Assembly: GCA_013298955.1 (NCBI GenBank)
Contig: JAAFJT010000006.1
Coordinates: 1 to 64,000 of the forward strand
Reading direction: 5' to 3'
Source of the DNA: Chitinophagales bacterium
GTDB lineage: Bacteria; Bacteroidota; Bacteroidia; Chitinophagales; Saprospiraceae
Length of the DNA: 64,000 nucleotides
In this document: one piece after another, positions 1 to 64,000 of the stretch
How the letters are laid out: each line of letters begins with the position of its first letter
Numbering within the stretch: position 1 is the stretch's first letter
Position numbers and translations under genes: made by a program
Notes under the pieces: generated by a model
Databases searched by the model: none
What the model saw: the letters and a program-made list of their open reading frames with translations, nothing else
What the model was told of the DNA's origin: nothing

Positions 1-191
1 AATGCAACTTTTTTTAGCATTTAATTTAATTAAACACAAAGTGTTTTATATTAAAAACAGCCTTTTGACTCTTATTGATAATCAATCTTTTACAAGTAAC
101 TCTTTTTTTTAATCCAGTAATATAAGGCGAGTTTAAAGAATTAGAAATCAATGTTATCAGTACATTAATAATTTGGGTTTTATGGTATAGT

Positions 192-812
192 TTGATAGGT
201 TCTTTGATAGGCTTCGCTTTCGGTTTTGTACCTTACTTTGATATGGGTTTTAGTGGAAAAGAAAGTGATGCAATTTTTTGTCAAAATTCTAAAGCGTATA
301 TTTTAGGGATAGAGTGGGATTACTGCAAGAATGGATTATGGAAGAATACCAAAGGCTATTTAGAAGAATTGAGTAAAAAAGATGCAAGTCTAAGTGATTG
401 GTGGATGCATTTTGTATTAGCTGGAACCCGTAGTGTTGCGGAATCTTTTTTGACCTCTTTTTTGTTTATTAGTTACGAGTGCATCAAAGCATCTAAAATA
501 GTTGCTAATGCGCGAATAAAAGCAGAACAAGACAAAAAAACGGCGGAAGATTTACGAATTGTCGCAGAGAAAGGCAAAAAAACGGCAGAAGATTTGCGAA
601 TTGTTGCGGAAAAAGAAAAAGAAAAAGCAGAATTGTTTAGGGATGCTTTAAATCATGAGGAATGGTTTCATTTTTCAAGTAATATTTTTAGTCATGCTGT
701 AGAAGTGGTATCGAATATAACTCAAAATTCTGATAAAGAGGAAGAACAACAGTTAAAAACTTATTTGAATGGATTAGCTCAATTATTTCGATATAAAAAT
801 GCTCATTCTTGA
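192..812 (+). CDS. Truncated LytS-like membrane protein (two TM, coiled coil, partial His_kinase motif)
   Basis: Two hydrophobic stretches (the N-terminus and about residues 72-95) precede a charged coiled coil with a duplicated 14-residue unit. The tail has the pattern HFxxN...L..L..LFRY, which resembles the start of the LytS-type His_kinase domain (HFLFN...LS.LLRY); no ATPase domain follows. The track start is a TTG. The frame stays open and hydrophobic up to about position 126 but offers no ATG there, so the true start is unknown and the 5' end may be damaged. It overlaps the next ORF by 14 nt. The kinase link is inference from a short pattern; a plain coiled-coil membrane protein is the alternative. 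Confidence 0.5.
   Translation: MIGSLIGFAFGFVPYFDMGFSGKESDAIFCQNSKAYILGIEWDYCKNGLWKNTKGYLEELSKKDASLSDWWMHFVLAGTRSVAESFLTSFLFISYECIKASKIVANARIKAEQDKKTAEDLRIVAEKGKKTAEDLRIVAEKEKEKAELFRDALNHEEWFHFSSNIFSHAVEVVSNITQNSDKEEEQQLKTYLNGLAQLFRYKNAHS
534..617 (+). repeat. 42-nt in-frame tandem duplication in a coiled coil
   Basis: Two adjacent 42-nt units (534-575 and 576-617) encode KKTAEDLRIVAEK followed by G or E. They differ at only a few, mostly synonymous, positions, which indicates a recent in-frame duplication that lengthened the coiled coil by two heptads. Confidence 0.8.
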
Positions 813-999
813 AGAAAATAAACTTTCATATCAAGAGGTTGAATATGAATATAAGGATATTGTATGTGTCATAAGCAGCAATAGTATTAACACCATTTAC
901 TTGAAAAATAAAGATACCGTTCCGATTAGAGCCAATCACATCGCACTAACAGCTTTTGAAAATCAATCCAGTTTTATTAAAATTGCTAAGGGCTCGTAA
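799..999 (+). CDS. Short LytTR-like protein (partial DNA-binding domain)
   Basis: This 66-residue ORF starts with ATG inside the last codons of the preceding gene, an overlap that suggests translational coupling. Its sequence follows the LytTR pattern: YKDIVCVIS, a strand ending in TIYLKNKD, then VPIRANHIAL and FIKIAKGS, corresponding to the FIRIHKS stretch of LytTR domains. The last LytTR strands are absent, so it is either a minimal version or a decayed remnant. No ribosome binding site of note is visible. The assignment is inference from a weak pattern. Confidence 0.45.
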   Translation: MLILEENKLSYQEVEYEYKDIVCVISSNSINTIYLKNKDTVPIRANHIALTAFENQSSFIKIAKGS

Positions 1000-1130
1000 C
1001 AGAGTCCATAAATTTGTACAAACTTACAGAATATTGCACATTAATAGTGTCAATTGCTCTAAAAGTACAAGTTTAGTAAAAATGACAGAAAAATGACAAA
1101 AAAAAATCGAATCTTTGAGAATCGAAGTTC

Positions 1131-1138
1131 TAACTTTG
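1131..1138 (+). promoter_or_regulatory. Possible -7 element upstream of tnpB
   Basis: TAACTTTG matches the Bacteroidota TAnnTTTG element 26 nt before the tnpB ATG. No well-spaced -33 TTTG was found, so support is weak. Confidence 0.3.
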
Positions 1139-1163
1139 TGTTGAATTTAAAGAGAACCGAATC

Positions 1164-2375
1164 ATGAAATCCATCCAAGTACGATTAGAATTCAATAATG
1201 AGAAACGGAGTCTTGCGGCACAGCATGCAGGGACGGCTCGTTATGCGTACAATTGGGGGTTAGCAAAGAGTCAAAAAGCACATCAATTGGGTCTGAAACG
1301 CCCGACGGCGGTTGATTTGCATAAAGAGTGGGTCGTTTTCAAACATACGGAAGCGACTTGGGCAGCCTCGGTCTCGAAATGCGCTCCTCAAGAAGCGTTT
1401 CGGCATTTAAATACCGCCTATCAACGTGCCTTTAAAATGAAACACGTCCGACTGCCGAAATTTAAAAAGAAAGGTCAAAAAGATAGTTTTTATTTGGAAG
1501 GGAGCATTCATTTGAAAGGCAATCGCATCCAATTGCCTAAATTGGGCTGGGTGAAATGCAGTGAAACGTTGCCACAGGGCGTTGTAGTGAAAAATGTCAC
1601 GGTTTCTCGACAAGCGGAACATTGGTTTGTCAGTTTTAAAATGCCTCATTCTAAATCGGTACCAACGATTGATAATCAATCGATTATAGGCGTAGATTTG
1701 GGTATCAAGACGCTTGCAACGTTGAGCGATGGACAAACAATAGCGAATCTACGCCCTTATCGCCAACACAAACGGAAACTTCGTTTGGCACAGCGACAAG
1801 CGAGTAAAAAATATATCAAAGGAAAATCAGCTAAAGAGCAAAGTCACAATTATCAAAAGGCGCAAGCCAACGTAGCGAAAATTCATTACAAAATTGCGCG
1901 TATTCGCAAAGATGCCCTCCATCAAGTCACGACTCGACTCGCCAAGAACCACCGCGAAGTCGTCATCGAAAATTTGAATATCAAAGGCATGAGCCGCAAC
2001 CACAAATTAGCGTCTGCCATTCTCGACGGCGGTTTTTATGAATTTCGCCGTCAACTCACCTACAAATGTGAATGGTATGGCTCGAAATTGACCATTGTAG
2101 ACCGATTTTATCCTTCGTCCAAGACCTGTTCAGGGTGCCAAAAGGTCAAAAAGGAGTTGTCTTTAAAAGAACGAACCTATTGTTGTGAGCATTGTGGATT
2201 GGCAATCGACCGAGACCTCAATGCTGCCATCAATTTAAGAAATCAGGCGGTGAGTTACACCGTGTCAGCCTGTGGAGTGTTCAAACCACCTAATGACTCG
2301 TTTGTTGGGAACACTGTGAAGCAGGAAGCAGATTGCGAAATTGAAAATGTTCAAGATTGTGTAAGTTCTGTGTAG
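1164..2375 (+). CDS. tnpB: IS200/IS605-family TnpB, RNA-guided endonuclease (solo)
   Basis: TnpB proteins are RuvC-like nucleases guided by an omega RNA that overlaps the 3' end of their own gene. This copy looks intact at 403 residues, a normal length. The three RuvC motifs are visible: GVDLGIKTLA (Asp near 178), VVIENLNIKGM (Glu near 269) and DRDLNAAINL (Asp near 351). A CxxC...CxxC zinc ribbon (CSGC, CEHC) lies between the last two, and the N-terminal wedge region is present. No TnpA (Y1 transposase) gene lies nearby, so the element is solo and may be immobile or mobilised in trans. The omega RNA would be expected across the 3' end of the gene and the next 100 nt or so, but its end was not identified. 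Neighbours give no functional hint. Confidence 0.93.
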   Translation: MKSIQVRLEFNNEKRSLAAQHAGTARYAYNWGLAKSQKAHQLGLKRPTAVDLHKEWVVFKHTEATWAASVSKCAPQEAFRHLNTAYQRAFKMKHVRLPKFKKKGQKDSFYLEGSIHLKGNRIQLPKLGWVKCSETLPQGVVVKNVTVSRQAEHWFVSFKMPHSKSVPTIDNQSIIGVDLGIKTLATLSDGQTIANLRPYRQHKRKLRLAQRQASKKYIKGKSAKEQSHNYQKAQANVAKIHYKIARIRKDALHQVTTRLAKNHREVVIENLNIKGMSRNHKLASAILDGGFYEFRRQLTYKCEWYGSKLTIVDRFYPSSKTCSGCQKVKKELSLKERTYCCEHCGLAIDRDLNAAINLRNQAVSYTVSACGVFKPPNDSFVGNTVKQEADCEIENVQDCVSSV

Positions 2376-2472
2376 CGGATATTAGGGTTTTTGCTGCAAA
2401 TAGAGGTCTATTAGAAACATGAATAATGAATTCGAACTAAAACTGTAATTTTTTTGGATAGAAATGTGTACA

Positions 2473-2527
2473 AAAATTTTAATAGCGAATGGAGGATTTA
2501 AAATCCTCCATTCGCTGTTAAAATTTT
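2473..2527. terminator. 27-bp-arm hairpin between convergent genes
   Basis: An inverted repeat centred on base 2500 has arms of 27 bp with one mismatch; the core is GGAGGATTT/AAATCCTCC flanked by A/T tracts. It lies between tnpB (+) and an unknown gene (-), which fits a bidirectional terminator. It could also be the right-end structure of the TnpB element. Confidence 0.7.
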
Positions 2528-2554
2528 CGATTGCCAATATTGTATAAATTAAAA

Positions 2555-2899
2555 TTATTCATCGTCAGATGGATTATAATACAATTTATATTCTTTCAAC
2601 GCTTTATCAATTTGTCGGTCGCTGACCTTCCACTTTGGAATAAACCCATTTTTATCAATGTCCAATTCCACATAATCGCCCCCTTGCTTCGGGAAAAAAT
2701 CGGGAACATAACCGCGATAATAGCAGAATGGTCCATCTACGGTTTCAAATTGGATGATACAGCAATCTGCCGTTTTGTAATTGGTGTAAACGGCATGTTT
2801 AAAAAGCCAATTGTCAACTTTCATGGTGTGAAGGTTGATGCTCAAAGTACTTGCAGAATCTTCAAATAGAATGTGCATTTTTTGATATTTTTTGTTCAT
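2555..2899 (-). CDS. Hypothetical protein, 115 aa
   Basis: I do not recognise this family. The start is placed at the second Met (MNKKYQKMHI) because AGGT precedes it closely, while the track start 17 codons upstream lies in AT-rich sequence without a binding site. The protein looks globular and cytosolic, with no signal peptide or membrane segment. It is rich in aromatic residues (WLFKHAVY, PFCYYRGYVP, FIPKWKV) and ends acidic (PSDDE). The gene stands alone, convergent with tnpB and divergent from the LacI regulator. Its neighbours suggest no function. Confidence 0.6.
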   Translation of the reverse strand: MNKKYQKMHILFEDSASTLSINLHTMKVDNWLFKHAVYTNYKTADCCIIQFETVDGPFCYYRGYVPDFFPKQGGDYVELDIDKNGFIPKWKVSDRQIDKALKEYKLYYNPSDDE

Positions 2900-3123
2900 T
2901 ACCTGTTTTGATTTTGTTTTAGAAAAAATTACTAAATTTCTAATTATCAATGATACTTAAAAATAAAATTAACGCGGCAAAGATAAGCATGACAATTCTT
3001 TTTGACAAATTATTTAAAACATAAAGTTTGTATTGATATAAAAAAAAACATTATCTGTAAAACAAATAATTGAATAAACGCACAACGATTATTTCTTTTT
3101 TTTCAAAAAAAACCAAGTAAAAA

Positions 3124-3154
3124 TTTGGAGAATTAAAAAAAGACACTACTTTTG
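3124..3154 (+). promoter_or_regulatory. Bacteroidota promoter of the LacI regulator; predicts a leaderless mRNA
   Basis: TTTG at 3124-3127 (-33) and TACTTTTG at 3147-3154 (-7) are separated by 19 nt, a normal spacing. Transcription would then begin at about 3160, on the GTG start codon itself. Confidence 0.65.
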
Positions 3155-3159
3155 CCTTT

Positions 3160-4179
3160 GTGAAGCCAAAAAAGAAAATTTTATTAAAAGACATTGCTCT
3201 GGAAGTTGGGGTATCAACTGCATTAGTGTCTTATGTGTTGAACAATCAGAAGGAAAATCGCATCGGCAAAGAGGTGGCAGATAAAATCAGAAAAGTAGCC
3301 AAAGAACTGAATTATCAGCCGAATCAGATTGCGAAAAGCCTTAAAATGCAAAAAACGCATACGATTGGGTTGATTGTGGCGGATATTGCCAATCCATTTT
3401 CATCTCAATTAGCGCGAATTATCGAAGACGAAGCGAAAAAAAAGGGATATACCGTTATTTTTGGCAGTTCAGATGAAAAGGTTGACAAAATGCAAGATTT
3501 GATTAATGTATTATTGAATCGGCAAGTCGATGGTTTCATTATTGCGGCGGTGGAGCAGTCGGAAGTGGCAATCGAACAATTGGATACAAATGGCGTTCCG
3601 TTTGTACTCATAGACCGTTATTTTCCGAATCAACCTTTCCCTTATGTGGCGATTGATAATTATGGGGCAGCCTTTACAGCCGTTTCGCATTTGGCGGGTC
3701 GGGGCAAGAAAAAAATCGGTTTGATTACTTATGAGACGAGTTTATTTCACCTTTTGGAACGAAAACGCGGGTATAGAGCCGCTTTGCTGTATGAAAATTT
3801 GGAAGATGATAAACATTTAGTGCATGAAGTGACGATTGATTCGACTCAACAAGATGTAAAACAAGGGATTCGACGCTTATTGCTAACCGAAAATCCCGCA
3901 GATGCTTTGTTATTTGGCAGCAATACCCTTGCAATGTATGGCTTAAAAGCGATTCGGGATTTAAATATCTTGATTCCTGAACAGGTCGCAGTAGTCACTT
4001 TTGATGAAACCGATACTTACAATCTTTTCTATGTGCCTTTAACGTATATCAAACAGCCTTTGGCTGAAATCGGGAAACAAGCTACTGAAGCACTTTTAAA
4101 GTGCCTTCAAGAACATCAACCTTTAACTTTGCAGGTCAATTTAAACGCTGAGTTGGTCGTGCAAAAGTCTTCAATGTAA
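3160..4179 (+). CDS. LacI-family transcriptional regulator
   Basis: The N-terminal helix-turn-helix reads LKDIALEVGVSTALVSYVLN and is followed by the hinge helix region. The rest is a periplasmic-binding-protein-like effector domain (TIGLIVADIANPF, VDGFIIAA, PFVLIDRYF, AVVTFDETD). At 339 residues it has the usual family length. The start is GTG; the next in-frame Met is about 60 residues in and would delete the DNA-binding domain, so GTG is required. It lies directly upstream of a sugar kinase and sugar porter, and a LacI-type palindrome sits before the kinase, so it most likely represses that operon and responds to its sugar or sugar phosphate. The ligand is not identifiable from sequence. 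Confidence 0.9.
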   Translation: MKPKKKILLKDIALEVGVSTALVSYVLNNQKENRIGKEVADKIRKVAKELNYQPNQIAKSLKMQKTHTIGLIVADIANPFSSQLARIIEDEAKKKGYTVIFGSSDEKVDKMQDLINVLLNRQVDGFIIAAVEQSEVAIEQLDTNGVPFVLIDRYFPNQPFPYVAIDNYGAAFTAVSHLAGRGKKKIGLITYETSLFHLLERKRGYRAALLYENLEDDKHLVHEVTIDSTQQDVKQGIRRLLLTENPADALLFGSNTLAMYGLKAIRDLNILIPEQVAVVTFDETDTYNLFYVPLTYIKQPLAEIGKQATEALLKCLQEHQPLTLQVNLNAELVVQKSSM

Positions 4180-4229
4180 TTTTTTTAATCGATTTGTTGT
4201 GCTAAAATTTACTTTAAATTAATATGTTT

Positions 4230-4256
4230 AATCGTTTAAATCTTTTTTAAACGATT
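4230..4256. promoter_or_regulatory. Probable LacI-family operator
   Basis: AATCGTTTAAA and TTTAAACGATT form an 11-bp perfect inverted repeat around a 5-nt spacer, with the CG steps typical of LacI-family half-sites. It sits where the -33 region of the downstream promoter would be, so bound repressor would block the polymerase. Confidence 0.6.
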
Positions 4257-4275
4257 CAGCAAACAAACTTTTGTC

Positions 4276-4283
4276 TATTTTTG
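4276..4283 (+). promoter_or_regulatory. -7 element of the sugar kinase operon
   Basis: TATTTTTG matches TAnnTTTG exactly and lies 27 nt before the ATG at 4311. The TTG start in the ORF track (4281) falls inside it and is therefore unlikely. Confidence 0.55.
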
Positions 4284-4310
4284 TATCTTTTGTGGTTCAA
4301 ATTTTCTAAA

Positions 4311-5216
4311 ATGTTTCAAAAAAAACAATATATCTGTAGTTTTGGGGAAGTCTTGTGGGATATTTTCCCTTCAGGCAAACTACCTGGTGGTGCGCCTATG
4401 AATTTTGCGATTGGCATTCAAAATCTTGGGATTCCTACGGTCATGTTGAGTCGGGTTGGCAAAGACGAATTGGGTGTAGCGTTGCAAGATTTTTTAAAAA
4501 GTAAAAATTGTACGACGGATTACATTCAAGTCGATGCGCAATGTGCCACAGGGATTGTACAAGTGACCGCCACTTCAACAGGCGAAAATCAGTATGAAAT
4601 CGTTCAAAATTCGGCATGGGATTACATGGAAGTAACGCCGCAAGCCCGTAAAATCGTTCAAAATGCTTTTGCGATTGCCTATGGAACGCTTTCTTGTCGA
4701 AATGAAGTGTCTAAAAATGCCCTATTAAATTTGTTAAAAGACGCACCTATCAAAATTTTTGATGTTAATTTCCGCCCACCTTTCTACACGCAAACCTTAG
4801 TGGAAGCCCTGATGCAGCCTGCCGACATCGTAAAAATGAATGATGAAGAACTTCATATTATGAGTAATTGGTATGATATGTCCAAAAAAACAGAACAGGA
4901 ACAAATGCGGTATCTTAAAAACAAGTTTGGTTTAGATAAAATCGTCGTGACCAAAGGTGCGAATGGTGCTGCGTTGTTGGACAATACAGGTTATCACACG
5001 TCCAAAGGTTTTAAAGTGCAAGTGGTGGATACCGTCGGAAGTGGCGATGCGTTTTTAGCCGGTTTTTTAAAAAGTTTTTATTTTGACCATGCGACTCCAC
5101 AAGCCGCTTTGCGATTTGCTTGCGCTCTTGGTGCGTTAGTTGCGACCCATAAAGGAGCGAATCCGATTCTAAATCAATCACATATACATCAAATTTTTAA
5201 ACAAAATGAAGAATAA
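4311..5216 (+). CDS. PfkB-family carbohydrate kinase, probably fructokinase
   Basis: This ATP-dependent sugar kinase of the ribokinase/PfkB fold would act in the cytosol on the sugar imported by the adjacent porter. The N-terminal substrate motif LPGGAPMNFAIGIQNLG and the C-terminal signature DTVGSGDAFLAGFL, with the catalytic Asp, are both present. Length from ATG 4311 is 301 residues, typical of fructokinases. The ATG was chosen because the upstream TTG overlaps the promoter. The gene overlaps the porter gene by 11 nt, so the two are co-transcribed. Fructose is the best guess from the GEVLWD and GGAPMNFA motifs; another hexose is possible. Confidence 0.85.
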   Translation: MFQKKQYICSFGEVLWDIFPSGKLPGGAPMNFAIGIQNLGIPTVMLSRVGKDELGVALQDFLKSKNCTTDYIQVDAQCATGIVQVTATSTGENQYEIVQNSAWDYMEVTPQARKIVQNAFAIAYGTLSCRNEVSKNALLNLLKDAPIKIFDVNFRPPFYTQTLVEALMQPADIVKMNDEELHIMSNWYDMSKKTEQEQMRYLKNKFGLDKIVVTKGANGAALLDNTGYHTSKGFKVQVVDTVGSGDAFLAGFLKSFYFDHATPQAALRFACALGALVATHKGANPILNQSHIHQIFKQNEE

Positions 5217-6525
5217 CAAACTCTTACTTTGGTCGCTCACCGTTGCTTTATGCGGACTTTTGTTCGGATTAGACACAGCAGTTATTTCGGGCGCGGAGCA
5301 AAAAATCCAAAAACTTTGGAATTTATCGCCCGGATTACACGGACTTGCGATTGCAATGGCATTGTACGGAACGGTGTTTGGCTCCATGTTTGGCGGCTGG
5401 TTTGCAGATTTATTGGGTCGGAAACGCGCTCTTTTCTGGGTCGGTTTTGGCTTTTTTGTTTCGTCAATTGGCTCGGCAGTCGCACAGGACGTTTATACCT
5501 TCATGTTATTTCGCTTATTGGGCGGCTTATGTATTGGCGCATCGTCTGTGGTTGCCCCCATTTATATATCCGAAATTGCTCCTGCGAAATCACGCGGTTT
5601 TTTGGTTGCCTTATTCCAATTCAACATCGTTTTTGGGATTATGGCTGCCTATATTTCAAACTATTTATTTCAAAATTCGGGTTCAGAAGATGCTTGGCGG
5701 TGGATGTTAGGAATTGTCGGGATTCCGTCTTTGATTTTCACAATTTTGACCTTATTGATTTCCGAAAGTCCGCGCTGGTTGGCATTGGTGAAAGGCGATA
5801 ACGCTGCTGCAAAAGTCGTGTTAGCCGAAATTGACCCTGCTACTTCCAACGAAACGTTGAAATCTATCTTAGAATCGCAAGCCTCCACTAAAAACCAACC
5901 CACTATTTCCTTTTTTTCAGGCAAATACAATTTACCCATTTTATTATCTTTTTTATTGGCATTTTTCAATCAAGCCTCTGGTATTAACGCCGTTATATAT
6001 TACGCACCGCGTATATTTGAATCAACAGGATTAGGCGCATCTACTGCTTTACTTTCGACCGCAGGGATTGGTTTAATCAACCTTATTTTCACGATGGTAG
6101 GCGTTTCGATGATTGACAAATTAGGTCGTCGCGTGCTAATGTACATTGGTTCAATTGGTTATATAGTATCTTTGGCACTCATAGCAAGAGCCTTTTACAC
6201 CGATTCATTTACAGGAATGACGATTTTTGTATTTATGTTTATCGCGTCACACGCAATTGGACAAGGCGCGGTCATTTGGGTTTTCTTTTCAGAAATCTTT
6301 CCAAATGAAGTGCGGGCGAGTGGACAAGCCTTTGGTTGTTTTGTACACTGGGTTTTTGCGGCGATTATCACGAATGTCTTCCCGATTTTCTCAGCAAAAT
6401 TGGGTGGCGGTCCCATCTTTTTATTTTTCTCGGTGATGATGATTTTCCAATTACTCTATGTTCGTTTTATGATGCCTGAAACAAAAGGCGTTGCGTTAGA
6501 AGACATGCAAACGAGATTTCATTAA
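5206..6525 (+). CDS. MFS sugar porter (sugar:H+ symporter)
   Basis: A 439-residue inner-membrane transporter with twelve predicted helices and the full set of sugar-porter signatures: GLLFGLDTAVISGA, GRK in the loop after helix 2, RLLGGLCIGASSV, ESPRWL at the central loop, QASGINAVIYYAPRIFE, DKLGRR and PETKG at the C-terminus. It is related to XylE/GLUT-type proton symporters. Its start lies within the kinase gene (11-nt overlap), so the two proteins should be made together: uptake, then phosphorylation. It is likely controlled by the upstream LacI regulator. Confidence 0.92.
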   Translation: MKNNKLLLWSLTVALCGLLFGLDTAVISGAEQKIQKLWNLSPGLHGLAIAMALYGTVFGSMFGGWFADLLGRKRALFWVGFGFFVSSIGSAVAQDVYTFMLFRLLGGLCIGASSVVAPIYISEIAPAKSRGFLVALFQFNIVFGIMAAYISNYLFQNSGSEDAWRWMLGIVGIPSLIFTILTLLISESPRWLALVKGDNAAAKVVLAEIDPATSNETLKSILESQASTKNQPTISFFSGKYNLPILLSFLLAFFNQASGINAVIYYAPRIFESTGLGASTALLSTAGIGLINLIFTMVGVSMIDKLGRRVLMYIGSIGYIVSLALIARAFYTDSFTGMTIFVFMFIASHAIGQGAVIWVFFSEIFPNEVRASGQAFGCFVHWVFAAIITNVFPIFSAKLGGGPIFLFFSVMMIFQLLYVRFMMPETKGVALEDMQTRFH

Positions 6526-6547
6526 GGCATACAACTTATTCATTATT

Positions 6548-6698
6548 ATGGATTTACAAATAAATCATATCCAACATATTGGCATCCCCGTTACGAATAT
6601 AACGGTTTCAGAAGCCTTTTATGAGCGATTGGGTTTTTAAAAACGTCATGGCTTCCACTTTTGAGCATAAGCCCCGATGGCTAAATATTAGAATTTAA
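6548..6698 (+). pseudogene. Broken VOC/glyoxalase-family gene fragment
   Basis: An ATG 22 nt after the porter stop opens a frame reading HIQHIGIPVTNITVSEAFYE, the canonical start of a VOC-domain protein, but it stops after 30 codons at GF-stop. Moving one base within the T run restores KNVMASTFEH, the expected continuation, which then ends at 6696-6698. The remaining two thirds of the domain are missing. It was probably the third gene of the sugar operon, lost by a frameshift and 3' deletion next to the long palindrome. Confidence 0.75.
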
Positions 6699-6700
6699 TC

Positions 6701-6779
6701 AAATATTGTTCTGCAAAAAGGGTATGTTTCGGAAACCTTTAAGGTTTCCGAAACATACCCTTTTTGCAGAACAATATTT
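6701..6779. repeat. 79-bp perfect palindrome
   Basis: Two 39-bp arms match without error around base 6740 (core CGGAAACCTTtAAGGTTTCCG, extending to AAATATTGTT). It lies between the broken VOC gene and the convergent Rpn nuclease. It is far longer than a usual terminator and exact over its whole length, which suggests recent formation or active maintenance. Confidence 0.95.
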
Positions 6780-6855
6780 TGTCCTCGAAAAGCAATGCGT
6801 AACATGAGTTATTAACAACCATGTTTTTAATATTATTTTTTTTAATAAAAATATA

Positions 6856-7737
6856 TCACTTGTTTTGTTTTTTGATAATTGCTTGCACTTTTGCAAGTGG
6901 AAGTTGAACAACATCCGCGATATGTTCAGGGCTCATCCCAACTAACAGAAGTCTTATCACAACTTCTTGTTTTGTTTTATCAACCGTTTTATTGATAACC
7001 TCCTGTGTATCAATCTCTATATTATGATTTCGACTTGCAATGCTATGTAAATAATTTATATACGCATTGTATTTTTTCCTATCTTCTTCTGAAAGTTTCA
7101 TCACATCCAATTTTTCACTCGCTTCTTGAAGTCCTTTGGCTCGAAAGGAATCTTTGATTTCGGCATTTTTAAGAAAATAAACCCATTCATCTAAGGTATC
7201 ATTGACTTTATTGCGAAACTTCCCTGTTTTAATAATCCAATATTCGGGAAAAATTTCATAAACCTGCGCTTTATCATAGGCTTCTTGCTGCTTTTTGGAG
7301 AGTCCCAACAGGTCGCCTAAATGAAGCCCTTTGAATTGAGTGGTGCCATGATAGACGTAATCTTTACCTTGCCCCAAATCAAAGTAGGCAATCGTAATTG
7401 AAATCACCTTCTTAACCTGTGCATAGGCATCACTTTCTTTCATGTGTTCGGCAATCGACTTGGAAACCCCAAATAAAATGCGATGAAAATAATCATATTC
7501 TTGCGTACTTTGAATCTCAATGATGATGAGTTCTCCATTCGCATTTTCGATGAGAATATCCACACGGTTGAATTTATCATCTTCGGTTTCCTTATTGGCT
7601 TCACTTTCCAGAATTTGCCGAATCAACACATTGTAACCCAACAACTCTGACAAAAAGCCTTCTAAGATGTCGAAATTGGCTTTATGGCGAAGCATTTTTT
7701 TCATCGCCCAATCAAAACGAACTAATTTTTTGGACAT
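6856..7737 (-). CDS. Rpn-family PD-(D/E)XK nuclease (transposase-like)
   Basis: The protein belongs to the Rpn/PD-(D/E)XK transposase-like family, whose members promote RecA-independent recombination in E. coli. The N-terminal signature FDWAMKKMLRHKANFDILEGFL is present. The nuclease core shows Asp 60 (RVDILI) and Glu 74/Gln 76 (IIIEIQS), and a YDYFHRILFGVSKSI helix follows. The C-terminal 40 residues (GMSPEHIADVVQLPLAKVQAI) look like a small helix-turn-helix. At 293 residues it is complete. The ATG at 7737 follows a -7 element by only about 15 nt. The gene stands alone. Such genes usually occur in many copies per genome, so paralogues elsewhere are expected. Confidence 0.88.
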   Translation of the reverse strand: MSKKLVRFDWAMKKMLRHKANFDILEGFLSELLGYNVLIRQILESEANKETEDDKFNRVDILIENANGELIIIEIQSTQEYDYFHRILFGVSKSIAEHMKESDAYAQVKKVISITIAYFDLGQGKDYVYHGTTQFKGLHLGDLLGLSKKQQEAYDKAQVYEIFPEYWIIKTGKFRNKVNDTLDEWVYFLKNAEIKDSFRAKGLQEASEKLDVMKLSEEDRKKYNAYINYLHSIASRNHNIEIDTQEVINKTVDKTKQEVVIRLLLVGMSPEHIADVVQLPLAKVQAIIKKQNK

Positions 7738-7752
7738 AGCATGATTTTTTTA

Positions 7753-7760
7753 CAAAGTTA
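7753..7760 (-). promoter_or_regulatory. -7 element of the Rpn nuclease gene
   Basis: TAACTTTG on the minus strand matches TAnnTTTG. It would place the transcript start about 9 nt before the ATG, a very short leader. No clear -33 was found. Confidence 0.45.
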
Positions 7761-7842
7761 ACTTAAATTAGCACTTAAAGTTTTTTTTGAAAAAATCAAA
7801 AAAACTAAATTTTGCAGTAATTTATCTGTTTTTTGAATTGTT

Positions 7843-9180
7843 TTATGCTCCCAATGCAGCTTTGTACGTTTTCAAACAACGTTCTCGCGCCATCGTATGC
7901 TCTACAATCGGTTTTGGATACGCATTTGTACCCCATTCTGGAATCCATTGTCGAATATAGACTGCATTTTTATCAAATTTTTCGTGTTGGCTTGTCGGAT
8001 TGAAAATGCGAAAATAGGGCGCGGCATCTGTCCCACAACCTGCTGCCCATTGCCAACCACCATTATTACTCGCTAAATCATAATCTAATAATTTTTGCGC
8101 AAAATATAATTCGCCCAAACGCCAATCTATCAACAAATGTTTGGTCAAAAAACTCGCTACCACCATGCGCACCCGATTGTGCATATAGCCTGTTGCATTT
8201 AATTCGCGCATGCCTGCATCCACCAAAGGATAACCTGTTTTGCCCGCACACCATTTTTCAAAATGGGCATCATCATTCAACCATGCTATTTTATCATAAG
8301 CGGGTCGAAACGCGCCTTGCACCACCTGCGGAAAATGATATAAAATAGCAGCATAAAAATCTCGCCAAATCAATTCGTTCAGATATATCTCATTGATTTT
8401 CAACGCATTCAAGGCTTTTGCTCGAATGCTAATCGTCCCAAATCGAAAATGAATGCCCAATTTTGAAGTACCATTCAAGGCAGGAAAATCTCGATTTTTG
8501 TCATAATTTTTAATCAAACCGCGTGTCACCGTTTTTGGTGGGAAGGAAAGGTTGCTTTTTTGAAAACCAATCTGCTCCAAAGTCGGCATTTCAAGTGGAG
8601 TGGTTTTGATAAAATGTTGGAAATATTTTTCAGTAGGGTAAGGGTTTAAATAAAATGAAATGGATTCACCTTGATATTCGGCAAATTGCGTTTCTAATTT
8701 GGCTTTCCATTTTTTAGAATAAGGCGTGAAAATCGTATAAGGTTTGCCATCATCTTTGACAATTTCCTCTTTTTCAAAAATCACATGGTCTTTAAATGTT
8801 TTAAAATCAATTGAATAGGATTGTAATAATTGTTTAATGCTTTCATCTCGCGTTTGCGCATATGGTTCATAATCATGATTCGTATAAACGGTATCAATAA
8901 CATAATCATCCAATAATTGTTGCCAAATTTGCTTCGGTGCGCCATGCAAAACACATAATGTACTGCCAAGTGCTTCTAATTCAAACTTTAATTCGGTTAA
9001 AGTTTGATGAATAAAATCGACACGGGCATCTGCGCGGTCTTCCAATTTATCTAAAATCTGAGTATCCAAAATAAAAATGGGCAAAACAGGATATTTCCCC
9101 TTCAAAGCATGGTACAAACCTGCATTATCTTGCAAACGCAAATCGCGGCGAAACCAAAAAATATTAATTTTATCAATCAT
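7843..9180 (-). CDS. phrB: Deoxyribodipyrimidine photolyase (cryptochrome/photolyase family)
   Basis: This enzyme repairs UV-induced pyrimidine dimers using blue light and FADH-. The N-terminal Rossmann domain starts INIFWFRRDLRLQDN. The FAD-binding helical domain has YPLVDAGMRELNATGYMHNR, RMVVASFLTKHLLIDWR and NNGGWQWAAGCGTDA, all standard class I motifs including the electron-transfer Trp region. The start is moved 40 codons downstream of the track to ATG 9180, giving 445 residues, because the -7 element lies at 9200-9207 and the track extension is translated from a family A palindrome. The gene is transcribed alone, divergent from a GT-C membrane protein. Confidence 0.93.
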   Translation of the reverse strand: MIDKINIFWFRRDLRLQDNAGLYHALKGKYPVLPIFILDTQILDKLEDRADARVDFIHQTLTELKFELEALGSTLCVLHGAPKQIWQQLLDDYVIDTVYTNHDYEPYAQTRDESIKQLLQSYSIDFKTFKDHVIFEKEEIVKDDGKPYTIFTPYSKKWKAKLETQFAEYQGESISFYLNPYPTEKYFQHFIKTTPLEMPTLEQIGFQKSNLSFPPKTVTRGLIKNYDKNRDFPALNGTSKLGIHFRFGTISIRAKALNALKINEIYLNELIWRDFYAAILYHFPQVVQGAFRPAYDKIAWLNDDAHFEKWCAGKTGYPLVDAGMRELNATGYMHNRVRMVVASFLTKHLLIDWRLGELYFAQKLLDYDLASNNGGWQWAAGCGTDAAPYFRIFNPTSQHEKFDKNAVYIRQWIPEWGTNAYPKPIVEHTMARERCLKTYKAALGA

Positions 9181-9199
9181 GATTTTTATTTTATAACGA

Positions 9200-9207
9200 C
9201 AAAGGTA
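9200..9207 (-). promoter_or_regulatory. -7 element of the photolyase gene
   Basis: TACCTTTG on the minus strand matches the consensus and predicts a leader of about 13 nt before ATG 9180. It rules out the longer ORF-track start. Confidence 0.55.
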
Positions 9208-9214
9208 TTTTTGC

Positions 9215-9353
9215 GATACAATGGGAACACAGATAACGCAGATTGGGCGAATTTTCACGGATTTTTTTTGAATTTTCACTAATTTTGCACAGAATTTCAA
9301 AAAAAATCCGCGCTCACCCGCTCAATCCGCGTCATCCGCGTTCCAATTGTACC
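9215..9353. repeat. Family A palindromic element, copy A1 (divergent gap)
   Basis: The ends are GATACAATGGGAAC and GTTCCAATTGTACC. The left arm reads as 9-nt units: AACACAGAT, AACGCAGAT, TGGGCGAAT, then TTTCACGGAT. The right arm carries the matching ATCCGCG units. It is more degenerate than the other copies. It lies between divergent genes, where no terminator is needed. Confidence 0.85.
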
Positions 9354-9498
9354 CAAAACCACCAACTACTAAACTTGTCGTTAAAAACATCAAAACAGTA
9401 TTTCGGTTCATCAAAACTTTGATTAAATTCGCCCTTCTTCTTTTTTATTTTTTTACAAATCATTGATAATCAATAGTATTTCAAAATATAGAATCGTT

Positions 9499-11289
9499 AT
9501 GAGTTCAAAATCAGCTTGGTATTTTTCAATTTTGTTTCTCTTTTTTGCCTCTTTCTACGGCTATCCGAAATGGTCAAAACCCAATACAGAAGCCACTTTA
9601 AGTTGGGATGTATCGGGTTATTACTATTATTTGCCCGCGTTTTTCATTTACAAAGACCCAAAACAATTGCGTTTTAAAGAAGATATTCAACAAAAATATA
9701 ATCCTTCAAGTAGTTTATATCAAGCCTTCAAAGAGGAAAAATCGGGCAATTATGTGATGAAATATTCGGCAGGACAGGCTGTTTTGTACGCACCTGCGTT
9801 CTTTTTAGCACATTTTGTTGCAAAAATGTTTGGTTTTTCGGCAGATGGCTTTTCATTGCCCTACCAATTTGCGATTCAACTTTGGAGTGTTTTAATCGCT
9901 TTTTTAGGATTATACTACTTGCGTAAAACGCTTTTGAAATTAAAATTTGCGGATACGATTGTTGCTATGATTTTAATCCTATATGTTTTAGGAACGAATT
10001 ATTTAAATTATGCCGCGATTGATTGCGCGATGTCGCACAACTATTTGTTTACATTATACAGTTTATTATTGTGGGAAACCATTCATTTTTATGAAAATGC
10101 ACCTTCGATAGGACGCGGATTGCGGATTGGTGCAATCATTGGTTTGGCAATGTTGACCCGTCCTACTGAAATTATTGCTGCCATCATTCCGCTTTTATGG
10201 AATGTTTTTGATTACAATAGTTTGAAAAACAGGTTGTTATTTATAATTAAAAATTTTAAAATAATAATTATTACAACTTTGATGGGCGGTATAATTGGTT
10301 CGATTCAATTATTTTATTGGAAATACATTACAGGCAGTTGGTTAGTTTATAGTTATGGAAATCAAACATTTAGTTGGTTGAAACCACATCTTTTGGATGG
10401 TTTGGTTAGTGCTAAAAAAGGATGGTTGGTTTATACGCCGATGATGCTTTTTTCCTTGATTGGGTTTTATTTTTTATATCGAAACCGAAAATCATGGTTT
10501 TTAGCAACCGCATTATTCTTGTTTTGTTTCATATGGATAGCCTTTGCATGGGATATTTGGTGGTACGGCGGCTCGCTCGGACAACGGCAAATGGTACAAT
10601 CCTACCCCATTTTGGCAATTCCATTAGCAGCCTTTTTGGAAGCAACAATTCACAAAAAAAGTTTTAAAATACTCGCCATTCCAATCACCATTCTTGGAAT
10701 TTACCTCAATGTATGGTGGCATTATCAGGCACATGGAGGCGGATTATTTGATTCAGAAGGCATGACTCGGCAATTTTTTTGGCGCGTTCTGGGGCGTTAT
10801 GACGTGCCGATTGAAACGCAAAAATTATTAGATAACAAATATGATTTCAATATGCCTGCAAATGCAACGTTGATTTACAGCAATGATTTTGAAAAAGATA
10901 CGACCCAAAATATTGATAAACAAAATATTATCAATGGGAAACAATCTATATTTGTGGATAAAGACCATCAATTCATGCCCGATATTTTGATACCATTCCA
11001 ATCCGATGGCAAAGACAAAATTCGAGCAACGGCTATTTTTAGAACGATGGCAAAAGAATGGGATGTTTGGAAAATGGCACAATTTCGCATGGTTTTTCAA
11101 AAAGATGGCATTACGTTAAAAGATAATTCGATTAGAATCCAGCGCGTTTTGAATGGCGGCGAAACTAAAACAATTTGGTTAGATGCCAAGATTCCAACTG
11201 GAACGAATCGCATTATCGTAAAACTTTGGAATGCAGACGGCAATCAAAAAATCGTAATGGATGATTTAAAAATCACGGTTTTTGAATGA
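9499..11289 (+). CDS. GT-C-like polytopic membrane protein (putative glycosyltransferase)
   Basis: About ten hydrophobic segments span residues 8 to 410, followed by a roughly 130-residue soluble C-terminal domain rich in beta-strand sequence (IYSNDFEKD, KDKIRATAIFRT, IVMDDLKITVFE) that looks like a jelly-roll, carbohydrate-binding-like fold. The acidic first loop (SWDVSGYYYYLP) and overall plan fit GT-C polyprenyl-sugar transferases, though the exact family is not recognised. The start is moved from TTG 9463 to ATG 9499, giving 596 residues. The aroC promoter begins right after the stop codon, so the two genes are separate units. It probably adds sugar to lipid or protein at the periplasmic face; this is inference. 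Confidence 0.6.
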   Translation: MSSKSAWYFSILFLFFASFYGYPKWSKPNTEATLSWDVSGYYYYLPAFFIYKDPKQLRFKEDIQQKYNPSSSLYQAFKEEKSGNYVMKYSAGQAVLYAPAFFLAHFVAKMFGFSADGFSLPYQFAIQLWSVLIAFLGLYYLRKTLLKLKFADTIVAMILILYVLGTNYLNYAAIDCAMSHNYLFTLYSLLLWETIHFYENAPSIGRGLRIGAIIGLAMLTRPTEIIAAIIPLLWNVFDYNSLKNRLLFIIKNFKIIIITTLMGGIIGSIQLFYWKYITGSWLVYSYGNQTFSWLKPHLLDGLVSAKKGWLVYTPMMLFSLIGFYFLYRNRKSWFLATALFLFCFIWIAFAWDIWWYGGSLGQRQMVQSYPILAIPLAAFLEATIHKKSFKILAIPITILGIYLNVWWHYQAHGGGLFDSEGMTRQFFWRVLGRYDVPIETQKLLDNKYDFNMPANATLIYSNDFEKDTTQNIDKQNIINGKQSIFVDKDHQFMPDILIPFQSDGKDKIRATAIFRTMAKEWDVWKMAQFRMVFQKDGITLKDNSIRIQRVLNGGETKTIWLDAKIPTGTNRIIVKLWNADGNQKIVMDDLKITVFE

Positions 11290-11299
11290 AAAATAAAAG

Positions 11300-11329
11300 T
11301 TTGGATGTTGGATTTTCGAGCTACCTTTG
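11300..11329 (+). promoter_or_regulatory. Promoter of aroC
   Basis: TTTG at 11300-11303 and TACCTTTG at 11322-11329 with an 18-nt gap form a full Bacteroidota promoter. The predicted leader is about 22 nt, which fixes the aroC start at 11359 rather than 11305. Confidence 0.7.
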
Positions 11330-11358
11330 CGTTCCAATTCATTATTAATCAAATTGTT

Positions 11359-12438
11359 ATGTCAGGTAGTACGTTTGGACAGATTTTTAAAATCACCACT
11401 TTTGGCGAATCGCATGGTCGCGCTGTTGGCGTGACGATAGACGGTTGCCCTGCGAATCTTGCCGTCAACGAATCGTTTATCCAAGCCGAACTCGACCGTC
11501 GGCGACCGGGACAATCGAAAATTGTGACGCAGCGCGATGAATCCGATACGGTACAAATTTTGTCGGGTATTTTTGAGGGCAAAACCACTGGACAACCGAT
11601 TGCGATGGTTATTTTCAATGAAGACCAGCGTTCTAAGGATTATTCTCATATTGCAGATAAATATCGTCCGTCTCATGCGGATTTTACGTATCAAGCGAAA
11701 TATGGGATTCGGGATTATCGCGGCGGCGGGCGTTCTTCGGCACGGGAGACTGCTGCAAGGGTTGCGGCGGGCGCGATTGCCAAATTGCTATTAGCAAAAG
11801 CGGGGATTGAAATCAATGCCTATGTTTCACAAGTAGGTGATATTCAATTAGATAAAGATTATAAAAAATTTGATTTTAGAAATATTGAAGCAACGCCAGT
11901 TCGTTGTCCAGACCTTGAAACGGCTGAAAAAATGATTCAGTTAATTCAATCGGTCAAAAAAGCGGGCGATACGATTGGCGGCGTGACGACTTGTGTGGTG
12001 ACGGGCTGCCCTGTCGGTTTGGGCGAACCTGCCTTTGATAAACTGCATGCGGATTTGGGCAAAGCGATTTTGAGCATCAATGCGTGCAAGGGTTTTGAAT
12101 ATGGCAGTGGTTTTGAAGGGGTGACGATGCGCGGCAGTCAACACAATGACCCTTTTTTCGCTGAAAATGGGGTTGTTAAAACAAAAAGTAATTTTTCGGG
12201 CGGTATTCAAGGCGGCATTAGCAACGCGATGGATATTTATTTTCGGGCTGCGTTTAAGCCTGTTGCGACGATTATTCATGCACAATCCTCTGTAAATCAA
12301 GCAGGTGAGGCGGTGGAAGTCGTCGGGCGCGGGCGACATGACCCTTGTGTATTGCCGCGTGCTGTGCCGATTGTGGAGGCGATGACGGCTTTGGTTTTAG
12401 CGGATCATTGGTTGCGATTGCGGACAGCGCAGGTATAA
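11359..12438 (+). CDS. aroC: Chorismate synthase
   Basis: The enzyme converts 5-enolpyruvylshikimate-3-phosphate to chorismate with reduced FMN, the last step of the shikimate pathway. All signatures are visible: [16 protein letters not shown] at the start, [39 protein letters not shown] and [18 protein letters not shown]. The 359-residue length from ATG 11359 is normal. The upstream 18 codons in the track overlap the promoter and are discarded. It stands alone, followed after 46 nt by ppk1 on the same strand; a chorismate mutase is encoded at the other end of the window. Confidence 0.96.
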
Positions 12439-12484
12439 TTCAAATACAATAAAACCTACATTTAAAGCTATTCTTGATTCGTAT

Positions 12485-14578
12485 ATGACTGAAACACAAG
12501 AGATTAAGGAAATTAAGACGATAGTTCATCGAGATATAAGTTGGCTATCGTTCAATTACAGGGTTTTGCAGGAAGCAAAAGACCCTGCTGTCCCGTTATT
12601 GGAACGCGTTAAATTTTTGGCTATTTATTCTTCCAATTTGGATGAATTTTATCGGGTACGGGTTGCGCAACACCGCAATTTGGTTCGCATTGGCAAAAAA
12701 ACCAAACGCGAATTGGATTATAAACCCAAAGAATTGTTGAAAGAAATTCATAAAATTGTTAATAAACAACAAGAAGAATTTAGTGAGATTTTCGATACGC
12801 AAATCATTCCCGCGCTTCGAGATAATCATATTCATATTATTCGCCGTTTGGATATGACTCAGGAGCAAGAGTCGTTTGTAGAGAATTATTTTCAAGATAA
12901 ATTATTACCCTTTGTGCAACCTGTTTTGTTAGTAAGGAATAAAATTCGGCTTTTTTTAAATACAGGTGCTTTATATTTGGGCATTGCGCTGAGTACCAAA
13001 GAACGACCTACGGCTCCAACAGAATATGCGATTATTAAAATTCCGTCTGATTATTTGCCGCGTTTTGTAGAATTGCCTTCGCAAAAAGGCAGACATGAGT
13101 TAATTTTATTAGATGATATTGTGCGACAGAGCGCGAGTTGGATGTTTCCGGGCTATACGATTGAAGATACATATTCGATAAAATTGACACGCGATGCTGA
13201 TTTATACATTGATGATGAATTTTCGGGCGATTTGATTCAAAAAATCAAGGCAAGTCTTCAAAAACGAAATGTGGGACCCGCTTCTCGTTTCGTGCATGAC
13301 CGAACCATGCCGCGCCATTTTTTGGATTATTTGTCGGATATGTTTGGTTTGGAAAAATATGACATTCATCCCGAAGGACGTTATCATAATAATTTTGATT
13401 TTTTTAAATTCCCCGATTTCGGCATTCGGGCTTTGAAATATCCGCCTTTGCCGCCTTTACCGTTTCGTCCGTTGGAAAATGCGCCCGATTTTTTCAAAAC
13501 GATTGCGGAAAAAGATAGAATGATTCATTTTCCGTATCATAGTTATGAATCAGTGGTTCGTTTTTTTGAAGAAGCGGCAACAGACCCCGGTGTAACGCAT
13601 TTGAAAATTGTTCAATATCGAGTGGCGCGAAAGTCGCGTATCATGCAAGCGTTGATGACTGCGGTGCGGAAAGGCAAGCAAGTGACTGTTTTTATTGAGG
13701 TGAAAGCGCGTTTTGATGAAGAAGCCAATCTAAAATGGGGTGAAACGTTGCAAGCGGCGGGTGTGACGGTGCATTATAGTATGCCCGGAATCAAGGTGCA
13801 TTCTAAATTAGCGATGATTCGGCGGGTTGAAAAGGTGAATGATGTGGAGCGGGTGCGCCGATATGCGTATCTAAGTACGGGCAATTTCCATGAAGATACG
13901 GCAAAAGTGTATAGCGATTTCGGACTTTTCACCGCAGATGAGCGTTTGACGGAGGAAATGAGCCGTGTTTTTGCATTTTTGGAGAATCCAACGAAGAAGC
14001 CTAATCGCAAGTTTAAACATTTATTAGTGGGTCAATTCAACTTGCGGGATGGTTTGGAAGAGAAAATTGACCGCGAAATTAAATTGGCAAAACAAGGCAA
14101 ACCTGCGCGTATCGTATTGAAAATGAATAGTTTAGAAGACAATGCAATGGTTGAAAAGCTGCATAAGGCTTCTAATGCGGGGGTTGAAATTCGGATGATT
14201 ATTCGGGGCATTTGCACGATGATACCAAATGTGCCGCAATGGAGTGAAAATATTCAAATTCATAGTATTGTAGATAGGTTTTTAGAACACGCACGCGTTT
14301 TTATGTTTTACAATGAAGGCGCGGAAGAAATTTATTTATCGTCTGCGGATTTCATGTATCGCAATTTGAGTGCGCGCATTGAAACGACTTTTCCTGTTTA
14401 TGACGAAGATGCTAAAAACTTGATTCGACAAGTCATTGATTTTCAATGGAATGACAATATAAAATCACGCTATGTGAATGGACAACAAGATAATTTATAT
14501 GTGCGAAATGAAAATCCATTAGCGATTCGGGCGCAAAATGAGACGTATTTTTATTTGAAAAACATGCAATCTTTATAG
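12485..14578 (+). CDS. ppk1: Polyphosphate kinase 1
   Basis: PPK1 makes long-chain polyphosphate from ATP reversibly. The N-terminal domain begins with RDISWLSFNYRVLQEA and SNLDEFYRVRV, followed by the phospholipase-D-like catalytic domains. His 439 in GIKVHSKLAMI corresponds to the autophosphorylated histidine. The second catalytic His lies in FLEHARVFMF, and the GNFHEDTAKVYSDFGLF motif near 469 is present. At 697 residues the protein is complete. The ATG 46 nt after aroC is well placed, and the two could be co-transcribed. No ppx gene is adjacent. Confidence 0.96.
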   Translation: MTETQEIKEIKTIVHRDISWLSFNYRVLQEAKDPAVPLLERVKFLAIYSSNLDEFYRVRVAQHRNLVRIGKKTKRELDYKPKELLKEIHKIVNKQQEEFSEIFDTQIIPALRDNHIHIIRRLDMTQEQESFVENYFQDKLLPFVQPVLLVRNKIRLFLNTGALYLGIALSTKERPTAPTEYAIIKIPSDYLPRFVELPSQKGRHELILLDDIVRQSASWMFPGYTIEDTYSIKLTRDADLYIDDEFSGDLIQKIKASLQKRNVGPASRFVHDRTMPRHFLDYLSDMFGLEKYDIHPEGRYHNNFDFFKFPDFGIRALKYPPLPPLPFRPLENAPDFFKTIAEKDRMIHFPYHSYESVVRFFEEAATDPGVTHLKIVQYRVARKSRIMQALMTAVRKGKQVTVFIEVKARFDEEANLKWGETLQAAGVTVHYSMPGIKVHSKLAMIRRVEKVNDVERVRRYAYLSTGNFHEDTAKVYSDFGLFTADERLTEEMSRVFAFLENPTKKPNRKFKHLLVGQFNLRDGLEEKIDREIKLAKQGKPARIVLKMNSLEDNAMVEKLHKASNAGVEIRMIIRGICTMIPNVPQWSENIQIHSIVDRFLEHARVFMFYNEGAEEIYLSSADFMYRNLSARIETTFPVYDEDAKNLIRQVIDFQWNDNIKSRYVNGQQDNLYVRNENPLAIRAQNETYFYLKNMQSL

Positions 14579-14615
14579 TGTTTTCCTAAATGATTTGTAA
14601 ATCCATGCGAGCATA

Positions 14616-14646
14616 ACTTGCGTCAAGTTTTAAACTTGACGCAAGT
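14616..14646. terminator. Family E hairpin between convergent genes (E1)
   Basis: ACTTGCGTCAAGTTT and AAACTTGACGCAAGT are a perfect 15-bp inverted repeat around a single T. It sits between ppk1 (+) and the acetylesterase (-). The same ACTTGCGTCAAG arm recurs at 36389 and, degenerate, at 58102. Confidence 0.8.
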
Positions 14647-14676
14647 ACATTTTCACTCATTAATTCCTAATTCAAA

Positions 14677-16299
14677 TCAAAAATCCGTTTTCAAAATCTT
14701 AAATGTTTTTTTACGCTTATTTTCGACTTCCAAACAAACAAAATACATCCCTTTTTGCCAATTTGTGGCATCAAAATAAGTTTCTTGAATCGTTCCTTGC
14801 TGCAATATTTGCTCAAAAACCAATACACCTAACGCATTATAGACATGCACCATTCGTTTTTTATCGGAATCAGGTATGGTGATTTTAAAAATATGATTCC
14901 CATAACTCGGTGAAACAGCGTAAGTTACACTATCCATAGGTGGCACCATTGGTTTTTCGTGGCTAATCGACACTTGATGAAAAGATAAAATACCAACACT
15001 CATTTCATTCACAATCCAATCATTGCGCATATCGACATGACTCAAATAACTTAATGTTTTGACTCCTGTTGAATCGCCCGAAAAGGTCAATTTGACTTGA
15101 TTGCCCAATACTTTTGAATCCGTGATTTCCACATTCCCGCCTTGACAGAAAAAATCTTTCCAAGGTGCGCCGATATTTTTCAAATTTCCAGTGACGTTTT
15201 TCAATTGAATTGTGATTTCATTTCGATTGGAAAACCATATTTTATCCACATTCGGTGCGGTTCGATTGGTTATCGGCTGTTTGTACAAACGGGCTGCCAT
15301 CAACCGATACATTCGCCTGCCCAAAGAATCATACCCATTATGATATGTGAAATGGCAACCATCACTTTGTGCATTATTGGTACTCATAATATCTAAATCA
15401 TTGATTTCTTGGGATAATTGGCGTTCTGCCTCCATGATATTGGGTTGCGTATGCGTACAAGAGCGATACCGAATTTGAAACATTAAAATCCGCGCTGTGC
15501 TAAAATCCCGTTTCCAATCGGCATATAATTCTTTAAATTGCCTTTTATAATCTGCTGTTGTCGTTTCCCAACCATCTGATTCGCCTTGCCACCAAATTAA
15601 CGCATGTAAATTATTTTTAACTTCTGCGGCTTCGAGTCGCCGCAATACATCATGATAATTATTCAGCGTTCCACCACCAAAATTTTTCAAAAAGACATTT
15701 TGTACTACACCGCCCATCGCTTCATTGAAAAGAGCCACAGGTACTTTTTGGTCTTCAATCAGATTTCGAGCTAAATGCGGTGGCCACTTTCCGGGTTGCG
15801 TGTAATCAATCCGATTCCACCCAAATTGCGCCGTGTAAGACCGCAAAAACGGATGTTCATCTTCGGGTTCAATCGAACCAATACAATTGGATTGACCATT
15901 GACCAAAATCACATCGCCCGCAACCACTTTTTCGGCACGCCTCATTAAAATATAATTATTATCTTTTTTGCCATATAAACTGATTTGATAATCAATTAAT
16001 TCCGCTTTTATCGCTATCGGAAATTCAAAATGATAGGTATCTTGGTTATAGTTAATAGGCACTATTTTTTCAAAAAAAATCGAATCACCGCGTTGTATTA
16101 ATAGGCGCAAAGTTGAAATCGTAGAACTTCTATGCAAATCGCCTGTTATGATGTAAATACCTTTGTTCGTCTCAAGATTGCGCGGCAGTAATTGCATATT
16201 TTTAGGGAAATGCAAAATCGTTACCCCAGCTTGCGCAAGCAGTTCACTACTCCAAAAAAAAGAAGTTAACACTAAAATTTTCAAATGCCAATGGCTCAT
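14677..16299 (-). CDS. Secreted sialate O-acetylesterase-like SGNH hydrolase with T9SS sorting domain
   Basis: A signal peptide (MSHWHLKILVLTSF, ending near LLAQA) leads into an acetylesterase domain with the nucleophile motif VNGQSN, ALFNEAMGG and IWWQGESD, characteristic of the sialate O-acetylesterase (DUF303) family. The C-terminal 80 residues (HVYNALGVLVFEQ, NWQKGMYFVCLEV, KTFKILK) form a type IX secretion sorting domain, so the enzyme should be exported to the cell surface. It likely removes acetyl groups from glycans; the actual substrate is unknown. The gene is single and convergent with ppk1. No sialidase is nearby. Confidence 0.8.
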   Translation of the reverse strand: MSHWHLKILVLTSFFWSSELLAQAGVTILHFPKNMQLLPRNLETNKGIYIITGDLHRSSTISTLRLLIQRGDSIFFEKIVPINYNQDTYHFEFPIAIKAELIDYQISLYGKKDNNYILMRRAEKVVAGDVILVNGQSNCIGSIEPEDEHPFLRSYTAQFGWNRIDYTQPGKWPPHLARNLIEDQKVPVALFNEAMGGVVQNVFLKNFGGGTLNNYHDVLRRLEAAEVKNNLHALIWWQGESDGWETTTADYKRQFKELYADWKRDFSTARILMFQIRYRSCTHTQPNIMEAERQLSQEINDLDIMSTNNAQSDGCHFTYHNGYDSLGRRMYRLMAARLYKQPITNRTAPNVDKIWFSNRNEITIQLKNVTGNLKNIGAPWKDFFCQGGNVEITDSKVLGNQVKLTFSGDSTGVKTLSYLSHVDMRNDWIVNEMSVGILSFHQVSISHEKPMVPPMDSVTYAVSPSYGNHIFKITIPDSDKKRMVHVYNALGVLVFEQILQQGTIQETYFDATNWQKGMYFVCLEVENKRKKTFKILKTDF

Positions 16300-16349
16300 A
16301 GATGTTTGTTATTGAGGGATATGAAGTGAATGTTAATTGAACTTGGGGG

Positions 16350-16357
16350 CAAATGTA
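16350..16357 (-). promoter_or_regulatory. -7 element upstream of the acetylesterase gene
   Basis: TACATTTG on the minus strand fits TAnnTTTG and gives a leader of about 45 nt. The divergent gap 16300-16656 otherwise holds only AT-rich sequence and the element at 16600. Confidence 0.4.
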
Positions 16358-16599
16358 AGCTAAATTCTAATTCGTACTTTTTTTTAGTGCATTTTTGACA
16401 AAAAAATGACAAAAGTTAAAAAACAAATGCTTTGAATTAAAATGTGTATTCGCAATAGGGTTAAATTTTTGTTAAGCAAGTTTGAAAAATGGGAAATCTA
16501 CCCCCATTTTTGCATCTTTTGGATACGAATGCTTCATGATAGGGAAATAAATATGTTTATAAAATCCATTTTTGGAACATTTCGTGCCAGTTAAACCAT

Positions 16600-16607
16600 T
16601 ACCTTTG
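16600..16607 (+). promoter_or_regulatory. -7 element upstream of the alpha-2-macroglobulin gene
   Basis: TACCTTTG fits the consensus and lies 49 nt before the ATG. A TTTGG at 16571 is about 25 nt upstream, slightly farther than ideal for a -33 element. Confidence 0.4.
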
Positions 16608-16656
16608 ACTGTTTTGAATCATGGCAGGTTCAAAACCTCCTAAAAAAATATAGGTT

Positions 16657-19600
16657 ATGAAAAAAGTTATTTTCGTTCTATCAACTATTTTTCTCACGCT
16701 AAACCAACTGAATGCCCAAACTATGAATGATTATTCAAAAGAGTGGCTTGAAGTGGAAGGCTTTGATAATCAAGGACTTCCGAAATCTGCCTTAGAAAAA
16801 GTCGAGCGTTTATACGCCCGTGCTAAAGCCGATAAAAATCCGACGCAAATCATTAAAACATTGATTTTCAAGAGCAAATATAAATCGCAATTGGAAGAAG
16901 ATGGTTTTGTCAAATCGGTTACAGAGCTTGAAGCGGAAACGACCAAAGCGGGTTTTCCAGAAAAACCATTGTTGCAATCCATGTTAGGCGAGTTGTACGC
17001 GGGCTATTTGGATGGCAATTATTGGCGGATGCAAGGTCGTTCCAAAGTGTCGGCAGATTTTAAAAATGATGATATTCGCACTTGGGATGTTGCCAAATTA
17101 AATGAAAAGGCGAGTCAATATTATCGCGCATCTTTGGAAGAGGAACGCACTAAAACATTGGCTGTCAAGAATTTAGATGCCATTACGACAGAAGGAACCG
17201 ATGCTTTGCGCCCAACGGTTTATGATTTTTTGGCACATCGGGCGTTGGTTTTTTTGACCAATTCGCGCACTTATTTGAGCGAACCAGCTTATAAATTTTA
17301 CCTCGACCAAAAAGAATGTTTCGCGCCTGCGGATGATTTTGTCAAAATTAAGTTTGAAACCAAAGACGAACAATCCCAAAAATACCTTGCGATTCGATTG
17401 ATGCAGGATATTTTGCGGCATCAGTTGAAAAATTCAGACCCGACTGCCTTGATTGATGCCGATTTGATTCGCTTGGATTTCTGTAAAGAAAACGCGGTTA
17501 TCGAAGGCAAAGAGGAGGCTTATTTGAATGCTTTAGAGTTTTTGCAAAAACAATATGTGGATAAACCTGCTTTTGTCGAAATTTCATTGCGCATTGCGCG
17601 GCATTATCAAGCTAAATCGGATAGTTACCAACAAGGGAATCCGAATGACCCGTTTAAAAATCATTTAAAAAAAGCAAAAGAAATTTGCGAAAAAGCGGTT
17701 CAAAAATATCCAACGGCACACGGCTCGAATGAATGTCGGGGTTTGATTCAAGAAATTACAGCACGGCATTTCGATTTGGCAACCGAACAAGTCAATGCGC
17801 CAAACAAACCGATTCTTGCTTTATTGCGTTTTAAAAATGCTTCAAAATTTTATTTTAAAACGGTTCGATATTATGACCGCAGTGAGCAACAGCATTTTCA
17901 AGATGATAATCAACGACTTGCATATTACAATAGTTTGCCTTATTTGAAAAAAGGGGAACAAGCATTGCCTGATGAAGGTGATTTTAGAGGGCATACGACC
18001 GAATTTAAAATTGACGCATTACCGTATGGTCATTTTTTGATTATGGTTTCTGATAATCCATCTTTTTCTAATATGGAAGGTGGAAAAGTACATTATACGT
18101 TTACCAATGTGTCGGATATGGCTTATTGGCATCGGAACAATAATGTAAAAAATGAATTTGTTATCACCGACCGAACCACAGGCGAACCGTTGAAAGGGGT
18201 GACGGCAGAATTTTGGTCGGATGAGTATGATTATACGACTCGGCAGAATAAAACCGTAAAAATTGGTTCCGATGTGAGCGATGAACGCGGTTTTGTGTTG
18301 CCATCGTTGAAAGGTGGGCGCAATCATTATTTTCGGTTGAAATTGATTCGCGGCGAAGATACATTGTTGACAGGCGATGGTTATTCGGATTATTTTTACA
18401 AAAATGACCGTACAAAGGTTCGACATACGCATTTTTTCACGGATAGAGCGATTTATCGTCCCGGTCAGACCGTGCATTTTAAAGCGATTGTGTTGGAAAC
18501 CGACGCTGATAAAGCAACTCGTATTTTGAAAAAAGAAGCTATAACAGTGACGTTTTTTGATGTCAATCATCAAAAAGTGAGTGAATTATTGTTAAAAACC
18601 AATGATTTTGGAACGGTTCAAGGCACTTTTGTTGCGCCGACAGGTGGTTTGACGGGGCGCATGAGTTTGCATGCCAATGTGGGCGAATCGCAACATCCAA
18701 TCAGGGTGGAGGAATATAAACGTCCAAAATTTGATACGAAATTCAATCCCATTGAAGGGACATTTGTGTTGAATGACGAGGTAAAAGTGAAAGGTTCGGC
18801 GAAAGCCTATGCGGGTTCTAATGTGGATGGGGCAAAAGTCAAGTTTCGAGTGGTGCGCAATGTTCGGTATCCGTATTGGGGTTGCGGCTGGGGTTGGTGG
18901 AGACCTGTGCCGACTGGTTCGGCGCAAGAAATTGTGTTTGGCGAGACGGTGACGGATATTGAAGGCAATTTTGAAATTAAATTCAAGGCTTTGCCCGATA
19001 GAAGCGTCGATAAATCGACCAAACCAGAGTTTACATATACCGTTTATGCTGATGTGACCGATATTACGGGCGAAACACATGCGACGGAAACGTCGGTTTC
19101 GGTGGGTTCGATTGCATTGCGGGCGGATATTCAAGTGCCTGAAGTGTTGAATCGCAAACAATTTAAACCCTTTGCGATTACAACCACGAATTTGAATGGT
19201 GTTTTTGAACGTTCCAAAGGGAAAATTACGATTGATTGGGTCACTGCGCCGAATCATAATTACATAACGCGTTTTTGGGAAAAACCAGATGCGTATTTGA
19301 TGCCTAAAAACGATTTTCAACGCGATTTTCCCAATTATGCATATAAAAATGAAGATTTGCAACGCGAATGGGTGAAAAAGAAGACCGTTTTAGAAGAAAA
19401 ATTTGAAACAAAGTTGGGTGCGAGTAATGATTTGAAAATCGAATCCATTAAAAATTGGGAAGCGGGTACGTATAAAATGACGTTTCAAACCCAAGATGCT
19501 TATGGTGAAACGATTGAAATCATCAAATTTTTCACTTTGTACGATTTGGATTCAAAACAATTGCCGATGGCAGGAACGCAATTTTCGGTTTTGGAAAAAA

Positions 19601-22600
19601 GTGTTTTTGAACCGAATGACCGTGCTGAAATCTATCTTGGTACTGCTGAAACGCGGTTGCCCGTGTTAGTGGAGTTGGAACGAGACGGCAAAATTGTCGA
19701 AAGTCGTTGGACAACGTTGCAAAAAATGGAGAAAATTGATTTGACGATTACAGAAAAAGATAGGGGTAATGTTTTTTATCATTTCAATAGTGTCAAAAAT
19801 GGGCGTTCTTACCATGAAGTGCGTACTCTTGAAGTGCCTTGGACGAATAAAGAATTGAATTTTGAATATTTGACTTTTAGAGATAAGTTAGCACCCAGAC
19901 AAGAAGAAACTTGGAAAATCAAGGTGACAGGCAAAAATAAAGATAAGTTTGCGGCGGAAATGGTGGCGGCAATGTATGACGCTTCTTTGGATAAATTTGC
20001 TGCAAATCATTGGAATCTAAGCCTTTATGGTACGCGTTACAGCAGTTTAGGATTTAGTCATGCGACGTTTAAACAGGCTTTTGCCAATGCATTTTACAGT
20101 GAACGAGCGAGCGAATCCATTGAAGAAACGGCTAAAAATTATCGTTTTTTGAATTGGTTCAATTTTGAGTATGCTTCTGGCGGTGGTTATTCGCCTTACG
20201 GTCGCGGGCGCGTCATGTCGAGAATGATGAACGATAATGCATCTATGCCGATGCCAACCTCTGCACCAATGCGTGCAGCAGATGCGGAAGGCGGTGCAGT
20301 ACAAAAATCGGCAAAAAAGGCAAGCATGGGTGCGAAAGAAGCTCCTTTAACAGACACTCTCAGTGGGAACGCAACGATTGCCGAACCAAAGCAACCGATA
20401 GGCAAAAATGATGATTTTTCAGGGGTTCAAATCCGTACGAATTTGAAGGAAACCGTGTTTTTCTATCCCAATTTGGAGACGGATGCGGATGGAAATGTGT
20501 TCATCAAGTTCAAAATGAACGAAGCGTTGACCAAATGGAAATTTTTAGGATTAGCGCACACGGCAGATTTGAAAGTGGGTACGACGATGAAAGAGATTGT
20601 GACTCAAAAAGATTTGATGGTTTTCCCCAATGCGCCGCGTTTTTTTCGTGAAAATGACCAAATTGAGTTCACAGCGAAAGTCAGTAATTTGACTGATAAA
20701 ACATTGATAGGTTCTGCTCAATTGCAATTATTGGATGCGATTACGATGCAACCTGTTGATAATCAATTGGATAATAAAAATCCAACGATTTCATGGGAGG
20801 CAAAAGCGGGTCAATCGGCGCGATTAGCTTGGAATTTGAAGATTCCAATCGGCGAAGTGCAAGCGGTGACGTATCGCGTCATTGCGAAAGCGGGTGCGTT
20901 TGGCGATGGCGAAGAAAGCTCTTTACCTGTGTTGACGAATCGGATGTTGGTCACTGAAACCTTGCCTTTGCCTGTGCGGGGCGGCGAAACGAAGACGTTT
21001 ACCTTAGAAAATATGAAAAATGCAGGTGGTTCTAAAACGTTGACGCATGAAAAATATGTGTTGGAGTTTACCCAAAATCCTGCTTGGTACGCGGTGCAAG
21101 CCTTGCCCTATTTGATGGAATATCCATATGATTGTACGGAACAGATTTTCAGTCGTTTTTATGCCAATAGTTTGGCGACTTCGGTTGCGAATGCGCATCC
21201 GAAAGTAAAAGCAGTGTTTGAACGTTGGAAAAATGTGGATGTAACGGCGTTAAAAAGCAATTTGAGTAAAAATCAAGAATTAAAATACGCTTTATTGGAA
21301 GAAACGCCTTGGGTTTTGGCGGCGCAAAATGAGGAAATTCAGAAAAAAAATATTGGATTATTGTTCGATTTGAACAAAATGGCGAGCGAACAAAAGCGGG
21401 CTTTGGATAAAATCGCAGAACGACAGACTTCTAACGGTGGTTTTTCATGGTTTCCGGGCGGACGTGATAATTGGTATATTACGCAATATTTGGCAGAAGG
21501 TTTGGGTCATTTGGACAAATTAGGGGTTAATGTGTTGAATAATGACCCAAAAACAGGTGAAGTGGCGCGTAAAGCGGTTCAATATTGCGATGCACGGATT
21601 ATAGAAGAATATAATGAGCTTGAAAAAGAGGTCAAAAAAGGGCGCACGAAATGGGAAAGTGACCATCTTTCCAATATGGCAATTCATTATATGTACATGC
21701 GTTCCTTCTTTTTGAAAGTGCCTGTGAGTGCGGAAGTGAAAAAAGTACAGGATTATTATCGCTCTCAAATGGAGAAATATTGGTTGAAACGGGGCATTTA
21801 TGAGCAAGGGATGATGAGTTTAGCCTTGCAACGGTCGAATATTGGCAACAAAACGAGTAGTGCTATTGTTAAATCGTTGAAAGAACGGTCTTTGAATCAT
21901 CCTGAAATGGGCATGTATTGGAAATATGAAACAGGTTATTTTTGGTATCAATTGCCGATTGAGACGCATGCGTTGATGATTGAAATGTTTGATGAAGTGG
22001 CGCGAGATGCTAAATCGGTAGATGATTTGAAAGTTTGGTTGTTGAAAAACAAGCAAACGACGCATTGGAAAACGACCAAAGCGACTGCTGCTGCCGTATA
22101 TGCGTTGTTACGGAATGGCGATAATTGGCTTTTGGAGGACAAAGATGTTCAAATAACGGTTGGAAATGAAGTTTTGGAGGTTGCCAAAATCCAAAAAGAG
22201 GCAGGAACGGGTTATTTCAAAACCGAATTTCCGAAAAAAGAAATTAATACCGAAATGGCAACCGTCAAAGTGACGAATCCGAATAAAGTAGTGGCTTGGG
22301 GCGCAGCGTATTGGCAATATTTTGAACAATTGGATAAAATCAAAACGTTCAAAGAAACGCCTTTGAAATTAAACAAAAAGTTGTTTAAAATGCAAAATAC
22401 GGACAAAGGGGTGGTCAGTACGCCGATTGCAGAAGATGCCGCCGTGTCGCCGGGAGATAAAATCAATGTTCGGATTGAATTGCGGGTGGATCGTCCGATG
22501 GAATACGTTCATTTGAAGGATATGCGGGCAAGCGGCTTTGAACCTGTCACTGTTTTGTCGGGTTATCTGTGGCAAGATGGATTGGGTTATTACGAAAGTA

Positions 22601-22779
22601 CGCGAGATGCCGCAACCAATTTTTTCATTGATTATTTGCCAAAAGGCACTTATGTCTTTGAATATCAATTGGTTGTGAATCACAAAGGCAATTTCAGCAA
22701 TGGCGTGACGACGATACAATGTATGTACGCGCCTGAGTTTACGAGCCATAGTGAAGGCATTCGTGTAACGGTTAAATAA
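16657..22779 (+). CDS. Bacterial alpha-2-macroglobulin, thioester type, 2,040 aa
   Basis: Bacterial alpha-2-macroglobulins trap proteases with a reactive thioester in the periplasm or at the surface. A signal peptide ends at LNAQ without a lipobox. The first 450 residues are helical and precede the MG domains. The MG2 signature TDRAIYRPGQTVHFKA lies near residue 595. A flexible Met/Ala/Ser/Lys-rich stretch (MPMPTSAPMRAADAEGG, about residues 1185-1250) precedes TNLKETVFFYPN and is the likely bait region. The thioester motif CTEQ occupies 1493-1496 in PYDCTEQIFSRFYA, followed by the alpha-helical thioester domain (NGGFSWFPGG). The C-terminal receptor-like domain reads MEYVHLKDMRASGFEP. No pbpC partner is adjacent; the gene stands alone. 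Confidence 0.92.
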   Translation: MKKVIFVLSTIFLTLNQLNAQTMNDYSKEWLEVEGFDNQGLPKSALEKVERLYARAKADKNPTQIIKTLIFKSKYKSQLEEDGFVKSVTELEAETTKAGFPEKPLLQSMLGELYAGYLDGNYWRMQGRSKVSADFKNDDIRTWDVAKLNEKASQYYRASLEEERTKTLAVKNLDAITTEGTDALRPTVYDFLAHRALVFLTNSRTYLSEPAYKFYLDQKECFAPADDFVKIKFETKDEQSQKYLAIRLMQDILRHQLKNSDPTALIDADLIRLDFCKENAVIEGKEEAYLNALEFLQKQYVDKPAFVEISLRIARHYQAKSDSYQQGNPNDPFKNHLKKAKEICEKAVQKYPTAHGSNECRGLIQEITARHFDLATEQVNAPNKPILALLRFKNASKFYFKTVRYYDRSEQQHFQDDNQRLAYYNSLPYLKKGEQALPDEGDFRGHTTEFKIDALPYGHFLIMVSDNPSFSNMEGGKVHYTFTNVSDMAYWHRNNNVKNEFVITDRTTGEPLKGVTAEFWSDEYDYTTRQNKTVKIGSDVSDERGFVLPSLKGGRNHYFRLKLIRGEDTLLTGDGYSDYFYKNDRTKVRHTHFFTDRAIYRPGQTVHFKAIVLETDADKATRILKKEAITVTFFDVNHQKVSELLLKTNDFGTVQGTFVAPTGGLTGRMSLHANVGESQHPIRVEEYKRPKFDTKFNPIEGTFVLNDEVKVKGSAKAYAGSNVDGAKVKFRVVRNVRYPYWGCGWGWWRPVPTGSAQEIVFGETVTDIEGNFEIKFKALPDRSVDKSTKPEFTYTVYADVTDITGETHATETSVSVGSIALRADIQVPEVLNRKQFKPFAITTTNLNGVFERSKGKITIDWVTAPNHNYITRFWEKPDAYLMPKNDFQRDFPNYAYKNEDLQREWVKKKTVLEEKFETKLGASNDLKIESIKNWEAGTYKMTFQTQDAYGETIEIIKFFTLYDLDSKQLPMAGTQFSVLEKSVFEPNDRAEIYLGTAETRLPVLVELERDGKIVESRWTTLQKMEKIDLTITEKDRGNVFYHFNSVKNGRSYHEVRTLEVPWTNKELNFEYLTFRDKLAPRQEETWKIKVTGKNKDKFAAEMVAAMYDASLDKFAANHWNLSLYGTRYSSLGFSHATFKQAFANAFYSERASESIEETAKNYRFLNWFNFEYASGGGYSPYGRGRVMSRMMNDNASMPMPTSAPMRAADAEGGAVQKSAKKASMGAKEAPLTDTLSGNATIAEPKQPIGKNDDFSGVQIRTNLKETVFFYPNLETDADGNVFIKFKMNEALTKWKFLGLAHTADLKVGTTMKEIVTQKDLMVFPNAPRFFRENDQIEFTAKVSNLTDKTLIGSAQLQLLDAITMQPVDNQLDNKNPTISWEAKAGQSARLAWNLKIPIGEVQAVTYRVIAKAGAFGDGEESSLPVLTNRMLVTETLPLPVRGGETKTFTLENMKNAGGSKTLTHEKYVLEFTQNPAWYAVQALPYLMEYPYDCTEQIFSRFYANSLATSVANAHPKVKAVFERWKNVDVTALKSNLSKNQELKYALLEETPWVLAAQNEEIQKKNIGLLFDLNKMASEQKRALDKIAERQTSNGGFSWFPGGRDNWYITQYLAEGLGHLDKLGVNVLNNDPKTGEVARKAVQYCDARIIEEYNELEKEVKKGRTKWESDHLSNMAIHYMYMRSFFLKVPVSAEVKKVQDYYRSQMEKYWLKRGIYEQGMMSLALQRSNIGNKTSSAIVKSLKERSLNHPEMGMYWKYETGYFWYQLPIETHALMIEMFDEVARDAKSVDDLKVWLLKNKQTTHWKTTKATAAAVYALLRNGDNWLLEDKDVQITVGNEVLEVAKIQKEAGTGYFKTEFPKKEINTEMATVKVTNPNKVVAWGAAYWQYFEQLDKIKTFKETPLKLNKKLFKMQNTDKGVVSTPIAEDAAVSPGDKINVRIELRVDRPMEYVHLKDMRASGFEPVTVLSGYLWQDGLGYYESTRDAATNFFIDYLPKGTYVFEYQLVVNHKGNFSNGVTTIQCMYAPEFTSHSEGIRVTVK

Positions 22780-22875
22780 TTTAGGACGTGAGTGAAGGCG
22801 GGTAAATTGGAACGCGGATGACGCGGATTTTGCAGATTTTCACGGATTTTTTATTTTAAGGCAAGATGAAGAACC

Positions 22876-22920
22876 GATCCAAAAGGTCGGCGAGGTTACA
22901 ACCTCGCCGACCTTGATTCG
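22876..22920. repeat. Family C hairpin, copy 1
   Basis: AAGGTCGGCGAGGTT and AACCTCGCCGACCTT pair around a short ACA-type loop. The 45-nt unit is nearly identical to copies at 22957 and 30097. Confidence 0.9.
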
Positions 22921-22956
22921 ACACGGATTTTTTATTTTAAGGCAACATTAAGAATC

Positions 22957-23001
22957 GATCCAAAAGGTCGGCGAGGTTACAACCTCGCCGACCTTGATTT
23001 G
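22957..23001. repeat. Family C hairpin, copy 2
   Basis: Same stem as copy 1, within the second 82-bp direct repeat; the flanking bases differ at a few positions. Confidence 0.9.
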
Positions 23002-23195
23002 ACAATAATTAGTTAATTATCAATGAGTTATAGATTAATAGTTTGTTTCGATTCAACTACTTAATAGGCTTGGAGTATAAAATAAAAAATCCGCGAAAAT
23101 CTGCCCAATCCGCGTCATCCGCGTTCCAATTTATCCAACTTCACTTCCATATAACCTATTAAAATTGTAAATTATAGGCGTTTAAATGATACAAA

Positions 23196-24299
23196 ATGTT
23201 TTTAAATAAAATTACCTTAACGAACTTTAAAAATTACGAACACGAAACCTTTACTTTTTCGCCTCAAATCAATGGGATTGTTGGTTTAAATGGGGTTGGC
23301 AAGACGAATTTGTTGGATGCGATTCATTATTTGTGTTTGACGAAAAGCCGCTTTTTTGCATTGGATCCAGATGTGATGTTGAAAGGACAAGCGTTTTTTC
23401 GCGTAGAAGGCATTTTCGATAAAGACGGCAAAACCGAAAAAATAGTTGCGAAAGTGCAGCCGCGCAAAAAAAAAGTTTTTGAAAGAGATGATGTACCGTA
23501 TAAAAATTTGTCACAACACATTGGGCAATTCCCTGTGGTGATGATTACGCCTGATGATACCGATTTGGCAAGGGAAGGTTCGGAGACGCGCCGTCGTTTT
23601 ATGGATGTAACTTTATCGCAATGTAATCAAACCTATTTGCATGGTTTGATGGAATATAATAAAATATTGGAACATCGTAATACGATTTTGCGGGGTTTGG
23701 ATTATATGTACACCGCCGAAGATTCGATTCCGTTATTGGACATTTACGAGGAGCAAATGGAGGAACCTGCGTTGGCAATTTACCAAACGCGGCGGATGTT
23801 TGTACATAATTTCACCTCTGTTTTTGCGGAATTTTATAAAAAAATCTCTGGAGACCGCGAAAATGTCACCTGTGTTTATGAATCTCAACTGCATTTTCAA
23901 GATTTTTGCAAACTCATTCGCAGCAATCGGGCAAAAGATTTGGTTTTAAAACGGACGGTGACAGGGATTCATAAAGACGATTTATTATTCACGATGGATG
24001 ATAAAAGTGTCAAACGCTTTGGTTCACAAGGACAATTAAAATCATTTGTTTTAAGTTTGAAATTAGCGCAATATGAGTTGTTGAAAGAAATAAAAGAAGT
24101 CAATCCCATTTTATTGTTAGACGATATTTTTGATAAATTGGATGAAAATCGCGTGCGCAATTTGTTAGAATTGTTGATAGAACGCGGATTTGGACAGATT
24201 TTCATTACGGATACCGATGAAAAACGATTGGAAAGCATTGTGAAAACATTGAATACTGATTTTAAAAAATTTACGATTCAAGATGGGAAGATTCTTTAA
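23196..24299 (+). CDS. recF: DNA replication and repair protein RecF
   Basis: RecF is an SMC-like ATPase that helps load RecA at gaps. The Walker A motif GLNGVGKTN lies at residues 30-38, the QGQLKSFVLSLKLAQ signature motif in the C-terminal half, and Walker B LLLDDIFDKLDENR close to the end. At 367 residues the protein is full length. The ATG follows the repeat-rich gap by about 60 nt. It is convergent with murB. It is not next to dnaA, dnaN or gyrB, so the classical recF operon is broken up here, as is common in this phylum. Confidence 0.95.
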   Translation: MFLNKITLTNFKNYEHETFTFSPQINGIVGLNGVGKTNLLDAIHYLCLTKSRFFALDPDVMLKGQAFFRVEGIFDKDGKTEKIVAKVQPRKKKVFERDDVPYKNLSQHIGQFPVVMITPDDTDLAREGSETRRRFMDVTLSQCNQTYLHGLMEYNKILEHRNTILRGLDYMYTAEDSIPLLDIYEEQMEEPALAIYQTRRMFVHNFTSVFAEFYKKISGDRENVTCVYESQLHFQDFCKLIRSNRAKDLVLKRTVTGIHKDDLLFTMDDKSVKRFGSQGQLKSFVLSLKLAQYELLKEIKEVNPILLLDDIFDKLDENRVRNLLELLIERGFGQIFITDTDEKRLESIVKTLNTDFKKFTIQDGKIL

Positions 24300-24322
24300 T
24301 ACATAAGATGCTTCTTTGTAAC

Positions 24323-24355
24323 CCGTTTCGGAAAATTTTCAATTTGCCGAAACGG
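24323..24355. terminator. Hairpin between recF and murB
   Basis: CCGTTTCGG and CCGAAACGG pair across a 15-nt AT-rich loop between the convergent stop codons. It is the shortest convergent-gap hairpin in the window. Confidence 0.5.
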
Positions 24356-24478
24356 ATGGTCGTTCTTGATTACGTAGTCTGAGTAATCATTGATGGAGAC
24401 CATTAGTTTTACAAAGGTTGTAAAAGTCTTTTGCGTGGATTAAAAACAACGGAAAAAATCACATTATTACTATTAAAA

Positions 24479-25516
24479 CTACCAAACATTCACCTCCTGC
24501 ATCAGTTCGATTCCAAATTTATCCCGTACAGAACGTTGTACATTTTCCGCATGAGTCATAATTTCGAGTCCTGTCGCACCGCCATAATTGACAATAACCA
24601 AAGGTTGTCGGGCATGACACCCTGTATTGCCTACGCGTTTGCCCTTCCACCCACATTGCTCTATCAACCAAGCCGCAGGGATTTTCGCCTCCAATGTACC
24701 CACTGCATAATGCGGCATTTCAGGAAAATCATTTTGTAAGGATTCCCATTTTTGATTCAAAATCACAGGGTTTTTGAAAAAACTGCCTGCATTACCAATC
24801 ATAGCAGGGTCGGGCAACTTGGCTTTGCGGATATTGCAAACCGCATTACTCACATCCGTAGGCGTTATATGATTAGAATCAATATTCATATTCGCCAAAG
24901 TATTGCGAATATCGCCATATTCGATATTGACTTCCCGATTTCGGCTGAGTTGCAACATCACTTTGGTAATCAAATATTGTCCTTTCAATTTGCTTTTAAA
25001 TACACTTTCTCGATAACCAAAGGCACAATCATTTTTCGTAAAGTGATGAATATCAAGCGTTTCTAAATGCAAAGCTTCAACATTCAATAATAAATCAGCC
25101 AATTCAACGCCATAAGCTCCAATATTTTGAATCGGCGCAGCACCCACCGTTCCCGGTATGAGCGAAAGGTTTTCCAATCCACTCAATCCGCGATTAAGCG
25201 TCCAAAGCACCAAATCATGCCACAAAACGCCTCCACCTACTAAAACCCAAACGGTCTCTGCATCGCGTCTAATGATTTCAATCTTACGAATATAATTTTT
25301 AATGATTAACGCACCATAAAAATCTTTGGAAAAAAGAATATTGGAGCCACTACCCAAGATGTGAATCGGTAATTTTAAAGGGTTATACCGTTTGATAACG
25401 GCTCGTGCGCCCTCCACAGAGGAAATTTGTGCGAATAAACCACACTGAGCATCCAATCCAAACGTATTATGGTGTTTGAGCGTATAGTTTTCAACGATTA
25501 GGTTATTCTTCAACAT
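24479..25516 (-). CDS. murB: UDP-N-acetylenolpyruvoylglucosamine reductase
   Basis: MurB reduces the enolpyruvyl group made by MurA to form UDP-MurNAc, using FAD and NADPH. The N-terminal LKHHNTFGLDA, the FAD-binding ILGSGSNILFSKDF and IPGTVGAAPIQNIGAYG, and the catalytic Ser region GNAGSFFKNPV are all visible, as is AAWLIEQCGWKGKRVG. The enzyme is the longer, E. coli-like type with the Tyr-loop region. The start is set at Met 16 of the track ORF (MLKNNLIVENY), giving 345 residues. It lies 194 nt downstream of murA on the same strand with a hairpin between, so the two consecutive steps are encoded together. Confidence 0.95.
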   Translation of the reverse strand: MLKNNLIVENYTLKHHNTFGLDAQCGLFAQISSVEGARAVIKRYNPLKLPIHILGSGSNILFSKDFYGALIIKNYIRKIEIIRRDAETVWVLVGGGVLWHDLVLWTLNRGLSGLENLSLIPGTVGAAPIQNIGAYGVELADLLLNVEALHLETLDIHHFTKNDCAFGYRESVFKSKLKGQYLITKVMLQLSRNREVNIEYGDIRNTLANMNIDSNHITPTDVSNAVCNIRKAKLPDPAMIGNAGSFFKNPVILNQKWESLQNDFPEMPHYAVGTLEAKIPAAWLIEQCGWKGKRVGNTGCHARQPLVIVNYGGATGLEIMTHAENVQRSVRDKFGIELMQEVNVW

Positions 25517-25560
25517 TGTCTTGTTAGCAAGTTGGTTTTTAGGGAAAATGGAGTTATCCA

Positions 25561-25592
25561 AAAGTCGTCGAGTTGGTCAACTCGACGACTTT
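25561..25592. repeat. Family C-like hairpin between murA and murB
   Basis: AAAGTCGTCGAGTTG and CAACTCGACGACTTT form a perfect 15-bp stem with a 2-nt centre. It resembles family C but carries GAGTTG instead of GAGGTT with the partner arm changed to match. It could attenuate transcription into murB. Confidence 0.75.
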
Positions 25593-25709
25593 AACAAAGT
25601 TAAAAATTTATAACAATGTTCTTATGTGTTTTTTTTTACCATAAGGAGGCACAAAAATAATATTTTTTTTGAAATTTCGATGCTTTTTGTACCTTTTAGG
25701 GCAAAAAAC

Positions 25710-27053
25710 TTATGCCGTTTGCAAATTTACTTTTTCAATGGTCAAACCCATTTTGCGCAATCTCGGTACAATATCACCATAACCGCGTTCAATCATCGGG
25801 ACACCTTTTAAATAAGTCGTCCCTTTGGCAAGTGATGCTGCGATAACATATGCCAGACCTGCCCGCAAATCGGGTATTGTCAAAGGGTCAGGATGCGCAA
25901 TTAAAGGGGTTGGTCCCGAAATAATGGCACTATGTTCATGCCCTTTTCCCGTAAATCGACAGTCCAAACTGCCCAAACAATGTGGTACTAATTGCACTTT
26001 CGCACCCAATTTTTTCAAGGCTTTCAAATAACCAAACCGATTTTCATAAACCGTCTCATGAATAACCGAAATCCCTTCCGCTTGCGTCAAAAATAAAGCA
26101 AAAGGTTGTTGCCAATCGGTCGAAAAACCGGGATAAACATCTGTTTCTAAATGAATGGCTTTGGGTTTCTCCGCCCGAAAAAAACGAATGCTATCGCCAT
26201 CTTCCAACTCAAAACCACCACCTGCTTGTCGAAAAGACGATAAAAAATTGCCCAAAGTCTCTGGTTTGATACCATGTACCGTAATTTCGCCATCAGAAGC
26301 CGCCGCCAAAGAAGCCCAACTTGCTGTTTCGATGCGGTCGCCGAGAATGTTCATTCGACAACCTTTCAAATTGGAAACGCCTTCAATTCTAAATTCACGA
26401 CCTGAATTGGTGAAAATCACCGCGCCCATAGCCCGTAACATCGTGACCAATTCCATAATTTCAGGTTCAACCGCCACATTTTCAATAATACTCGTGCCTT
26501 CTGCCAAGACACTTAAAAACAAACTCGTCTCGGTCGCGCCCACAGACGGATATTTCAACTTAAAATGAGTGCCTTTCAGTCGTTTGCTTTTTCGAGCAAC
26601 ATACCCCTCTGGCGTTTCGGCAATCGTCGCACCGAAATCGCGCAAAGCATCAATATGAAAATCAACGCCGCGTGCGCCAATCGCACAACCGCCCATCAAA
26701 GGCACACTCACTTCATCGAACCGATGCAGCAAAGCACCCGGCATTAAAATCGGCATCCGATTACTGCCCGAATGCGGTTGTCGAATATGCGCTTCCCGAA
26801 TCGAAGTCGGGTCAATCGTCATTGACTTGCTTTTTTTATCCCAAACAATCGTTGCGCCAAGCGAACGCAACATATCGGCAGTGATTTCCACATCGCCAAT
26901 CGGCGGCACATTGGTCAATAAAGTAGGAGAATCGCCCAAAAGCGCGGCAATCATGGCTTTTGTGGCAAAATTTTTCGCCCCATAACAGCGAATTGCGCCC
27001 ACAATAGGCGCACCACCTTCAATTTTATAGGCAGTTGATTGGTTTGGTTGCAT
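25710..27053 (-). CDS. murA: UDP-N-acetylglucosamine 1-carboxyvinyltransferase
   Basis: MurA transfers enolpyruvate from PEP to UDP-GlcNAc, the first committed step of peptidoglycan synthesis. The substrate Lys-Asn pair is in CYGAKNFATKAM. The PEP-binding Cys that fosfomycin modifies is present in GGCAIGARGVDFHIDAL. The usual SVGATETSLFLSVLAEG and PGFSTDWQQPF motifs follow. The start is placed at Met 23 of the track ORF (27053), giving 447 residues. The track start at 27119 overlaps the -7 promoter element and cannot be translated; Met 6 (27104) remains possible. Confidence 0.95.
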   Translation of the reverse strand: MQPNQSTAYKIEGGAPIVGAIRCYGAKNFATKAMIAALLGDSPTLLTNVPPIGDVEITADMLRSLGATIVWDKKSKSMTIDPTSIREAHIRQPHSGSNRMPILMPGALLHRFDEVSVPLMGGCAIGARGVDFHIDALRDFGATIAETPEGYVARKSKRLKGTHFKLKYPSVGATETSLFLSVLAEGTSIIENVAVEPEIMELVTMLRAMGAVIFTNSGREFRIEGVSNLKGCRMNILGDRIETASWASLAAASDGEITVHGIKPETLGNFLSSFRQAGGGFELEDGDSIRFFRAEKPKAIHLETDVYPGFSTDWQQPFALFLTQAEGISVIHETVYENRFGYLKALKKLGAKVQLVPHCLGSLDCRFTGKGHEHSAIISGPTPLIAHPDPLTIPDLRAGLAYVIAASLAKGTTYLKGVPMIERGYGDIVPRLRKMGLTIEKVNLQTA

Positions 27054-27118
27054 GTAGGATGAATGATTGTTTGATAACAGAGGTTGTTGTAAATGGTGAA
27101 CCATTTCCTTTAAAGGCA

Positions 27119-27126
27119 CAAATTTA
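27119..27126 (-). promoter_or_regulatory. -7 element of murA
   Basis: TAAATTTG on the minus strand fits TAnnTTTG; a TTTG about 16 nt upstream (27143-27146) may be the -33. The predicted leader before ATG 27053 is about 60 nt. Confidence 0.5.
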
Positions 27127-27181
27127 GATTTAAATCTGAAAGCAAACCTTTTTTTCAGTTGGAAAAGGTGATTTTAAGTAA

Positions 27182-27217
27182 AAAAATGCGCCAATTGATT
27201 CCAATTGACGCATTTTT
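27182..27217. terminator. Intrinsic-terminator-like hairpin
   Basis: AAAAATGCGCCAATTG and CAATTGACGCATTTTT pair with one mismatch and a 4-nt loop. With A/T tracts on both sides it could stop transcription leaving the PD40 gene, upstream of murA. Confidence 0.6.
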
Positions 27218-27233
27218 CACTTAACGATATATG

Positions 27234-27320
27234 GTTTGAATTAGATTTTTTGGATTTGTAGGATTCAATTAGGATTTATCCTAATTGAATCCTACAAATC
27301 CAAAAAATCCTAATTCAAAC
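27234..27320. repeat. Family B palindrome, copy B1
   Basis: Arms of about 41 bp begin with GTTTGAATTAG and end in the loop AATTAGGAtttaTCCTAATT, with a single-base bulge. Each arm reads as roughly 9-nt units (TTAGGATTT, TTTGGATTT, GTAGGATTC, AATTAGGAT). It lies between the PD40 gene and murA, both on the minus strand. Confidence 0.92.
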
Positions 27321-27326
27321 TGTCAA

Positions 27327-29813
27327 TTATTCAACAAATCGAAATGTATCATGTTCATAAATCACGATTCGAGCGTCTTTATAACCTGCGGTTCGCACTT
27401 TGCCGCGCAATTCTCGCGCCGCATCCAACGATTTTATGCCATTGAAAACAAAAATCGTCACCTCTCCTTCTCGAATCTGTTCGACTTTGCCCAAATCTTT
27501 AACATGCGTTTCGTCAAATAATTTAGGGTTTTTAAATGCCGCAATCCGCACTTTATACGATTTATCAGCTATTTTCGACGGATTTGGCTTTGTAACCGCT
27601 ATTTCAGCATCCGATTTAGACTCTTTTTCACCACTTTTTGCCGCAACTGTATTTTTGCGAATTGCTTCCGCATTCACTTCATCCAATACGAAGGTTCCTT
27701 TGTAACCTTTTTCAGCCGCTTTTTTAGAAGCCGTTTCCGCATCCGCCCGATGTTTGAAAACGCCCAATCGAATTTTCGTTTTGCCATCTTCTGGTACTGC
27801 ATAGACTTTACCAAACGATTTTAACGCATCATATGGACTTAAATCCACCATCTGGGTCGATGCAATCACCGATAATTGTACTGAAAAACCTTGACCTTTT
27901 GCCGTCATCTGCGGCGCAGTAGGCGTAGTTGTATTGTTAGAAATAGCTAACTTAGGCGTTTCTTGCGGCGAATCCTTGATTGGTGCGGTTGTAACAGCGA
28001 GCGTTATTTTGGTATCGCCACCAATTTCCATCCGAATTTCGCCCAAATTGCGCTCTTTGCCATCCACCGATTTCAACAATTTATGGGCAATAGCATAATT
28101 TTCTTTGGAAAAAGTCAAGATATAGCTGACATTTTTGAGTAAATGAAAGCTAAATCGACCATTTTTATCACTTTTAGTCGTTTGCGATTTCTTATCCGAT
28201 TGATTCATACTTGTCACCGTCACGCCTGCAAGCGGTGCGCCCGTCTGCCCGTCCTTGACCATTCCAGCATAACTATTCGTACCCATTTCGGTTGGCACAT
28301 CCATTTGAATACGATTCAAAGCCAATTCTACGGTTCTGCCTTGCGCCTCTATTGGCAAAATCCGAAAACTATCGACTTTATAACCCACCTTTTTGACGCG
28401 TAAAACCAATGCTTGATTGTTATTAAATTCGTATATGAAATCGCCTTTGCCGATTTTTAAGGCAGAAACTTCGCCTTGCAACACATCTATTTCTTTTCCA
28501 TATACGTTCACAGGCTGTTTGGTTTCCTCATCATAAAACGCAATATAAGCTGAATTAACGTTCAAACTCAACAAATATACATCTTCTTTGCCTTTTCCGC
28601 CCTGCCGATTGGATGTAACAAAACCTTTACGTGCCGAAACATCGAAAAAATAAGCATAATCATCCCCCGATGAATTTAAACCTTTGCCGACATTAATCGG
28701 TTCTGCCCAAAAACCTTTCAAAGGTTCTGTTTTAAACATATCATACCCACCAAAACCATGATGCCAATCCGATGCAAAGAATAATTGACCGCCTTGCACA
28801 AAGGGCGTGATTTCATCGCCCATCGAATTGACGGTATTTCCCAAATTTTGCGGTTCAGACCATTGATTCCCTTTTTTGAAAGACATATATATATCAAAAC
28901 CACCATATCCATTCGGTCTATCGGATGCAAAATACATCGTATTACCGTCTTCACTCAAACTTGGAAAACCTGTTGCACTCAAATTGTGTTGAAAAGCACG
29001 CACATCCGACCAATCTCCATTCGGAAGCACTATTGCCGTATAAATCGACATTTCTAAACCACTTTTTGATGCAATGCGTTCTCCATCTCCAAAATTATTG
29101 CGCGTAAAGGCTACCATTTTTCCATCTTTGGAAAACGAAGCATAACTATCATTATAAACATTTTTTAAATCTGTTTTAAAAAACGTCGATTTTTCGTTGT
29201 TAAAATCACTTGAAAACCATTGATTATTTGCCGCACCCGTCCAATCTTTTTTGTTACCTTCTACTTTTCGTTTCAAATCCGTGCGCGTAGAGGAGAAAAT
29301 TGCTTTATTTTGATATAAAATCGCTCCAAAATCGGAAGATGCCGTATTAAATTTGGCAAGCGACAATTCATAAGGCGCGGGCGTTTCATGGCGTTTGGCG
29401 AAAGCCGATTTGCCTATAAAATGGTCTCCCACTTTTTGATGGGATTCATTAGAAGCCGCGTATTTTTTAAACATCTCTGTCGCTTTATCATACTGCTCAA
29501 GCATCATAAGTACTTGACCATAATGCAAATACACATTGGCATCTGTTTTCATTTGAATGGCTCGTGCATACCATTCAGCAGCCCGTTCCAACTCATTGAG
29601 ATGCCGATAGCAATTTGCCAACCGCGACATCACGCCCTGAGTATCCTCATTCACTTCCAAAAAGGATTCATAAGATTTGGCAGCCGCAGCATAGGCAAAC
29701 AATTCGTATTGTTTATCCGCTTTTTCAAGCGCGACCGTTTGTGCAAAAGCCATATTAGAAAGGTAGGCAACTTGCAACGTCGTTACAAGCAAGGATTTTA
29801 CAAGCAATCTCAT
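27327..29813 (-). CDS. Envelope protein: TPR, PD40 propeller, carboxypeptidase-like and two SPOR domains
   Basis: A signal peptide ending AFAQ is followed by three TPR-like repeats (about residues 25-135, including RAAEWYARAIQMKTDANVY). A six-bladed PD40 propeller follows (YASFSKDGKMVAFT, FPSLSEDGNTMYFASDRPN), then a carboxypeptidase-regulatory-like beta-sandwich (YAGMVKDGQTGAPLAGVTV). The end holds two SPOR-like repeats (KIRLGVFKHRADAETASKKA; YKVRIAAFKNPKLF). The plan mirrors PorE-like and OmpA-family proteins of Bacteroidota, but SPOR repeats replace the usual OmpA peptidoglycan-binding domain. SPOR binds denuded glycan strands, so this protein may link the envelope to septal peptidoglycan. 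It is next to murA and murB. Confidence 0.85.
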   Translation of the reverse strand: MRLLVKSLLVTTLQVAYLSNMAFAQTVALEKADKQYELFAYAAAAKSYESFLEVNEDTQGVMSRLANCYRHLNELERAAEWYARAIQMKTDANVYLHYGQVLMMLEQYDKATEMFKKYAASNESHQKVGDHFIGKSAFAKRHETPAPYELSLAKFNTASSDFGAILYQNKAIFSSTRTDLKRKVEGNKKDWTGAANNQWFSSDFNNEKSTFFKTDLKNVYNDSYASFSKDGKMVAFTRNNFGDGERIASKSGLEMSIYTAIVLPNGDWSDVRAFQHNLSATGFPSLSEDGNTMYFASDRPNGYGGFDIYMSFKKGNQWSEPQNLGNTVNSMGDEITPFVQGGQLFFASDWHHGFGGYDMFKTEPLKGFWAEPINVGKGLNSSGDDYAYFFDVSARKGFVTSNRQGGKGKEDVYLLSLNVNSAYIAFYDEETKQPVNVYGKEIDVLQGEVSALKIGKGDFIYEFNNNQALVLRVKKVGYKVDSFRILPIEAQGRTVELALNRIQMDVPTEMGTNSYAGMVKDGQTGAPLAGVTVTSMNQSDKKSQTTKSDKNGRFSFHLLKNVSYILTFSKENYAIAHKLLKSVDGKERNLGEIRMEIGGDTKITLAVTTAPIKDSPQETPKLAISNNTTTPTAPQMTAKGQGFSVQLSVIASTQMVDLSPYDALKSFGKVYAVPEDGKTKIRLGVFKHRADAETASKKAAEKGYKGTFVLDEVNAEAIRKNTVAAKSGEKESKSDAEIAVTKPNPSKIADKSYKVRIAAFKNPKLFDETHVKDLGKVEQIREGEVTIFVFNGIKSLDAARELRGKVRTAGYKDARIVIYEHDTFRFVE

Positions 29814-29962
29814 AATTTGTTCCGTTTAAATGCGTCGTATGATTAAATTGGTTTAAAGCAGGCGGTTGTCTCGCCATTTTTCATAGCTTTGCCCGCTTGA
29901 TAGGATACGGAATAATAACGTCAAATCGTTGAAAATAATTCATTTGCACATCTGTTTTTTTT

Positions 29963-29970
29963 CAAAGGTA
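29963..29970 (-). promoter_or_regulatory. -7 element of the PD40/SPOR gene; long leader
   Basis: TACCTTTG on the minus strand fits the consensus. The predicted leader is about 143 nt, the longest for any gene here with an identifiable promoter, and contains a small GGCG/CGCC hairpin. The rest of the gap 29814-30000 shows nothing else. Confidence 0.4.
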
Positions 29971-29999
29971 AGTATTTTGGAAAATGGCGATACAATTAA

Positions 30000-30272
30000 G
30001 ATACGATTGGAACGCGGATGACGCGGATTGGGCGGATGGGCGCGGATTTTTTATTTTATAAAAATATGCAGCTTAAATAGTTCAATTGAAATAACCGATC
30101 CAAAAGGTCGGCGAGGTTGGAACCTCGCCGACCTTGATTCGATACAAATGCGCTGATTTTCAACTATTTACGTTTTGATAGCTTATTTCGAGTCAACTAC
30201 TTATAATTTTATTTAAAATAAAAAATCCGCGCCCATCCGCCCAATCCGTGTCATCCGCGTTCCAATAGTATC
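30000..30272. repeat. Composite family A palindrome enclosing one family C hairpin (A3)
   Basis: The left arm units are AACGCGGAT, GACGCGGAT, TGGGCGGAT and GGGCGCGGAT; the right arm mirrors them nearly perfectly (one change, CCGTGTC). The loop holds a family C hairpin and a tail (TCGAGTCAACTACTTAT) homologous to that of copy A2. It fills the gap between the GH75-like gene and the PD40 gene. Confidence 0.92.
30097..30141. repeat. Family C hairpin, copy 3
   Basis: Same GGTCGGCGAGGTT stem as copies 1 and 2, with GG instead of AC at the loop. It sits in the loop of A3. Confidence 0.9.
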
Positions 30273-30300
30273 ACATTTTGATAAAGCGAAAACCATTTTT

Positions 30301-31074
30301 CTAAAAACAATCCACTACATTTCGACCAACTGTTTTCAATTTTTCATTGCCAATCCGCTCAATATCAGCAACCGTGCGGTGTTGATATTCGCCCAAACCC
30401 GAATTTGGAAACACGACATATATAATGTCTGGCGTTCCCAAACCACCTTTGCGCGGTGACGTATTGGCAATGCCCAATTTTTTCGCTAATGCAATCGACG
30501 CTTCTCCCAAACGATTCGTTGGTCCGACATCCGCTAAAATGGCAAAACCGCCTTTTTGGTTTTTTGAATTAAAAACATATGCCATATCTCCTACTCGAAT
30601 ATTGCTTGGCCACATCAAAATATCAGGCATGACAAAATAAGGTATTTTTTCGGAATCTACATAACGGCGCGGGTCTGTTTTAGGCAATTTAGGATTCTGC
30701 AAAGAAGTCGTGGAAACATAATATCCCGGATTCGGGTCTCCTTTTTTTTGCACCGCAGGTCTGCCATTCGACCCAAGCGCGACACTGCCCCAATGTCCAC
30801 TCCCGTCTTTTGCACGGGCATTGTCATCCAAACCAGTGTTTTTAGGATGATAAGCGCGGGGCGAACCATCTGCATCAATGGCAATTTTTGCCCTAAAAAT
30901 TAAGGAACCCGTCGAATTATGATGCAATACATTAAAATTTTCAATCACTGTTAAATGCGTCGTATCGCACAATGGAAGGGATTCACGCATGTTAAAAGAC
31001 ATTAATATAATGCTTGCAGATAGCACCATTGCACCGTGTCCGCGACGACGGCGAGTAGTAGAGAATAGATTCAT
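30301..31074 (-). CDS. Exported GH75-like chitosanase, paralogue 1
   Basis: The core resembles the GH75 (fungal-type chitosanase) family: IAIDADGSPRAYHPKNTGLDD corresponds to the conserved Asp-rich start, and ILADVGPTNRLGEASIALAKK carries the Asp and Glu expected at the catalytic centre; GTPDIIYVVFPNSG closes the fold. The N-terminus has an arginine-rich start (TTRRRRGHG) and a hydrophobic stretch that could act as a signal. At 257 residues it is about the domain length. It is a tandem duplicate of the next gene, sharing nearly every motif. It would hydrolyse chitosan or a related amino-sugar polymer outside the cytoplasm. Confidence 0.75.
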   Translation of the reverse strand: MNLFSTTRRRRGHGAMVLSASIILMSFNMRESLPLCDTTHLTVIENFNVLHHNSTGSLIFRAKIAIDADGSPRAYHPKNTGLDDNARAKDGSGHWGSVALGSNGRPAVQKKGDPNPGYYVSTTSLQNPKLPKTDPRRYVDSEKIPYFVMPDILMWPSNIRVGDMAYVFNSKNQKGGFAILADVGPTNRLGEASIALAKKLGIANTSPRKGGLGTPDIIYVVFPNSGLGEYQHRTVADIERIGNEKLKTVGRNVVDCF

Positions 31075-31144
31075 TTTGTTTAGCCTTAGCTCGCTTTGTT
31101 TGTAATTCTTTTTTTTAAATAGAATGAGGTTTGATAATGAAGCG

Positions 31145-31152
31145 CAAAAGTA
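31145..31152 (-). promoter_or_regulatory. -7 element of GH75-like paralogue 1
   Basis: TACTTTTG (followed by CG) on the minus strand is a good -7 match, with a leader of about 64 nt. It suggests paralogue 1 has its own promoter rather than relying on paralogue 2. Confidence 0.5.
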
Positions 31153-31187
31153 TGAAATAAAATTTAGATTTTTTGAGGTGTAACCAA

Positions 31188-31223
31188 TTTGGTAGTCGGG
31201 AAATTTATTTCCCGACTACCAAA
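31188..31223. terminator. Hairpin between the two chitosanase paralogues
   Basis: TTTGGTAGTCGGGAAA and TTTCCCGACTACCAAA form a perfect 16-bp stem with a 4-nt loop just past the stop of paralogue 2. It would separate the two transcription units. Confidence 0.7.
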
Positions 31224-31233
31224 AATCCAAGTT

Positions 31234-32001
31234 TTACATTTTTTTAAAACAAGTTATAATATTATTATCGATTTTAGCCAACATTTCCGCACCTTTTTGA
31301 TTGATTTGTTCAATAGTGCGGTGTTTTTCCGCGCCCAAACCAGAATTTGGAAATGCGATATACACAATATCAGGGGTTTCCAAGCCTCCATCTCGCGGCG
31401 AAACATTGGTCAACCCAATTTTGCTCGCCAAAGCAATGGATGCTTCACCCAATTTTCCTTCGGGACCAATATCTGCCAATATCGCAAAACTGCCCAAACG
31501 CGTCAATTGATTATAAACATATCCCATATCACCCACTTGCATATTATATTTATCCATCAAGGATTGTGGCAACACATAATAAGGAATCACCTCTGAATTG
31601 ACGTAACAGCGCGGGTCTGTCTGAGCGTAATTCGGGTCATATAAAGCTGTTGGAGAGATGTAAAAGCCGGGATAAGGGTCATTTCTACCTTGAATAACGG
31701 GTTTATCACCCGCATCTACGACAATACCCACCCATTTGCCATCGGTTCTGGCATTGCTCAACTCGTCTAAACCCGTATCATTGGGTCCGTAAGCACGCGG
31801 AGAACCATCCGCATCAATAGCGATTTTAGCTTTAAAAACCAGAAAACCTGTAGCATCTTGCTTGAACACTTTATAACTTTCAATGGTCAACTGTTCGGTT
31901 GATTCGCAAAGCGTCACTGCGCTTTTCGGACACGCATACAACAGCAAAATGCCCATAAAAAAAAGCAACGATAGTTTGCGTTTAAGGTTAGATTGTTCCA
32001 T
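31234..32001 (-). CDS. GH75-like chitosanase lipoprotein, paralogue 2
   Basis: A signal peptide with a lipobox-like end (LLLYAC) suggests lipid anchoring, unlike paralogue 1, which has no clear lipobox. The core motifs match paralogue 1: IAIDADGSPRAYGPNDTGLDEL, VIQGRNDPYPGFYISPT, ILADIGPEGKLGEASIALA (likely catalytic Asp and Glu) and ETPDIVYIAFPNSG. At 255 residues it is about the same length. The pair seems to be one anchored and one freely exported enzyme. Substrate specificity cannot be read from sequence. Confidence 0.78.
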   Translation of the reverse strand: MEQSNLKRKLSLLFFMGILLLYACPKSAVTLCESTEQLTIESYKVFKQDATGFLVFKAKIAIDADGSPRAYGPNDTGLDELSNARTDGKWVGIVVDAGDKPVIQGRNDPYPGFYISPTALYDPNYAQTDPRCYVNSEVIPYYVLPQSLMDKYNMQVGDMGYVYNQLTRLGSFAILADIGPEGKLGEASIALASKIGLTNVSPRDGGLETPDIVYIAFPNSGLGAEKHRTIEQINQKGAEMLAKIDNNIITCFKKM

Positions 32002-32057
32002 TTACCTGTTTGTTTTTTTAAAAATAGTTAATCGTATCAATATTTAACTTCATTAAC

Positions 32058-32086
32058 AAAAAAAGGCAACGCATCTCGCATTGCCT
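32058..32086 (-). terminator. Intrinsic terminator of msrA
   Basis: On the minus strand AGGCAATGCGAGATGCGTTGCCT forms a GC-rich hairpin followed by a run of T, about 110 nt past the msrA stop. It is a classical Rho-independent terminator. Confidence 0.75.
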
Positions 32087-32195
32087 CCAACTAAAAACCA
32101 ATTAATTATCAAACAAATATTTTTAAATAAATTTTTCAATCGAAATTATTTTGTTTAAATGATTGTTATTCAAATAGTTACAATTTTTAAAAGTA

Positions 32196-32735
32196 TCAAT
32201 TTGCTTTCAACCTATCTTTAAAGTTCAAACGAAATTTTTTAATCTTGGGCGCAATCACAAATTGACAATAAGGTGCGTAACCATTCAAATTGAAATAATC
32301 CTGATGATAATCCTCCGCAGGAAAAAATTGAGTAAAGATAGCAACTTCTGTTTTAATTGTATCCTGCCAAAGTTGTTTTTTTTCTATTTCTGCTACAATT
32401 TTTTCAGCACTGCTTTGTTGAGCAGCGTTATGATAAAAAATTACAGAACGATATTGCGTACCCACATCTGCCCCTTGTCGGTTCAAGGTTGTTGGGTCAT
32501 GTACGTGAAAAAAAATACGCAGAATATCCTCATAATCAATCACTTGTGGGTCAAAATGCACATTCACTACCTCCGCATGTCCAGTCTGCCCCCCGCAAAC
32601 GGCTTTGTAAGTCGGACTCCCTGTGCCGCCCGAATAACCTGATACTACTTTTTGAACGCCGTGTAAAGCATCGAAAATCGCTTCGATGCACCAAAAACAG
32701 CCGCCGCCCAAAGTCGCAATTGCTAAATTTTCCAT
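32196..32735 (-). CDS. msrA: Peptide-methionine (S)-S-oxide reductase
   Basis: MsrA reduces methionine-S-sulfoxide in proteins. The catalytic Cys is in GGGCFWCIEAIF near the N-terminus, followed by VSGYSGG, YEDILRIFFHVHDPTT and QYRSVIFYHN, all standard. The start is set at Met 13 of the track ORF (MENLAIATLGGG), giving 179 residues and no signal peptide, so it acts in the cytosol. No MsrB partner is fused or adjacent. It is divergent from a small secreted-protein gene. Confidence 0.95.
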   Translation of the reverse strand: MENLAIATLGGGCFWCIEAIFDALHGVQKVVSGYSGGTGSPTYKAVCGGQTGHAEVVNVHFDPQVIDYEDILRIFFHVHDPTTLNRQGADVGTQYRSVIFYHNAAQQSSAEKIVAEIEKKQLWQDTIKTEVAIFTQFFPAEDYHQDYFNLNGYAPYCQFVIAPKIKKFRLNFKDRLKAN

Positions 32736-32905
32736 TATGAATTTAATGATTTTGGTATTCCACAACAACATTTTTGGATAGGAAAAGTTTTATTAAAACC
32801 AAAATCAATTTGTCTTTGTGACAAATCTGTGACAAACATACAACTTTTTTACAACTTGTACAAGTATTTTTAATATTTTTCAATTTTATTCGCTCCTTTA
32901 CCTTT

Positions 32906-33162
32906 ATGAAACAAAATATTCTTTCGATTTTAGGGATTTTTAGCATTTGTACCTGTTTTCCCAAGACTGGAAAAGTGCAAATGGATACGCTGGCCAAACC
33001 CAAATGGCATTTCAAAACGCTGCTTGGAAAATTCAACTCCTTGATAAAGCCGTTGTGTGGGCAACTTTTTATTTTCAACAAAAAGAAATTTTTAATGTCT
33101 TTGACCATTTAGGCGAAAGACCTGTGAGTAATATCATCGTTTTGAAACCCAAAACACAATAA
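32906..33162 (+). pseudogene. Small secreted protein gene split by a one-base frameshift
   Basis: Frame 1 gives a signal peptide (MKQNILSILGIFSICTCF) and then loses sense. The overlapping frame gives SQDWKSANGYAGQTQMAFQ and then AVVWATFYFQQKEIFNVFDH through to KPKTQ-stop. Adding one T in the run at about 32955 joins them into an 85-residue exported protein with a natural FSQ cleavage site. Either the gene is broken or the assembly dropped a base in a homopolymer. The family is not recognised. Confidence 0.6.
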
Positions 33163-33260
33163 AATCAAGCTCCGTGCGTCTTTTCAATCAATAAGTTTAA
33201 AATGTTGTAGGACTATCGTTCCAAAACCAACAAATCCCCAGTAAAATAACGCTCCAAATA

Positions 33261-36200
33261 ATGAAAAGAATCGTTCTACACTCTTTGTTCGTGTTGTTTT
33301 GCGCTATGAACAATCCTTTACAAGCGCAGACTAATTTATCTGGCACCATTAATAGTTACGCAAAAGTAACCGCGATGGACACCTGCCAACAAACTTTGAC
33401 GGTCAGTTCGACCGCTGGTTTTACGCCCAATCTGAAAATACTGTTGATTCAGATGAAAGGTGCATTGATGGATGAAAGTAATAATTCCAATTTTGGGACT
33501 TTAAACAGCCTCCGAAATGCAGGAAAATATGAAATTAACACTATTGACAGCATTAGTGGCAACGTTATTTTTTTAAAATATAAAAATTTAACCGATTATG
33601 ATGTCAACCATGCCGTTCAAATCGTTTCTTATCCAACTTACACGACGGCAACCGTACAAAATAATCTTACCGCAACGCCTTGGGACGGGCAAACAGGAGG
33701 CATTATCGCTTTTGAAGCGACTACTTTAAATCTTAATGCGAATATTGATGCTTCTGCTACTGGCTTTTTAGGCGGTGCAGGACATGGTTTCAATATAGAT
33801 TGTGCCTGCCAATCGCCCACCTGTATTTCGCCTGCCAATGATTATTTTTATAATGCGGGTGATTTCAAAGGTGCCTTTAAAGGAGAAGGGATTTCGATGA
33901 TAACAAACAGTCGAGAATCAGGACGCGGTAGGCAAAATAATGGTGGCGGCGGCGGTAATGACCACAAATCGGGCGGCGGCGGCGGCGGTAATGTGGGCAA
34001 TGGCGGTAATGGTGGTATTAATGCAGAACCGTTGACTTTGAGATGCAAGGGAGCGTATCCCGGCATTGGCGGTCAGGGTTTGGCAGTAGCCAATAACAAT
34101 AATCGCTTATTTTGGGGCGGCGGCGGCGGTGCTGGTCATACTAAAGGTTCGGTTCAGCCTAATACAGCAAAAGGTGGCAATGGCGGCGGCATTATTTTGA
34201 TAAAAGCCAACACCTTGAATGCCAATACAAAAAGTATTAAAGCCAATGGCGAAAATGGTACAGTGGGCAGTTCACAAGGCGGCGGTGGTGGCGGCGGCGG
34301 CGGCACTATCTTGTTAGAAGGTCGAATTGTGGGCGCATTAACCCTTGAAACCAAAGGAGGCATTGGCGGAAATAGTGATAATGGCAATGCAGACCGTTGT
34401 ACGGGTCCAGGTGGTGGTGGCGGCGGCGGCAAAATATTATTAAAAACAACTGGCACAACCCCGACTTCCACTTTCACAGGCGGCGTTGCAGGTCAGAGTA
34501 TCAATTCTACGGAAACTTGTAATACAGGTGGTGGAGCAGGTAGTGGCGGGCAAGTGGCGACTTTGACCGTAAATGATAATATTGCTTACGCCTCTGAAAC
34601 CGTGAGTCGGAGTCTCGCTTTTAATAGGCAACCAAGCTCTATCGCAGCATGCCCTACTCGCAATTTTTCGATGAGTGTTGCAGCTATTGGCGTAAATATC
34701 GTCTATCAATGGGAAGTGGGTCAAGCCTTAGGTGGTTTTCAGCCGATTTCAAATGATTTGACGTACTCAGGTGCGCAAACAGCTACCTTGCAAGTCAATA
34801 ATGTCACCGCGCTGATGGATCAATATCGGTATCGATGCATTATTACCAATTGTACAGGCAGTGTTTTAATTTCCACAGTGGGTACTTTGACGGTTTCTCC
34901 TGCTGCAAATGCGGCTTTTACGAGCAGTGCGGCGGGCAATACGATTACTTTTAACAATCAATCAACCTTAGCCTTGTCCTATATTTGGAATTTTGGGGAT
35001 AATACACCATTAAGTACTGCCCAAAATCCGACACACACCTACGCAGCGCAAGGCAATTACACGGTTACGCTCAAAGCAATTAGTGGTTGCGATACGAATG
35101 TCCTTACTCGAGTGGTATCGCTCAATACGCCACCGATTGCTCGTTTTATTGCAGGAACGACCGATACTTGTGTGCATGCAACCATTCAATTTAATAATGA
35201 ATCGTCCAATAATGCAGCGCAATGGTATTGGGAATTTCCGGGTGGAACGCCATCTACTTCTAATCAACGCAATCCAATTGTCCAATATTTTGTAGGTGGT
35301 GCTTATGATGTAACCTTGATTGTTTCCAATCCAAACGGACGGGATACGCTGTTGCGCCCACAGTACATTCGAGTAACGGGTACGCCTATGGCTTTTTTCA
35401 CGATGAATCGGACAGGGCGAGATGTCATTTTTACCAATCGAACCGCACAAGGTGTGAGTTATAATTGGGATTTTGGAGATGCCACAGCGCGTTCTACACA
35501 ATCCAATCCAAGCCATACGTATAACCGTGCAGGGACTTTTGTAATTACCTTAACCGCTACAAACAATTGTGGTTCAAGCATTTACAGAGATACAGTCATC
35601 ATGTTGGCTTTGCCAACTGCCCAAATTGCTGCCAATTATACACAAGGTTGCCTACCTATGACGGTTCAATTCAATACAATTAATGCGTTGAATGTGAATA
35701 ATTGGTATTGGCAATTTCCGGGCGGTCGTCCGCGCAGCTCGAATATCGCCAATCCGATTATTCAATATGATACCGTTGGTACTTGGCCCGTTTTGTTAAC
35801 GGTGAGTAATGGTGTTGGTACATCAGAATTACGAGATTCTTTTTACATTAAAGTGAATAATCCACCGCGCCCTGCTTTCAATATTTTCAAATTATCGGAT
35901 AATGTCATTTCAATTGAAAATTTGACAACTGGCGCACAGAATTTTAATTGGAATTTTGGAGATAATACGTCCTCAACCTTGCAAAATCCGACAGCACACC
36001 GTTATACAACACCGGGAACGTATAATGTATCGCTGTTAGCTTATAATCAATATTGTGGCAGAGGCACTTCTCAACAAATTGCGTTAAATTTTACGGCTAC
36101 CGAAGAATTTAACCAAGAAGGCGCATTGATGATTTCGCCGAATCCGACGGATAACGTATTGATTTTCAATTTTAAAACGCCTAAATACTTAGGTCAAATG

Positions 36201-36353
36201 GTGCAATTTTCAGATGTGAATGGTAGAATGATTCAACAATTTGAGTTAAATCAATCCATGATACAGACATTGGATATTTCAACATTTGCAGCAGGTCTGT
36301 ATTTTATCAAAATTGGAAATTCCAATAATATCGGAAAAATTATAAAACAGTAA
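33261..36353 (+). CDS. Large secreted Gly-rich, PKD-repeat protein with T9SS sorting domain (adhesin-like)
   Basis: The signal peptide ends NPLQAQ. Residues 20-200 form a beta-rich domain (LTVSSTAGFTPNLKILLIQM). Residues 200-430 are extremely glycine-rich with several runs of five to seven Gly. Beyond a link region there are five PKD-like repeats, alternating between YIWNFGDN/YNWDFGDA/FNWNFGDN and WYWEFPGG/WYWQFPGG forms. The final 80 residues (LMISPNPTDNVLIF, FAAGLYFIKIG) are a type IX sorting domain. It is therefore a cell-surface or released protein, probably adhesive or matrix-forming. It stands alone, ending in a hairpin with a T run. Confidence 0.85.
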   Translation: MKRIVLHSLFVLFCAMNNPLQAQTNLSGTINSYAKVTAMDTCQQTLTVSSTAGFTPNLKILLIQMKGALMDESNNSNFGTLNSLRNAGKYEINTIDSISGNVIFLKYKNLTDYDVNHAVQIVSYPTYTTATVQNNLTATPWDGQTGGIIAFEATTLNLNANIDASATGFLGGAGHGFNIDCACQSPTCISPANDYFYNAGDFKGAFKGEGISMITNSRESGRGRQNNGGGGGNDHKSGGGGGGNVGNGGNGGINAEPLTLRCKGAYPGIGGQGLAVANNNNRLFWGGGGGAGHTKGSVQPNTAKGGNGGGIILIKANTLNANTKSIKANGENGTVGSSQGGGGGGGGGTILLEGRIVGALTLETKGGIGGNSDNGNADRCTGPGGGGGGGKILLKTTGTTPTSTFTGGVAGQSINSTETCNTGGGAGSGGQVATLTVNDNIAYASETVSRSLAFNRQPSSIAACPTRNFSMSVAAIGVNIVYQWEVGQALGGFQPISNDLTYSGAQTATLQVNNVTALMDQYRYRCIITNCTGSVLISTVGTLTVSPAANAAFTSSAAGNTITFNNQSTLALSYIWNFGDNTPLSTAQNPTHTYAAQGNYTVTLKAISGCDTNVLTRVVSLNTPPIARFIAGTTDTCVHATIQFNNESSNNAAQWYWEFPGGTPSTSNQRNPIVQYFVGGAYDVTLIVSNPNGRDTLLRPQYIRVTGTPMAFFTMNRTGRDVIFTNRTAQGVSYNWDFGDATARSTQSNPSHTYNRAGTFVITLTATNNCGSSIYRDTVIMLALPTAQIAANYTQGCLPMTVQFNTINALNVNNWYWQFPGGRPRSSNIANPIIQYDTVGTWPVLLTVSNGVGTSELRDSFYIKVNNPPRPAFNIFKLSDNVISIENLTTGAQNFNWNFGDNTSSTLQNPTAHRYTTPGTYNVSLLAYNQYCGRGTSQQIALNFTATEEFNQEGALMISPNPTDNVLIFNFKTPKYLGQMVQFSDVNGRMIQQFELNQSMIQTLDISTFAAGLYFIKIGNSNNIGKIIKQ

Positions 36354-36388
36354 AATAAAATTACGACATTTATTTATAAATCATTCAA

Positions 36389-36427
36389 AACTTGCGTCAA
36401 GGTCATAACTTGGCGCGAGTTTTTTTT
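36389..36427 (+). terminator. Family E hairpin with T run (E2)
   Basis: AACTTGCGTCAAG and CTTGGCGCGAGTT pair with two G-T-type changes, followed by seven T. It terminates the PKD protein gene and shares its arm with the hairpin at 14616. Confidence 0.75.
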
Positions 36428-36467
36428 ATGTATTCTTTTTAATCTTTTGAATCCGCCATTACAAGTA

Positions 36468-38066
36468 ATGAAATATCGTTTTCTGATTATAACTTTTATG
36501 CTTTTCACGGTTTTATTGTTTTACAAAAACAACCAAATTGTTTTATGGGAACAAGATGAGTCTGCTTATGCAGGCTTTGCGCACACGATGCTTAAAACAG
36601 GTGATTGGATAACCCCCGATTTTGAATGGAGTGAACCACATCGAAAAACACCTTTTCATTTTTGGGCAATTGCTTTATCGTATAAACTGTTTGGTGAAAA
36701 CGAATTTGCAACGCGATTGCCTACTTGTTTGTGCATTTTAGGAACGCTTTTGACTTTTTGGGGATTCGGAAAAAAATTATTTTCAGCAGAAATCGCCCAA
36801 TGGAGTTGCCTTGTTTTCATGGTATCCATCCTCCCCCTTTTATTTGCCAAAATTGCTTTGACAGATGCCGCCCTTTTATGCTGTACCACATTAGCTTATT
36901 TTTTATTACAATTATATTTGGAAACCAATCAATTGCGTTATTTAGGGGGACTTCTAAGCATCGTCAGTATCGGTTTATTGGTCAAAGGTCCACCCATTTT
37001 AATAACAGTGGGCGGGAGTATTTTTTTAAAATTCCTATTGGATGATAACAAAATGCAATCTTTGAAAATCGGATTACTCCTATTTTTGACATTCATCCCT
37101 TTATTGATTTGGGGACGCATGGCATGGATAGCAGATGGCGGCATTTTCATACAATGGTTATTGGATTGGTACATTTTTAAACGCACTTCAGGCAGCGTTT
37201 TTGGACAAACGGGTCCTTTTGGATACTATTTTGGGGTGTTTGCGTTCAATTTCATCCTTTTATTGCCTTATTTTTTCAAAAGCGTTTATGATATTTTTAC
37301 CCATCCTTTTAACAAAACACAAAGTATTGCTGAAAAAAACGTCCATCGACTCAATTTATATTGGATAAGTTGCGGATGGATTTTCTATGAATGCCTACCC
37401 AGTAAATTGCCCGCGTACGCATTGGCAGCATTACCGATTTTGGTTACTTCAATTGGGCGATTGATTGCAACGCATCAAAAAATGCCTGCTTTTTTAAATA
37501 TTGTTTCAGGATTGATTCAAATCGGGGCAGGGATTGCGCTCTTTTTATTGAAAAAACAATTGCCTTTTGAATCTTTAATTTTCCCAAGTAGGTTATTAGC
37601 AATACTTTTTATAATAATTGGAATGTATCATTTATTGAAAATCAAATTATTATACATTAATCATTTTAAACCTTATTTTTATGCAACAGCAGGATTGATT
37701 TTAAATGCCATTATTTGGGTGTTAATCATTCCCGCGCTTGAACCACATCGACAATTATCAATGACGGTGGTTCAAAAAATAATAGCTAAAACAAAATGGC
37801 AAAATACAGTTGCGCCTGTTATCTTTGATTTTAATTATGCCTTGCCAAGTATTCCCGTCTATCTAAGTCGGGCAGGCATTCCCTACAAAACATGGAGTGA
37901 TTTTAACACCTCTTTTAATAATCCAACCTATCGTATTTTCATCACCGATGAAGATAATGCAAACATTTGGCAAAACAGCCCTATTCAAACCGAAATAGAT
38001 ACGATAACAGGTTGGCGCACCGATAGAGGTAATTTTAAAACTTTTTACTTAGTAACCAAAAAATAA
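36468..38066 (+). CDS. GT39-family (ArnT-like) membrane glycosyltransferase
   Basis: About eleven hydrophobic segments and the acidic first periplasmic loop EQDESAYAGFAHTMLKTGDW identify an ArnT/PMT-type GT-C transferase; the PHRKTPFHFWAIALSYKLFG stretch follows as in the family. It would move a sugar from a polyprenyl carrier to lipid A or another acceptor at the periplasmic face. The ATG at 36468 is preferred to TTG 36447, giving 532 residues. No arn genes are adjacent, so the donor sugar is unknown. Confidence 0.85.
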   Translation: MKYRFLIITFMLFTVLLFYKNNQIVLWEQDESAYAGFAHTMLKTGDWITPDFEWSEPHRKTPFHFWAIALSYKLFGENEFATRLPTCLCILGTLLTFWGFGKKLFSAEIAQWSCLVFMVSILPLLFAKIALTDAALLCCTTLAYFLLQLYLETNQLRYLGGLLSIVSIGLLVKGPPILITVGGSIFLKFLLDDNKMQSLKIGLLLFLTFIPLLIWGRMAWIADGGIFIQWLLDWYIFKRTSGSVFGQTGPFGYYFGVFAFNFILLLPYFFKSVYDIFTHPFNKTQSIAEKNVHRLNLYWISCGWIFYECLPSKLPAYALAALPILVTSIGRLIATHQKMPAFLNIVSGLIQIGAGIALFLLKKQLPFESLIFPSRLLAILFIIIGMYHLLKIKLLYINHFKPYFYATAGLILNAIIWVLIIPALEPHRQLSMTVVQKIIAKTKWQNTVAPVIFDFNYALPSIPVYLSRAGIPYKTWSDFNTSFNNPTYRIFITDEDNANIWQNSPIQTEIDTITGWRTDRGNFKTFYLVTKK

Positions 38067-38103
38067 TTCCTTTATTCCTAATTCAAGAATTATATAACCT
38101 AAG

Positions 38104-38242
38104 TTGTGCGGTAAGGTTTGAATTAGGATTTATGGGATTTTTAAGATTCCATTGGGATTGATTTTTAGGATTTTATCCTAAAAATCAATCCCAATGGAAT
38201 CCAAATCATCCTAAAAATCCTAATTCAAACCCTGCCGCGCAA
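38104..38242. repeat. Family B palindrome, copy B2
   Basis: The outer arms GTTTGAATTAGGAT and ATCCTAATTCAAAC match B1 and B3. The inner arms (CCATTGGGATTGATTTTTAGGA and partner) are specific to this copy but perfectly complementary; a middle section has decayed. Extra TTGTGCGG/CCGCGCAA ends make it the longest B copy. It separates the convergent GT39 and amidase genes. Confidence 0.9.
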
Positions 38243-38248
38243 ATTGGA

Positions 38249-39067
38249 TTATATAGTAACTTTACGAATATATTTTAAAGCAACCCAGCGATTATACAAC
38301 CTATCCACTCGATACCAACCACTTTTTTCTTCATAAATCCCAACTTGAATCCCTCGTTGTAATTTATCTACTATTTTTCCTGTCATATTGGGCGCATCTC
38401 GCACATTCAAAGCATCATTGCTAATAACCAAACCGCGTTGAATTTTATTTTTATTCAATTTAGGATTCGAGGGCGTATTCAATTCACCAATTTTCAATCG
38501 AACCAAAGGCAAAAAGTTTTCTTCGGCGGCTTCAGTCGTGTTACCACCAAAAAAATTCGTACCCGGACACGATTTTTGATTGGGATTCGGGCTACCAATC
38601 ATTTCTCCTGTATCCGCGTCAAACCAATGATGATACACAATTTCGTCAATCGAAGGGAATAAATCCAACTTAATACACAACATCGCATTCAATGCAATAA
38701 TCGTATCGTGTTGTTCATTCGTCATTTGGTCACCGCCCATATCGAAATTACCTAAATGTTCGATGCAAATATCGCCTTCATTCGATTTATAGATACACGC
38801 AGGGATGCGATTGAAAGGACGGCAAATGCCAATTTTCCCATCTGGAAAAGTGGTAATATTCTGACCTATCATCTCCCACCCGCGCGCAATATGCGCTGTG
38901 TGCATCGCCTCCAACAATTCAACATGATTACTACCTGTAAAACGTTTGTAATCAGGCTTCCATGTATGATGATTTTGAATCACTTCAACCGTACGTGTAA
39001 TCGGTTCTTCTGCCAACCAACTTTGAAACTCTTTGAGTGTCAATACTTTAAATCTTATAATTGCCAT
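38249..39067 (-). CDS. Zinc N-acetylmuramoyl-L-alanine amidase with SH3b domain, no signal peptide
   Basis: The N-terminal domain is Amidase_2/PGRP-like: QNHHTWKPDY gives the first zinc His, IVYHHWF the second and KSCPGTNFF the Cys ligand. The C-terminal 60 residues (ALNVRDAPNMTGKIVDKLQRG, GWYRVDRLYNRWVALKYI) are an SH3b wall-binding domain. It cleaves stem peptides from peptidoglycan. The start MAIIRFKVLTLKEF lacks any signal peptide, unusual for a cell-wall enzyme. It lies 114 nt downstream of an eCIS tape-measure gene on the same strand, so it may be cargo of, or a release factor for, an injection system. Confidence 0.82.
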   Translation of the reverse strand: MAIIRFKVLTLKEFQSWLAEEPITRTVEVIQNHHTWKPDYKRFTGSNHVELLEAMHTAHIARGWEMIGQNITTFPDGKIGICRPFNRIPACIYKSNEGDICIEHLGNFDMGGDQMTNEQHDTIIALNAMLCIKLDLFPSIDEIVYHHWFDADTGEMIGSPNPNQKSCPGTNFFGGNTTEAAEENFLPLVRLKIGELNTPSNPKLNKNKIQRGLVISNDALNVRDAPNMTGKIVDKLQRGIQVGIYEEKSGWYRVDRLYNRWVALKYIRKVTI

Positions 39068-39181
39068 AATATTTTAAGCGGGAAATGGAGTAATCTATTA
39101 AAACACTAAACGGCTGCAAGTTAACGCATTTCAATCTGTTTTCAAGGGGTGTATAACAAATTTACCAACTCACAACCATTT

Positions 39182-40489
39182 TTACCAGATAACATAGAGC
39201 GTTTCAGTCATCCAAGGCAATTTAATAACACCATAATCCCATTTAAAATAGGTTTCTAAACGGTCTGTTGCCTTTTTATCGACGTATAAAAGCCAATCAT
39301 TACCTGCTGGACTGCGGGTTAATTTGCCACGCCGTTGCAAAAAGCGTTCTCTAAATTGTCGCAAACCCATTTTTCCGAAAACAGGTTGGGATTCAATGAT
39401 GGATTCTAATAAACCATCCATCATTGTCATCGCATCCGTACTCAAAGGCAATTCTCTTTCAATCGGCTGATGTAAAGGCATGCCACACAACAATTTATTG
39501 AGCATCAATGCATATTCGGGTGCGTTTATCACACCCGTACAAAGATATTGAAAAAGGTGAATCGCTCGAAACTGCGCCGTTTTGCTCCTAAATAAATCAT
39601 TTTCCAAACAATTCAACTCCTCTGCGGAAGCAAATAAAAACGGATGTAATAAAATCAAACCCGCATTTTCGATGAAAATATCTTGTTGCGCTACTACTAA
39701 TTTCACACGGCGGTCATAACGCAAAACCCTATCGCCTAAAATCTCATTGCGCAACTCCACCATTGCCGATTCCGAATAATTTTCGCGCAAATTATGATCC
39801 AGATAGGTTTCCAAAGCTATCAACAATTTGTTGGCAGATAAGGGCGTATCCAACACCGCAATTTCAATGATTTCTGCTAATAAATCCTTTCGATACGCCC
39901 TATCCAATTGGCGAAACAAAGCTAATTCGTCCATCCAATCAAATCGAAATAATTTCAACAAGAGCTTTTCTAAAAAAGCATCTGGAAATTGCCAAACTAA
40001 CCGCCGAATACAACCTTTGTTACTACTCAATACTTGCAAAATCACTTGCTCATACTTTTGAAAATCGACTTGAAGCGCGTGTAAAATATCTTTTTCCAAT
40101 AATTTAGGTTCACGCGCCAGCCATTCTGCATGATAACCTATCTGCAAAAAACTTAAAAAAGCCGTCATCGCATTCGCTTCCCGCGATACATAACCTTCTC
40201 TATGACAATCCGACAATTGCTGCATCAAGGCTTTTTCAAAAACTTGAATACAGTGGTCTGTCAAGGATTTATCGGTTTTACGCCCAACAATGTCTCCCAA
40301 ATCGACTTCTAATCGCTCTATTTTCAGAAATTGGTTCGCAGGCATCAAGGCAGATAATCGTTTTTCCAATTTGGGTAACAACTGTTTCTGATACCAACGA
40401 CTCCAATCACGCTGCACTTGGGATGCATCTTGTTCGTTCTGCAAATCCAACTCCAATCGTTGATGATGGATAATATGTGTTTGCTGCAT
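39182..40489 (-). CDS. Short eCIS tape-measure protein
   Basis: The N-terminus (HHQRLELDLQNEQDASQVQRD, LPKLEKRLSALMP, KIERLEVDLGDI) and the C-terminus (YFKWDYGVIKLPWMTETLYVIW) match the contractile injection system tape-measure family found in eCIS clusters of Bacteroidota. In an active system this protein sets sheath and tube length. At 435 residues it is much shorter than the roughly 800-1,200 residues I would expect, with both conserved ends present, so the middle is missing or the particle is very short. It is followed by an amidase and preceded by a DUF5908 gene. No sheath, tube, baseplate or AAA ATPase gene is in the window. Confidence 0.8.
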   Translation of the reverse strand: MQQTHIIHHQRLELDLQNEQDASQVQRDWSRWYQKQLLPKLEKRLSALMPANQFLKIERLEVDLGDIVGRKTDKSLTDHCIQVFEKALMQQLSDCHREGYVSREANAMTAFLSFLQIGYHAEWLAREPKLLEKDILHALQVDFQKYEQVILQVLSSNKGCIRRLVWQFPDAFLEKLLLKLFRFDWMDELALFRQLDRAYRKDLLAEIIEIAVLDTPLSANKLLIALETYLDHNLRENYSESAMVELRNEILGDRVLRYDRRVKLVVAQQDIFIENAGLILLHPFLFASAEELNCLENDLFRSKTAQFRAIHLFQYLCTGVINAPEYALMLNKLLCGMPLHQPIERELPLSTDAMTMMDGLLESIIESQPVFGKMGLRQFRERFLQRRGKLTRSPAGNDWLLYVDKKATDRLETYFKWDYGVIKLPWMTETLYVIW

Positions 40490-40518
40490 AATGCTCTAAA
40501 TCAAGTTTGCTACGCTAC

Positions 40519-40710
40519 TCAAATCTGAACGAATTGTCGTTTTTTGATTTTGAGCCTGTCCAAGATAAGTTGGACTTGTGCGTCTGTAAGTGCTTGGGGA
40601 TATTCCGCCACAGCACGATGTATTCCTTTGTCCAGCTTGCCGCGCTCTTTCAATGGATTTTTGACAGCAGCTTTGATGACAAGTTCAAAAATTTCAATAG
40701 GCATGGTCAT
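40519..40710 (-). CDS. DUF5908-like small protein, eCIS-associated
   Basis: This 63-residue protein starts MTMPIEIFELVIKAAV, matching the DUF5908 pattern MPIEIxELVIKAxV, a small family that I know from eCIS clusters near the tape-measure gene. The remainder is basic and helical (ALTDAQVQLILDRLKIKKRQ). The start may be the second Met (40704). It ends 29 nt before the tape-measure ATG, clearly in one operon. Its biochemical role is unknown. Confidence 0.7.
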   Translation of the reverse strand: MTMPIEIFELVIKAAVKNPLKERGKLDKGIHRAVAEYPQALTDAQVQLILDRLKIKKRQFVQI

Positions 40711-40797
40711 TCCTGTTTTTAATGGTTTAGAAAAAACACGACGATAGAATCCTAAGTAGGCACAAACGGCACTTAGGTTTGCTTACGCAACAGGATG

Positions 40798-40878
40798 TCA
40801 ATAGGATTTGGCAAATACAAGGTATCTGTACAAAGTAGGATGCTCCAAAAAATCGGCTAAAACAGTTTGTAAACTCAT
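40798..40878 (-). pseudogene. 26-codon remnant upstream of the eCIS module
   Basis: An ATG at 40878 opens MSLQTVLADFLEHPTLYRYLVFAKSY and then a stop. The sequence looks like the start of a real helical protein, cut off. It may be the 5' stump of a lost eCIS gene. The ORF-track line at 40727-40909 in another frame has implausible composition (many Cys) and is a shadow. Confidence 0.3.
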
Positions 40879-41155
40879 TTTCGATGTAACAAAAAGGTGC
40901 GTATCTCAATGTATTTGTTTTCTCTAAGTGTGCGACGACGTTTTAAAGTACTTTCAAAAAGATAAAATCTCATTTATATACACAAATGTAGATAGAAAGA
41001 GTTGATATTGTCAAGTTATTTTTTACATTTTTATTTTGCTTATAATTTAAAATAAAAATCTGTTTTTTGTAAAAATTGCGAAATAATTGTCTTATAAATG
41101 ATTATAAAACAGTAAAAATGATAATTTTTATTTAAAAAAATACATTTGAACATTA

Positions 41156-41240
41156 TTTGAATTAGGATTTTTAGGATTATTAAGATTGGTTAGGATTTCA
41201 TCCTAACCAATCTTAATAATCCTAAAAATCCTAATTCAAA
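41156..41240. repeat. Family B palindrome, copy B3 (perfect 40-bp arms)
   Basis: Two 40-bp arms pair without mismatch around a TTTCA loop. The arm reads as exact 9-nt units: TTAGGATTT, TTAGGATTA, TTAAGATTG, GTTAGGATT. It follows the stop of the LytTR gene and precedes the eCIS module. The remaining gap 40879-41155 is AT-rich with no recognisable feature. Confidence 0.96.
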
Positions 41241-41245
41241 AACGG

Positions 41246-42169
41246 TTAATAAACCAAATCTAACTTGCCTACCCGCGTTGAAATATTGGTTCGGCGCAAA
41301 ATTTCTTGCGTATAAGCCGCAGGAATAAATTGTCCAACCCCTTCTAATTCCAATTTATAGCCTTGTGCATTGCCTTCAACACTCATAATTTTGTTCGTAT
41401 TGACCAAATAATTGGTATGACACCGACAATATTGAGGCACATTTTTCAAATCTTCCATCACTTTCTTCAAATTAGTGCGTATCAATACCGTCTTCACTTG
41501 CTTATTTTCACAATAATAAACGCGCACAAAATGCCCTTCTGTTTGCATAAACAAGCCTTTTTCAATCCCTAAATTGAAATTTTCTTGCGGATGCGCTCCT
41601 CGAATCACTACAAAATGGGTTGCCAAAGGATTATTGACCACCCGATTAGAATGCGAAAAAACCAAATTCGGAGGCAAAGCCCGCAATTGATGATTTAACA
41701 AACGCGCCCGCCCATCATGTTTTTCCTGCAAAAAGACCTGCCGCAAAATATCGGCAAACGTCAAGGGCAAAAAACCAAGTATAAAAACTTGCATTTGGAA
41801 AAAAGAAAAATGGGTTGCCGTTAATTCCAATTCGCCTAAGCAAACTGCCAGCAAATAACTACAAACTCCCATGAATATTAAATCTAAAGCATTGATTAAC
41901 AACACTTTATAACCTGTCCAAAATTCATCTTCCATGAATCTGGGAAATAAGATAACGCCTACACGCCGCAAAAAAACCAAAGAAAGGATACACATTGCAC
42001 CATGTGCAAAGGAAACCGATACGCGGTGTATGGGCGTATAAGTTTCTAAAAATGGCGGATTTAAGGTGAGCATGACCACAAAAACAAGGACTCCAAGAAA
42101 TATTTCCATCTGCCACCGTTTCGGATTCACCCACTTGTTCGGATATGGTTGTAATAATAAACTAAACAC
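41246..42169 (-). CDS. LytTR transcriptional regulator with membrane sensor domain
   Basis: Four to five transmembrane segments (residues about 20-160) are followed by a linker and a C-terminal LytTR DNA-binding domain: FMQTEGHFVRVYYCENKQVKTVLIR, then CRCHTNYLVNTNKIMSVEG and YKLELEGVGQFIPAAY. There is no receiver domain, so signal sensing is probably by the membrane part directly. Stand-alone membrane LytTR regulators of this layout are common in Bacteroidota. At 307 residues it is complete. Its targets are unknown; no LytTR direct-repeat sites were identified in the window. Confidence 0.85.
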   Translation of the reverse strand: MFSLLLQPYPNKWVNPKRWQMEIFLGVLVFVVMLTLNPPFLETYTPIHRVSVSFAHGAMCILSLVFLRRVGVILFPRFMEDEFWTGYKVLLINALDLIFMGVCSYLLAVCLGELELTATHFSFFQMQVFILGFLPLTFADILRQVFLQEKHDGRARLLNHQLRALPPNLVFSHSNRVVNNPLATHFVVIRGAHPQENFNLGIEKGLFMQTEGHFVRVYYCENKQVKTVLIRTNLKKVMEDLKNVPQYCRCHTNYLVNTNKIMSVEGNAQGYKLELEGVGQFIPAAYTQEILRRTNISTRVGKLDLVY

Positions 42170-42299
42170 AATGATTTTAATTGTAAGGGTTTTGTTACGG
42201 GTTTGTCTTTTTCAAAATTGTGGTTTTTTCTTTTGTTTGCGCAAAGCTATTAAGATTTCGTTAACAATTCAATTATTTTTTCAACTATTTTTTCAAAAA

Positions 42300-42334
42300 A
42301 AAATGCCACAGCTTTTTTTCATCTGTGGCATTTT
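42300..42334 (-). terminator. Intrinsic terminator after the Fe-S protein gene
   Basis: AAAATGCCACAG and CTGTGGCATTTT form a 12-bp hairpin with an 11-nt loop and flanking A/T tracts, just past the stop of the HdrC-like gene. Confidence 0.75.
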
Positions 42335-42379
42335 AAAAACAATGACTTTACATAAAAAAACAATCTATTTACGCGTTAT

Positions 42380-43738
42380 TTACAAAGCATCAGCAATCCA
42401 TTTGTCCCTATCATCCGCCAATTGCCAAACCGCACCGCCATTTTCTAAACTCGTAAACATGGGCATCCAATCACTCGGACCCGCCGATAAGGTCAAAATT
42501 TCATACCGACGCAATTGCAAAATAATGTCTAATGGATTTATCAAAACAGGACACGCTTCTACACACGCATTACAAGTCGTACACGCATGTAGTTCCTCCG
42601 ACGAAATATAATCAAAGAGACTCCGCCCATCCTCAAAATTTTCTTTGGATAATGACATGCCTTCTGTATAAATTTCTGGATTTATCAACCGAACATCACA
42701 AGAATCTAATTTTTTGCCTACTTCCTCTGCCCTATCGCGCACATCCATCATAATTTTGCGCGGCGATAATTTTTTTCCTGTCAAATTCGCAGGACATTCC
42801 GCCGTACACCGCCCGCATTCGGTACACGTATAAGCATCCATAATATTTTTCCAACTCAATGAAGTCACGTCTTTTGCCCCAAACATAGGCATTTCGGCGG
42901 TTTCAGCAGGTGGATTTTCAACGTCGAAACCCATCATACTGCGCACTTCATTCATAATCGCGGGCATATTTTCCATTTGCCCTTTTGGATTCAAGTGCGC
43001 AAAAAAGGTGTTTGGAAAGGCTAATATAATGTGTAAATGTTTAGAAAAAGGCAAATAATTGAGGAAAACAAAGACCATCCCAAGATGCAGCCACCAGCCA
43101 AATCGCTCGACAAATACCAATAAATGACCATCCCAATTGCTGAATAAAGCAGGTCCGAGCCAGCCACTAACCGCAAAAAAGCCTGTATGATGGTAATTTT
43201 CTGGATATTTTACTTGCAAAACAGTGTCTGCACAATTCATGGAAAAGATAGCAGTTATTAAAATTATTTCAAATATCAATATCAAGGCGGCATCGATACG
43301 CGGAAAACCTGCTAATTCTGGTTTTTGAAACCTTTCGACCTTTAAAAAATAGCGTCTTGCCAAAAACGCAATCGTTACAAAAAAGGTCAAAAGCGATAAA
43401 ATTTCAATAAAACTGATGATAATTGGGTACAAAACGCCCAAATAAGGGGCAAAAAATCGGTGTACCCCGAAGCTACCGTCTATAAAAATTTCTAATAACT
43501 CAATTTGAGTGATAACAAAAGAAACGTATATCACTAAGTGTAATACCGCAGGAATCCAATTTTTAAACATTTTCTTTTGCCCAAACGCAATGAGCAAGAC
43601 GTTTTTCCACCGCAACGTGGTATCGCCTTCAATGAGTTCATCCTTACCGAGTAAGATATTACGACGAACTTTCATAAAATTGTTCCATGCCTTACCAACC
43701 AAATAAATGGTGAGTAGAATAAATATTGCTTGAGCCAT
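42380..43738 (-). CDS. Membrane 4Fe-4S protein, heterodisulfide-reductase-subunit-like
   Basis: Five to six membrane helices in the first 230 residues resemble the heme-b-type membrane subunits. Two ferredoxin-like clusters follow: CTECGRCTAECPANL (near 310) and CTTCNACVEACPVLI (near 400), each CxxCxxCxxxC. Such proteins pass electrons between the quinone pool and a CCG-domain (HdrB-like) partner, which would normally be the next gene but is absent here; it may have been separated. The ATG at 43738 is preferred to the track's TTG, giving 452 residues. Function beyond electron transfer is inference. Confidence 0.82.
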   Translation of the reverse strand: MAQAIFILLTIYLVGKAWNNFMKVRRNILLGKDELIEGDTTLRWKNVLLIAFGQKKMFKNWIPAVLHLVIYVSFVITQIELLEIFIDGSFGVHRFFAPYLGVLYPIIISFIEILSLLTFFVTIAFLARRYFLKVERFQKPELAGFPRIDAALILIFEIILITAIFSMNCADTVLQVKYPENYHHTGFFAVSGWLGPALFSNWDGHLLVFVERFGWWLHLGMVFVFLNYLPFSKHLHIILAFPNTFFAHLNPKGQMENMPAIMNEVRSMMGFDVENPPAETAEMPMFGAKDVTSLSWKNIMDAYTCTECGRCTAECPANLTGKKLSPRKIMMDVRDRAEEVGKKLDSCDVRLINPEIYTEGMSLSKENFEDGRSLFDYISSEELHACTTCNACVEACPVLINPLDIILQLRRYEILTLSAGPSDWMPMFTSLENGGAVWQLADDRDKWIADAL

Positions 43739-43855
43739 ATGCAAACATTGATTAAGATGAATCGGATAATGCGGTAAATTTAGTTGTTTTGAATGGTTTA
43801 AAAAGGTTTTTTATGCTTTTTTTATGAAACAAGTCAAAAAAACGTTGAAGGTGGT

Positions 43856-43863
43856 TATTTTTG
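43856..43863 (+). promoter_or_regulatory. -7 element of the phosphoribosyltransferase gene
   Basis: TATTTTTG matches TAnnTTTG and gives a leader of about 70 nt. No properly spaced -33 was seen. Confidence 0.4.
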
Positions 43864-43939
43864 CGGGCGAAATGGGTTATCCGTTTTGCAAACCATTCGC
43901 ATTTGATTTTTTATTTTTAAAACAAGAAAATTAAAATAA

Positions 43940-44437
43940 ATGAAAATTTTAACAGAAAAACAAATTCAGCAAAAGATAAAACGGCTAACCATAGAAATTT
44001 TAGAACATAATTTCGATGCCGATGAAATTATTTTGGCGGGCATCAATAATAATGGATTGGAATTTGCGCAATTGTTGATGAATGAATTGGTAAATTGGCA
44101 AACGGCGATTCCGATTACGTTGACGCGCATTCGGTTGAGTCCTGCGGAGCCATTGAATAATCCCATTTTTATCGAAATGCCTTTGCAACAGCTTGAAAAT
44201 AAAGTAGTTATCATTTGTGACGATGTGGCAAATACAGGGCGAACCGTGTTTTACGCGCTGCAACCGTTGATGGCGATTTTGCCGAAAAAGGTGGAAGTTG
44301 CCGTTTTGGTGGATAGAAAACATAAAATGTTTCCGATTACGCCCGATTATGTCGGTCTGTCTTTGGCTACCACTTTAAAGGAAAATATCGAAGTTCAATT
44401 AAAAAATGTAGCCGAGATAGCAGTTTATTTAAAATAA
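43940..44437 (+). CDS. PRTase-fold phosphoribosyltransferase (PyrR-like)
   Basis: The PRPP-binding motif VVIICDDVANTGRTVFYA is a textbook type I phosphoribosyltransferase signature. The N-terminal helix-strand region (EIILAGINNNGLEFAQLL) and the C-terminal VLVDRKHKMFPITPDYVGLSL resemble PyrR (uracil PRTase and pyrimidine regulator) more than Hpt. At 165 residues it fits. It would salvage a base using PRPP in the cytosol, possibly regulating pyrimidine genes. No pyr operon is adjacent. Confidence 0.82.
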   Translation: MKILTEKQIQQKIKRLTIEILEHNFDADEIILAGINNNGLEFAQLLMNELVNWQTAIPITLTRIRLSPAEPLNNPIFIEMPLQQLENKVVIICDDVANTGRTVFYALQPLMAILPKKVEVAVLVDRKHKMFPITPDYVGLSLATTLKENIEVQLKNVAEIAVYLK

Positions 44438-44480
44438 TTTGTTTTAAATAATTTAAAAATAAAAAATATATCGAAAAATA

Positions 44481-44512
44481 AAGTTCGTAGAGGTTTAAAC
44501 CTCTACGAACTT
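44481..44512. repeat. Family C-like perfect palindrome
   Basis: AAGTTCGTAGAGGTTT and AAACCTCTACGAACTT form a 32-bp perfect palindrome with no loop. The GAGGTT/AACCTC core matches family C while the outer stem differs but stays paired. It lies in the gap between two same-strand genes, ending 12 nt before the next ATG. Confidence 0.9.
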
Positions 44513-44524
44513 CGGTACCAAATT

Positions 44525-44983
44525 ATGTTATTAGAAATTGATTTTTTAAAATATAAATCTTTTTTGAAATTTAAACGGGCAAGTGACGCAACAACCCATA
44601 TTTATGACCCGATTCGACGCAAATATTTGGTTTTACAACCTGAAGAATTAGTTCGACAGTTCGTATTACAATATTTAAATCTTGAAAAAAAATATCCATT
44701 CAAACAAATTCGCACAGAAAAAAGTTTGATTATCAATGAATTACAAAAAAGATGTGATATTTTGATTTATGATAAGCAGATTCAACCCTATCTGTTAGTG
44801 GAGTGCAAAGCGGCTCATATTCCGATTGACCAAGCCGTTTTTGAACAAATTGCGCGGTATAATCTCGTCTTGCAAGTACCTTATTTGTTGGTGACGAATG
44901 GTTTACAAACCTATTGTTGTGAAATGAATTATGAAAAACAATCTTTTAGATTCCTCGCCGCTATTCCCATTTGCGATTTTTAG
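44525..44983 (+). CDS. Stand-alone HsdR N-terminal-like PD-(D/E)XK protein
   Basis: This 152-residue protein matches the N-terminal domain of type I restriction R subunits: VRQFVLQYLNLEKKYPFKQI, then RCDILIYD and PYLLVECKAAHIPI, giving the Asp and Glu-x-Lys of a PD-(D/E)XK nuclease. No helicase domain or hsdM/hsdS genes are present, and such stand-alone proteins are widespread in Bacteroidota. The function is unknown; a DNA-repair or housekeeping nuclease role is more likely than restriction. The ATG lies just after the palindrome. Confidence 0.82.
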   Translation: MLLEIDFLKYKSFLKFKRASDATTHIYDPIRRKYLVLQPEELVRQFVLQYLNLEKKYPFKQIRTEKSLIINELQKRCDILIYDKQIQPYLLVECKAAHIPIDQAVFEQIARYNLVLQVPYLLVTNGLQTYCCEMNYEKQSFRFLAAIPICDF

Positions 44984-45190
44984 GCTAAAAATTATATTTT
45001 ATAAAATTGAATATTTTACAATAATATTTGGTTTTTTAAAATAAGGATTTTTCATACTACCTAAAAATCATTATTTTAGGGTAGTTATGTAAAATAAATC
45101 AATAAATATTTTTTTTATTTGTAAAATGCCTCTATCTTAGCATGGTAATTCTTGTGTAATAAAAAACATAGTTTTTGGGGTTTTAGTTGG

Positions 45191-45235
45191 AAGGTTTAAG
45201 AACCGTAGTAATACGATTCTTAAACCTTTTTTTTT
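45191..45235 (+). terminator. Intrinsic terminator with long U tract
   Basis: AAGGTTTAAGAACCG and CGATTCTTAAACCTT pair (one mismatch) around an 8-nt loop and are followed by nine T. It terminates plus-strand transcription, about 210 nt past the HsdR-like stop; the wide gap before it shows no ORF. Confidence 0.8.
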
Positions 45236-46121
45236 ATAGGAAATTCGGGTTCTTAAATTCAGGGTTCGGATACTTGTAAAAGCCTTCACCTGTCTTTACG
45301 CCTAACTTACCTTGTTCAACATATTGTTTCAAAAGATTTGCAAAACGCACACTTTTGGAATCTTTGCGCGGACTCACCACATGCCAAGCCGTATCCAGTC
45401 CAATCTGGTCAAGCATGCCAAAAATACCTATATTACTTTTCATATTGCCCATCCAAGAACGGTCAATATCTTGAATACTGCCGACATCGCGGGTTTTCAA
45501 ATCGCCCGCCGCCCCAATCAAGGCAACTAACATGGCATTATAAAGGTAACCAGGCGATTCATTTTGGATAAAAACAGGGGTTTGATGGATGATTTTGCCA
45601 AAATCCATCAATAAATCCACCACCCAAGTCGCCGTTGTGGGATGCGGCATCACATCGACCACGTTTGCATGAAAAACATCATGAAAGTGAAAAGCGCAAA
45701 AACGGTCGGGCGCACCCGATTCTGTGGCAAATTGAGAAGGCAATAAGTAAGATGTATTCGTTGTCAACACCGTTTTAGATTCAAAAAGCGGCGCAAATTC
45801 AACATAAAGTTTCTTTTTCAAGTCTGGATTTTCAGTCACCGACTCACTCATAAAATCGGCATCTGCAACAGCTAATTTTTTATCTGTTGTAGTCACAATC
45901 CGTTTTTTCGCTTCGATAGCTTGCAACTCCGTACATTGTTGGCTTTTAATCAATGTTTTCAAAATTTTATCTTGAAAAACAAGGGCTGTATCCAATTGTT
46001 TTTGTTGAAGGTCATACATTTTGACTTGAAAACCATCTAACGCACAACGCAAGCCAATCCGCAAACCAAGCGTACCGCTTCCAATAATTAAAACATTTTT
46101 AATATCTGATACTTGACGCAT
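45234..46121 (-). CDS. 3-hydroxyacyl-CoA dehydrogenase
   Basis: The NAD-binding Rossmann motif is VLIIGSGTLGLRIGLRCA. The catalytic region FHFHDVFHANVVDVMPHPTT and the NESPGYLYNAMLVALIGAA stretch match the short-chain 3-hydroxybutyryl-CoA dehydrogenase family. It oxidises 3-hydroxyacyl-CoA to the 3-keto form in beta-oxidation or butanoate metabolism. At 295 residues it is the single-domain length, without a fused enoyl-CoA hydratase. It has its own promoter and no partner beta-oxidation genes nearby. Confidence 0.88.
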   Translation of the reverse strand: MRQVSDIKNVLIIGSGTLGLRIGLRCALDGFQVKMYDLQQKQLDTALVFQDKILKTLIKSQQCTELQAIEAKKRIVTTTDKKLAVADADFMSESVTENPDLKKKLYVEFAPLFESKTVLTTNTSYLLPSQFATESGAPDRFCAFHFHDVFHANVVDVMPHPTTATWVVDLLMDFGKIIHQTPVFIQNESPGYLYNAMLVALIGAAGDLKTRDVGSIQDIDRSWMGNMKSNIGIFGMLDQIGLDTAWHVVSPRKDSKSVRFANLLKQYVEQGKLGVKTGEGFYKYPNPEFKNPNFL

Positions 46122-46153
46122 ATGAAATATACTTTTTTTTTAAAAATTAAAAA

Positions 46154-46161
46154 CAAAGTTA
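46154..46161 (-). promoter_or_regulatory. -7 element of the hydroxyacyl-CoA dehydrogenase gene
   Basis: TAACTTTG on the minus strand fits TAnnTTTG and predicts a leader of about 25 nt. Confidence 0.45.
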
Positions 46162-46212
46162 CGAAAATTGTAATGGCTACAACCTATTTTGAAAAATAAC
46201 TTGGGAGTTGAG

Positions 46213-46319
46213 AGCGAATTGGAACGCGGATGATGCAGATTGGGCGGATTTGCACGGATTTTTTTTAAAAATCCGTACAAATCCGCCCAATCTGCGTCAT
46301 CCGCGTTCCAATTGTATCG
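46213..46319. repeat. Family A palindromic element, copy A4 (short loop)
   Basis: Nearly perfect 47-bp arms; the left reads AACGCGGAT, GATGCAGAT, TGGGCGGAT, TTGCACGGAT, and the right mirrors it (ATCCGCCCAATCTGCGTCAT). There is almost no loop, and no C hairpin is inserted. It is the shortest A copy and probably shows the basic unit. Confidence 0.95.
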
Positions 46320-46325
46320 AAAAAC

Positions 46326-47309
46326 TTAAAAATACAATCCATGTCCTTTTATTTTCGGACCTAATTGCAAAGTGGGCATCGGTACTTTTACGTAATTCAT
46401 GGAATGAAAAACCAATTTCCAAAATTTCTTTTTGGGTTTAAACAATTTTTCCAAATTTATATCGGGTGCAAGGTAGATTTCCCATTTGCCACCTTCCCCT
46501 GCGCCTGTCAGATTCCAACTATCCGCTTCTATACCAAAACCCACTGCTAAATTGAGCCAATCAGGAACCCATGCTATTTTTTCACGAGTCAAATAACGCA
46601 AACTCGTTGATACCCAATACGTTTGATTTAAATAATCGTCTGGGTCAAAAATGGTTACTTTTGCACCTCGGGAATCAAAGTATTTAGTACTGCGCTGCCA
46701 ATAACTCATTTTAAAATCCGTCTCTCGCAATAATTCTGAATGCAAACGCCCCACATACAGCAAACCACCCAAGCTGCCCGTAGTCACATCGCCCAAACTA
46801 AAACCCCAATTCGGTGCAAATCCATCCTTTAATTCAACTGCCATTTGCACGCCCGCAGCCATCGCAAAACCGTACCAAGCCGCTTCCTTTTCATTGAAAG
46901 TCAACTCTTTAAATACGCCTCTGTAAAAATCGGCTCCCCAAACACCACCCATAAAATGCCCAAACTTATCTAAATTATTCGCATATTTATAATCTCGATT
47001 AAAATCAAAATGAAAGTTCGTCGGTTTATCACCCCACCAAAGATGCTTCATCAATACATAGGTACTCACCCCAATCACCGCCGCACTGCCGCCAACCACA
47101 ATAGGCGCGTATTTGCGTTTTTTAAATCGGTCTAAAAAACAAGGCACGATACTATCCGAAAAGCGGTCTTGCAATATGTTTTGTGCAGGGTCATATTGTT
47201 TTAAATCATATAAAGTCGGTAATTTGACAGGCTGATTCAAAGTAAGTGATTGTGCGAAACTCGCTGTTCCAATGAAAAGTGACAGCAATACTGTCGAAAA
47301 TGGCTTCAT
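46326..47309 (-). CDS. DUF2279 (YfiM-like) exported protein
   Basis: A signal peptide (MKPFSTVLLSLFIGTASFAQ) starts the protein when the start is placed at Met 20 of the track ORF. A hydrophobic stretch (YAPIVVGGSAAVIGVSTYVL), DKFGHFMGGVWGADFYRG, EAAWYGFAMAAGVQMAVELKDG and GDVTTGSLGGLLY follow, the motifs of the DUF2279/YfiM family. At 327 residues it carries a C-terminal part typical of Bacteroidota homologues. It is probably an outer-membrane-associated protein of unknown function. Confidence 0.78.
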   Translation of the reverse strand: MKPFSTVLLSLFIGTASFAQSLTLNQPVKLPTLYDLKQYDPAQNILQDRFSDSIVPCFLDRFKKRKYAPIVVGGSAAVIGVSTYVLMKHLWWGDKPTNFHFDFNRDYKYANNLDKFGHFMGGVWGADFYRGVFKELTFNEKEAAWYGFAMAAGVQMAVELKDGFAPNWGFSLGDVTTGSLGGLLYVGRLHSELLRETDFKMSYWQRSTKYFDSRGAKVTIFDPDDYLNQTYWVSTSLRYLTREKIAWVPDWLNLAVGFGIEADSWNLTGAGEGGKWEIYLAPDINLEKLFKPKKKFWKLVFHSMNYVKVPMPTLQLGPKIKGHGLYF

Positions 47310-47538
47310 GATTTCAATAATTTGGATTAAAAAAATTAGATTTTTAGAATGATTCTGTTTATTCAAAAGGGTTTTTCCAACATTTGTTATTTTTATAAAT
47401 ACTTAAAATGATTAAAATGTGACATGACAATTTTGGATTTCAAAAATTAAAAGAAAAGTTCCACAAATATTTGTAAAACTTAGCGTAATTTCGCCGCTTG
47501 TTGATAAAATTTAGACTCATTTAGACGTATATTTTTTA

Positions 47539-47586
47539 GGATTCATTGTTATATTGTTGGCAATCCAACAATACAACAATGAATCC
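47539..47586. repeat. Hairpin in a divergent intergenic region
   Basis: GGATTCATTGTTATATTGTTGG and CCAACAATACAACAATGAATCC pair with one mismatch around CAAT. The gap 47310-47672 lies between divergent genes (the DUF2279 gene and rluD), so this is not a terminator; it may be regulatory or a further palindrome family. The rest of the gap is AT-rich without a clear promoter. Confidence 0.8.
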
Positions 47587-47672
47587 CAAAAATCCATCCC
47601 TAAAAAAGAGGTTTCTAAAATCATAGTCAACTAATAGTTAATGCTTAAAACAATAAAATTCATACTCTTAAC

Positions 47673-48767
47673 ATGGAGCAGGAAGATTTACACAACCAAC
47701 ATACTATTGTCAACCAAACGAGTGACAATCAAGGCGGTGGCGAACAATCCGATGATTTATTTGAACATCACCGTATTGTAACCGATAAAGGGCAGTCGCA
47801 ATATCGGATTGATAAGTTTCTAATGGACAGAATCGCACAAGTCTCACGCAATAAAATTCAAAATGCGATTCGAGCAGGTTCTGTTTTGGTTGATGGATTA
47901 GAAATAAAACCCAATTATAAAGTTCGTCCAAATCAAACGATTACGGTGACACTCGCACATCCGCCTGCAAGTGATTACATCGAGCCGCAAAAAATGGATT
48001 TGAACATTGTGTTTGAAGATGAGGATGTGATGATTATTAATAAGCCGCCCGGTTTGGTCGTTCATCCGGGTTTGGGCAATCCTGACCACACGCTTTTGAA
48101 CGGTTTAATGTATTATTTTCGGGAAAAATATGGCGAAGTCCCACCTGATAGTGATGGACAACGCCCTTATTTGGTGCATCGGATTGACAAAGATACGAGT
48201 GGTTTGTTGCTTGTTGCGAAAAATGAGTATGCGATGTCGCGTTTGGCAAAACAATTTTTTGACCATAGTATTCAAAGAACCTATCATGCGTTGGTTTGGG
48301 GGCAACCCGATGTATTGGCAGGAACGATTCATGTGAATGTTGGGCGTGACCCAAATGAACGGTTGTTGATTAAGGCGTTTCCAGAAGGGGATGAAGGGAA
48401 AGTGGCGATTACGCATTATCGGGTTTTGGAGGCGATGTATTATGTGAGTTTGGTGGAGTGTAATTTGGAGACGGGACGGACGCATCAGATTCGTGTACAT
48501 ATGAAACATATGGGACATCCGTTGTTTATGGATGGGCGTTATGGCGGTGATGAAATATTGAAAGGTACGGTTTTCACCAAGTATAAACAATTCGTTCTCA
48601 ATTGTTTCCGTACAATTCCGCGTCAAGCGTTGCATGCTAAAACATTGGGTTTTGTCCATCCAACGACGAATGAAAAAATGTTTTTTGATTCAGAATTGCC
48701 TGCCGATTTTGGAGGTGTTTTGAAAAAATGGAGAGATTATTTAACTTATCGGAAGCAATTATTATAA
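47673..48767 (+). CDS. rluD: Large-subunit rRNA pseudouridine synthase RluD
   Basis: RluD makes pseudouridines in helix 69 of 23S rRNA. An acidic Gln-rich N-terminal tail precedes an S4 RNA-binding domain (RIDKFLMDRIAQVSRNKIQNAI, VLVDGLEIKPNYKV), then the RluA-type catalytic domain with HRIDKDTSGLLLVAK (catalytic Asp) and ETGRTHQIRVHMKHMGHPL. At 364 residues it is complete. The gene ends just before a family A palindrome that separates it from a DUF1415 gene. Confidence 0.93.
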   Translation: MEQEDLHNQHTIVNQTSDNQGGGEQSDDLFEHHRIVTDKGQSQYRIDKFLMDRIAQVSRNKIQNAIRAGSVLVDGLEIKPNYKVRPNQTITVTLAHPPASDYIEPQKMDLNIVFEDEDVMIINKPPGLVVHPGLGNPDHTLLNGLMYYFREKYGEVPPDSDGQRPYLVHRIDKDTSGLLLVAKNEYAMSRLAKQFFDHSIQRTYHALVWGQPDVLAGTIHVNVGRDPNERLLIKAFPEGDEGKVAITHYRVLEAMYYVSLVECNLETGRTHQIRVHMKHMGHPLFMDGRYGGDEILKGTVFTKYKQFVLNCFRTIPRQALHAKTLGFVHPTTNEKMFFDSELPADFGGVLKKWRDYLTYRKQLL

Positions 48768-48773
48768 AACGTT

Positions 48774-48916
48774 GGATCTAATTGGAACGCGGATGACGCA
48801 GATTAGGCGGATTTACGCAGATTTTTATTTGTTTTAATAGTTAAGTATTCAAAATAAAAATCCGAAAATCCGTGTAAATCCGCCCAATCTGCGTTATCCG
48901 CGTTCCCATTGTATCC
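48774..48916. repeat. Family A palindromic element, copy A5
   Basis: Left units AACGCGGAT, GACGCAGAT, TAGGCGGAT, TTACGCAGAT; the right arm mirrors them with a few changes (GCGTTATCCGCG). The outer ends GGATCTAATTGG/CCCATTGTATCC resemble the other copies. Its right arm supplies the false TTG start of the next ORF. Confidence 0.92.
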
Positions 48917-48929
48917 TATTTTCAAAAAA

Positions 48930-49490
48930 ATGATGATAAATCACTCACAAACCATTCAAATTACGCAAGAATGGATACAACAATTTGTTATTGGTTTGAA
49001 CCTTTGTCCGTTTGCGAAACTGCCGTTTAAAATGGACAAAATTCGTTATACCGTTTTTGAGGGAAATGACCTTGAATCGTTTTTAAAAGCCATTTTGGAT
49101 GAATTAATGTTTTTAAAAGATTCAGAGGCGACGGTTTGCGAGACGAGTTTGCTGATACATCCCGAAATTTTTAATGATTTTACCGAATATTGGGATTTTC
49201 AAGAGGTTGTTGAGGAGATTTTGGAAGAAGCAGATTTGGATGGCGTGATTCAAGTGGCTACTTTTCACCCCGATTACCAATTTGCAGATACGCGCAAAAC
49301 ATCGCCTGAGAATTATACGAATCGTTCGCCTTTTCCAATGTTGCACTTTTTGCGGGAGGACTCAGTGACCAAAGCAGTGGATACCTATCCCGATATAGAC
49401 GACATTCCTGAACATAACATTCGCAGAATGAACGATTTAGGTATTTTTAAAATTAAAAATATGTTGAATGACATTATCGGAAAGAATTGA
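48930..49490 (+). CDS. DUF1415 family protein
   Basis: The signature WIQQFVIGLNLCPFAKLPF, followed by LLIHPEIFNDFTEYWDF and ATFHPDYQFADT...ENYTNRSPFPMLHFLRE, is characteristic of DUF1415, a conserved cytosolic family of unknown function. The start is moved from TTG 48909 (inside the palindrome) to the double ATG at 48930, giving 186 residues. It overlaps the LuxC-type reductase by 23 nt, suggesting co-expression and perhaps a shared pathway; nth follows immediately. Confidence 0.88.
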   Translation: MMINHSQTIQITQEWIQQFVIGLNLCPFAKLPFKMDKIRYTVFEGNDLESFLKAILDELMFLKDSEATVCETSLLIHPEIFNDFTEYWDFQEVVEEILEEADLDGVIQVATFHPDYQFADTRKTSPENYTNRSPFPMLHFLREDSVTKAVDTYPDIDDIPEHNIRRMNDLGIFKIKNMLNDIIGKN

Positions 49491-50511
49491 AGCCTTAGCC
49501 TATTTAGGTCAATATTTGGCTGATGCACCAGATGAAAATTTGTTCGTTGCCATGCGCCGCAGTGAAGCGGCAAATGGATGGTTTACGCCTGCGAATATTC
49601 AAAATGCGTTGGAAGCGATTCGCGATGCTTTTTTGGATCAATCCAAATTAATCGCTTGGTCGAATCATTATAACATTGATAATCAATCTATTACACCTTC
49701 TAAAATCGTTGGATTGGTTTTGGCTGGCAATATTCCTTTGGTCGGATTCCATGATATTGTTTGCGTATTTATGGCGGGACATAAGGCAAAAGTGAAGTTA
49801 TCTGAAAAAGATAAATATTTATTACCACATTTATTGCGCGTCATGGCGGAAAAATATCCTGCTTCTGCGGCTTATTTTGAAACGACCGAAGGTTTTTTAC
49901 AACCTTTTGATGCCGTGATTGCAACAGGTAGTAATAATTCTGCCCGATATTTTGAATCGTATTTTGGTAAATATCCAAATATTATTCGGAAAAATAGAAA
50001 TGCTATTGCGGTCTTGACGGGTTTTGAAACGGAAGATGAGTTACAAGCATTAGGCAAAGATGTATTTCAATATTATGGATTGGGATGTCGCAATGTTTCC
50101 AAATTATATTTGCCGCGTGATTATGATTTTGTGCCTTTGTTGACGGCTTTGCACGAATATAATGGAGTTGTTATGAATCATAAATATAAAAATAATTTTG
50201 ACCATAATTATTCTTTATTGATTTTAAATCGCGTCGATTATAAAGCCAATGGTTGTATCTTAATGTCTGAAAATCAAGGGATTGCATCGCCGATTGCTTG
50301 TTTATATTACGAATATTATGATGATTTAAAAATCGTAGCATCTCAATTGGCAACCCGCCAAGATGTCATTCAATTGGCTATTTCTAAACAAAAAATTGGA
50401 AATATTCCGACGTTTGATTTTGGCGCGGCGCAAGCCCCTACCCTATCCGATTACGCGGATGGTGTGGATGTGATGGATTTTTTAACACATCAATTGCATA
50501 AAATTTTGTAA
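49468..50511 (+). CDS. LuxC-type acyl-CoA reductase
   Basis: This protein matches the LuxC/acyl-CoA reductase family (PF05893): VGLVLAGNIPLVGFHDIVCVF, then FDAVIATGSNNSARYF and YYGLGCRNVSKLYLP, which carries the likely catalytic Cys. It would reduce acyl-CoA to an aldehyde using NADPH. At 347 residues it is shorter than bioluminescence LuxC but typical for Bacteroidota versions. It overlaps DUF1415 by 23 nt and abuts nth (the stop and the next ATG are adjacent), so the three form an operon. The physiological substrate is unknown. Confidence 0.85.
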   Translation: MTLSERIEALAYLGQYLADAPDENLFVAMRRSEAANGWFTPANIQNALEAIRDAFLDQSKLIAWSNHYNIDNQSITPSKIVGLVLAGNIPLVGFHDIVCVFMAGHKAKVKLSEKDKYLLPHLLRVMAEKYPASAAYFETTEGFLQPFDAVIATGSNNSARYFESYFGKYPNIIRKNRNAIAVLTGFETEDELQALGKDVFQYYGLGCRNVSKLYLPRDYDFVPLLTALHEYNGVVMNHKYKNNFDHNYSLLILNRVDYKANGCILMSENQGIASPIACLYYEYYDDLKIVASQLATRQDVIQLAISKQKIGNIPTFDFGAAQAPTLSDYADGVDVMDFLTHQLHKIL

Positions 50512-51135
50512 ATGAGTGCTACAAAAGCGGCTCAAATTGCTGCAATTTTGGAAGATTTGTATCCTGAAACGCCGATTCCATTGGTGCATCAAGACCCGTA
50601 CACCTTATTAATAGCCGTTTTGCTGTCGGCGCAATGCACGGATGTGCGCGTCAATCAGGTCACTCCTACCCTATTTGCGAAAGCCGATTCGCCTCAAAAA
50701 ATGGTTCAAGTATCCGTAGAGGAAATTCGGGCTATCATTCGACCTTGTGGGTTGTCGCCGCGCAAATCTCAAGCGATTTATGATTTATCCCACATTTTGA
50801 TTGAAAAACATGGTGGAATCGTGCCTCAATCCTTTGAAGATTTGGAAAAATTGCCTTGTGTTGGTCATAAAACGGCTTCGGTAGTGATGTCGCAAGCCTT
50901 TGGCGTACCTGCATTTCCTGTTGATACGCACATTCATCGGTTGGCGCAACGATGGGGTTTGGCGAGTGGCAAAAATGTGGAAGATACCGAAAAATCACTT
51001 AAAAGCCTCTTTCCAATCGAAAAATGGAATAAATTGCATTTACAAATTATTTATTTTGGACGAGAATATTGTCCTGCACGCGGGCATAAAGTAGAACATT
51101 GTCCCATTTGCAAAGCATTTGCTCCTTTTACTTAA
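50512..51135 (+). CDS. nth: Endonuclease III
   Basis: Nth is a bifunctional DNA glycosylase/AP lyase for oxidised pyrimidines. The helix-hairpin-helix LPCVGHKTASVVMSQAFG carries the catalytic Lys, and VDTHIHRLAQRWGL the Asp. At 207 residues length is normal. The C-terminus, however, reads REYCPARGHKVEHCPICKAF: aligned to the usual Cx6CxxCx5C, the second ligand is Val and the fourth is Phe, so the 4Fe-4S cluster is probably absent. The ATG directly follows the reductase stop. Confidence 0.93.
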   Translation: MSATKAAQIAAILEDLYPETPIPLVHQDPYTLLIAVLLSAQCTDVRVNQVTPTLFAKADSPQKMVQVSVEEIRAIIRPCGLSPRKSQAIYDLSHILIEKHGGIVPQSFEDLEKLPCVGHKTASVVMSQAFGVPAFPVDTHIHRLAQRWGLASGKNVEDTEKSLKSLFPIEKWNKLHLQIIYFGREYCPARGHKVEHCPICKAFAPFT

Positions 51136-51136
51136 T

Positions 51137-51172
51137 AAAAAAGGCAACCATTTGGAAACGGTTGCCTTTTTT
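51137..51172 (+). terminator. Intrinsic terminator after nth
   Basis: AAAAAAGGCAACC and GGTTGCCTTTTTT form a 13-bp hairpin with a 10-nt loop and T run, immediately past the nth stop. The remainder of the gap to 51420 shows nothing recognisable. Confidence 0.9.
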
Positions 51173-51419
51173 ATTTGGCAGTTTCTGGTTAAAAAAGATA
51201 AGAGCAATTTTTTAAATTGCCCTTTCCTCTCAACATTAAACTTGTATGAAAAAACTTTAAAATCTAAAATGCAATTTTTTTTCTACCACTATAACTTTGC
51301 TGAATATTTTTCAACCCAAAAAACCTAATTTGTAAGCAAAAGAATTAAAATAAAAATTTAAAAAAAACAGCCAACATTATTATAGTGATAGGAAAAAAAA
51401 GGATATGATTCAATAATCA

Positions 51420-54400
51420 TTAAAAATCTACTTTTGCACCCAATTGAATGCTAAATGGAGAACCACCGCGTGTATAAGTGCCTTGACCAGAGTTTACTGT
51501 ATAACGGTTTGCCGCAGGTACAAAGTTGAACAAGTTGACAAAACGTCCATAATAGTCATCTTGGGTAGAGTTCAAGTTTGCATAGTAACCAGCAGATGGG
51601 CTAATCATATTCAACAAATTGAAGAAGTCAGCTCTTAATGTTACACCATATTGGTCAAGTAATTTGAATCTTTTTGAAACGGAAGCACTCGTTTGATACA
51701 TCCAAGGGTAAACGCCTTGATAAACACCTGTGATTTGACCAGAACTTTGTACTAAAACATCTCTTACTTCTTGTGCAACGTTTGCCAAAATTTTATTTTC
51801 AGCAGAGGTCAATTCAGCAGCCGTTGGTACATAAGCCAAATCTCTATCGGTTGACAAGTTTGGATTACCACTTGTGGTGATACTGAAACGACGTTGATGT
51901 GCTGCCATTAAGCTGAAACCGATATTCCAACCTGCAAATTGTGGCGATGCAAATACAACCACTACTTTATCGCCAACCCCGTTTTGGTTAGAATTATTCA
52001 TATGCGTTTTGTAACGATTGTAATAATCCGCACCTACATATTCTGCATCGTCAAATACACCACCTGCGTGGTAAGTCGTAACACCTGTACCTTTCGCTTT
52101 GGTCAACGTAACATTCAACAAACCATCTTTGCCAATTTTCATGGTCAAATCCAATTGCGCCGCCATGTATTTAGAAGTCCAATCTGCATTGGTAAACATT
52201 ACAACGTTTTGTAATGCAGGTACTTTTGCACTGGTTACTTCCCGCCCATCAATACCTTTAACACTATCAATTTTGCGATTTGCATTAACCCAGTAGTTAT
52301 CATTGAAACCTACATTGTAACAACCCATAATCGTCGCTCTGAAACGGTCAGAGAAGAAGTAAGTATAGCTAATATTGGTACGCAAGGTACTTGGCATTTT
52401 AAAATTCGGGTCAACCATAATCAAGTTTGCACTCCCTGCTGGCAATGCTTGCCCTTCAAATTTCTTGCTCAACCAGTTGGCAGGGTCTGCATAATTGCCT
52501 GCTGCGCCTACATTTGCTACGATATCGGCATTATTTGTATAGTTGAACTGACGTGTGTGAACGCCATCATTATAATACGTTTGTGTAATCGGTTGCGTTG
52601 TGATTGGAGATGCAATCATCCCAGCACCTGCTTTCAAGAAATGTTTTTTCTCGCCACCGATATCCCAAGTCATTTGCACACGCGGTTGCCATTGAGCCAT
52701 GTCGCTTACGGCTTTTGAATTGTCCAATGCCCTACCATTGTAAGTCAAACCTGCGAATACCGCTTCGTTCCGCGTTGGCGCAACACCACTTTGGTACGTT
52801 CCATCCCAACGAATACCCGCTTCCATATTAATATCATTGCCAATTTTGAAGGCTGCTTCTGCATACAAACTCAATTCTGCTAATTTCCAAGGTTGCAATG
52901 CTTTCAAATCCAATTTGTCCGACAACAATTGACGGTAAAAAGAGGGTTTGTTCGCATTCAAATCTGCTACGTTTTGATAGACCACAACGGGTGCAGTCCA
53001 GTGTGCCAAACGCTCCGCTTGTTGGTAAAACTGATTGTTCGTACCAAAAGTCCAAGTCACACCATTTGTTTTGTACGTTACGTCATCAATGAATTGGTAA
53101 GAAGTCGTACGCATCAATTCTGGAATCCAAGTCAACTGACCAAACGCCATCGTACCACCACCAAGACCATTTGCCGCAGGAACGCCTACATAAACACGCG
53201 GTTCTTGAGTAGCATCTTTGGGATTATTGCCCCTATCCGAAGTATTAAATTGGAAAACGGCTTTGTTTACGATATTTTTTGAAATATCCGTCCGCAAATC
53301 CGCAATAATTTTGTGGTCTAAATTCTCAAATGGATAATTACTTGCATCCGTACCATTCACCCGAACCGAATTGGGCAAGAAAGCGGCTAAACTTAATTGA
53401 TTGCCAGAAATCCCTTCATTCGTCAAATTATATTTCAAATAATTGTAACGAATCGACGCTCTATTTTTATCATTAATCTGCCAATCCATCCGTGCAAATA
53501 CGTTTTGCGTCACCGCATCTTTTTTCAAAGTACCGATTCCAGAACCTACATCGTACCCTTTTGCTTTTGCAGCATCAACCACTGCTTGTGCATCGGTTTT
53601 GGTGTAACCATAAAAAGTATTTGCCTCGCCTTCGTTTGCAAACACTGGATTCGCATAATCGACGAAAAATTGCGTACGCGGGTCTGTCAACGGAGACGTT
53701 GCATAACGGTCAATCGCTACAAAATAAAATAATTTATCTTTGATAATCGGTCCGCTTACGCTTAAACCGTATTGTCCTTGACTTGGAACGGATGCCAATA
53801 ATGCACCAGTTGGACTTTTGGTTTGAGACAATGCGTCACCACCACCTGCATAATACCATGCAGCACCATGTACTTCATTCGTACCTGATTTGGTAACGGC
53901 TTTGACAACACCACCTGAATTACGACCGTTTTTAACGCTATATGCATTCGTTTCAACCTCAAATTCCCGAATGGCTTCTTGAGAAATCGTAAATGCAGCA
54001 CCATCCAGCGTTGAACCGAATGAACCACGACGTGTATTCGCACCATCTACGGTGAAACCGCCATTACCCCCTTTACCACCAGCCAATGTGAAACCACCTA
54101 AATTCCGTTGACCCAAATCGGGCGTATAAGATTGACCTGATAAGAAAGCCAATTGTTCAAAATTCCGAGAAGGCGTGGGAATCGTAGCAATCGTTTTGCC
54201 CGTAATCGCCAATGCACTGCCGAGACGGTCTGTGCGAGAAGTCATTGCATTTGCCGTTACTTCGACTGCACCCAATTCAGTAGCCCCTTCTTTGAGTTCG
54301 ACATCCACCGTAAGGTGGTCTCCCAATCCCAAATTGTATCCTGTTTGTTTCACGGTTTGAGAACCCGTAGAAGAAAAAGTTAAGGTGTAAGGACCGCCTA

Positions 54401-54620
54401 ATGGCAATTCTTGCAACTCATAACTTCCATTATCATCCGAAGCCGTAGCTGTTTTAAAACCGTTAGACGTGTTCACTGCTTGAACAATCGCGCCTATCAT
54501 CGGTTGCTTTTTAGCATCAGTGATTTTACCAGAAATGCGCGCACTCGTACCTTGTGCGAAAAGAACATTCACAGAGCAAAATAATAATGCTGTGAAAATC
54601 AGTTTTGTAAAATTTTTCAT
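51420..54620 (-). CDS. Oar-like TonB-dependent receptor
   Basis: A signal peptide (MKNFTKLIFTALLFCSVNVLFAQ) leads to a carboxypeptidase-regulatory-like domain (ISGKITDAKKQPMIGAIVQ), the plug (SLGSALAITGK region with FTVDGANTRRGSFGS and IREFEVETNAYSVKNGRNSGGVV, typical of Oar-like receptors) and a long beta-barrel ending in FSIQLGAKVDF with the terminal Phe of outer-membrane proteins. No SusD partner follows. Start chosen at Met 8 of the track ORF to fit the signal peptide; 1,066 residues. It is divergent from a hydroaromatic catabolism locus and may import its substrate, or a peptide or siderophore; this is inference. Confidence 0.88.
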   Translation of the reverse strand: MKNFTKLIFTALLFCSVNVLFAQGTSARISGKITDAKKQPMIGAIVQAVNTSNGFKTATASDDNGSYELQELPLGGPYTLTFSSTGSQTVKQTGYNLGLGDHLTVDVELKEGATELGAVEVTANAMTSRTDRLGSALAITGKTIATIPTPSRNFEQLAFLSGQSYTPDLGQRNLGGFTLAGGKGGNGGFTVDGANTRRGSFGSTLDGAAFTISQEAIREFEVETNAYSVKNGRNSGGVVKAVTKSGTNEVHGAAWYYAGGGDALSQTKSPTGALLASVPSQGQYGLSVSGPIIKDKLFYFVAIDRYATSPLTDPRTQFFVDYANPVFANEGEANTFYGYTKTDAQAVVDAAKAKGYDVGSGIGTLKKDAVTQNVFARMDWQINDKNRASIRYNYLKYNLTNEGISGNQLSLAAFLPNSVRVNGTDASNYPFENLDHKIIADLRTDISKNIVNKAVFQFNTSDRGNNPKDATQEPRVYVGVPAANGLGGGTMAFGQLTWIPELMRTTSYQFIDDVTYKTNGVTWTFGTNNQFYQQAERLAHWTAPVVVYQNVADLNANKPSFYRQLLSDKLDLKALQPWKLAELSLYAEAAFKIGNDINMEAGIRWDGTYQSGVAPTRNEAVFAGLTYNGRALDNSKAVSDMAQWQPRVQMTWDIGGEKKHFLKAGAGMIASPITTQPITQTYYNDGVHTRQFNYTNNADIVANVGAAGNYADPANWLSKKFEGQALPAGSANLIMVDPNFKMPSTLRTNISYTYFFSDRFRATIMGCYNVGFNDNYWVNANRKIDSVKGIDGREVTSAKVPALQNVVMFTNADWTSKYMAAQLDLTMKIGKDGLLNVTLTKAKGTGVTTYHAGGVFDDAEYVGADYYNRYKTHMNNSNQNGVGDKVVVVFASPQFAGWNIGFSLMAAHQRRFSITTSGNPNLSTDRDLAYVPTAAELTSAENKILANVAQEVRDVLVQSSGQITGVYQGVYPWMYQTSASVSKRFKLLDQYGVTLRADFFNLLNMISPSAGYYANLNSTQDDYYGRFVNLFNFVPAANRYTVNSGQGTYTRGGSPFSIQLGAKVDF

Positions 54621-54699
54621 TGAGTCTTTAAACATAAACATTTACAAAAAAAAATTAATGAGCATACAGTTGTTAAAAATAAGGACTTGTAAACCCTTA

Positions 54700-54729
54700 C
54701 AAAAGTAACAAAACGGCTTAAAATTCAAA
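54700..54729 (-). promoter_or_regulatory. Promoter of the TonB receptor
   Basis: On the minus strand TTTG at 54729-54726 and TACTTTTG at 54707-54700 are separated by 18 nt. The predicted leader is about 75 nt. This is one of the best promoter matches in the window. Confidence 0.65.
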
Positions 54730-54934
54730 ATTTTTTATTTTTGAATGGGTGTTTTAGCAATTTTATGGATTCAGTTTTTCATCGTTTTGACCTCCTAAAA
54801 ATGCGGGCAAAAGCTGTATTAACCGAATCTTTATTTACATCTTATTTTTAACACCTTTTTAAATTCTGAATAAAAGTATAAAGATATTGGTATTGCTACG
54901 TACTTATTGTTTCAATTATACCATATGTTTTTTC

Positions 54935-54991
54935 AAAAGTACCATTGTCAAAAATGGAATAGGTACTTTTAAGAAAATATTTGGTACTTTT
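54935..54991. promoter_or_regulatory. Three GGTACTTTT sites, possible AraC-type operator
   Basis: AAAAGTACC at 54935 (inverted), then GGTACTTTT at 54962 and 54983 as direct repeats 21 bp apart, two helical turns. Direct repeats with this spacing are typical of AraC-family binding sites, and an AraC regulator is encoded in the adjacent locus. The rest of the 54621-55085 gap is AT-rich. Confidence 0.45.
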
Positions 54992-55085
54992 CAACCTTTT
55001 ACAAACGCTTCAATACGCTTTATAACTAATATTGTAATCCAAATCACCTAATTGTTATTTGTCCATTTTTATAAAAATTTAGGCT

Positions 55086-56099
55086 ATGAAAGCAGCTTTT
55101 TTATTGAAACCGAAAGTGATTCAACTCCAAAATGCACCAAATCCAGTGCCTGCAGCAGGAGAAGTGCGTATTAAATTGAAAATGATAGGCGTTTGTGGTT
55201 CAGACGTACACCTTTTTCAAGGACATCGCCTATTGGACAAACCGAACATTATCGGACATGAAGGTTTGGGTATTATTGATAAAGTCGGTACGGGTGTTTC
55301 GGAGTCGCGCATCGGAGAACGGGTGGTGATGGAGCCTAATATTCCATGTCATCATTGCAGATATTGTCAAAGCGGTCGCGGGAATATTTGCATCAATAAG
55401 CGGATTGTGGGTGTCAATGAAGTCGGTTGTTTTGCGGAATATATCGTGTTGCCCTCCGCGTTTGCATGGAAAGTGCCAACGACTGTTTCGGATGCGGATG
55501 CGGTGGCGATTGAACCAACAGCCGTTGGCGTACATGCCTTAAATGCTTCCAAAGCAAAGCCGGGAGATACGATTGCAGTGATTGGATTAGGTGCGATTGG
55601 GTTATTATTGACTCATTTGGCGTTGAAATTGGGTTACAAAGTGTTAGTGACAGAATTAAATACGGATAAATTAAAAATTGCCACCGATTGGGGCGCAATC
55701 AAGGCAACACACACAGGCAGCCTTCAACAACAAACCGAAGCCTTAGCGCATCAATGGATGGAGGAAGACGTAACGGCGATTTTTGAGTGTGCAGGCGCAA
55801 GCGTCACGGCATCGATGGCAACCGCCGCAGCTCCGAGAGGTTCGGAAATCGTATTAGTGGGTTTGTCCATGAGTGACGCGACGTTTAAACCATTCAAAAT
55901 AGCGCGAGAAGGAATCACCATCGTACCATCAATTATCTATGACCATCCTTTTGATTTCAAACGGACGATACAATTAATTGCGTCGAAAGTGATTCAACCG
56001 GGTCAAATTATCTCGAAATATATGAAATTAGACGAATTGCAATTGGCTTTAGAAGTGGCTTCTATTGGCAATGATAGTAAAATTATTATTCATGTTTAA
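55086..56099 (+). CDS. Zinc-dependent MDR alcohol/polyol dehydrogenase
   Basis: A medium-chain dehydrogenase with the catalytic zinc site GVCGSDVHLFQGH (Cys and His) and GHEGLG, the structural zinc Cys cluster CHHCRYCQSGRGNIC, and the NAD-binding motif VIGLGAIGLLLTHLALKLG. At 337 residues it fits the sorbitol/threonine dehydrogenase subgroup. It is followed by a QuiC-like gene, so it might oxidise quinate, shikimate or a related polyol; normal quinate dehydrogenases belong to other families, so the substrate is uncertain. It has its own upstream region with the GGTACTTTT sites. Confidence 0.85.
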   Translation: MKAAFLLKPKVIQLQNAPNPVPAAGEVRIKLKMIGVCGSDVHLFQGHRLLDKPNIIGHEGLGIIDKVGTGVSESRIGERVVMEPNIPCHHCRYCQSGRGNICINKRIVGVNEVGCFAEYIVLPSAFAWKVPTTVSDADAVAIEPTAVGVHALNASKAKPGDTIAVIGLGAIGLLLTHLALKLGYKVLVTELNTDKLKIATDWGAIKATHTGSLQQQTEALAHQWMEEDVTAIFECAGASVTASMATAAAPRGSEIVLVGLSMSDATFKPFKIAREGITIVPSIIYDHPFDFKRTIQLIASKVIQPGQIISKYMKLDELQLALEVASIGNDSKIIIHV

Positions 56100-56211
56100 A
56101 CACATAGGAAACATAGGGTTACATAGGACACATAGGGATATTCATTGGTAATTTGCATTCCCCAAAGCATGCCTCTATGTGTCCTATGTAACCCTATGTT
56201 TCCTATGTGTT
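56099..56211. repeat. Family D palindrome, copy D1
   Basis: Two perfect 37-bp arms made of ACATAGG units (ACACATAGG, AAACATAGG, GTTACATAGG, ACACATAG) enclose a 39-nt loop. The left arm begins at the TAA of the dehydrogenase, and the right arm ends 13 nt before the next ATG, so it fills the gap within a likely operon. Confidence 0.95.
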
Positions 56212-56224
56212 AAAAAAAGAGTTC

Positions 56225-58063
56225 ATGCGCTATAAACATTCTATTGCTTCCGTTTCTTTATCTGGCACCTTGCGCGAAAAAATGCTTGCAATTGCCAAAG
56301 CGGGTTATGATGGCATCGAATTATTTGAAAACGATTTAACCGTTTCTGATATACGTCCTGCGGAATTGCGCCAAATGGCTTCCGATTTAGGCATCGAAAT
56401 CATTGCTTTACAACCACTTAGGGATTTTGAAGCGATGCCGAATGCGTTACATCGCAAAAATTTGGATAGGGCAGAACGCAAGTTTGATTTAATGACTTTG
56501 CTTGGTACCAAAACGCTATCGGTGTGTAGCAATACTTCTCCGTTAGCCTTAGATGATATGGATAAAGCGGCAGCCGATTTACATGAATTGGCAGAACGAG
56601 CCGCTTTTCGCGGATTCAAAATTGGATATGAAGCCTTGTCTTGGGGGCGTTATGTATATGATTATCGTCAATCTATTGAAATTGTCAATCGCGCCAATCA
56701 TCCCAATTTAGGTTATATATTGGATAATTTGCATATCAATTCGCGGGAATTGCCTATGGACGACATTTATAAATTGTCAGGTGCTAAAATTACCTTAGTG
56801 CAAGTAGCGGATGCACAGAAAATGGATGTTGCGCACATTGTTTTGGGTCGTCATTATCGTTGTTTTCCGGGTCAAGGTTCTTTTCCAGTGGTGGCGTTTA
56901 TGAAAGCGGTGGATTCGACGGGTTATAATGGGTACATTTCGCATGAAATTTTCAGTGATGATTTTAGAGCATCCCGCGTTTATCCAGTTGCTTTGGATGG
57001 AAAACGGTCTTTAATTTGGCTAATGAATGAAATTTCCAAAAAAAATATTGAAAAGCCCATCTTAAAAAAGATTCAATTCATTGAATTTGCCACTGATAAG
57101 TTTAGTCAATTTCCGTTGATAGCATTGTTAAAAAATGTTGGTTTTGTGAAAACACATCAACATAAATCCAAAGATGTTAGTTTATATCAGTTGGGTGATG
57201 CAACCCTTATTTTAAACAAAGAGTTGGATGCACATGCCACCGATTGGGTTGATAAACATGGGAATATGGTTTGTTCCGTTGGTTTTTCAGCTCAAAATCC
57301 GCAATATTTAGAAAGTTGGGCGCGGCAACTCCATTACAAATGGATTAAAGCGAGTGATAATGAAGATACTTTAAACATCCCTGCGGTGAAAGGTTCGAGC
57401 AACCTTTTATACTATTTTATAGATGAAAAAGATTTAAAATCAAATTATTATGAATTAGAATTTGATTTAATCAATCCTTTTAAAATTAATAATGGTGTAC
57501 AACAATTTGACCATATCGGGCATGTTGTGAGTGACGTATTAACACAATCGAATACCTTATTTTATCGGGCAATGTTGGGTTTAGAAATTGAAGAAACGTT
57601 GGAATTATTAGACCCAAGAGGCTTGATGTATAGCCGTGTAGCGCGTAATGAAACAAAAAGTATTAGAATACCTTTGAGTTCAACACGAAGTAGAGGCACT
57701 TCTTCAGACCGTTTTATCGAATCATTGGCAGGGGCGGGCATTCAACAAATTGCGTTAAGCACGACCGATATTTTTAAGACGGCGGCATGGATTCCAAATA
57801 AAAATATGATTTTATCCGTACCTGACAATTATTATAATGATTTAATTTCAAAATCCGTGTTACCTTTGGAGGAAGTGGAACGAATGCGTGCATTGAATAT
57901 CTTATATGATGTGCAAGGAGAAGGTTCTTTTTATCATTTTTATTTTAAAGAACAAAACGGTTTGTTTATTGAAATCATTCAACGCGTAGGCGGTTATGAC
58001 CGTTATGGTGAACCGAATGCACAGGTGCGTTTGGCGGCACAAGCGCGAGATAGAAACACATAG
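56225..58063 (+). CDS. QuiC-like 3-dehydroshikimate dehydratase fused to HPPD-like VOC domain
   Basis: The N-terminal domain (to about residue 280) is a sugar-phosphate-isomerase-like TIM barrel with metal ligands GYEALSWGR, LDNLHINS and SHEIFSDD, as in QuiC dehydratases that convert 3-dehydroshikimate to protocatechuate. The C-terminal half is an HPPD-like VOC pair: FDHIGHVVSD (His 430), then GIQQIALSTTD (Gln 508 where HPPD has His) and FIEIIQR (Glu 583). One metal ligand is therefore missing, so this half is probably not a dioxygenase. The ATG at 56225 replaces GTG 56207, which lies in a palindrome. The 612-residue length matches fused QuiC. The stop codon lies inside palindrome D2. Confidence 0.85.
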   Translation: MRYKHSIASVSLSGTLREKMLAIAKAGYDGIELFENDLTVSDIRPAELRQMASDLGIEIIALQPLRDFEAMPNALHRKNLDRAERKFDLMTLLGTKTLSVCSNTSPLALDDMDKAAADLHELAERAAFRGFKIGYEALSWGRYVYDYRQSIEIVNRANHPNLGYILDNLHINSRELPMDDIYKLSGAKITLVQVADAQKMDVAHIVLGRHYRCFPGQGSFPVVAFMKAVDSTGYNGYISHEIFSDDFRASRVYPVALDGKRSLIWLMNEISKKNIEKPILKKIQFIEFATDKFSQFPLIALLKNVGFVKTHQHKSKDVSLYQLGDATLILNKELDAHATDWVDKHGNMVCSVGFSAQNPQYLESWARQLHYKWIKASDNEDTLNIPAVKGSSNLLYYFIDEKDLKSNYYELEFDLINPFKINNGVQQFDHIGHVVSDVLTQSNTLFYRAMLGLEIEETLELLDPRGLMYSRVARNETKSIRIPLSSTRSRGTSSDRFIESLAGAGIQQIALSTTDIFKTAAWIPNKNMILSVPDNYYNDLISKSVLPLEEVERMRALNILYDVQGEGSFYHFYFKEQNGLFIEIIQRVGGYDRYGEPNAQVRLAAQARDRNT

Positions 58064-58223
58064 GACACATAGGAGGACATAAGGACACATAGGGTAAACT
58101 AAACTTGCATTAAGTTTCAAACTGGACGCAAGTTGTGCTCGAATTTATTTTCAACTCATTTAGGAAAGGTATATGTGTATAACACTCTATGTGTTCTATG
58201 TCTTCCTATGTGCCCTATGTGTT
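58055..58223. repeat. Family D palindrome with nested family E hairpin (D2)
   Basis: The left arm (ACACATAGG, ACACATAGG, AGGACATAAGG, ACACATAGG) and the right arm are complementary with several changes. The loop holds a decayed family E hairpin (AACTTGCATTAAGTTT/AAACTGGACGCAAGTT). The left arm provides the TAG stop of the QuiC-like gene; the right arm supplies false N-terminal codons for the AraC ORF. Confidence 0.9.
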
Positions 58224-58241
58224 AAAAAAATAGTAAGAATT

Positions 58242-59159
58242 ATGAATAATGAGTTTAAAAATTTTGGTTTATACGGTCGAGAATCATGGACGATTTCCCC
58301 TGAATTTTTCCATTTGGTCTCGATAGATTCCAGTTGTCGGAAACACGATTGGGTCATCAAACCTCATTTTCACAGCAAATTATATCAATTTTTTCTGATA
58401 AAATCGGGTTCAGGCACGTTCATTTTCAATGAAAAAACCAAACCTTTTTCAGGCAAACAATTGATTATCATGCCCGATAACAATTTGCATGGATTTCAAT
58501 TTAGTGAAGATATTTTAGGTTATACGCTCTCGGTTGCGTCGAATGTGATTGAAAAAGTGACTGCTTCGGATAAACAATTGGCGCATGAGTTGAATCAAGT
58601 TCGCATTTTAAATTTGGAAAATCATATAGACGATTTCAATGATTTATTCACCTTGATTCAAGCAATCGACCGAGAATTTTTACAACAAGATGAAAAAATT
58701 CGATTGACCTTAGAAACCTTATTATTATTATTCACCATTAAAATTTTCCGTTTAAACTTCAAGTTTGGGCGCGAAAAAACGTATATTGGTGCAAATAAAG
58801 AACTTACATATTACAAATCTTTTTTAAAGAAAATCAAAACCAGCATTCCAACGAATAAAAGTATTGACGAATTTACCAAAGATTTGGGCATTAGCAAGAC
58901 GCATTTAAATCGGATTTGTCAATCCATTGTTGGAAAATCGACCAAACAAGTGATTAGCAGTTACTTGATGAACGAAGCCATGATATTATTAACGCATACG
59001 AACCTGACCATTTCAGAGATTGCGCACCAATTAGAATTTAAAGATGTGAGTTATTTTTGTCGTTTTTTCAAAAAACAAGCGAATACTTCGCCCGCCAAAT
59101 TCAAAGAAGATAACCTTGCGGTCGATAAATCGGTTCATTCCGTTGCATTAAACTATTAG
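58242..59159 (+). CDS. AraC-family transcriptional regulator
   Basis: The C-terminal double helix-turn-helix is clear: SIDEFTKDLGISKTHLNRICQSIVGKS and LTISEIAHQLEFKDVSYFCRFFKKQANTSPAKFKE. The N-terminal part is a cupin-like sensor (PHFHSKLYQFFLIKSGSGTF). The start is placed at ATG 58242, giving 305 residues, since upstream codons in the track derive from palindrome D2. It lies between the QuiC-like gene and the transporter in the same direction, so it likely activates this locus in response to its substrate, perhaps via the GGTACTTTT sites; no direct proof. Confidence 0.9.
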   Translation: MNNEFKNFGLYGRESWTISPEFFHLVSIDSSCRKHDWVIKPHFHSKLYQFFLIKSGSGTFIFNEKTKPFSGKQLIIMPDNNLHGFQFSEDILGYTLSVASNVIEKVTASDKQLAHELNQVRILNLENHIDDFNDLFTLIQAIDREFLQQDEKIRLTLETLLLLFTIKIFRLNFKFGREKTYIGANKELTYYKSFLKKIKTSIPTNKSIDEFTKDLGISKTHLNRICQSIVGKSTKQVISSYLMNEAMILLTHTNLTISEIAHQLEFKDVSYFCRFFKKQANTSPAKFKEDNLAVDKSVHSVALNY

Positions 59160-59221
59160 TACATATGACATCATCGTTCTTTTACGAATCGGGACGATAT
59201 GTTTCAAACATCGTTATTAGC

Positions 59222-60547
59222 ATGAAAATAACAAGTTACGAAAGCCTCCAAGAGCAACTCAAATCGTTGATTGACAATAGCCAAATGTCTGTTTATCAGA
59301 TGATTATAGTTGGCATTTGTTTCATATTGAATATGAATGACGGCGTTGATGTCTTAGTGGTCTCCTTCACGAGCAGCGATATTGCCAAAGAATGGGCGTT
59401 GAGCGATGCCGCTTTGGGCTACATTTTTAGTGCAGGTTTGGCGGGCATGACGCTCGGCTGCTTCTTTTTAGCCCCACTTGGCGACAAAATTGGGCGCAGA
59501 TACATGTTCATCACCTCTTTGATACTCATTTCGGCAGGGATGTTAGGCGTTTATTTCGTCAACGCGTATGGGCAATTACTGGCTTTGCGCTTCTTGACAG
59601 GCTTGGGCATTGGCGGCATTTTACCAACCATGGCAAGTACGGCTTCCGAATTTTCCAATGCCAAAAACCGAGATTTCAATGTCGGATTGATACAAGCAGG
59701 CTGGCCAGTGGGCGCGATATTGACTGGTTTTTTTGTGGCATGGGCAGTGCCGATGCATGGATGGCGATTTGCTTTTTTGATTGCAGGCATCATTTCGACC
59801 TTGATGTTGGTGTTAGTCGTGGTTTATATGCCCAATTCGTTAGCGTTTTTGGGCAAGGAACAGCCTGAAAAGGCTCATGCTCAAATCAATACCTTATTGG
59901 AAAAAATGGGGCATGAAGGCATTGAATCGCTCCCTGAAAAACCTCAAAAAGAAGCCTCCGTACCCATAAGTGCTTTATTTACACCTGAATACAAATTATC
60001 AACAATGATACTTTGGGTAGCTATCTTTTTTGGTTTTTTAACGCTTTATACCTTGTTGAGTTGGATTCCAAAAATTGCTAAAACATCAGGTATGGATGCC
60101 AAAACCGCAACTTATGTCGGCACGATTTTAAATTTGGGTGCGGTGATGGGAACGGTCGGATTTGGATTATTAGCGAAAAACTTAGGCTTACGCAATTTAT
60201 TATTGAGTTTTATGACAATAGCCTTTGGCGCAATGGTGATTTATGGCAATTTCAAATTAGATTATACTTTAATCTTTTTAATGACTTTGCTGATAGGTTT
60301 TTTCGTACAAGGCGGTTTCAATGGCTTTTATCCGATAGCGGCGCGGGTGTATCCGAGTGCGATTCGGAGTACAGGTGTCGGTTTGGCAATGGGCGTAGGG
60401 CGATTCGGGGCGATTTTAGGACCCGCATTATTTGGTATTTTGTCCGATAATGGGTTTACGATAGCGGAACGGTTTAATCTATTCTCGTTGCCTTTGTTGG
60501 TCGCAGGTGTTTTAGCATATAATATTCCATCTAAAAATTTGGATTAA
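59222..60547 (+). CDS. MFS transporter, aromatic acid:H+ symporter (AAHS/PcaK) type
   Basis: Twelve predicted helices with the AAHS-like motif LAPLGDKIGRRYMFITSLIL after helix 2 and RFLTGLGIGGILPTMASTASEF in helix 4-5; the conserved Asp in helix 1 (NMNDGVDVLVVSF) is present. AAHS transporters import aromatic and hydroaromatic acids such as protocatechuate, quinate and shikimate. The ATG at 59222 (441 residues) fits family N-termini better than the one at 59165, six nt after the araC stop. In the same locus as the QuiC-like dehydratase, it would supply its substrate. Confidence 0.85.
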   Translation: MKITSYESLQEQLKSLIDNSQMSVYQMIIVGICFILNMNDGVDVLVVSFTSSDIAKEWALSDAALGYIFSAGLAGMTLGCFFLAPLGDKIGRRYMFITSLILISAGMLGVYFVNAYGQLLALRFLTGLGIGGILPTMASTASEFSNAKNRDFNVGLIQAGWPVGAILTGFFVAWAVPMHGWRFAFLIAGIISTLMLVLVVVYMPNSLAFLGKEQPEKAHAQINTLLEKMGHEGIESLPEKPQKEASVPISALFTPEYKLSTMILWVAIFFGFLTLYTLLSWIPKIAKTSGMDAKTATYVGTILNLGAVMGTVGFGLLAKNLGLRNLLLSFMTIAFGAMVIYGNFKLDYTLIFLMTLLIGFFVQGGFNGFYPIAARVYPSAIRSTGVGLAMGVGRFGAILGPALFGILSDNGFTIAERFNLFSLPLLVAGVLAYNIPSKNLD

Positions 60548-60562
60548 AATAGAACGACCATA

Positions 60563-60593
60563 CCGTTTGGAGGGTTTGAAACCCTCCAAACGG
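60563..60593. terminator. Hairpin after the transporter gene
   Basis: CCGTTTGGAGGGTTT and AAACCCTCCAAACGG form a perfect 15-bp stem with a single-base loop, ending the catabolic locus and separating it from the chorismate mutase gene. The stem layout resembles family C. Confidence 0.75.
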
Positions 60594-60670
60594 CGTATAA
60601 CGAAACAGTGTATCATATTGAAAATCAATCTTTTATATTTTTTTTAAATAAAAATTTATTCAAAAAAGCA

Positions 60671-60973
60671 ATGAATCCTTCTAAGGTTTTAACCCAAAAT
60701 AATGGACATACGATGTTGCATTTGCGGTATCAATTGGACGAAATAGACCAATCTTTATTACAATTATTGTCACACCGCATGGCGATTGCACAACACATTG
60801 GCGCGTATAAAAAAGAAAATAACATCCCAATCGTACAACTTGGACGTTGGCAGGAACTCTTGCAAGCCGTCATTGAAAAGGGGGAAGCGATGGATTTAAG
60901 TGCTGATTGCATTAAACAAATCTTTACAGCGATTCATGATGAATCGGTTCGGCATCAGCAAAATGTAAAATGA
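60671..60973 (+). CDS. Chorismate mutase, AroQ class
   Basis: A helical 100-residue protein with the chorismate mutase II pattern: LRYQLDEIDQSLLQLLSHRMAIAQHIGAYKKENNIPIVQLGRW, followed by a second and third helix (ADCIKQIFTAIHDESVRHQ). The first-helix Arg, the Lys/Gln of helix 2 and the Arg-Trp region fit the active site. It converts chorismate to prephenate. The start at 60671 (MNPSKVLTQNNGHT) matches my memory of homologues; 60713 is possible. It follows a hairpin and is probably an independent unit, not part of the catabolic operon. Confidence 0.85.
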   Translation: MNPSKVLTQNNGHTMLHLRYQLDEIDQSLLQLLSHRMAIAQHIGAYKKENNIPIVQLGRWQELLQAVIEKGEAMDLSADCIKQIFTAIHDESVRHQQNVK

Positions 60974-60978
60974 TAAAT

Positions 60979-61010
60979 AAACGTCGTTGAGGTTTCAACC
61001 TCAACGACGT
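60979..61010. terminator. Family C-like hairpin between convergent genes
   Basis: AACGTCGTTGAGGTT and AACCTCAACGACGTT pair perfectly around TC, between the chorismate mutase (+) and phosphorylase (-) stops. The GAGGTT/AACCTC core equals that of family C; the outer stem differs. Confidence 0.8.
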
Positions 61011-61016
61011 TACCTT

Positions 61017-62657
61017 CTACGCACTCAAATACAATTTTGTATAATATTCAGCCGCCATTCTATCCGAATCGAACATTGGCGATACATCCTTCATGGATTG
61101 TTTGACGATTTTCAACCATTGTTTCGGCTTATCGTAATAGATTGGAACGATTTTTTTTGCCAAAATATCGTATAATGCATTGGTATCATGTTCATCTTGC
61201 GTTTCGAGGGGCAAATGATGGTCTAAATGTGGTATCAAAAAGCAATTTTCGCCATCTTTTGCAAATTCGGGCATCCAACCATCGTTAATGGAGAAATTGA
61301 CACTGGCATTCATCGCCGCCGTCATCCCACTCGTGCCAGACGCTTCCCGCGAATAACGCGGATTATTCACCCAAATATCCGAACCATATTTCATCAACCG
61401 CGACAAACGCAATTCATAACCGACCAAAATCGTGCAATTCGGGATGGTTAACAACACTTTGTGCATGGCATTGAATTGGTCAATCGCCTCAAAATGGAAT
61501 GGATATGGTTTGCCCGCCCAAATCACTTGTACAGGTCGTTTCGCATTTAAAACAATTCTTTTGAATCGTTTGATGTCCGTCAACATCATATCCGCCCGTT
61601 TGTAACCTGCAAAACGACGCGCCCAAACCAAGGTTAACACATTCGGGTCGAGTTTTTTGCCCGTTTGGTCTTCCACTTCTTGGAAAAAAGCAGCTTTCAA
61701 CTCGCGTTTACGGCTTAAAAGCAATTCATCATTATCGGTTTGCAACGCCTGTTCCAAAATCGGGTCAACCCAATAACTTTTCTTTTGCGCATTCGTGATA
61801 TGCGTAATGGGGCAAATCGCTTTAGCATCTTTCCACATATCTCGAGAAACTTCGCCATGCAATTTCGATACAGCATTTGCCAATTTCGACATCCGAAGCC
61901 CAACTAAGGTATGATTGAAGGTTTTTTCCTCACTTTCCCAAAGAGGTGTGATGCTTTTCGGGTCAACACCCGCCAAAAAACCTGTTTTTTGAATTAGTTC
62001 AAAATCACTGCGTTCATTACCTGCGTCTTCAGGTGTGTGCGTCGTGAAAATAAGGCGTTGTTTGACCGCCGCCAAATCGCCTTTATACTTGTCGAGCAAC
62101 CAAAACGCAACAGGCAAAGGATGTGCTTCATTTAAATGATACGTTTCTGGTTGAAAACCAAGGGCTTCCAACGCTTTCGCGCCGCCAATACCCAAAACCA
62201 TGTATTGCGCCAAGCGAATTAATTTATCATTATCATACAAACGGTCTGTAATCGTGCGATTGAACCGCGTATTTTCGGGCGTATCCGTACTGAGCAATAA
62301 AAGGGGAGCCGTTTGAAAAGTGTCCGATTCGAGTTTCCAAACTTTAATCGTTAAATCCCGTTCTTGGAATTTGATTTTGACTTTTACGCCCGTATCTTTT
62401 AAAAAATTGTTGTATTTGACACGGAAATCGGTTGTTAACGAGCCATCGGGTTTGCGAATTTGGTCGTAATAACCTGTTTTCCACAAGATGCCGACTCCGA
62501 CCAAATTTTGTCCCAAAGCATAGGCACTGCGCATGTGCGAACCCGCTAAAAAGCCCAATCCACCACTATAAATTTTGAGCGGCTGGTGTACGGCAAATTC
62601 CATGCTAAAATAAGCAACGGGTTTGGCGTATTGTTTGTCAATCTGATATGTGTGCAT
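61017..62657 (-). CDS. glgP: Short-form alpha-glucan phosphorylase (GT35)
   Basis: The N-terminus PVAYFSMEFAVHQPLKIYSGGLGFLAGSHMRSA and the C-terminal WVNNPRYSREASGTSGMTAAMN are signatures of the alpha-glucan phosphorylase family, which releases glucose-1-phosphate from glycogen or starch. At 546 residues from ATG 62657 it is the short form lacking the large N-terminal extension of GlgP. At the position of the PLP-binding Lys of E. coli GlgP (GTGNMK) this protein has Thr (GTSGMT), so classical PLP chemistry is in doubt. No glycogen operon is adjacent. Confidence 0.82.
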   Translation of the reverse strand: MHTYQIDKQYAKPVAYFSMEFAVHQPLKIYSGGLGFLAGSHMRSAYALGQNLVGVGILWKTGYYDQIRKPDGSLTTDFRVKYNNFLKDTGVKVKIKFQERDLTIKVWKLESDTFQTAPLLLLSTDTPENTRFNRTITDRLYDNDKLIRLAQYMVLGIGGAKALEALGFQPETYHLNEAHPLPVAFWLLDKYKGDLAAVKQRLIFTTHTPEDAGNERSDFELIQKTGFLAGVDPKSITPLWESEEKTFNHTLVGLRMSKLANAVSKLHGEVSRDMWKDAKAICPITHITNAQKKSYWVDPILEQALQTDNDELLLSRKRELKAAFFQEVEDQTGKKLDPNVLTLVWARRFAGYKRADMMLTDIKRFKRIVLNAKRPVQVIWAGKPYPFHFEAIDQFNAMHKVLLTIPNCTILVGYELRLSRLMKYGSDIWVNNPRYSREASGTSGMTAAMNASVNFSINDGWMPEFAKDGENCFLIPHLDHHLPLETQDEHDTNALYDILAKKIVPIYYDKPKQWLKIVKQSMKDVSPMFDSDRMAAEYYTKLYLSA

Positions 62658-62759
62658 GATAATTAAAAGGGTTATTGTGTAATCTACACAAACTAAAAAC
62701 CGCAAAGAAACGGGATTTTTGGGAACTTTTCAAAAAAAAATCATAAGCAACTGGATAAC

Positions 62760-62801
62760 CAACTTCGTAGTCTGGAAATAAATTTCCAGACTACGAAGTT
62801 G
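62760..62801. repeat. Perfect hairpin between glgP and mnmE
   Basis: CAACTTCGTAGTCTGGAAAT and ATTTCCAGACTACGAAGTTG form a 20-bp perfect stem with a 2-nt loop in the 289-nt gap between two minus-strand genes. Nothing else is evident in the gap. Confidence 0.85.
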
Positions 62802-62946
62802 TCCTTGTCTTGCTCCGCCAAATCAATCTATCCAATAAATCATCTTGAAAAATGCTAAAAATTTCAAAAGCGAAAACAACCGTTAAATTTTATTTTTTTA
62901 TGCAAATAATTAAAAATCAATTTAATAAATATTAAACAAAAAAAAA

Positions 62947-64000
62947 TTATTTACCAATACAAAAATTTCTAAATATGTTTTCAAGGAGGTCATCTGTTGT
63001 AACGGTTCCTGTGATAGAGCCAAGATGATATAATGCCCGCCGAATATCCATTGCCACAAAATCGGTCGTAATGCCTGTTGCCATACTATTTAAAACGGCG
63101 GACAGACATTCATCACTTTTTTGTAATGCCTCATAATGCCTTGCATTGGAAACAATCGTACTATCACTTTTGACTTGCCCTGCGGAAACCAAATCGTAAA
63201 GCGTTGATTTTAAATCTTTTAAATGCGTCCCATATTTTGCAGAAAGCGCGATAATTTTATCCACTTGAATCCTTTTTGAAAGCACCTCTATTTGAAATAA
63301 CTCATTGGTATCTTGTTTATTACAAATAACTAAAATTTTCATATCATCTTGACGCAATGCTTCTAAATCTGTTTTAACTTCTTCCATCGTCGTTTCCAAC
63401 ATATCAAAAACATAAAGCAAAACAGCCGATTGCCGCACTTTTTCCATCGTTTTTTGAACCCCAATCGCTTCAATCGCATCGGTTGCTTGTCGAATGCCCG
63501 CCGTATCGACCAATCGAAACGCAATACCATTGATATTTAAAATTTCTTCAATCGTATCTCTCGTGGTACCAGCGATTTCGGAAACAATGGCGCGTTCTTC
63601 ATTGAGTAAAGCATTTAAAAGCGTCGATTTTCCTGCATTTGGTCTGCCCGCAATGACGGTCAAAACGCCGTTTTTCAACACATTGCCCAAAGCAAAAGAA
63701 TCCGACAAATGCCGAATGATTTTTTGAATTTTTAAAACCAAAAGTTTTAAATCATCGCGATTGGCAAATTCGACATCTTCTTCTCCGAAATCCAATTCCA
63801 ATTCCATTAAACTCGCAAAATGGACTAATTCTTCGCGTAACTGTTTGATTTGCAACGAAAAACCGCCGCGCATTTGTTGAATCGCCAATTGATGCGCCGA
63901 TTCAGAATTGGAAGCAATCAAATCCGCCACTGCTTCCGCTTGCGACAAATCCAATTGACCATTCAAAAAAGCACGCAAGGTAAATTCACCGGGTTGCGCC
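62947..64000 (-). CDS. mnmE: tRNA modification GTPase MnmE (5' end beyond the window)
   Basis: MnmE with MnmG modifies U34 of some tRNAs. The visible part holds the end of the folate-binding domain (PGEFTLRAFLNGQLDLSQAEAVADLI), the GTPase domain with G1 AGRPNAGKSTLLNALL, G2 GTTRDTIEE, G3 DTAGIRQ and G4 NKQD, and the C-terminal FCIGK with its essential Cys. The frame is open to the last base of the window, so about 100 N-terminal residues are missing; the ORF-track Met at 63978 is internal. It is divided from glgP by a hairpin. Confidence 0.96.
   Translation of the reverse strand, partial: AQPGEFTLRAFLNGQLDLSQAEAVADLIASNSESAHQLAIQQMRGGFSLQIKQLREELVHFASLMELELDFGEEDVEFANRDDLKLLVLKIQKIIRHLSDSFALGNVLKNGVLTVIAGRPNAGKSTLLNALLNEERAIVSEIAGTTRDTIEEILNINGIAFRLVDTAGIRQATDAIEAIGVQKTMEKVRQSAVLLYVFDMLETTMEEVKTDLEALRQDDMKILVICNKQDTNELFQIEVLSKRIQVDKIIALSAKYGTHLKDLKSTLYDLVSAGQVKSDSTIVSNARHYEALQKSDECLSAVLNSMATGITTDFVAMDIRRALYHLGSITGTVTTDDLLENIFRNFCIGK

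What the first reader, a model, noticed from the sequence alone, without database searches (positions are those of the whole stretch)
38249..40878. Orphan miniature eCIS module with a signal-less peptidoglycan amidase
A tape-measure protein with both conserved ends but only 435 residues, a DUF5908 protein and a zinc amidase-SH3b without a signal peptide form one operon, with a 26-codon stump upstream. No sheath, tube, spike, baseplate or ATPase genes accompany it. Either this is the residue of a lost cluster or a compact unit that works with a system encoded elsewhere. A wall hydrolase that cannot leave by the Sec route fits an injected cargo or a lysis factor that frees particles.
Basis: partly seen in the sequence, partly recalled or inferred. 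Interest (0 to 1): 0.7.

Follow-up and report, generated by a model that had tools for sequence, protein, structure and literature searches.

The report
Orphaned injection-machine plug and ruler genes
Two intact genes for parts that sit inside a bacterial molecular syringe (the inner plug and the length ruler) survive in a genome that shows no other part of that syringe, most likely as leftovers of a lost machine; the cell-wall enzyme next to them is probably an unrelated neighbour.

Summary
The genes are real. 39182-40489(-) is a full-length contractile-injection-system tape-measure protein (PF19268 positions 1-463, E=2.6e-83). 40519-40710(-) is DUF5908, which a profile search shows to be the Cis6 "inner protein" (Algo6, PDB 7aef; tCIS 7b5h; PVC 9qgm). 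38249-39067(-) is a signal-less Amidase_2-SH3 protein. The unit is orphaned: this 98%-complete genome gave no eCIS sheath, tube, baseplate-J-type or Pvc15-type AAA gene, only a T6SS-iii locus. Of 80 family genomes with a tape-measure match, 77 also have a tube and two more have baseplate and AAA genes; this genome has none. "Miniature" is wrong: tape measures of 401-461 aa sit among other eCIS genes in eleven relatives. The amidase is very likely a bystander: its 11 nearest homologues lie away from eCIS genes, none of those checked has a signal peptide, and they do not co-occur with tape measures. Best reading: the two tube-lumen genes Cis6 and Cis14 outlived a lost eCIS. Both frames are open and a consensus-type promoter precedes them; present function is unproven. 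Side finding: relatives carry compact sheath-tube-VgrG cassettes ending in a tape-measure C-terminal domain only, under purifying selection.

The parts
40983..41014 (-). Bacteroidota-type promoter match TTG-N21-TACATTTG, 270-300 bp upstream of DUF5908
   Evidence: perfect consensus match; 18 such in the 64-kb window against 6 in shuffled sequence; not shown to be active
40798..40878 (-). 26-codon open frame ('stump'), no detectable homologue
40519..40710 (-). DUF5908 = Cis6-type inner/plug protein, 63 aa
   Evidence: PF19265 26.4 bits; profile of it and relatives hits Algo6 7aef_t E 1e-15, 7b5h_AL E 2e-14, PVC 9qgm_6A E 3e-4
39182..40489 (-). CIS tape-measure protein (Cis14/Afp14 type), 435 aa, complete
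   Evidence: PF19268 1-463, 281 bits; AlphaFold2 mean pLDDT 82.6, folded N and C domains joined by a flexible linker around 215-266
38249..39067 (-). signal-less zinc amidase (Amidase_2) with SH3_3 domain, 272 aa; probably an unrelated neighbour
41157..41240 (.). long palindrome (40-pair hairpin) between the LytTR gene and the unit, probable terminator
   Evidence: -57.7 kcal/mol, z -15
38118..38229 (.). long palindrome between converging glycosyltransferase and amidase genes, shares outer arms with the one above
   Evidence: -65.3 kcal/mol, z -12

Best explanation
The DUF5908-tape-measure pair is the remainder of an extracellular contractile injection system (eCIS) that this lineage has lost. 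The two genes encode proteins of the tube lumen: Cis6, an inner/plug protein solved inside three CIS particles, and Cis14, the tape measure that sets tube length. Deletions took the genes that normally lie before, between and after them and brought the two into one short operon behind a Bacteroidota-type promoter. Both reading frames are still complete. With no tube, hub or sheath they cannot act as ruler and plug of an eCIS, so their present role, if any, is not the ancestral one. The amidase downstream is an independent signal-less amidase. Shown: gene identities, failure to find partner genes, abnormal adjacency, intact frames. Inferred: the deletion history, the promoter, loss of ancestral function.
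For: Full-length PF19268 match and Cis6 identity from three solved structures. Own genome: no sheath, tube, baseplate-J family or eCIS AAA (best 5e-14 against 1e-220 in its congener). In the relatives survey DUF5908 lies next to the tube where both share a contig, and about 15 kb from the tape measure where those two share a contig. 77 of 80 tape-measure genomes have a tube, two more have baseplate and AAA. Other relatives show cut-down CIS loci, down to a lone tape-measure C-terminal domain, so stepwise reduction happens in this family.
Against: No eCIS fragments remain beside the pair, so the deletion history is not seen directly. Two complete open frames with a good promoter match are more than expected of an old relic. 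The tape measure keeps 77% of conserved positions, inside the range of tape measures from clusters. No near relative was found to show the intact ancestral locus.
Confidence: 0.62

Rival explanations
1. The pair is kept by selection for a new role without an eCIS, for example two lumen proteins that now bind each other or a cell component.
For: Both frames complete although the C-terminal domain branch is long (1.69 changes per site against a median of 0.7), conserved positions largely kept, consensus-type promoter, confident fold. Lone tape-measure C-terminal frames occur in G062 and G178.
Against: The divergence may have accumulated while an eCIS was still present. No second genome with the pair was found.
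Confidence: 0.17
2. A full eCIS exists in this species but lies in the unassembled part of the genome, and the pair is an extra set.
For: The assembly has 204 contigs and is 97.95% complete. The congener G001 has an eCIS.
Against: A whole 25-35 kb cluster with its own tape measure, tubes, baseplate and AAA would all have to be missing; the pair lies inside an 88-kb contig among unrelated genes.
Confidence: 0.09
3. The pair works with the genome's T6SS-iii: Cis6 or Cis14 enters the Hcp tube or sits on the VgrG hub.
For: T6SS-iii genes (TssC end, TssD, VgrG, gp25/TssE, an Ntox15 effector with Tdi1-type immunity) are on contig C192, the only contractile machine found. Cis6 sits inside CIS particles, and VgrG is a related hub.
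Against: T6SS i-iii are reported to lack Cis6 and Cis14 (PMC12210884). The pair is not near the T6SS genes.
Confidence: 0.05
4. One reading: the signal-less amidase is an injected cargo or a lysis factor of a compact eCIS unit.
For: Same strand, 114 bp downstream; Amidase_2 and SH3 domains.
Against: Eleven homologues (40-46% identity) are not beside eCIS genes and none of those examined has a signal peptide; co-occurrence with tape measures 2 of 11 against 77 of 286, Fisher p 0.73; no particle genes found in this genome.
Confidence: 0.03

Closest known systems
eCIS tape-measure protein (Afp14/Pvc14/Cis14; Pfam PF19268)
   Same: Full-length match; conserved N and C domains with a variable middle; length like several relatives in eCIS clusters
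   Different: No tube, sheath, baseplate or AAA genes found in the genome; on a long branch
Cis6 inner/plug protein (Algo6, Pvc6, Asl3322; Pfam PF19265 DUF5908)
   Same: MPIEI-ELVIKA start and lysine-rich end; profile match to three solved chains
   Different: Next to the tape measure instead of between the tube and LysM genes; score just under Pfam's cut-off
Signal-less Amidase_2 plus SH3 amidases of this bacterial family
   Same: 40-46% identity, no signal peptide, SH3 domain(s)
   Different: One SH3 match in 272 aa here against longer open frames of 330-370 aa in relatives, several with a second SH3 match; here it happens to follow a tape-measure gene

Membership tests
eCIS gene cluster | sheath gene | tested here: not met
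   PF04984, 0 matches in own genome; a relative's eCIS sheath scores only E 1e-6 against this model, so a weak sheath could be missed
eCIS gene cluster | tube protein (gp19 type) | tested here: not met
   PF06841, 0 in own genome, present in 94 of 298 family genomes
eCIS gene cluster | baseplate wedge (J-type) protein | tested here: not met
   alignment A1 finds it in G001, G296, G298, not in own genome
eCIS gene cluster | Pvc15-type AAA ATPase | tested here: not met
   best 5e-14 in own genome against about 1e-200 or better in three relatives
eCIS tape-measure protein PF19268 | full-length profile match above cut-off | tested here: met
   281 bits against 27.8, positions 1-463
eCIS tape-measure protein PF19268 | sets the length of a tube | not testable with these tools
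   needs particles; no tube gene found here
Cis6 / DUF5908 | profile match to solved Cis6 chains | tested here: met
   7aef_t E 1e-15, 7b5h_AL E 2e-14, 9qgm_6A E 3e-4 with alignment A4, which includes the window protein; window protein alone 26.4 bits, cut-off 27.7
eCIS cargo (amidase) | encoded in or beside eCIS loci | tested here: not met
   homologues in 11 relatives lie away from eCIS genes

The most novel reading that the evidence does not exclude
Two CIS lumen proteins, the plug Cis6 and the tape measure Cis14, form a self-standing two-gene unit kept by selection without any eCIS, perhaps acting on the T6SS-iii or in a cell function, which would show that these parts do something apart from measuring and plugging a tube.
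Probability: 0.12. Interest if true: 0.75.

Novelty: new member of a known kind. Interest (0 to 1): 0.36.

Why it matters
It gives a clear case where the inner parts of an injection machine outlast its shell. If the pair proves to be expressed and conserved, it would be a direct test of whether Cis6 and Cis14 have a role outside particle assembly. It also corrects two likely annotation errors: short tape measures are ordinary in this family, and a neighbouring signal-less amidase should not be called eCIS cargo.

Tried and rejected
Miniature tape measure: rejected, lengths of 401-461 aa occur among eCIS genes in eleven relatives. Amidase as phage endolysin: no relative in phage or viral-contig collections; only three distant plasmid hits. 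Stump as remnant of an eCIS gene: no match. Eroded eCIS genes on the contig: none. Synteny with the congener through the LytTR gene: no orthologue in G001, uninformative. Solved structures by sequence or fold for the tape measure: none. Same pair in viral contigs: none. Rfam matches on the palindromes are below every gathering score and are taken as chance.

Full report
What is there. Reading down the minus strand: a consensus-type Bacteroidota promoter (41014-40983), a leader of about 270 bases, DUF5908 (40710-40519), after 29 bp the tape-measure gene (40489-39182), after 114 bp an amidase gene (39067-38249). The unit is framed by two long palindromes at 41157-41240 and 38118-38229. The tape measure matches PF19268 over its whole length with 281 bits. 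DUF5908 scores 26.4 bits, just under the Pfam cut-off, but fits a profile from relatives, and a profile made from it and its relatives finds the solved inner proteins of AlgoCIS (Algo6), the cyanobacterial CIS (Asl3322) and PVC, each present as three chains in its structure entry. DUF5908 is therefore Cis6, called spike plug in PMC12210884.

Is it orphaned. The assembly has 4.68 Mb in 204 contigs and is 98% complete. Searches for sheath, tube, baseplate-J family and eCIS AAA found nothing of eCIS type, and no eCIS fragment remains elsewhere on the 88-kb contig. A gp25 match on contig C192 belongs to a T6SS-iii locus with TssC end, TssD, VgrG and an Ntox15 effector with Tdi1-type immunity. In 298 genomes of the same family, 80 have a tape-measure match over cut-off; 77 of them have a tube match, and two more (G296, G298) have baseplate and AAA genes. 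The window genome has none of these. G062 comes closest: a lone C-terminal tape-measure frame and only a weaker tube match (7.8e-15) elsewhere. In the order-wide survey G053 (83% complete) also lacks tube and J matches and has only a weak general AAA match, but its tape measure lies on a 7.4-kb contig.

Is it miniature. No. Tape measures of 401-461 aa lie among baseplate genes, and usually toxin or AAA genes, in G086, G241, G178, G216, G222, G285, G177, G220, G079, G210 and G150. AlphaFold2 gives two folded domains and a floppy linker around 215-266, with no long ruler helix; no solved structure resembles it.

Is it decayed. No frame break. It keeps 77% of positions conserved in 29 others, inside the range of tape measures from other loci. 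Its C-terminal domain has the third longest branch of 50. Divergence of that size without selection would have left stop codons, so most of it built up under constraint (inference); whether constraint continues cannot be told without close relatives.

Adjacency. In the relatives where tube and DUF5908 share a contig, DUF5908 sits beside the tube, and where DUF5908 and the tape measure share a contig they are about 15 kb apart, with the baseplate genes between. No other tape-measure locus held here has DUF5908 beside it. Direct adjacency here implies at least one large internal deletion plus loss on both sides, or a rearrangement. Notably the two kept genes are both counted as accessory in PVC (PMC11495950).

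The amidase. It has Amidase_2 and SH3 domains and residues fitting the zinc site (H in NHHTW, H in YHHW, C in SCPG; sequence reading). Homologues at 40-46% identity occur in 11 of 297 other family genomes, with open frames of 330-370 aa, lacking a signal peptide in those examined and standing beside unrelated genes. They do not co-occur with tape measures (2 of 11 against 77 of 286, p 0.73). Lack of a signal peptide is thus a family trait, not evidence of injection.

Side finding. Several relatives hold a compact locus sheath-tube-VgrG, with a PAAR-like gene visible in several, ending in a 170-190 aa frame that is only the C-terminal domain of the tape measure; no gp25, LysM, baseplate-J or AAA match in the 8-20 kb read (L185, L186, L191, L183, L081, L188; L187 has only sheath-tube before it). 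Within one genus the sheath, tube and VgrG genes show dN about 0.09-0.20 against dS 0.4-1.1. Lone C-terminal frames stand in L189 and L190. Reduction of CIS loci down to a tape-measure domain is thus recurrent in this family, which makes the relic reading of the window more natural and raises the question of what that domain does.

Verdict. Observation partly confirmed; interpretation half right (lost cluster), half not (amidase cargo). Most likely a relic pair; a kept, new function is possible but unproven.

Noticed in passing
L185:9215-14091, L186:8748-13663, L191:10276-15188, L183:9734-14223, L081:10093-17350, L188:3904-7087, L187:10109-12994: Compact CIS loci in relatives: sheath-tube-VgrG (PAAR-like gene in several) ending in a tape-measure C-terminal domain only (170-190 aa; broken in L191), with no gp25, LysM, wedge or AAA match nearby; sheath, tube and VgrG under purifying selection in one genus. 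L187 lacks VgrG, L188 ends at a contig edge. Some of these genomes also hold a full eCIS.
   Followed up: partly
L189:9456-10004, L190:2002-2514: Lone C-terminal tape-measure frames (182 and 170 aa) with no other CIS gene around them.
   Followed up: partly
L074:1-7348 (own contig C192): T6SS-iii locus cut by the contig start: TssC end, TssD, VgrG, gp25/TssE, a DUF4280-Ntox15 effector and Tdi1-type immunity.
   Followed up: partly
window 2471-2529, 6698-6782, 27239-27314, 38118-38229, 41149-41247, 46217-46313, 47533-47592, 62760-62801: Long near-perfect palindromes (stems of 20-48 pairs): ten of at least 18 pairs in 64 kb against three in 197 kb of relatives. Some share outer arms (AATTAGGATTTTTAGGAT) but have different, still self-complementary centres.
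   Followed up: partly
window 40711-40982: Leader of about 270 bases between promoter match and DUF5908 with two short open frames (32 and 26 codons) that match nothing.
   Followed up: partly
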